From positions 1 through 21,773 of the IMG/VR virus record IMGVR_UViG_3300035701_004679: DNA of 21,773 nucleotides. One strand, written 5' to 3'. This document shows positions 1-21,773 of the stretch, one piece after another. Under the pieces are notes generated by a model. The model was not told the DNA's origin. It did not search any database and saw only the letters and a list, made by a program, of their open reading frames with translations. This DNA comes from a virus. A program made the translations under genes and the position numbers. Every line of letters begins with the position of its first letter. The first letter of the stretch is position 1.

Positions 1-2
1 CA

Positions 3-83
3 AAGATGCGTAAACAGCGCAAAAAGGGCAAGAAGAAACCCGAAGAACTCGCAATCATTTGGGAAAGCCCTAAAGACTTATGA
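3..83 (+). CDS. 3' end of a gene entering from the left, or a 25-aa basic peptide
   Basis: This frame is open from the left edge and stops at TGA 81-83. It ends in a lysine-rich stretch (MRKQRKKGKKKPEELAII, then WESPKDL). An ATG at position 6 could start a 25-residue peptide, but no ribosome binding site can be judged this close to the edge. It may equally be the C-terminus of a longer upstream gene. I recognise no family. The only support is an open frame with a basic, plausible C-terminal composition. Confidence 0.3.
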   Translation, partial: KMRKQRKKGKKKPEELAIIWESPKDL

Positions 84-184
84 GAGCGCATGGCCGTTTT
101 GAGATAGATTCTAACTCGGCATCGGGCCCGCTGGAACCGGCATCGAGAAGGTCCAAGACCAGAAGAAGGGTGCAGGCAAAGTGC

Positions 185-580
185 TCAGGGCATCGGGTGG
201 ATCAGCGGCCCGTCGTTCAGATTCACCAGTTGACCTTTGTAAGAGTCGTTGGGGAGATCGTGGTAGATTTGCCGCAATTCCTCTTCTGGCCCGAAGCCGG
301 CCTTGGCGGCGAAGTGGGCCAAGGCGTCGGTCGCCAGTCCTGGGGTTCCGACGCGAAGCCCGGGGGCATAGTAGTGCTCGCCGGTCGCAAACATGACCAG
401 CACGCCAGTCGGCCGGACCAGGAAATCGGAGATTACGAGGCCGGCGTCAATCATCCGCTGAATGTTGTCGCGCGAAATTTGCGGATCGCCCGTTTCCGGG
501 TCTAGACCCTGGATCGCGGGTTGGTAGCTCGCCACGCCGTCCCGGAAAAGTCTCAGCATTGGGCTAACTGGGTGGGTCAT
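185..580 (-). CDS. Hypothetical protein, 131 aa
   Basis: I do not recognise this protein. It starts MTHPVSPMLRLFRDG and has a mixed alpha/beta composition without signal peptide, membrane segment or cysteine motif. The start at 580 is chosen because an AGGA lies about 9 bases upstream on the - strand. It is transcribed divergently from the recombinase-like gene at 708, so 581-707 is a shared control region. The opposite strand is also open (80-505), but that product is arginine-rich and looks like a shadow. Confidence 0.6.
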   Translation of the reverse strand: MTHPVSPMLRLFRDGVASYQPAIQGLDPETGDPQISRDNIQRMIDAGLVISDFLVRPTGVLVMFATGEHYYAPGLRVGTPGLATDALAHFAAKAGFGPEEELRQIYHDLPNDSYKGQLVNLNDGPLIHPMP

Positions 581-609
581 AACTGTTAATCCTACTTTGG
601 TTTATGGAG

Positions 610-625
610 AATGCAAGAATGCAAG
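610..625 (+). repeat. Tandem 8-bp repeat AATGCAAG x2
   Basis: AATGCAAG occurs twice head-to-tail (610-617 and 618-625), ending nine bases before the -35 box of the promoter at 634-662. The position suits an operator for a regulator of the divergent pair of genes. This is inferred from position only. Confidence 0.45.
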
Positions 626-633
626 CTGACTCT

Positions 634-662
634 TTGACATCTGACCAAGTGCAATGTAAGAT
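634..662 (+). promoter_or_regulatory. Sigma70-like promoter (TTGACA - 17 bp - TAAGAT)
   Basis: A perfect -35 hexamer TTGACA (634-639) is separated by exactly 17 bases from TAAGAT (657-662), which matches the -10 consensus at four of six positions. Transcription would begin near 669, about 40-50 bases before the start of the recombinase-like gene. It is the clearest promoter in the window. Confidence 0.6.
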
Positions 663-707
663 AACAGTAGATGCTAGTGTACCGTCTTTCAAGTTGCAAC
701 GAAAGAA

Positions 708-1478
708 GTGAAAGCTCCGATGAAACCGTACATTGCCTACCTGCGAGTCTGGCCGAAGGAAACTCCTTCCAGTGTTGAACTTACGACGCAGAAAGACGAG
801 CTTGCCCGATTTGTCAGCTTCCACGGCGGACGGATCGTCGGGGAGTACACCGACCGAGAAACGAAGCTGCGGGGCCATCGGCCCGAGTTGGCAAAAGCCA
901 TCGACCATGCAATCCGGCTGGAAGGTACGTTAGTCATTGCTCACCTCGGGAAGCTGGCCCGCAACGTCCCGGTCACTCGCATGTTGCTCGAAAGCCAAGT
1001 GGACTTCGTTTGCCTGGACAACCAGGACATTCACCGGAAGACGATCCACGTTATTGCGAACATGGCGGAGAGGGAAACCCGCAAGATCAGCGACCGATCC
1101 AAGTCCGCCTTGGCAGCGGCGAAGGCCCGAGGCGTGAAACTTGGCTCGGCCGATCCTCGGGTCAAGAAGTCGAACTACCTGCGGGGAACCTACAAGGCCA
1201 TCGCTGCTGCCGCGAAGAAGAAGCGCGAAGGCGTGCGAAACACCTACGCCTTCCTGATGCCGCAAATCCAGGAGATGCGGGAGCGTGGCGCGACGCTGCC
1301 AGAGATCGTGGAGTGGCTTAACACCCATGGGTACACAACGACGGTCGGCAAGCCGTTCACGCAGACCGCGGTATGGCGGCTGCTTGAGCGCTACCTGGGG
1401 AAGGAGTACCTGGGCAGCACGAGGAAGAAGACGACGGGCTGCAAGGTAGGCATCAGCAAGCATCGGGAAGCATCCTGA
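708..1478 (+). CDS. Serine recombinase homologue lacking the catalytic serine
   Basis: The 256-aa product has the layout of a resolvase/invertase N-terminal domain (about residues 7-150) followed by a DNA-binding tail (about 190-240, including AVWRLLERYLGKEYLG). Active family members carry Y-x-R-x-S near the N-terminus. Here the motif reads YLRVW, so the nucleophilic serine is replaced by Trp15. In the later D-R-x-x-R motif the sequence is HLGKLAR, so the Asp and first Arg are Gly81 and Lys82 while Arg85 remains. The protein should therefore not cut or rejoin DNA. It may still bind DNA and act as a regulator or as partner of the intact homologue at 2652-3473. The GTG at 708 is used; ATG 720 is a plausible alternative. 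A strong promoter lies upstream. The frame is full length, which argues against simple decay. Confidence 0.8.
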   Translation: MKAPMKPYIAYLRVWPKETPSSVELTTQKDELARFVSFHGGRIVGEYTDRETKLRGHRPELAKAIDHAIRLEGTLVIAHLGKLARNVPVTRMLLESQVDFVCLDNQDIHRKTIHVIANMAERETRKISDRSKSALAAAKARGVKLGSADPRVKKSNYLRGTYKAIAAAAKKKREGVRNTYAFLMPQIQEMRERGATLPEIVEWLNTHGYTTTVGKPFTQTAVWRLLERYLGKEYLGSTRKKTTGCKVGISKHREAS

Positions 1479-1553
1479 CTATTTTTGTCACGTTAAGCAC
1501 AATCGACTGGACCTTCTCGATTCTTGTCTTGGAATCTCAGAGGTAAGGTGAAT

Positions 1554-1982
1554 ATGGCACGCAAGCGGGCGGATTTGTCCAAGGCGGCTCTGGCGGAAAG
1601 GTTCCCGCCCTCGTATCAGTATCATTGGCAGGCCGGGCCGTACCATCCCCCCGTCGTGAATGTTGGGGCCACGTTGCACGACGAGTGGCGCGGCGACGTG
1701 ACGGTGGACGGCTTCACCAAGGCGCCGATCGCCTGGCCGGGAGCGAAGTACCAGCACAGCCGAGGAGACGCCCAATTCTTGCCGATCCTCTGCGGCGACC
1801 TGGTGCGGGCGGTGTGCGAAGAGAACGAACTGACCATTTCTCACTATTGGGGCGTGACCCGATACATCGTCGAAAAGTGGAAGCAGGCAATCACCGGGGC
1901 GACCACGGCTGATGGCGTGATGGTCGGTCTCGCCTTGAAGCGGGAAGACCCCGCCTTCCGCAAGAAGTTCGGGTATCGTTAA
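1554..1982 (+). CDS. Small HTH-like protein, 142 aa
   Basis: I do not recognise a named family. The C-terminal half (about residues 80-120) contains ILCGDLVRAVCEENELTISH followed by YWGVTRYIVEKWKQAI. This resembles a helix-turn-helix in which the YWGV segment is the turn and IVEKWKQAI the recognition helix. The N-terminus is basic (MARKRADLSKAALAERF). The start at 1554 is preferred over an in-frame ATG at 1524 because AAGGTG ends three bases before it. It lies 75 bp behind the inactive recombinase, probably in the same transcript, so a DNA-binding or regulatory role is plausible but unproven. Confidence 0.65.
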   Translation: MARKRADLSKAALAERFPPSYQYHWQAGPYHPPVVNVGATLHDEWRGDVTVDGFTKAPIAWPGAKYQHSRGDAQFLPILCGDLVRAVCEENELTISHYWGVTRYIVEKWKQAITGATTADGVMVGLALKREDPAFRKKFGYR

Positions 1983-1989
1983 TCGATCC

Positions 1990-2640
1990 TCGGGCGCAGG
2001 GCCGCCGATTTCGGCGCCTTCGCCTGTTTCTAAGGGCATCGAGCAGGTGGTTTTGCCGTTCTCCACCTGGCTTTCACGCCTTCTGTGTGATTCTGCGTGT
2101 GAAGCGACGCCGACTCTTGGGCAGTCGTCCGCCGTCAGGGCTTCTGGCCCACGACATTCGAGTCGGTGGTGGAACGCTTCGCTCATCACGCGAACCCCGT
2201 CAATAAAAGAGGGCGTCGATCGCCCGTTCACCGAGGGCCGGCGAAGGCCCGAGTGGAACAGCACGGCCGACGCCCCGTAACGGGGCGCGGTCAATGCTGC
2301 TTCCACTCACTTCAAGAGCCTTTCGGCTCAGGTTCGCCGTTTTCGGTGAAGCAGTGTGACGCTGCGCGTCCAAATCAAGTTTTTCGATCACCACAATCTT
2401 ACCCCACAAGCACTTCCGTGCAAACACTGGCTTGCCGACGCGCCCCTGACTGCTGGGGGTGTCTGTATCGCCGGGTGAAGCAAGGTCTGTCGGTCGGGAC
2501 CGGGGCCAAAACGTCGAATTCGACGGTCTTGGCGCGGATTTCGGTGTTCCCCAGGGTCGGAAATACCGCTTGTGAGGCTTCCAGACGGCGACTTTCACAC
2601 AAATTGACCGGATTCCATGCCTCGGCATTTGACTTTCGGA
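1990..2640 (+). ncRNA. Candidate large structured RNA, about 650 nt
   Basis: No convincing gene lies here, but hairpins are packed almost end to end. The clearest stems are 2044-2050/2063-2069 (7 bp), 2071-2079/2095-2104 (9 bp with one bulge), a nested arm 2110-2116/2160-2166 enclosing 2124-2128/2151-2155 and 2038-type inner pairing at 2138-2141/2147-2150, 2178-2182/2190-2194, 2211-2215/2221-2225, 2235-2239/2246-2250, and a long arm 2251-2308. That arm has 13 bp with one bulge, then GGCCG/CGGTC, then CGCCCCG/CGGGGCG. Further stems are 2316-2320/2325-2329, 2333-2339/2344-2350, 2441-2446/2456-2461 and 2505-2509/2529-2533 around 2512-2516/2521-2525. Four stems contain G-T pairs that read as G-U only on the + strand, which favours + transcription. 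No tRNA, group II domain V or riboswitch class was recognised. Ends are approximate. Confidence 0.45.
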
Positions 2641-2651
2641 CCTTCTGAATT

Positions 2652-3473
2652 ATGCGTACATTAGAGTCAAGCAACTGGAGACAGCACCGTGAGCATCGGC
2701 GTCGAGAACATCGTCAAGATCGTGCCTACTACCGCGTGAGCACCAAACGTCAGGGCAGGTCGGGCCTCGGCCTCGAAGCCCAGAAGGAGATGGTCCACCA
2801 ACTGGCGCTCCGCTACGGGGCCGCGATCATCGCGGAGTACGTAGAGATCGAGACGGGCAAGAAAGCGGCACGGCCGAGGCTGCAAGAGGCGATCCACCAC
2901 GCGCGGTTGACCAATTCAACTCTCGTGGTCGCCAAGTTGGACCGGCTCGCCCGCAATTCATATTTCCTCAACTGCCTGCTGGAATCGAAACTGGACTTCG
3001 TGTGCTGCGATAATCCTGCAGCCACCAAGTTCGTCATTCAGGTGCTCGCCTCGGTGGCCGAATACGAGGCCGACCAGATCGCAGTTCGCACGAAGGCTGC
3101 CTTGGCGGTGGCAAAGGCAAGAGGAACGCTGTTGGGTTCTTCCCGGCCCGGTCATTGGGAAGGCCGCGAGCACCTTCGGGAAGCTGGCATCCAGAAGTCG
3201 CAGCCACTTGCGTCGGCCGCCAATTCGCAGATCGCGAGGGATCGCTACTGCCAGAAGGTCGTACCCGAGATCAAGCGCCGGCGTGAGGCCGGTGAGTCGC
3301 TGGTGACAATCGCGGCCTGGCTCAACGAGCAAGGTGTCCGCACACGACCAACGAAGCGTTGCAAGGAAGGCAGCATCTTTACGCCGAAGATGGTCTGGCG
3401 ATTGATCGACCGCTACCTCGGCAAGGAGTTGTTGGGCAACAAGAGTCAACCGGCCTTCGTCGCCTGCAACTGA
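2652..3473 (+). CDS. Serine recombinase with intact catalytic motifs
   Basis: The 273-aa product matches the short serine recombinase (resolvase/invertase) family. The catalytic motif YYRVSTKRQG places Tyr27, Arg28 and Ser30 as expected. KLDRLAR supplies Asp97, Arg98 and Arg101. The DNA-binding tail ends MVWRLIDRYLGKELLG, closely matching the tail of the inactive homologue at 708-1478, so the two are paralogues. It would catalyse site-specific cutting and rejoining through a 5'-phosphoserine link. The start is doubtful. ATG 2652 has no ribosome binding site, and the first 22 residues (SSNWRQHREHRRREHRQ) look like out-of-frame sequence. The better start is GTG 2689 in another frame (see the entry at 2677). 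The gene follows the structured region and precedes the SprT-like gene by 10 bp. Confidence 0.85.
   Translation: MRTLESSNWRQHREHRRREHRQDRAYYRVSTKRQGRSGLGLEAQKEMVHQLALRYGAAIIAEYVEIETGKKAARPRLQEAIHHARLTNSTLVVAKLDRLARNSYFLNCLLESKLDFVCCDNPAATKFVIQVLASVAEYEADQIAVRTKAALAVAKARGTLLGSSRPGHWEGREHLREAGIQKSQPLASAANSQIARDRYCQKVVPEIKRRREAGESLVTIAAWLNEQGVRTRPTKRCKEGSIFTPKMVWRLIDRYLGKELLGNKSQPAFVACN
2677..2739 (+). promoter_or_regulatory. Out-of-frame RBS and GTG start with apparent 1-nt frameshift
   Basis: GGAG (2677-2680) lies eight bases before GTG 2689. That frame encodes MSIGVENIVKI and then stops at TGA 2737-2739. The recombinase proper is in a different frame and reads RAYYRVS from 2721. Adding one C after ATC (2719-2721) would give MSIGVENIVKIRAYYRVS, a natural recombinase N-terminus. 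The sequence therefore shows either a one-base deletion, an assembly error, or -1 frameshifting. Confidence 0.55.
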
Positions 3474-3483
3474 GAGAGACACC

Positions 3484-4071
3484 ATGAACCGGGAAAATTG
3501 GCTCAACGAGTGTATCCAGAGACTCCGCCCGGAGTTTGAGCAGCTTGCCCATCCGCTGCCTGAGAAGATTCGCGCCTCGTGTTCATGGCCGAGCAAGAGT
3601 GGCCTGGCCGCGAAGAAGCGGCGAGTTGGCGAGGCGTGGTCGTCGAAGAACAGCGCCGATCAGTCGCATGAGGTATTCATCAGTCCCGTGCTGAAAGACC
3701 CGGTGGAAGTCGCGGCCACGCTGGTCCACGAGTTGGTTCATTGCGCGATCGACGTGGAAGAGGGACACAAGGGCAAGTTCCCGAGACTCGCCAAGGCCCT
3801 CGGCCTTGAAGGGAAGATGACCGCGACCACAGCCAGCGCCGAGTTGAAGGTGCATTTGCAACAGCTAACGGAGGCCATCGGCCCCTATCCCCACGCCGAG
3901 CTGACGCACTCCAACGCCCCGAAGAAACAGGGGTGCAGATTGCTGAAGGTCACCTGCGAGTGCGGCTGCGTGGTTCGCATGACCCGCAAGTGGCTCGACG
4001 AAGTTGGGCCGCCGACGTGTGGCTGCGGCAGCGCGATGGTGGAGGAAGAAGGCGATGGCAACGACGAGTGA
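3484..4071 (+). CDS. SprT-like zinc metalloprotease, phage type
   Basis: The 195-aa product carries the metalloprotease motif HELVH (residues 82-86) followed by a third probable ligand in EEGHKGKF (His95), as in SprT/Spartan-like proteases. After a helical stretch (KMTATTASAELKVHLQQL) the C-terminus has a zinc ribbon with CECGC and CGCG pairs (about 157-185). SprT-family proteases cleave proteins covalently trapped on DNA; the function here is inferred from the family. A ribosome binding site (GAGAG) precedes ATG 3484. It starts 10 bp after the recombinase and its end overlaps the next start by 17 bases, so these genes are probably cotranscribed. Its position just upstream of a Spo11-like TOPRIM gene is notable, since that family makes exactly such crosslinks. 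Confidence 0.8.
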   Translation: MNRENWLNECIQRLRPEFEQLAHPLPEKIRASCSWPSKSGLAAKKRRVGEAWSSKNSADQSHEVFISPVLKDPVEVAATLVHELVHCAIDVEEGHKGKFPRLAKALGLEGKMTATTASAELKVHLQQLTEAIGPYPHAELTHSNAPKKQGCRLLKVTCECGCVVRMTRKWLDEVGPPTCGCGSAMVEEEGDGNDE

Positions 4072-4291
4072 AGTCCTGGACCAGGCCCAGCAGCTTGCGA
4101 TGGAGGCGCGAATCCGCGCTGGAATGATGGTCTCGGATTATCGACGCAGCAACGTCACCCGGCTCCGGCGGGCGAAGGTTGCCGCCGAGCGCTGTGCGCG
4201 GCTGGCCGCCGATTTGGCCGCGACGGCGTTTCAAGCGGCGGACCTTCTCGACGCAGAATTGCGCGCAGCTAGGAATCGAACTGACGATTGA
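4055..4291 (+). CDS. Small helical protein, 78 aa
   Basis: I recognise no family. The sequence starts MATTSEVLDQAQQLAMEAR and is alanine- and arginine-rich with predicted long helices (AKVAAERCARLAADLAATAF), suggesting a small coiled coil. ATG 4055 is chosen over the upstream ATG 4004 because GAAGAAGG precedes it and the upstream part overlaps the zinc ribbon of the SprT-like gene. It overlaps that gene by 17 bases and ends 24 bases before the TOPRIM gene, so it probably belongs to the same operon. Confidence 0.6.
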   Translation: MATTSEVLDQAQQLAMEARIRAGMMVSDYRRSNVTRLRRAKVAAERCARLAADLAATAFQAADLLDAELRAARNRTDD

Positions 4292-4315
4292 CTTGACATC
4301 TGTGAGACAGCATCC

Positions 4316-5227
4316 ATGCCTTTGATCTGCTACGTTCCAAAGTCGTTTCGGCCAGATACCCAGACTCGCATCAACCAGGCCAACGAGATCATCGCCGAGT
4401 ACCAGGCGCAGGGCTTCAAGCTGACTTTGCGGCAGCTTTATTACCAGTTTGTCAGCCGCGACCTGATCCCGAACACGGGCCGGAGCTACAAGTCGCTCGG
4501 CGACGTGGTGAACGACGGGCGTTTGGCCGGCCTGATCGACTGGGACGCCATCGAAGACCGCACACGGAACCTGCGGAGCAGCCCGCACTGGTCCAGCCCG
4601 CGATCCATCGTCCGGGCCTGCGCCGACCAGTTCGCCGTGGACTTATGGGCCACGCAAGAGAATTACGTCGAAACGTGGATCGAGAAGGACGCTTTGGTCG
4701 GCGTCATTGAAGGCATCTGCACCGAGTTGGACGTGCCCTACTTCGCTTGTCGCGGCTATACCAGCCAGAGCGAAATGTGGGGCGCGGCCCGACGCCTGAT
4801 CGAGCGCGAGAAGGCCGGCAAGAAAACGACGATCATCCACTTGGGCGACCATGATCCCTCGGGCATCGACATGACAAGGGACATTCAGGATCGCCTGGAA
4901 CTGTTCGGTTCGACGGCCGTGATTCACCGCATCGCGCTCGTGTTCGACCAGATCGAGCAGTACAACCCGCCGCCGAACCCGGCGAAGACGACGGACGCCC
5001 GTTACCAGTCCTATGCCGACAAGTACGGCAACGAGAGTTGGGAGTTGGATGCCTTGGAGCCGAGCGTGATTGTCGATCTGATCCGCGAGGCCGTGCAAGA
5101 GCGGATCGACTGGGCTGCTTGGGAAGAGGCGTCGGCGCAGCAGAAGACCGGCCGCGATCAACTGGGAAAGGTATCCCGTCGCTGGGAATCCGTCGTCGAG
5201 TACCTGGGCAACGGCGATGGCAAGTAG
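4316..5227 (+). CDS. Spo11/Topo VIA-like TOPRIM protein
   Basis: The 303-aa product combines two signatures. Residues 36-47 read LTLRQLYYQFVS, followed by SYKSLGDVVNDGRLAGLID (58-74). This resembles the winged-helix region of Topo VI subunit A/Spo11, in which a tyrosine of a YY pair attacks DNA; Tyr42 and Tyr43 are candidates. The TOPRIM domain follows, with Glu123 in ETWIEKDALVG and the D-x-D motif IIHLGDHDPSG (Asp178, Asp180). Together these predict a Mg-dependent DNA-cleaving or topoisomerase-like enzyme, related to the minimal Topo VIA-like proteins known from mobile elements. A GAGACA precedes ATG 4316. It overlaps the next gene by 11 bases. The partner ATPase may be the GHKL-like protein at 5814-7244. 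The TOPRIM call is secure; the assignment of the nucleophile is inferred. Confidence 0.75.
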   Translation: MPLICYVPKSFRPDTQTRINQANEIIAEYQAQGFKLTLRQLYYQFVSRDLIPNTGRSYKSLGDVVNDGRLAGLIDWDAIEDRTRNLRSSPHWSSPRSIVRACADQFAVDLWATQENYVETWIEKDALVGVIEGICTELDVPYFACRGYTSQSEMWGAARRLIEREKAGKKTTIIHLGDHDPSGIDMTRDIQDRLELFGSTAVIHRIALVFDQIEQYNPPPNPAKTTDARYQSYADKYGNESWELDALEPSVIVDLIREAVQERIDWAAWEEASAQQKTGRDQLGKVSRRWESVVEYLGNGDGK

Positions 5228-5474
5228 CATCAATTGGCGGGCATGGGGCGTTCGTCCTGGTCGCCATTACCAACTGATCGTGCATGGGGAGGGGAAGGAC
5301 ATTTACGTGCATCATTGCGGGCATCCGACCGCAATCTGGCCGTACTACATCAGCCGGAGTGAAGACGGCAAAGGCCCAATGATTTTGGCGTCGAACGGTC
5401 ATGGCTTTATGACGCTGAAAGAGGCCCAGGAAGCGGCCTTGGCATTATTGGGACGCGGGAGAAAAAAACGATGA
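5217..5474 (+). CDS. Hypothetical protein, 85 aa
   Basis: I do not recognise this small protein (MASSINWRAWGVRPGRHYQL...). It contains YVHHCGHPTAIWPYYI, where Cys and His residues could bind a metal, and ends in a basic GRGRKKR. It overlaps the TOPRIM gene by 11 bases and the next gene by four bases (ATGA), so it is likely translated from the same transcript by coupling. No function can be assigned. Confidence 0.65.
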   Translation: MASSINWRAWGVRPGRHYQLIVHGEGKDIYVHHCGHPTAIWPYYISRSEDGKGPMILASNGHGFMTLKEAQEAALALLGRGRKKR

Positions 5475-5731
5475 ACGTGGGCGACGTGTTCGGGACTCTT
5501 GAAGTCGTGGGAATCCGTTACCGCAAACGGAGAGACGGCACCCAGGGAGGGCCGGTTCTCGTGGACGTGCGGTGCAAGTGCGGCGTCGAGCGGACGGTTC
5601 TGCCGGCAACTTTGACCCGCGCGAAGTATCCTCTGCGATCCTGCGGCGGCAAGGGATGCCGCACCCGGCGGCCGTCATCGGTCAAGCCCGAATCGGAAAT
5701 CTGGTACTGCAAACGTAGAGGCGCGATATAG
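5471..5731 (+). CDS. Small zinc-ribbon-like protein, 86 aa
   Basis: The sequence has VRCKCGVERTV (about residues 34-44) and SCGGKGCRTRR (about 57-67), giving two Cys-x-Cys or Cys-x4-Cys clusters about 20 residues apart. The pattern suits a small zinc-binding, nucleic-acid-associated protein like those common in phages. The start ATG overlaps the previous stop (ATGA at 5471). It has many basic residues (YRKRRDG). Function unknown. Confidence 0.65.
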   Translation: MNVGDVFGTLEVVGIRYRKRRDGTQGGPVLVDVRCKCGVERTVLPATLTRAKYPLRSCGGKGCRTRRPSSVKPESEIWYCKRRGAI

Positions 5732-5748
5732 CGGCGGCTAGGACTTGC

Positions 5749-5768
5749 CTACCTTCTGATATAGGTAG
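5749..5768 (+). promoter_or_regulatory. Inverted repeat upstream of the GHKL-like gene
   Basis: CTACCT (5749-5754) and AGGTAG (5763-5768) form a 6-bp inverted repeat with an 8-base spacer, in the 82-base gap before the GHKL-like gene. It could be an operator or a weak hairpin. No -10/-35 pair is convincing here. Confidence 0.3.
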
Positions 5769-5813
5769 ACTATCGAACTCAACGCTGATTCGCAACATCG
5801 AAAGGTCAATTCC

Positions 5814-7244
5814 ATGTACTTGCTCGTTCAGAATCCGGGTGTCGCTCCTGTCGAAGGCTACACCCTGTTGGGCGTCAGCACGACTCGCAACTGCGGCGTG
5901 GCCGGCACCATCGGCCAGTTCGGCAGTGGCGCAAAACATGCCATCAACACCTTGCTCCGTGCGGGACTCAAGCTGTTAATCTACTGCGGCAAGACCCGCT
6001 TGGAGTTCACCACCCGCGACGATACGGTCAGCGACGGCCTGGTCACGAAGCCGATCAAGCGCGTGGTCTGTAAGCTGGGCGGGACCAGCAGCAAGACACT
6101 CGACATGGGCTGGTGCCTGGACTTTGGCGCGATCGACTGGACCGACCTGTCGATGGCCCTGCGGGAGTTCGTGGCCAACGCCATCGACCGCACGGTGCGG
6201 GAGAAAGGGGACTTCATCCCCGCCCTCTTGAACGAGGAACTGCGAGTGGCGGTCGTCGAGGACAACGCCGTCCGGGCACGAGACGGCTTCACCCGAGTCT
6301 TTGTCGAAGTCAACGACGATGTGCAACGGTTCTACGGCGAGTTGCCCCGTCGTTTCCTCCATTTCTCCAGCCGGCCGCAGTTGGTCAAGGAGTCGCTTCT
6401 GCCGAAGGCCGACCGGAACCTCAACGGCAAGCGGACGGCGATGATCTACAAGGAAGGGGTCTTTGTCCGCGAGATCGCCGAAGACGAAGAGGCGTCGGTC
6501 TACGACTACAACTTTCACGACGGCGAGTTGAAGCTGGACGAGTCTCGCAATTCGAGCGAGTACGACATCAAAGGCGCGGCGGCCCGCCTGTTCCGCAAAG
6601 CCACGCCCCAGCAGCTTGCCCCGGTATTCAAGAGCCTGGTCGCGCAGGAACAGACCTACGAGGCAACCTTCGATTCGTACTACATGGCCCCGTCGTATTC
6701 GGATCCAGAACCCGAGCAGAAGCAGGCGTGGCAGCAAGCGTGGGAGTTGGCCGCTGGCCCCAACGCGGTCCTCTGCGACGCCAGCCTGAGCCATACTTCC
6801 GAATTCGTTGAGAAGAAGGGCTTTTGCCCGAAGCCGACCAAAGCTCCCTCGTGGATTTCGGCCGCCGCTCGTTGCGGCGTCAAGACGGCCGCCTCGGTCC
6901 TGGACGGCCACGAGAGCAACGGCAAACAGATTCTTCCGGCGACCAATGCCGCCATCGAAGCCGTGGACATCGTGTGGTCATGGCTCCAAGAGGTCAACAT
7001 GACGCAGAGTAAGAAGAAACCATTGGCGGCCTGCTTCAAGGAGTGTATGCAGGCCGGCAGCGAGACGATGGGCTTCTACCGCGATGGCATGGTCTACTTC
7101 AAGGAGGACATTGCCACGGCGGTCAACAAGTACCTGCTCCAAACGGCCTTGGAGGAAGTCGCCCACTACGTCACCGGGGCGACCGACGCCTCGCGGGACT
7201 TTCAGAACTTTCTGATTCAGGTCATCGTGGAGATCAAAGGTTGA
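5814..7244 (+). CDS. GHKL-like ATPase with permuted motif order
   Basis: The 476-aa product contains two motifs of the Bergerat (GHKL) ATP-binding fold. GTIGQFGSGAKHAI (residues 31-44) resembles the G2 glycine-rich lid (G-x-F-G-x-G). LREFVANAIDRT (116-127) matches the N box E-x3-N-x2-D (Glu118, Asn122, Asp125). In gyrase B, Topo VIB, MutL and histidine kinases the N box comes first, so the order here is reversed. The C-terminus has ALEEVAHYVTGATDASRDFQ (445-464), which looks like a metalloprotease HExxH helix with the first His replaced by Glu. An AGGT precedes ATG 5814. Together with the TOPRIM protein at 4316 it may form a Topo VI-like A/B pair. The motif matches are seen directly; ATP binding and partnership are inferred. 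I recall similar uncharacterised proteins in phages. Confidence 0.65.
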   Translation: MYLLVQNPGVAPVEGYTLLGVSTTRNCGVAGTIGQFGSGAKHAINTLLRAGLKLLIYCGKTRLEFTTRDDTVSDGLVTKPIKRVVCKLGGTSSKTLDMGWCLDFGAIDWTDLSMALREFVANAIDRTVREKGDFIPALLNEELRVAVVEDNAVRARDGFTRVFVEVNDDVQRFYGELPRRFLHFSSRPQLVKESLLPKADRNLNGKRTAMIYKEGVFVREIAEDEEASVYDYNFHDGELKLDESRNSSEYDIKGAAARLFRKATPQQLAPVFKSLVAQEQTYEATFDSYYMAPSYSDPEPEQKQAWQQAWELAAGPNAVLCDASLSHTSEFVEKKGFCPKPTKAPSWISAAARCGVKTAASVLDGHESNGKQILPATNAAIEAVDIVWSWLQEVNMTQSKKKPLAACFKECMQAGSETMGFYRDGMVYFKEDIATAVNKYLLQTALEEVAHYVTGATDASRDFQNFLIQVIVEIKG

Positions 7245-7251
7245 AAATTCG

Positions 7252-7322
7252 GTGCCGGTAGTCCAACGCAGAGACCGCCCGACAAGGGAAGGAATGTGCG
7301 GGTTCGAGTCCCGCCCGGCATC
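7252..7322 (+). tRNA. tRNA-like element or pseudo-tRNA with collapsed anticodon arm
   Basis: The acceptor stem pairs GTGCCGG (7252-7258) with CCGGCAT (7315-7321), seven pairs with one G-U. A perfect T arm follows the usual rules: GCGGG (7298-7302), loop TTCGAGT, CCCGC (7310-7314). The D arm region starts TAGTCCAACGCAGAGAC, close to canonical, with a 3-bp GTC/GAC stem but no GG pair in the loop. The anticodon region (7276-7292) cannot form a 5-bp stem with a 7-base loop. It folds only as CCC-GACAA-GGG, as if part of the loop and 3' strand were lost. No CCA is encoded. No amino acid can be assigned. It may be a decayed tRNA, a functional tRNA mimic or an old attachment site. Confidence 0.6.
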
Positions 7323-7348
7323 ATTCTAGGAAAAAGAGGTAGACTTCA

Positions 7349-7636
7349 ATGGTAGATCGCATCCGACCGTTGTTTCCGCTCGGCCAGTGCGTGGCGACAC
7401 CGGGAGCCTTGGCGGCTCTGGAAGAGGCCGGACAGACGCCGGTTGACTTCCTCAATCGTCACATAGCTGGCGATTGGGGCGAGATTCACCCGGATGACAG
7501 GGGCCTGAACGAGCAGGCGCTAAGAGACAGTGCCCGCATATTCAGCGTCTATCGAACGTCCAGAGGAGTAAAGGTATGGGTCATCACGGAGGCCGATCGC
7601 GCCTCGACTTGCATCTTGCTCCCTGACGAATACTGA
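7349..7636 (+). CDS. Phage-type hypothetical protein, 95 aa
   Basis: The sequence MVDRIRPLFPLGQCVATPGALAALEEAGQ, then FLNRHIAGDWGEIHPDD and VKVWVITEADRAS, recalls a small protein family I have seen repeatedly in phages, plasmids and integrative elements, without known function. An AGAGGT precedes ATG 7349 by nine bases. The gene follows the tRNA-like element by 26 bases. The full length looks conserved, from the N-terminal FPLG to the C-terminal LLPDEY. Confidence 0.75.
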   Translation: MVDRIRPLFPLGQCVATPGALAALEEAGQTPVDFLNRHIAGDWGEIHPDDRGLNEQALRDSARIFSVYRTSRGVKVWVITEADRASTCILLPDEY

Positions 7637-7701
7637 GCTAGAATTGTATGGAAGCTGCTCAGAAGGTGTGAAGTTGAACCCGATATTGGAAGTCGTGTAG
7701 C

Positions 7702-7722
7702 GCGTCGATGTGTTTATCGCGC
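7702..7722 (+). promoter_or_regulatory. Leader hairpin before the 7819 gene
   Basis: GCG-T-CGAT (7702-7709) pairs with ATCG-CGC (7716-7722): seven pairs, one bulged T and a six-base loop. It lies 22 bases upstream of the ribosome binding site at 7745 and could affect translation. No T-run follows, so it is not a standard terminator. Confidence 0.35.
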
Positions 7723-7744
7723 ACGGCGGCGGCATCTTGAAATT

Positions 7745-7761
7745 AAGGAGACTGAATCACG
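7745..7761 (+). promoter_or_regulatory. Strong RBS pointing at an ACG codon
   Basis: AAGGAG (7745-7750) is followed after exactly eight bases by ACG (7759-7761). The frame then reads A-T-K-R-T-N-P-K-D-K-S-E-V-V and continues into the gene annotated from ATG 7819. A TGA at 7753-7755 closes the frame upstream. Either ACG is used as a start or an ATG start has mutated by one base. Confidence 0.5.
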
Positions 7762-7818
7762 GCTACAAAACGAACCAATCCGAAGGACAAGTCCGAAGTC
7801 GTCACGGAAGAGAAGAAC

Positions 7819-8094
7819 ATGATCGACCGTGAAGTCTTCGACTGGGGTGTTCGGCTGACTGCCCATCCTTTTCGCGGGACGGCGAATCACGCCATGATAA
7901 TCAGTTCCGAAATCAGGAACTATCGCACACGTCGCGGCTCGGAGGTGCTTATCACTTTTCCGGCCTCTTCCACGCAGAGGCCCCTGCGTCTGCTCGACGC
8001 GCAGACTTGGCACATGGCCCTGGGAGCCATCATCAGGGACACGCGGGCGGTCCAAGCTGAGATGCGGACAACTGCCGGCAAAACGAAGAGCTGA
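7819..8094 (+). CDS. Hypothetical protein, 91 aa, probably 20 aa longer at the N-terminus
   Basis: I do not recognise the family. The product reads MIDREVFDWGVRLTAHPFRG, then HAMIISSEIRNYRTRRGSEV, a compact alpha/beta sequence with no membrane or metal-binding motif. ATG 7819 is the first standard start and has a purine-rich GAAGAGAAG before it. The better placed ribosome binding site is AAGGAG at 7745, which points to an ACG codon at 7759 in the same frame. If ACG is used the protein has 111 residues with a lysine-rich N-terminus. The gene is followed by about 300 bases without a gene. Confidence 0.6.
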   Translation: MIDREVFDWGVRLTAHPFRGTANHAMIISSEIRNYRTRRGSEVLITFPASSTQRPLRLLDAQTWHMALGAIIRDTRAVQAEMRTTAGKTKS

Positions 8095-8134
8095 GTCGCA
8101 CCCTTCTCGGCAGGGGTTTCAGTGCCTTCATTAT

Positions 8135-8264
8135 CGCCTCCGTGAGGGCCACTTCGCGGAGGCGTCTCGCAGGCTTGGTCTGGCCTCGCTCTCTGTGACA
8201 CGACGTATAAACGTCGCGGCTTCTTGCTGGCGCGACGTTCTTGGGACTCTCCCGGTAGTCGTGT
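8135..8264 (+). ncRNA. Structured intergenic stretch with competing hairpins
   Basis: The 307 bases between 8095 and 8401 hold no convincing gene. CGCCTCCG (8135-8142) pairs with CGGAGGCG (8157-8164). ACACGAC (8198-8204) pairs with GTCGTGT (8258-8264) and encloses a perfect 9-bp stem, AACGTCGCG (8210-8218) with CGCGACGTT (8231-8239) around a 12-base loop. CGACGT at 8201-8206 can also pair with ACGTCG at 8211-8216, which competes with both stems. This suggests a switchable leader or a small RNA upstream of the gene at 8402. Stems would form on either strand; + is chosen from the flanking genes. Confidence 0.4.
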
Positions 8265-8401
8265 AGTTGAAAACGGCGCATGCTCGACCTGTTGGCGGCC
8301 ATCCGCTGCGCCGAACGGGCCGCGGCGTCGTCGAAATTCCGGGAATCTCTGAAAAAAACGCGATTTTGGGGGTTATGTGTAGGGTGAGGAGCTAGTGTGC
8401 A

Positions 8402-8947
8402 ATGCAACGAGTGACCGACCTGGCCGACCCTCAGCGCTGCAAGGGCGCGAGTCTGGATGGTCAATGCCAGAACGTCGCTGAGGAGGGGTCAGACTATTGC
8501 CGCGTCCACGGCGGGGAGAGCCAGGCACCCGCTCGACGCTTGAAGCAGTACCTCTTGACGCGGACGCAGGATCAAGCCCGGCTGGCCCAGATCGACGACC
8601 CTGAAGGGCTCAAATCGCTGCGGGACGAGGTGATCATCGCCACGGGGATGCTGGAACGGCGGCTGAACATGGTGCGGTCGGACGCTGAGTTCATCAGCAT
8701 GTTCCCGCAGGTCGAGAGGTTTCTTGGCAGGATCGCCGATCTCAAGAAGTCCAATTTCTTCCTGGAGCAAAAGTCCGGCGCGATGCTCTCGCGGGGCGCG
8801 GCCTTCCGCCTGTTTCAGGAAATCGTCGGAATCGTCGTGGAGGAATTGGAAGGCATTCCCGGCTACGAGCAGATCATGGACCGGATCATCGCGCGAGTCG
8901 GCCCGGCAATCCAAAAGGCAGGCAACTCTGAAGCCGAGGCCGAATGA
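8402..8947 (+). CDS. Zinc-finger phage protein, candidate small terminase
   Basis: The 181-aa product starts with a Cys/His cluster: RCKGASLDGQCQNVA, then DYCRVHGG (Cys13, Cys22, Cys33, His36). The rest is helical (ARLAQIDDPEGLKSLRDEVI, then VERFLGRIADLKKSNFFLEQ) and ends acidic (NSEAEAE). I recall similar proteins lying upstream of large terminase genes in phages, so a DNA-recognising small terminase role is plausible but inferred. AGGAG lies about ten bases before ATG 8402. It overlaps the next gene by ATGA. The large terminase is unusually far away (12632), with envelope-type genes between. Confidence 0.6.
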   Translation: MQRVTDLADPQRCKGASLDGQCQNVAEEGSDYCRVHGGESQAPARRLKQYLLTRTQDQARLAQIDDPEGLKSLRDEVIIATGMLERRLNMVRSDAEFISMFPQVERFLGRIADLKKSNFFLEQKSGAMLSRGAAFRLFQEIVGIVVEELEGIPGYEQIMDRIIARVGPAIQKAGNSEAEAE

Positions 8948-9237
8948 ATCTCGTCTGGTGCGAAGTCTGCGGCACCCGTCCAGCGATGTTCAACGAGACT
9001 CGCTGCGAAGATTGCTGGGCATCCGATCAAGCCCGCTACGACCAACGGAGGGTCGCCAACATCAACACAACGATTCAATCGAGCCGGGAGAGTTGCGATG
9101 TTTCCATTCACACGGAAAATCGTGCTGCCCGGCGAGACAGAGATCAAGGCCGGCGACATCATCGGGTTCAGCGGACGGAGCTGGATCAGCGCCGCCATCA
9201 ACATCGCCACCTACGGGATCCCGCTGTGGGGAATTAG
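8944..9237 (+). CDS. Short zinc-ribbon protein with doubtful 3' end
   Basis: The first 45 residues look genuine: MNLVWCEVCGTRPAMF and TRCEDCWASDQARYDQRR form a CxxC-x12-CxxC zinc ribbon. The start overlaps the previous stop by ATGA. After about 9098 the frame overlaps the next gene by 140 bases, and the translated sequence becomes arginine/histidine-rich (RDRDQGRRHHRVQRTELDQR), typical of a shadow. The original gene may have ended near 9100 and lost its stop through a small indel. Function unknown. Confidence 0.45.
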   Translation: MNLVWCEVCGTRPAMFNETRCEDCWASDQARYDQRRVANINTTIQSSRESCDVSIHTENRAARRDRDQGRRHHRVQRTELDQRRHQHRHLRDPAVGN

Positions 9238-9706
9238 CCATGTCGGAATCATGGCCAACGCCCCGGACGGCCGCCTGCTGATCTTCGAGAGCACGTCGCT
9301 GGAGAACCTGCCGTGCGAGATCAGCCATGAGAACTTCACCGGGACGCAAGCCCATAAACTCGACGACATCCTGCGGGTGTACGACGGCAAGGCGTGGCAG
9401 TATCCACTCTATCGGTCGCTCTATCCCAGCGAAGACGAGCGACTGACCGAGTTCCTGATGGAGACGATCCACGTCCCCTACGACGCGATGGGGGCGTTCC
9501 GTTCGGCGGGTGTTGGCCTGTCGTGGATCGAGTCGTTGTTCCACCCGTCGAACCTGCACTCGATCTTCTGCTCGGAATGGGTCGCCGCAGCGTATGCCGT
9601 CACCGGCCTGCACGCGACCGACAACATAGGTCGCTGGAACCCGAACCGCCTGTGCCGGCACCTCCGGTGGCGTGAAATCCTGTGCAAGCCCCGGAGGCTC
9701 AAATGA
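9098..9706 (+). CDS. Permuted papain-fold (NlpC/P60, YiiX-like) cysteine peptidase
   Basis: The 202-aa product has the order His-Glu-Cys expected in circularly permuted NlpC/P60-like proteins: ISHVGIM (His48), LLIFEST (Glu64) and SIFCSEWVAAAY (Cys158). The N-terminal AGDIIGFSGRS strand-turn is also typical of this group. Such enzymes cleave peptide or amide bonds, in some cases in cell-wall peptides or lipid-linked amides; the substrate here cannot be read from sequence. No signal peptide is seen. GGGAG precedes ATG 9098. Its stop overlaps the start of the C39-like lipoprotein gene (ATGA at 9703), so the two are coupled. It may take part in lysis or wall processing. Confidence 0.7.
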   Translation: MFPFTRKIVLPGETEIKAGDIIGFSGRSWISAAINIATYGIPLWGISHVGIMANAPDGRLLIFESTSLENLPCEISHENFTGTQAHKLDDILRVYDGKAWQYPLYRSLYPSEDERLTEFLMETIHVPYDAMGAFRSAGVGLSWIESLFHPSNLHSIFCSEWVAAAYAVTGLHATDNIGRWNPNRLCRHLRWREILCKPRRLK

Positions 9707-10260
9707 ATCGCATCTTCGTTGCCTTGGTCGTACTCGCGTCCGTCGCCGGGTGCGAAGTCGGAGACAACTCTAACACGTCGGCGGCCAAGAAGGAGCGTCC
9801 AACGGTCAACGTCCCCGCGGCGCTGCGGCAGAGCAACTGGCGCGGCCCACAGGGGCAAGGCTCGTGCGTCCACGCCACGATGATTAGCCTCTTCCGCTGG
9901 CAGTACCGGCTGAAGACGGCGGACTACTGGCGGCAGAGCTACGGAGACGGCGAGTACCCGGAAGACTTGGCCGCCAAGTTCGACCACGAAGGAATCCGGT
10001 ACGCCTACGTCACCAATGGAGACGTGCGCTTTCTGGAATGGGCGTGCCGCACGAGGCGAGGTTGCGGCATAACGGTCATGGGCGGCGCGCACATGGTCGC
10101 ACTTGTTCACCTCGACGACAAGTGGGCCGCGATCCTCGACAACAACAACGTCGAGCGGTTCATCTGGGTTCCGCGAGAGACGCTGATCGCTGAGTGGAAG
10201 GCGTCGTATGGCTGGGCCGTCGCGCCGATTTACACGCCAGCCGCCCCCTTGCCCCAATGA
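9703..10260 (+). CDS. C39-like cysteine peptidase lipoprotein
   Basis: The 185-aa product begins MNRIFVALVVLASVAGC, a lipoprotein signal peptide with lipobox VAGC (Cys17). The mature part has a papain/C39-like triad: QGSCVHATM (Cys55), GGAHMVALVHL (His130) and ILDNNN (Asp146/Asn147). It should be exported and anchored in a membrane as a peptidase-like protein. The start at 9703 is preferred over ATG 9682, because the signal peptide begins there and the ATGA overlap couples it to the permuted peptidase gene. C39-like domains often process peptides during export, but no transporter is nearby. A role in superinfection exclusion or lysis is possible and unproven. Confidence 0.7.
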   Translation: MNRIFVALVVLASVAGCEVGDNSNTSAAKKERPTVNVPAALRQSNWRGPQGQGSCVHATMISLFRWQYRLKTADYWRQSYGDGEYPEDLAAKFDHEGIRYAYVTNGDVRFLEWACRTRRGCGITVMGGAHMVALVHLDDKWAAILDNNNVERFIWVPRETLIAEWKASYGWAVAPIYTPAAPLPQ

Positions 10261-10730
10261 CTGTTGCCGGTAAATCGCCATACAGCAAGGCGGCGGATGG
10301 CACGCTGCAAAAGGTGTGCTCGCGTTGCGGCCGGATGTTAAGTGTCGAGCATTTTCATCGGCATCGACATAGCCGCTACGTTGCTGCTTGCAAGGATTGC
10401 ATGAAAGCGGCCAGAGCAAATGCGACACGGCGGGAGCAGATGCGACGAGCAAGCCGTCGTGGACAACTTCGCCGATACGGTCTTACGGAAGAGCAATATC
10501 AAGAGATGCTGATCGCCCAAGGTGGGCGGTGCAAGATTTGCGGCACAGCCGACCGCCTAGAAAAGAATCAGCTTCTCTGCGTGGACCACGATCATTGCAC
10601 GGGCGCGGTTCGGGGATTTCTGTGCGGCAACTGCAATCGGATGTTGGGTGCCGCGCGGGACCAACCGGAAGTATTGTTCGGTGCCGCGATATATCTCGAA
10701 ACAAGTCTCCAACAAGAGAGGAAGCCATGA
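10257..10730 (+). CDS. HNH endonuclease, Endo VII (recombination endonuclease) type
   Basis: The 157-aa product has an N-terminal zinc motif (KVCSRCGRML, then ACKDCMKA). Next come RRYGLTEEQYQEMLIAQGGR, CKICG, LCVDHDHCTGAVRG and FLCGNCNRMLGAARD. The last elements are the signature of the phage T4 endonuclease VII-like His-Me finger family, with the DHDH core and two CxxC pairs. Such enzymes cut branched DNA such as Holliday junctions, or act as homing or packaging nucleases. ATG 10257 overlaps the preceding stop (ATGA). It lies within a run of envelope-directed genes, so it may be a free-standing homing-type insertion or a packaging helper for the terminase downstream. Confidence 0.85.
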   Translation: MTVAGKSPYSKAADGTLQKVCSRCGRMLSVEHFHRHRHSRYVAACKDCMKAARANATRREQMRRASRRGQLRRYGLTEEQYQEMLIAQGGRCKICGTADRLEKNQLLCVDHDHCTGAVRGFLCGNCNRMLGAARDQPEVLFGAAIYLETSLQQERKP

Positions 10731-11416
10731 ACAAGCTGCTCCTGAGTGTGCTGTGCTTGCTCGCAATCTTCGCGGCGGTCGTGCCCTGCTTCGCGGATAC
10801 CGTCAACGGTGTCCTGGCCGAAGAGCGCATCGTCAGTCTTCCGCAGGATCAGGGCAAGTGGTATGTCAGCGTGGTCGGCAACGCGACCGATCCGCGCTAC
10901 AACGAGATCGTGGGCTGGTTCGACACCAACGCAAGCCTGAAGAAGCTGAAGAACCAGGTCCATTTCTGCCCGGTCACGAGCGACACGGCGATCTACCAGG
11001 CCCGCTATGCGTCCAACGTGAAGGGTCTGCCGACCGTGCGGATGCAAAAGCCGGATGGCACCGTGGTCTACGAAGCTGCCGGGAAGAACCTTCCTATGAC
11101 TGCCGCCGGCTTGAACGGCGCGTTGGCCGGCGCGGTCAGTAATGCCCAGGGTCTCCGTCCAGTCCTGCCTTGGCGACGGGAAATGGAGCGACGGTGCCCT
11201 GGTCCCTGCCCGAATCCGCAGCCGAGTCCGCAACCGCAGCCGGACCCCGCGCCGCAGCCGATTGACGACAACGGCCCGCCGAATGTCGATCCTGAGCCGC
11301 AGGCCGACTTGCCGCCTTGGGGCGTGGCTCTGGTCTGTCTCGCGGGCGTGCTCGTCGGCGTCAGCAGCGGATATGGCCGCAAGCTGTACGACAAGCTGCA
11401 TCCCCGCGTGAAGTAG
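10727..11416 (+). CDS. Secreted thioredoxin-like protein with proline-rich linker and C-terminal TM
   Basis: The 229-aa product starts with a signal peptide (MNKLLLSVLCLLAIFAAVVP, then CFA). The core (WYVSVVGNATDPRYNEIVGW...GLPTVRMQKPDGTVVYEA) has the layout of a thioredoxin fold, including a cis-proline-like GLPT, but no CxxC. After about residue 150 comes a linker of repeated P-x motifs (PQPSPQPQPDPAPQP). The end holds a hydrophobic segment (WGVALVCLAGVLVGVSSGYG) with a basic tail. It is probably anchored in the cytoplasmic membrane with its main domain outside. Its start overlaps the HNH stop (ATGA), and AGAGAGGAAG precedes it. A redox role is unlikely without the cysteines. A second, true thioredoxin follows at 12090. 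Confidence 0.65.
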   Translation: MNKLLLSVLCLLAIFAAVVPCFADTVNGVLAEERIVSLPQDQGKWYVSVVGNATDPRYNEIVGWFDTNASLKKLKNQVHFCPVTSDTAIYQARYASNVKGLPTVRMQKPDGTVVYEAAGKNLPMTAAGLNGALAGAVSNAQGLRPVLPWRREMERRCPGPCPNPQPSPQPQPDPAPQPIDDNGPPNVDPEPQADLPPWGVALVCLAGVLVGVSSGYGRKLYDKLHPRVK

Positions 11417-11499
11417 TTGCGCCTCGTAGTTGCGTGTCCTTGGTTCCCTGACCATTCCGCTGTCCCGAGACAGCCACCTCGAAAACCGGAGAAGAAAAG

Positions 11500-11937
11500 A
11501 TGAACCCCACCGTTGTGATCTGGATTCTGGCCGCCGTGGTCGCCGTGCTGGTTGGCCGTGAAGTCGGCAAGCGCCTGTTCGACGTGAACGCGAAGCTGAT
11601 GGCGAAGAAACGCGCCGCCCAAGTGCTCGCCGCCAAGCTGCGGGACAACGGGCTGAAGCTGCTTCCTGCTTTGCTCGAAGACTTCGCCGTGGGCGACGTG
11701 CAGGACATGGTGGAGAAGATTCACGATGTCGCCAAGCTGGTCGAGTCCGGCAGTGACGCTATCGAGAAGGAATTGGAGCAGACCTACGAGAACGTCCTGG
11801 CGAAGAAACTCGCCACGCCCGAGGGTATGGCCCTGATTAAGGCGAAGATCGCCGAGATCGAGGGTGCCTCGGCTACCGCGCCGGCCGCCGCGCCGGCTCC
11901 CGCCGACGCACCGAAGGCTGCCCCGGCCAAGTCGTAA
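11500..11937 (+). CDS. N-terminally anchored coiled-coil membrane protein
   Basis: The 145-aa product begins with a hydrophobic segment (NPTVVIWILAAVVAVLVG). A long charged helical region follows (AAQVLAAKLRDNGLKLLPAL, then VEKIHDVAKLVESGSDAIEK), and the end is an Ala/Pro-rich tail (ATAPAAAPAPADAPKAAPAKS). GGAGAAG precedes ATG 11500. It sits between two exported thioredoxin-fold proteins and may help form a membrane-associated assembly. A holin or other phage membrane function cannot be excluded. I recognise no named family. Confidence 0.65.
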   Translation: MNPTVVIWILAAVVAVLVGREVGKRLFDVNAKLMAKKRAAQVLAAKLRDNGLKLLPALLEDFAVGDVQDMVEKIHDVAKLVESGSDAIEKELEQTYENVLAKKLATPEGMALIKAKIAEIEGASATAPAAAPAPADAPKAAPAKS

Positions 11938-12027
11938 GCGAACAGACCGGCCGCACCGCTCCCCATCTCGGGTGACGTGCATCATGGGCCGGTTGGAAAT
12001 GGATCGGCCCTGCGGTCATACGCGGGG

Positions 12028-12078
12028 CCGATTCTCCGGCGGCTCCCGGAGCGCTGGCGCGAGCCGCCCGAGAATCGG
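12028..12078 (+). promoter_or_regulatory. Long hairpin abutting the RBS of the thioredoxin gene
   Basis: CCGATTCTC-C-GGCGGCTC (12028-12045) pairs with GAGCCGCC-C-GAGAATCGG (12061-12078). That is 17 pairs with one C-C mismatch and a 15-base loop. Its 3' base overlaps the GGAG (12077-12080) that serves ATG 12090. No T-run follows. It may control translation or protect the 5' end of the message. Confidence 0.5.
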
Positions 12079-12089
12079 AGAACCCGACG

Positions 12090-12443
12090 ATGAATCGACG
12101 ACTGTTTCTCGTCCTCGCGGTCCTTTGCGTGCTCGCCGGCTGTGAACAGCCGCAAGCTCCGACGCCGCCTAGTTGCCCCTGCAAGCGGCCGGTGATGCTC
12201 GTCTTCACGGCGTCCTGGTGCGGCCCGTGCAAGCAGCAGAAGCCGCTCGTGGCCCAGATCGAGGCGGCGGGCGTCGATGTTCACATCTACGACGTGGACG
12301 AGAACCCGGCGATGGCGCGGCAGTACGGCGTCACGGCAACGCCGACCTATATCTTCTGCCTGTGCGGACGCAATTCGCTGCGCACGAACAACGCCAATGA
12401 CGTACTGGTAATCATCCGCAATGGCTGGGGGTGCAGGGAATAG
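12090..12443 (+). CDS. Thioredoxin-like lipoprotein (WCGPC)
   Basis: The 117-aa product begins MNRRLFLVLAVLCVLAGC, a lipoprotein signal with lipobox LAGC (Cys18). The mature part is a small thioredoxin domain: MLVFTASWCGPCKQQKPLVA has the complete redox motif WCGPC (residues 43-47), and ATPTYIF supplies the cis-proline. It should act as an envelope thiol-disulfide exchange protein anchored to a membrane. A strong hairpin lies directly upstream of its ribosome binding site. It follows other exported proteins, so it may fold or reduce phage-encoded envelope proteins. Thioredoxins are also known phage accessory factors. Confidence 0.85.
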   Translation: MNRRLFLVLAVLCVLAGCEQPQAPTPPSCPCKRPVMLVFTASWCGPCKQQKPLVAQIEAAGVDVHIYDVDENPAMARQYGVTATPTYIFCLCGRNSLRTNNANDVLVIIRNGWGCRE

Positions 12444-12445
12444 TC

Positions 12446-12628
12446 ATGGCACGCCGCTGTCGGAACTGCCCTGACGAACCGCAGCCGACACGCGAAGCGA
12501 AGCCGGTGCGGGTGGTCGGCTCCCGTCGTCGAGAACGAAACACGAGGTTGCGCCGGGCGGAACGCCGAAGCAACCAGCGAGCCGCACTTGCCGCTGTCCC
12601 AAGCGAACCCGCGATGCAACCTCGATAA
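12446..12628 (+). CDS. Small arginine-rich protein, 60 aa
   Basis: The product begins MARRCRNCPDEPQPTREAKP and continues very basic (GSRRRERNTRLRRAERRSNQ). A CxxC pair near the N-terminus might be half a zinc site. AGGGA precedes ATG 12446, and the gene fits exactly between the thioredoxin stop and the terminase start. The composition would suit DNA or RNA binding, but a GC-rich random frame can look similar, so confidence is limited. Confidence 0.4.
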   Translation: MARRCRNCPDEPQPTREAKPVRVVGSRRRERNTRLRRAERRSNQRAALAAVPSEPAMQPR

Positions 12629-12631
12629 ATC

Positions 12632-14311
12632 ATGCCCGCTGTTGGACGTGACAACAGGATGAACTTTGTCGATGAATTGCGGGCCTTTGTCAAAGAGGGA
12701 TTTCGGAGCAACAACCTTCGATCTTGCAGCCGATGGGCCGAACATCGCCGAGTGATGGGGGCACCCTTCAACGGTCCTTACGGCTTCGGCCGGCACCCGT
12801 GGTGCCGCGAGATTCACGATAGCCAAGCGGCCTGGACGATTGCCATGAAGGCCGCCCAGTTGGGCGTGACGGAGACGGGGATCAATCGGGCCTTCTTCAC
12901 GCTCGACCAGTCGAAGCGGGACGTTCTTTACGTTCTGCCGACGGCGCTGAACGCGAGCGACTTTTCCAAGGCCCGTTTTGCGACCGCCCTGAAGCTCAGC
13001 CCGTACTTGAAAAACCTGTTCGTCGATACGAACACCGTGGGGCTGAAATCGACCGGCGCGAACGTCCTTTACATTCGCGGGAGTCGTGGCGACAGCAACT
13101 TGAAGTCCATCCCGGTGTCCGAGTTGGTCTTGGACGAGCTGGACGAGATGGACACTCATGCGGTGTGGCTGGCATTGGAGCGTTTGTCGGGGCAAATCGA
13201 GAAGCACGTCCTGGCGATCTCGACGCCGACCGTGCCCAAGTACGGCATCCACAAGCTGTACCTGACCAGCACCCAGGAGCACTTTTGTTTCCAGTGTCCG
13301 CACTGCGGCCGATGGACGGAACTAATCTGGCCGGATTGCGTTGAGATCATCGGCGAGTCGGTCAATGACCCCCGTTGCAAAGAGTCATTCCTCAAGTGCA
13401 AGGAGTGCAAGCACAGGCTGGAACACGAAGCGAAGCCCGAGTTCCTGGCCGGTGGTGAATGGCAGGCAACGGAGTCGAACGTCTCTGCGGAGGAATCACG
13501 CGGCTTCTACATCAATCAGCTTTACTCGTCCACGGTGACGCCCGGTGAGTTGGTGATTGCCTACCATCGCGGCTTGGGCGACGAAGCGGCGAACACGGAG
13601 TTCCATTGCAGCAAGCTGGGCGTGCCGTTCATTGGCGAAGGTGCCCAGGTCACGGACGAGATGATCGAGCACTGCGTCAAGCCGCACTCGATCAGCGACA
13701 CACGCCCGCAGATCGGCGGCGACCGCCTGATAACGATGGGCGTGGATCAAGGCAAGATCGGCTATGTTTCGGTTGTGGAGTGGTTGTTCGACAGGCCGCC
13801 CGGCAGCGACATCAATGCGGCGGCCATCGGCAAGCTGCTGTGGTTCGGCAAGTTTCCTGGCGAGGAATGGAGCTATCTCGACGAGTTGATGCGCGAGTGG
13901 CAGGTGCTGGCCTGCGTGGTGGACGCCGACCCATTCACCAATGATGCACGACGTTTTGCCAAGAAGTTCCACGGCTACGTCTGGCTGACGCGATACCGGC
14001 GGGGACAGACCGCGAAGGAAATCGCCTTGAGCGAAGAGGAGACGGGTGCGCCGTTCGCCACAGTGGATCGGACGAATTGGCTCAGTTGCACGCTGGGGCG
14101 GTTCAAGATCAATCCCCCGCGCATCCTACTGCCGCGCGACATTTCATTCGAGTACCGCGAGCACGTCAAGACATTGACGCCGCTACCGAACATACAGAAT
14201 CAGGCACAGAAGCCCCAGAAAACGGGGTCTGGGGCCTCAATTCCACCTTTCCCCCGACCAGTCGGCAACGGATGTGCTTCTTGCGTTTGCCGGCCTCCCA
14301 CCGGCAGATAA
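12632..14311 (+). CDS. Phage large terminase, GpA family, 3' end replaced
   Basis: The 559-aa frame matches the lambda GpA-type large terminase. An ATPase domain shows a degenerate Walker A region (AAQLGVTETG, about 74-83) and Walker B LVLDELDEMD (about 165-174). A zinc ribbon follows (CFQCPHCGRW, then CKECKH). The nuclease domain has MGVDQG and VVDADPF. It would cut concatemers and package DNA into proheads. Family resemblance runs to EYREHVKTL (about residue 515, near 14176). After that the residues (PLPNIQNQAQKPQKTGS onward) are antisense to the large serine recombinase and do not resemble a terminase. The usual C-terminal segment with its D/H-x-x-H-A-x-x-Y pattern is missing. The gene is therefore very likely interrupted by the element that begins here. 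A second possible start is ATG 12659. Confidence 0.85.
   Translation: MPAVGRDNRMNFVDELRAFVKEGFRSNNLRSCSRWAEHRRVMGAPFNGPYGFGRHPWCREIHDSQAAWTIAMKAAQLGVTETGINRAFFTLDQSKRDVLYVLPTALNASDFSKARFATALKLSPYLKNLFVDTNTVGLKSTGANVLYIRGSRGDSNLKSIPVSELVLDELDEMDTHAVWLALERLSGQIEKHVLAISTPTVPKYGIHKLYLTSTQEHFCFQCPHCGRWTELIWPDCVEIIGESVNDPRCKESFLKCKECKHRLEHEAKPEFLAGGEWQATESNVSAEESRGFYINQLYSSTVTPGELVIAYHRGLGDEAANTEFHCSKLGVPFIGEGAQVTDEMIEHCVKPHSISDTRPQIGGDRLITMGVDQGKIGYVSVVEWLFDRPPGSDINAAAIGKLLWFGKFPGEEWSYLDELMREWQVLACVVDADPFTNDARRFAKKFHGYVWLTRYRRGQTAKEIALSEEETGAPFATVDRTNWLSCTLGRFKINPPRILLPRDISFEYREHVKTLTPLPNIQNQAQKPQKTGSGASIPPFPRPVGNGCASCVCRPPTGR
14166..14240. other. Candidate attachment junction between the two elements
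   Basis: Terminase resemblance ends near 14176, while the integrase stop codon (14166-14168, - strand) lies inside conserved terminase codons. An 8-bp inverted repeat (GCCCCAGA 14212-14219, TCTGGGGC 14228-14235) lies just inside the incoming element. Large serine integrases recombine at short cores flanked by imperfect inverted repeats, so this stretch is the best candidate for one att site. The partner site is not in the window. Confidence 0.4.
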
Positions 14312-15908
14312 TCCGGGAAACGAATTGCCGGACCACCTCACGAACAACCGCGGGGTCCGAATCGCCCAATCGCTCGCCAGCCTCCCACAACCGGTCTGCT
14401 ATCCGCCCGGCTTCGGCGTCCAGGTTCACCGGACCCGCCAGTTTGCGGGCTTCGGTCAGTTCCGCCTTCACGCGGTCCCGCTCCGCCTGGACCAGGGCCA
14501 ATTCCTCCACCAACTCGTCGGCGTCCAGGGTGCGAATCGCCTTGACCAGCCGGCCCACTTCCTTTTCCAGGTCGGCCAACCGCTTCTCCAATCGCCCCAC
14601 GTCACGCTTGCTGGCCTTCGGCTCGGCTTTGAGTTGCTTACGAATATCTTGGACCAGGGCGTCACGGCCCGGCCCCAGGTAGATTTCCTGTAACTTGGGG
14701 GTCAGCCAGCGCATAACCAAGTCGGCGTCAACCCGGTGCCGGCCGCAAGTGGACCCATAAACCTCCTTGGAGTAGCTTGAGCAAACGTAGTGGTGCCAGA
14801 GGTATTTCTGGTTGCCCCGCCGGTCCTTGCCGTGACGGGTGCAAGCGTACATGGGCTGATTGCAATGCCCACACAACAGGAGTCCGGCCAAGGGGTAGTC
14901 GCTCTTGCGCCGGGGAGCGTAGGGTTTGCTGCGTTTGCTTGATTTCGGGGGCAACTTGCGCTGAACGCGGCTGAAAAGGTCCAAGGGGATGATGCCCTCG
15001 TGGGCGTTTTCAACTGCAATCACGTCTTGTTCGGGCTTTCGCTCAGCAATCCCCTTGCCGTTGGCGGCAACGATTTCATCGCCGCACGCGATGTGGTACT
15101 TGCCCGTTGCCCGCGCGCCCCATCGGGCCGTGCCCACATAGGCCCTTGTCCGCAGCAAGTGGGCAACATTGTGGTGCGTCCATCCCTTGCCCCTCGGGCT
15201 TGGAAAACCCTTGGCTTCCAATTCCCATGCCAAGTCCCGAAAGCCGATGTCCGCCTTGTCGTATCGTTCAAAGGCGTGGCGTACCGCGTCGATCTTGCTT
15301 TGATCGGTGCAAGGGAGTAGATGAACCCGGTGCCCTGCTTGCCGAATGTACTCCCCCTTCTGTAATCGACGCACCAACTTGCCGGCCGGATCAAACAAGC
15401 CCCGGTCCATTGCGTAGACTGCCGGCCCGCCGTTGTGGCCGCCGGCCTTGGCGTTGGCGATTCGCCCCCGCAACGTCTTGGCCGACATTTCGGTCAGAAA
15501 GTCGTTGGAGCCTTTTTGCTGGACGAACAACACCAGTTGGCCGGTGAAGCTCGCAAGGTCGATCGCCCCTTCACAACAGGTGTGGAGCCCGACGCCGGCC
15601 TTCCTCAACTGGTTGTAGAAGACGATGGCGTCCATAGGGTCTTCACGGGAAACCCTATTGGTGTGCCAGGCCAGGACCGCCTTGAACTTGCCGGCTTTCG
15701 CAGCGGCTAGCAGGGCAGCCAGACCGGGGCGGACATCCGTGCTGCTGTCCCCCGTGATCGCTTCGTCGGTAAACCACTCGACGATGGCGAATCCTTCGCG
15801 GGAAGCGAGTTTGGTGATTTCGGCACGCTGTTCGGCGGGGCTTTTGTCTTGCTGCCGGCCCGACATTCTGATGTAGGCCGCCGCCGGGGTCAGTTTTGCG
15901 TTGGGCAT
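14166..15908 (-). CDS. Large serine recombinase (integrase)
   Basis: The 580-aa product is a large serine integrase. The catalytic domain has AAYIRMSGRQQDKSPAEQ (Tyr12, Arg14, Ser16) and LAWHTNRVSRED, where the usual Asp of D-R-x-x-R is Asn and both arginines remain. A recombinase domain follows (AFERYDKADIGFRDLAWELE). Next is a zinc ribbon (LLLCGHCNQPMYACTRHGKD, then YVCSSYSKEVYGSTC). The coiled coil (KRDVGRLEKRLADLEKEVGR, then DELVEELALVQAERDRVKAE) is typical of this group. It would integrate and excise its element by cutting both strands at a 2-bp core. The last residues (VCSVAASMS) extend into the terminase gene, so the stop codon is probably supplied by the target. The HTH gene and 68-aa gene upstream are likely cotranscribed. 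Confidence 0.9.
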   Translation of the reverse strand: MPNAKLTPAAAYIRMSGRQQDKSPAEQRAEITKLASREGFAIVEWFTDEAITGDSSTDVRPGLAALLAAAKAGKFKAVLAWHTNRVSREDPMDAIVFYNQLRKAGVGLHTCCEGAIDLASFTGQLVLFVQQKGSNDFLTEMSAKTLRGRIANAKAGGHNGGPAVYAMDRGLFDPAGKLVRRLQKGEYIRQAGHRVHLLPCTDQSKIDAVRHAFERYDKADIGFRDLAWELEAKGFPSPRGKGWTHHNVAHLLRTRAYVGTARWGARATGKYHIACGDEIVAANGKGIAERKPEQDVIAVENAHEGIIPLDLFSRVQRKLPPKSSKRSKPYAPRRKSDYPLAGLLLCGHCNQPMYACTRHGKDRRGNQKYLWHHYVCSSYSKEVYGSTCGRHRVDADLVMRWLTPKLQEIYLGPGRDALVQDIRKQLKAEPKASKRDVGRLEKRLADLEKEVGRLVKAIRTLDADELVEELALVQAERDRVKAELTEARKLAGPVNLDAEAGRIADRLWEAGERLGDSDPAVVREVVRQFVSRIICRWEAGKRKKHIRCRLVGGKVELRPQTPFSGASVPDSVCSVAASMS

Positions 15909-16096
15909 GATGAAGCCATCCCAGGGGCTACGGGGTCAAGGGACAACTCCTTAAGCATAATCACTGGTCCGTCGTTGGGCAACTTCTGCCGCCGGTCCAT
16001 GTCGATCAGCAGCCGCGCCAAGGCCGGAACCACGTTGCCCAGTGGGGCACTCGGATCAATGACGAAGACCGGGATAACGTCGTTCTTGGCCGTCAT
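15890..16096 (-). CDS. Small protein upstream of the integrase, 68 aa
   Basis: The product MTAKNDVIPVFVIDPSAPLG, then NVVPALARLLIDMDRRQKLP is compact and alternates hydrophobic and polar residues. It has no recognised motif. It overlaps the integrase start by 19 bases, which suggests translational coupling. ATG 16096 is preferred over the longer frame from 16264, which overlaps the HTH gene in antisense-like sequence. No clear ribosome binding site is seen. A helper or directionality role is only suggested by position. Confidence 0.5.
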   Translation of the reverse strand: MTAKNDVIPVFVIDPSAPLGNVVPALARLLIDMDRRQKLPNDGPVIMLKELSLDPVAPGMASSCPTQN

Positions 16097-16173
16097 GGGT
16101 GGCTTGTCATGGGAGTTCAGATATGGAGGCACGGGAAGAGGAAACCGGGTGGAACGTCCCTTGACGGCGGCGT

Positions 16174-16473
16174 TTATTGGTCGGTTTCGTAACGCTCGAT
16201 CTCGGCCAGCGGGATGTAGATGCGGCGGTCGATCTTGACCGGCCGTAGTTCGCCGCCAAGGCACTTCTTGTAAACCAGTCGGCTGCTGAGATTCAGACGC
16301 TTGCCGGCCTCTTCCACCGAGAGCAATCGGCCGTCCGCGGCCGGCCGGGGCGCGATCTCGGTCCTGGGCGACGGCGCGAGCACGTCGGCCAGCGTGAGGA
16401 TGGCGGCCGTGGTTTTGTCGTCGCCGGCTGCCCGGAGATACTCGTGGAACAGGTCTTCAATGGTCGGGTTCAT
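16174..16473 (-). CDS. HTH/excisionase-type DNA-binding protein, 99 aa
   Basis: The C-terminal half reads LLSVEEAGKRLNLSSRLVYK, then KCLGGELRPVKIDRRIYIPL and AEIERYE, the classic MerR-like excisionase (HTH_17) pattern: a helix-turn-helix followed by a short basic wing. Such proteins act as recombination directionality factors or small regulators. ATG 16473 (MNPTIEDLFHEYLRAAG) is the likely start. The frame stays open upstream into the insertion sequence, where ATG 16575 could add 34 residues. The ISL3 element entered 45-52 bases before ATG 16473, so the gene is cut off from its original upstream sequence. It precedes the 68-aa gene and the integrase on the same strand. Confidence 0.75.
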   Translation of the reverse strand: MNPTIEDLFHEYLRAAGDDKTTAAILTLADVLAPSPRTEIAPRPAADGRLLSVEEAGKRLNLSSRLVYKKCLGGELRPVKIDRRIYIPLAEIERYETDQ

Positions 16474-16517
16474 TTGACGAGCGGCGTTTCGTGGCCTAGC
16501 TTTGAGTAGTGCGGCCT

Positions 16518-16525
16518 TCTTTGCT
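16518..16525. repeat. Left 8-bp target duplication, TCTTTGCT
   Basis: TCTTTGCT directly flanks the left inverted repeat and is repeated exactly at 18107-18114. Eight-base duplications are usual for ISL3-family insertion. Confidence 0.95.
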
Positions 16526-16552
16526 GCCTCCTCAACAGAATTCGTGGGTGAA
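16526..16552 (+). repeat. Left inverted repeat of the ISL3 element
   Basis: It begins GCCTCCTCAACAGAATTCG and matches the reverse complement of 18080-18106 at 23 of 27 positions. The transposase stop codon lies within this repeat. Confidence 0.9.
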
Positions 16553-17785
16553 TTCTGGCTCGGGGAGGTCGCCAAGTGTGTGATATAAGGCGATTTCGAC
16601 GGTTTCGTAGATGCGAAAACCGTAGGCTTTTCTGATAGTCAGTTTGGCGTTGTTGTTCAACGCCTCGGCGGCTCCGGCGGAAACGGTGCCCCGAGCGCGG
16701 AACCAGTTGAGGATCAAGTCCCGATGTTCCCGCAGGCTGCGCGCGATCCTCTTCATCGGCTCGATCTGGCTCCGCATGGTCCGCGTACACCACTCGGCCA
16801 GGAACTTCCCGGCCCACACGGGGCTGGTGTACTCCCAGAACCGCTGAAAGTCCTCCCGCAGCAAACGGCTGCGGACGCTTTGCAGGTTGTACTGCAACAA
16901 CTCGGCCAGTTTCACGGTTTGCTTTTCCGTCAGGTTCTCCCGCCGCTTCAGCAGACACCACCGCGAATGCTTCAACACCGGCTCGTAGCCGTCGCGTTCC
17001 AGTCGGGCGGCTTCGGCACGGCGAACCTCGTCGATGGCCTTGTTCATGTTCTGCATGATGTGAAACCGGTCCAGCACATGGATGGCCTGCTTCAGTTGCT
17101 CGGCAATCACGTTCAGGTAAGGCTGCCACATGTCGCTGCAGACGAAGCAGATCGACTGGCGAGCCTCCGCCGAAAGAAACTGGAAAAAGCCCCGCAGGCT
17201 GTGCTCCGTCCGCTCTGGGGCCACCCACAACAACCGCTTCATGCCGTCCTCGAGCTGATACACCAGCGTCAGGTAATGGTGTCCCCGCCGCCACTGGATC
17301 TCGTCGACGCCGATGGCCTTGATCCCCTCCAGGTCCCGATGCAGAAAGCCCCAGAAAACCGCGTGTTTTACCGACTCGAACACGTTCCGCCAACTGGTGC
17401 GGAAGATGCCCGCCACTTCGTCCCAGGGCAAACGCTTCGCCCAGCGGGCCAGGAACCAGCGAAAGCTCGTCGTCAGGTGGGACTTGCCCCGGGCCCAAGG
17501 CACGCGCTCCACGGTCACCCCGCAACTTGGGCATTCCACGCGCCGCATGGCGTACAGGAAGAACACCGCCATGCCCCACAACGGCACGAACTCGAAACGC
17601 CGCGCGGGCAGGCGATCGTAGCCCGGCCCCGGCCGACCGCAACCCGAACAGATCGCCCGGCCGTTCTTGCGGGCGTGGACCTCGACTTCCAACGTCGCCC
17701 GACCGAGTTCCTCCCCCCATCTGGCTTTCCCGTACACAAAGGACTTGAAAGGTTCCACGCGATTGAGGATAGTCTTCAGTTGCAT
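16532..17785 (-). CDS. ISL3-family transposase
   Basis: The 417-aa product has the usual length and layout of ISL3 transposases. An N-terminal zinc-binding region carries ICSGCG (Cys46, Cys49) and VECPSCG (Cys85, Cys88). A helical DNA-binding region follows (WAKRLPWDEVAGIFRTSWRN). The DDE catalytic domain has AIGVDEIQW (Asp161), CFVCSDMWQPY (Asp218) and AAEALNNNAKLTIRKAYGFR (Glu374). All three acidic residues are present, so the enzyme looks active. It would move its own element by cut-and-paste or related strand transfer. It starts with ATG 17785, about 12 bases after GGGAG, and stops inside the left inverted repeat. Confidence 0.95.
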   Translation of the reverse strand: MQLKTILNRVEPFKSFVYGKARWGEELGRATLEVEVHARKNGRAICSGCGRPGPGYDRLPARRFEFVPLWGMAVFFLYAMRRVECPSCGVTVERVPWARGKSHLTTSFRWFLARWAKRLPWDEVAGIFRTSWRNVFESVKHAVFWGFLHRDLEGIKAIGVDEIQWRRGHHYLTLVYQLEDGMKRLLWVAPERTEHSLRGFFQFLSAEARQSICFVCSDMWQPYLNVIAEQLKQAIHVLDRFHIMQNMNKAIDEVRRAEAARLERDGYEPVLKHSRWCLLKRRENLTEKQTVKLAELLQYNLQSVRSRLLREDFQRFWEYTSPVWAGKFLAEWCTRTMRSQIEPMKRIARSLREHRDLILNWFRARGTVSAGAAEALNNNAKLTIRKAYGFRIYETVEIALYHTLGDLPEPEFTHEFC

Positions 17786-17973
17786 CCCGTGTTGGCTCCC
17801 GGCAAGGTGAGTTGTTTCCCCAACCCATCTTTACCCGGAAACCTCACGGGATGCACCTGTCCTTCTCTTCCATCGTGGTGCTATACTGCGGGTGTCTGGC
17901 GAAACGGAGTCGGGCCCTGCTGGCGAGCAACCCGGCAAGGGATACCCAGACCAGGGCGGGTGAATGACTCGCA

Positions 17974-18001
17974 GGCCCTGGCGGTTTCCACCGCCAGGGC
18001 C
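17974..18001 (+). terminator. Terminator-like 11-bp hairpin inside the IS
   Basis: GGCCCTGGCGG (17974-17984) and CCGCCAGGGCC (17991-18001) pair perfectly around TTTCCA, followed on the + strand by a T/C-rich stretch (CCTTTCGCTTCTTG). It lies between the right end and the transposase start. There it could block transcripts entering from the neighbouring operon, limiting transposase expression from outside. Confidence 0.5.
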
Positions 18002-18079
18002 CCTTTCGCTTCTTGTCATTCATTTGTCCCTGCCCATGCCTCAGAAAACGCACGCCCCAATCGCCAATGGGCCCCCATT

Positions 18080-18106
18080 TTCACCCACAAATTCTGCCGA
18101 GGAGCC
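18080..18106 (-). repeat. Right inverted repeat of the ISL3 element
   Basis: Read on the - strand it begins GGCTCCTCGGCAGAATTTG. It is immediately followed on the + strand by the target duplication at 18107. Confidence 0.9.
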
Positions 18107-18114
18107 TCTTTGCT
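18107..18114. repeat. Right 8-bp target duplication, TCTTTGCT
   Basis: Exact copy of 16518-16525 next to the right inverted repeat. Confidence 0.95.
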
Positions 18115-18228
18115 TGAGTATTGGGATCGGCTATCCGCATCACTTGAGCAGTATGGCCCACAGTTGAGCAGATCAGGCTCGCCAGCGTCGTCAGCGTCGC
18201 TTGCGGGCCTCCTCTGTTTCTTGGCCCC
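18115..18228 (-). other. Displaced upstream sequence of the HTH gene
   Basis: If the insertion sequence and one target copy are removed, this stretch joins the HTH gene in frame on the - strand. The frame reads CSTVGHTAQVMRIADPNTQA, then KKAALLKARPRN and onward to MNPTIEDL, with a possible ATG at 18140-18138. The original gene may have begun there, or this may only be the untranslated leader. No other gene is seen here. Confidence 0.35.
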
Positions 18229-18567
18229 TTATCGCCTGCGAAACCGCGCTCGACGGGGCTGACAGGCTGGTTGCGGCTGCGGTGTCGGTTCGTTCGATTC
18301 GATGGCCGGCGGCTTGGACACGGCGGCGGCTGCGGCGGCGATCTCCACTTCCACCGGCACTTCGATAATGATCGGGGTGGTCGGGCGGGCGATGGGCACG
18401 GCGGGGATCGGGGCCGGGATCGGCAGCGGTGCCCCGGCCGGCTCGGGGATGTTTTTGGTCGGGTGGCCGGTAGCGGCGGCGAGCGGCGGGTGGGCGAGCC
18501 AGACGCCCGCCGTCACGGCCAAGGCAATGAGGACGGCGGTGGCCAGGATGCGGCTCAATAGTTTCAT
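18229..18567 (-). CDS. Proline-rich membrane-anchored protein, 112 aa
   Basis: The product starts with a membrane anchor or signal (MKLLSRILATAVLIALAVTA, then GVWLA). A linker rich in proline follows (PEPAGAPLPIPAPIPAVPIA), with an acidic stretch (PIIIEVPVEVEIAAA) and an end PTPQPQPACQPRRARFRRR. Such layout suits a periplasm-spanning phage protein, for instance a spanin-like or TonB-like linker, but no family is recognised. ATG 18567 overlaps the stop of the preceding holin-like gene (ATGA), so the two are probably translated together. This pairing weakly supports a lysis role. Confidence 0.6.
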   Translation of the reverse strand: MKLLSRILATAVLIALAVTAGVWLAHPPLAAATGHPTKNIPEPAGAPLPIPAPIPAVPIARPTTPIIIEVPVEVEIAAAAAAVSKPPAIESNEPTPQPQPACQPRRARFRRR

Positions 18568-18878
18568 GGTGCGGTGTCCGTCACGTAGGGGTGTCTCTCG
18601 TTGATGTCGTGAACGATGCTCTTGACGTAGCGGCGGGCCGTCTTGAAGCGGAGCACCAGGGCACTGCCGAGGCAGCCGCCGATGGCCATGCCGATGCCCT
18701 GAAGGGCCGAGTTGCCCAGGTGGGTCAGGGTCTCCGTCCCGTGCATCACGGCGTAGGTGATGGCCGACCCGGCTGCGGCGGCAACCACAACCAGGGCCAC
18801 GGCCCCGGTAACGTAGGCAAGCAATTGCTTCATGGCGGACTCGCGCGCGGCAGGATGCAATAGCTCGTTGGTTTTCAT
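18564..18878 (-). CDS. Two-TM holin-like protein, 104 aa
   Basis: The product has two hydrophobic segments: LLAYVTGAVALVVVAAAAGS and ALQGIGMAIGGCLGSALVLR, with a short loop (HGTETLTHLGN) and a basic C-terminus (KTARRYVKSIVHDINERH). Size and layout resemble class II phage holins, but the sequence alone does not prove it. The start at 18878 is chosen for the ATGA overlap with the preceding gene. An in-frame ATG directly before the first hydrophobic segment (MKQLLAYV) is an alternative and could give a dual start. Confidence 0.6.
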   Translation of the reverse strand: MKTNELLHPAARESAMKQLLAYVTGAVALVVVAAAAGSAITYAVMHGTETLTHLGNSALQGIGMAIGGCLGSALVLRFKTARRYVKSIVHDINERHPYVTDTAP

Positions 18879-19210
18879 AGTTCGTCCCAGATTCCTTTGT
18901 TCCAGACGCCTTGGTCGGCACAGTAGTCGTCTACGTAACGGAAGAAGTCCCTCTCGCGGAGGTACTCGTCCCCGACGGCTCGGATGCGGGCCACGATCTG
19001 CCAACCGCGGCGCTCCAGGGTCTCACGGACCTCCGGGGAGGCCAGCGTCGAATCGAATTGCAGCCGGCCGGAGATTTTCTCGACCCTTCGCAGCAGCGAT
19101 TGCGCCTGCTTCTTGAGGGCGACTATCCGGTTCCACGTATTGTGCTCGACCGCAACGGCCGCCTGCTGCTCCGGGGTGAGAGCGTTCCATTCCTTTTCCC
19201 GCCAGGTCAT
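18875..19210 (-). CDS. Helical hypothetical protein, 111 aa
   Basis: I recognise no family. The sequence (MTWREKEWNALTPEQQAAVA, then VALKKQAQSLLRRVEKIS, then DDYCADQGVWNKGIWDEL) is mostly helical with coiled-coil potential. ATG 19210 overlaps the stop of the upstream gene by ATGA; the longer frame to 19318 runs through that gene and is not supported. Its position just before a holin-like gene puts it in the same coupled string. Confidence 0.6.
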   Translation of the reverse strand: MTWREKEWNALTPEQQAAVAVEHNTWNRIVALKKQAQSLLRRVEKISGRLQFDSTLASPEVRETLERRGWQIVARIRAVGDEYLRERDFFRYVDDYCADQGVWNKGIWDEL

Positions 19211-19362
19211 CGCGTCTCCTTGAGTTGCCGCTTGGCGACGGCCCGCTCCAGCCGATGGGTGATGGTCTTGTTCTTCTTGCCTGGATCGCCGCAGCCCTTC
19301 GCTGGTCGGCGGGACCAATACTCGTAGCCCGGCCCCTTGGCACCTTTCTTTGTGCGACTCAT
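19207..19362 (-). CDS. Small basic phage protein, 51 aa
   Basis: The product MSRTKKGAKGPGYEYWSRRP, then NKTITHRLERAVAKR resembles short basic phage proteins that start MSRT-KGAK and contain YEYWSRRP, which I recall from several phages. Function is unknown. ATG 19362 overlaps the stop of the zinc-ribbon gene (ATGA), and its own stop overlaps the next start. The size and basic charge suggest nucleic-acid binding. Confidence 0.65.
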   Translation of the reverse strand: MSRTKKGAKGPGYEYWSRRPAKGCGDPGKKNKTITHRLERAVAKRQLKETR

Positions 19363-19538
19363 TGGACGACCCCTCGTTCGTCGTGGCGGATCGGCCGCCG
19401 GAGGCGCGGCAGCGGAGTCAGGTAGCCGCTGCGACGAATGGCCCATAGCCGTCGCTTGTTGCACGCGAAGCAGAAGCGGTAGCCCTCGATGGTCCAGAAC
19501 CTCGTGCCACAGTCGGGACAGGTCTTCACGTTCGACAT
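19359..19538 (-). CDS. Zinc-ribbon mini-protein, 59 aa
   Basis: The product MSNVKTCPDCGTRFWTIEGY, then RFCFACNKRRLWAIRRSGYL has two CxxC pairs about 15 residues apart, a standard zinc ribbon, followed by an arginine-rich tail. Length is only 59 residues, so length-filtered gene calls would miss it. It overlaps the next gene by ATGA. No clear ribosome binding site precedes ATG 19538. Its function is unknown; zinc-ribbon mini-proteins in phages often bind nucleic acid or host RNA polymerase. Confidence 0.6.
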   Translation of the reverse strand: MSNVKTCPDCGTRFWTIEGYRFCFACNKRRLWAIRRSGYLTPLPRLRRPIRHDERGVVQ

Positions 19539-19546
19539 GGCGGGGC

Positions 19547-19867
19547 TCAGTTGTTAGGGGTTGCGGGGGCGGCGGGAACTTTCTTCCACAACCGCTGGAG
19601 GGCCTTGCCGGCGGCGATCTGCAACTTGCCCAGTTCGCCCTTGGCCTGGATCACGGCGTTGGCCAGTTGCAGGTGCGTCGTCAGTTCGTCGGCGGCCGCG
19701 CTGAACGCCGTGTGCGACACGTCCGGGCCGTGGAGCGTGCCGCTACGGGACTCGATCTCCTTGCGGAGGCCGGTCAAGAGGGTGGTCAATTCCCCGTTGG
19801 CGGCGTCCAGGTTGGTGGTGGGGATTTCCTTCAGACGGGCCAAACTTGCGCGGATGTCGTCGGTCAT
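19547..19867 (-). CDS. Helical hypothetical protein, 106 aa
   Basis: The product (MTDDIRASLARLKEIPTTNL, then ELTTLLTGLRKEIESRSG, then KGELGKLQIAAGKALQRL) is almost wholly helical and acidic at its N-terminus, with an Ala/Pro end (VPAAPATPNN). No family is recognised. ATG 19867 begins one base after the exonuclease stop, so it is coupled to that gene. The layout suggests a small coiled-coil structural or accessory protein. Confidence 0.6.
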   Translation of the reverse strand: MTDDIRASLARLKEIPTTNLDAANGELTTLLTGLRKEIESRSGTLHGPDVSHTAFSAAADELTTHLQLANAVIQAKGELGKLQIAAGKALQRLWKKVPAAPATPNN

Positions 19868-19868
19868 G

Positions 19869-20564
19869 TTACATGCCTTTCAAGCGTTTGATGCCCATGC
19901 GTACCAGCCGCACGACCGCCAGGGCATCTTCCACAGCGGTGTGGGCTACTTTGTTGTCCAGGCCGGCCCGCTCGTAGCAGGTCTTGCTGTCCGGCAGCTT
20001 TTCATCGGCCACTTGCCAGAAAAGGACCGCCGGATCGAGCGTGCGGTGCGACAGTTTCACGGCCTGCTCGAATCTTGGAAGCCGTTTCAGGAATTGCCGG
20101 TCGAAGCTGGCAAAGTTCTTGCCCGCCGGGGTGACGGTCTCAGGCGCGCCGCAGCCCTTCAGCCAGGCCGCGAAGTCGTCGGCCACCTGGTCCGGGTCGC
20201 GCCACCAGGGCTCTTGTTGACCGGACAGGTGCCGCAAGAGGTTCGCGTTCATCGCCAAGGCGTAGGCACTGCCACGGTATTCCTTGTGGTAGACCAGTCG
20301 GTGATAGACCGGCAACTGGTCGATGGGCTTCGTCCAGTCGTCCCAAACCGCCCCGATTTCGAGAATCTGGCAGGTCTCGGGATCAAGGCCGGTGGTCTCA
20401 ATATCTATCGAGACATACTTCAGCTTGGGTGGAGCGCCCGGCAGCACTGGTTCCTTCATCGCTCGCCAGTAATGACCGCTCCAACCGCAGCCGTTGCACT
20501 CTCCGACCTCGGGGTTGCTGGTCGGTTTGAGCAATTCTTCGCAGTTGGGGCAAAGCTTCTTCAT
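19869..20564 (-). CDS. DEDDh-family 3'-5' exonuclease with zinc ribbon
   Basis: The 231-aa product starts with a zinc ribbon (LCPNCEELL, then GECNGCGWSG; Cys5, Cys8, Cys23, Cys26). Then come the three exonuclease motifs: VSIDIETTGLDP (ExoI, Asp54 and Glu56), AGKNFASFDRQFL (ExoII, Asp155) and HTAVEDALA (ExoIII, His208 and Asp213). The His five residues before Asp places it in the DnaQ/RNase T-like DEDDh branch. It would trim DNA or RNA from the 3' end with two metal ions. The zinc ribbon may guide nucleic-acid binding. GGAAG precedes ATG 20564 by about six bases. The next gene follows after one base. Confidence 0.85.
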   Translation of the reverse strand: MKKLCPNCEELLKPTSNPEVGECNGCGWSGHYWRAMKEPVLPGAPPKLKYVSIDIETTGLDPETCQILEIGAVWDDWTKPIDQLPVYHRLVYHKEYRGSAYALAMNANLLRHLSGQQEPWWRDPDQVADDFAAWLKGCGAPETVTPAGKNFASFDRQFLKRLPRFEQAVKLSHRTLDPAVLFWQVADEKLPDSKTCYERAGLDNKVAHTAVEDALAVVRLVRMGIKRLKGM

Positions 20565-20582
20565 TGGGAGCTTCCGTTGGTT

Positions 20583-21539
20583 CTACGAGTTGCACGGCAC
20601 TTTCACGTTGTAAGTCGAAACGACGCTACCGTGTTCCAGAGAGCCACGGGTATGGGCCGGAATCCAGAACGTGCCGAATTGCCGGCGACCGAAGAGTCCG
20701 GTGCTTACCCCATCATCCACGAAATGGGCAAAATGCCCTCGGCAGATGTGTAGCGCCTTGCCCGACCGGTCTCCCTCTGTCTTGCGCTCGCCGGCGCGCG
20801 GCCTGGCGCTGATGTTTGGATCAATCTGAAGGGTGTGGTACTTCAACTCGGGGACATTTTGCCGGCGACACCATTTGGGTGACGGACCCTCGGATTCGGT
20901 GGAATCAAGGCGTGCGACGTTCTTGCACTGTAAGAAGCTCATGGTCATCAGGAAGACCGCCGCTCCCGCGTCACCGTCACCGATCCATTGATCGTCAATC
21001 AGCGGACGAGCGGCACAAACGATGATATGACCGTTCTCGTCGAGAAGGATGTCCATAAGAACGTAGGGCAACGCAATACCGTTGGTCACGGCAGCGAAGC
21101 GTTGACCGACGAGGAGCCATCGAGCCTTCTCAGTATTCTCTTTGCCGTAGTCATTTATGAGCCGCGTATCGGCACGAATGCGATCTACACGCGACTCCGT
21201 TAGGAAGAGTGCCCCTTCTTGGAAGTAGCCAAACTCTTTTGTTGTGACCGCTCGATCTGGTTGCCTGAAGTGGACAACGGGTGGCAAGTTGCTTTCGATG
21301 AAGAAGATGTTAAATGGCGGGGGTGAAGGCGGGTAATCTGCGAACAGCGGGCTTTTCTCGCCGTCCTGTCGTCGTTCGTTGAGGTAGACGGCCACATTGT
21401 CTGCGAGGATTACTGGACAACGGCGACGAAGGAGTTCTTGGGTGAGAGTGAACACCTGCACCGCCGCCTTCCGCGACCATTCCGGGTAGACATCAGGGAT
21501 CGTCCGTTGGTTCAAGATTCGATGGGCGAGTCGGAGCAC
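20583..21539 (-). CDS. Phage-type hypothetical protein, 318 aa
   Basis: I know no function. The last 80 residues are distinctive: KYHTLQIDPN, then ALHICRGHFAHFVDDGVSTG, LFGRRQFGTFWIPAHTRGSL and GSVVSTYNV. I recall similar endings (RGHF...LFG...FW...H-RGS) in uncharacterised proteins from phages and integrative elements. The N-terminal part (LAHRILNQRTIPDVYPEWSR) is mixed alpha/beta with no signal or membrane segment. The start is GTG 21539, supported by AAGGGA eight bases upstream. It lies 18 bases before the exonuclease gene on the same strand. Confidence 0.7.
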   Translation of the reverse strand: MLRLAHRILNQRTIPDVYPEWSRKAAVQVFTLTQELLRRRCPVILADNVAVYLNERRQDGEKSPLFADYPPSPPPFNIFFIESNLPPVVHFRQPDRAVTTKEFGYFQEGALFLTESRVDRIRADTRLINDYGKENTEKARWLLVGQRFAAVTNGIALPYVLMDILLDENGHIIVCAARPLIDDQWIGDGDAGAAVFLMTMSFLQCKNVARLDSTESEGPSPKWCRRQNVPELKYHTLQIDPNISARPRAGERKTEGDRSGKALHICRGHFAHFVDDGVSTGLFGRRQFGTFWIPAHTRGSLEHGSVVSTYNVKVPCNS

Positions 21540-21569
21540 TTTGTTAGTCCCTTGAGGATCAATATGGCG

Positions 21570-21773
21570 TCATTTGCGCGATGCGCTCATACCTTGTTGC
21601 TTTCGACCGGGCACGGCGGGTCTGCCGCATCGTCGCTCTGCCGTTGCAGTCGGCAGGCGAGGAAGGACGGGGCCATCCGCTGCCGCCTCCGTGGGCGAGG
21701 AAGAAAAGGGACCGCCGGGGCCGGGTGCGTCGGAAGCCGGTTGCGAACTCTCGGTGCATGGCTCGTCTTCCTC
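21570..21773 (-). CDS. C-terminal fragment of a gene entering from the right
   Basis: The frame is open from the right edge and stops at TGA 21572-21570. It encodes a low-complexity acidic, serine/proline-rich end (EEDEPCTESSQPASDAPGPG, then SSSPTEAAADGP) with a basic tail (RKQQGMSASRK). Such endings are common for disordered C-termini. Another open frame on this strand (21559-21759) gives an arginine-rich product and seems less likely. The protein cannot be identified from this piece. Confidence 0.4.
   Translation of the reverse strand, partial: EEDEPCTESSQPASDAPGPGGPFSSSPTEAAADGPVLPRLPTATAERRCGRPAVPGRKQQGMSASRK

Follow-up and report, generated by a model that had tools for sequence, protein, structure and literature searches.

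Transcription attenuators and riboswitch leaders precede same-strand genes and carry competing helices, one of which is an intrinsic terminator. The RNA described in the present study shares these features, but matches no Rfam 15 family and precedes very diverse genes. Leader-like RNAs carried by phages have a precedent in the manA and wcaG motifs, candidates found in phages and in bacteria or metagenomes, mostly marine metagenomes and cyanophages (PMC2864571); the Rfam models of both motifs gave no match to the present RNA. GOLLD, ROOL, OLE and HEARO are also structured bacterial RNAs, some of them linked to phages or mobile elements, whereas the RNA studied here is about 190 nt long and without an Rfam match. 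Closer to the hosts concerned is the Rhodopirellula-1 motif of Planctomycetes (and Proteobacteria), a possible cis-regulator lacking an Rfam accession (PMC2864571, Table 1) and rated ambiguous as an RNA in that paper. With Rhodopirellula-1 known here by its table entry only, the present family appears to be undescribed. The literature searched, which took in few subscription papers and left a 2017 list of 224 motifs outside, contained no description of it, and Rfam 15 scans of the window, 20 homologous loci and one consensus-like member gave the RNA nothing beyond chance-level, sub-threshold hits, the sole matches being unrelated tRNA genes in the flanks. These scans covered GOLLD, ROOL, OLE, HEARO and group I and II introns, which had been put forward as candidates, and none reached its gathering score.

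The window is a whole IMG/VR virus record of 21,773 bases, in which no tRNA or tmRNA was found. A preliminary description had pointed to a dense nest of hairpins at 1990–2640, between an inactive and an active serine recombinase gene, and had suggested a large, ornate RNA or a new class, read from the + strand and perhaps involved in recombination control. The flanking genes are as described: Pfam places a recombinase on either side, and the residues bear out the inactive/active pairing. The upstream protein (708–1478) reads YLRVW, with tryptophan at the expected catalytic serine, a loss common to its relatives in related phages, and the downstream protein has the usual YYRVS. The tryptophan-bearing recombinase is perhaps a regulatory paralogue. 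Compared with shuffles of equal dinucleotide content, the region as a whole does fold better than chance (z −5.0 on the + strand, −3.8 on the − strand), but the nest is smaller than supposed. Most of the excess comes from 2195–2389 (z −6.7 and −5.1); it is weaker in 1990–2194 (z about −3), which contains a palindrome at 2067–2105, and 2390–2640 folds no better than shuffled sequence (z −0.2 and −0.4). The near-continuous arm noticed at 2251–2308 is real, and corresponds to RNA helices P4 and P5.

Several other features of the window lie outside the RNA. The palindrome (GGCTTTCACGCC...GCGTGTGAAGC) is strongly conserved with the related contig L022 and resembles the promoter-like block upstream of the second recombinase. 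A conserved + strand block, TCTAAGGGCATCGAGCAGG (TAAGGGCATCGAGCAGGT), lies at 2031–2049; exact copies of its core were found only in three other viral contigs, one of which has two, and each copy stands upstream of a recombinase of the second type with a promoter-like block in between, so it may be an operator or a recombination site. On the + strand at 2476–2640 is an apparently decayed remnant of a 96-aa ORF, recognized by alignment to positions 4411–4642 of contig L003, where the ORF is intact. Further away, a toprim-like ORF (4316–5227; GDHDPSGIDMT) lies close to a second ORF (5814–7244), which contains a GHKL-like stretch (GQFGSGAKHAINT) and shows about 80% DNA identity among several of these phages; together they are reminiscent of a topoisomerase VI A/B pair, although Pfam matches neither. 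An ISL3-family transposase is encoded at 16532–17785, inside the viral contig.

Four related phage contigs (L022, L003, L002 and L004) share the order recombinase 1, small ORF, variable spacer, recombinase 2, and the spacer of all four contains the same structured element. R1, a covariance model for which only L003 and L004 were used and the window was left out, matched the window from 2371 to 2223 on the minus strand (E 1.2e-13), as well as L022, L002 and a Candidatus Anammoximicrobium assembly (L023). A second model, from 83 sequences including the window (R2), matched from 2389 to 2198. Taken together, R1 and R2 delimit a minus-strand RNA of about 190 nt at 2201–2389 (z about −5), from its presumed start to just past a U-tract. 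The homologues align over that length, which leaves an ornate RNA spanning 650 bases unsupported; the suspicion of a structured RNA, possibly of a new class, is supported. In L022 the element is on the minus strand, oriented as in the window, while in L002, L003 and L004 it is on the plus strand and is followed by a small ORF. The window copy is inverted relative to these three and lacks this following ORF, and no convincing gene was found downstream of the RNA in either the window or L022. A candidate gene at this position in the window was rejected after its substitutions relative to L022 showed, by eye, no third-position bias. Being inverted and having no clear gene after it, the window copy looks like a leftover leader, one that may have lost its gene.

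Following the minus strand from its 5' end, a candidate promoter, TTGCAC-N17-TAAGAT, was read from the sequence at 2396–2424; it is weak, falling below the cut-off of a consensus scan, and a −10-like TAAGAT or AAAGAT recurs in L002, L003, L004 and L022. Hairpin P0 (2358–2370; GACGC/GCGTC) is 97.1% paired, with two-sided changes at four of its five pairs. Segment a (2348–2354; CUGCUUC) comes next, and then the 5' strands of P1 and P2 with a conserved A-rich linker between them (2333–2347); two-sided changes affect 10 of the 12 pairs in the stretch formed by a·d and P1, and six of the seven in P2. Hairpin P3 (2316–2329; GAGCC-loop-GGCUC) is 98% paired and changes on both sides at all five pairs. 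It is followed by segment b (2297–2303; GAAGCAG), hairpin P5 (2269–2289; GCGCCCC/GGGGCGUC; P5 94.7% paired, and the alternative helix A2 96.6%), segment c (2256–2264; GUGCUGUUC) and hairpin P6 (2235–2250; 97.8% paired). The 3' strand of P2 forms the loop of P6, which allows for a possible pseudoknot or kissing contact. Segment d (2221–2229; consensus GGAGCGG, in the window GAACGGGCG) runs into the terminator, a GGGCG/CGCCC hairpin and then UCUUUU (2205–2225), where a terminator-like site extends from 2225 to 2211. A U-tract follows the RNA in 89 of 98 homologues.

Two mutually exclusive folds, a rod and a two-hairpin form, both show strong covariation when 83 sequences are aligned by MAFFT without regard to structure (A7). 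P0 and P3 belong to both. In the rod, segment a is joined to d and b to c; in the two-hairpin fold the partners are a and b, and c and d. The 3' arm of P5 likewise has two possible partners, its own 5' arm and the 3' arm of the terminator (the latter pairing being A2). Columns 142, 159 and 239 co-vary (142 with 159, 159 with 239), so this 3' arm has retained both partners. For the rod, 94.5% of the cells across 49 pairs are paired and 39 pairs show two-sided changes, against 38–48% paired when the partners are slid by one to three columns; for the two-hairpin fold the values are 96.1%, 40 pairs and 30 pairs, against 46–50% in the slid control. Counts against shuffles are not probabilities, as kinship can inflate them, but the slid controls preserve relatedness. 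The second hairpin of the two-hairpin fold is a long terminator stem, followed by the U-tract. Across the 83 sequences, G–U pairs far outnumber A–C pairs when read on the minus strand (326:72 and 566:39); the strand is thereby settled and the product identified as RNA. The compensatory changes looked for in homologues are present, though in a shorter RNA on the opposite strand from that expected, and the earlier argument that G–T pairs fit only a + strand transcript was mistaken, the homologues and the terminator-like site both placing the RNA on the minus strand.

Copies of the RNA are numerous but patchily distributed. R1 found about 110, in 69 of 398 planctomycete genomes of the class to which L023 belongs, with up to six per genome, and R2 found copies in 32 of 392 genomes from the phylum as a whole. 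None appeared in two other phyla (150 and 148 genomes, 298 controls in all), although in these large searches, run with strict filters, an empty result from a set without a positive control is weak evidence of absence; the genomes searched were often fragmentary. Two consensus pattern scans of viral contigs yielded no further true members, so that few phage copies are known; of 17 matches in an earlier scan, only three were real. Collections of phages and plasmids returned nothing useful when searched for DNA similarity. By simple ORF calling, the next downstream gene is on the same strand at 98 of 103 loci, at a median distance of 101 nt, and a same-strand gene is thus the rule across loci, but no clear one follows the window copy. 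The 80 downstream products included 12 with a GYF_2 domain, four dynamin-like proteins, three with DnaJ and two kinases, with a methyltransferase, pentapeptide repeats and a phage integrase domain as singletons. They share no metabolic theme, and a search for a common defence role gave only scattered PADLOC matches, of which LeoA-like dynamins were the commonest (four of 80 proteins). The nearest RNA relatives mostly belong to other genomes and stand before unrelated genes (72 of 90), which means that the leader is not bound to one gene family. A serine recombinase lies near the RNA in the phages, in L023 and at three further loci; most chromosomal copies have none and adjoin unrelated genes, which leaves the role in recombination control that was first suggested without support. 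In many of the chromosomal loci L091–L190 an AGGAG box occurs 40–60 nt upstream of the RNA core, with a variable hairpin after it, and is complementary to the CUCCU that ends many copies. A leader-peptide attenuator was considered in view of this box and set aside, as no suitably spaced start codon recurred consistently.

The best reading of these results is a leader acting in the manner of a transcription attenuator or riboswitch, and we think it probable that 2389–2201 of the window is a cis-acting leader RNA of this kind, from an apparently undescribed family shared by Planctomycetota and some of their phages. Two exclusive, conserved folds, one of which includes an intrinsic terminator, suggest regulated termination, and the RNA probably switches between two shapes that permit or block transcription downstream. 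Segments a, b, c and d would swap partners in the process. During transcription a·b would pair first; formation of c·d and A2 would then complete the long terminator stem ahead of the U-tract, and transcription would stop. Rearrangement to the rod (a·d, P1, P2, b·c and P5) would deprive the 3' arm of the terminator of its long partner, and the polymerase may then read into the gene. When each fold was enforced, the rod was better by about 10 kcal/mol on average and lower in 71 of 83 sequences (pseudoknots not counted). The switch must then be kinetic or driven by a signal, with the two-hairpin fold depending on the order of transcription or on that signal, which could be a metabolite, an RNA, a protein or the speed of transcription. 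In the window, d can also take part in a shorter terminator hairpin alongside the rod, and read-through does not necessarily follow from the rod; that the rod is the fold which permits it is a proposal.

It could also be supposed that the RNA is a stand-alone, trans-acting small RNA with its own promoter and terminator, and that the same-strand gene is merely a neighbour. The U-tract of most copies, the promoter-like TAAGAT of the phage copies and the want of a clear gene in the window and L022 would suit this, but it accounts poorly for the near-constant orientation of downstream genes, for the conservation, around the terminator, of two folds that compete, and for a patchy distribution with several copies in some genomes, and we regard it as rather unlikely. 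Less probable again is that the RNA marks a mobile unit of RNA plus gene, its structure serving mobility. Inversion and relocation among related phages, the patchy distribution, close RNA relatives before unrelated genes and the serine recombinases near a minority of copies are what such a unit might leave behind; most loci, however, have no mobility gene in common, no defined ends were found, and the G–U excess indicates a structure formed by RNA rather than DNA. That excess, which DNA pairing would not favour, and the distance of most chromosomal copies from recombinases make it very improbable that the locus holds only DNA-level inverted repeats or recombinase sites, despite its position between two such genes and the palindrome at 2067–2105. 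The 650-nt, + strand RNA first proposed can draw on the z-score of −5.0 for the whole region on that strand, but is hardly credible given covariation and G–U data to the contrary, homologues confined to about 190 nt of the opposite strand, no excess structure in 2390–2640 and no Rfam match.

Returning to the attenuator-like leader, a broader and decidedly speculative extension, unlikely to hold, is that a promiscuous and possibly mobile leader has spread before many unrelated planctomycete accessory genes (for GYF-domain membrane proteins, dynamin-like GTPases, kinases and a methyltransferase) and has entered their phages. One common signal might then govern a patchy, perhaps partly defence-related regulon, which phages could exploit or carry. 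With more than 100 copies, no entry in Rfam and two covarying folds, the RNA is a clearly defined candidate for a regulator from planctomycetes, a phylum with few described regulatory RNAs. The diversity of its targets raises the question of which single signal would suit such different genes, and the phage copies could serve as a small, testable version of the system.
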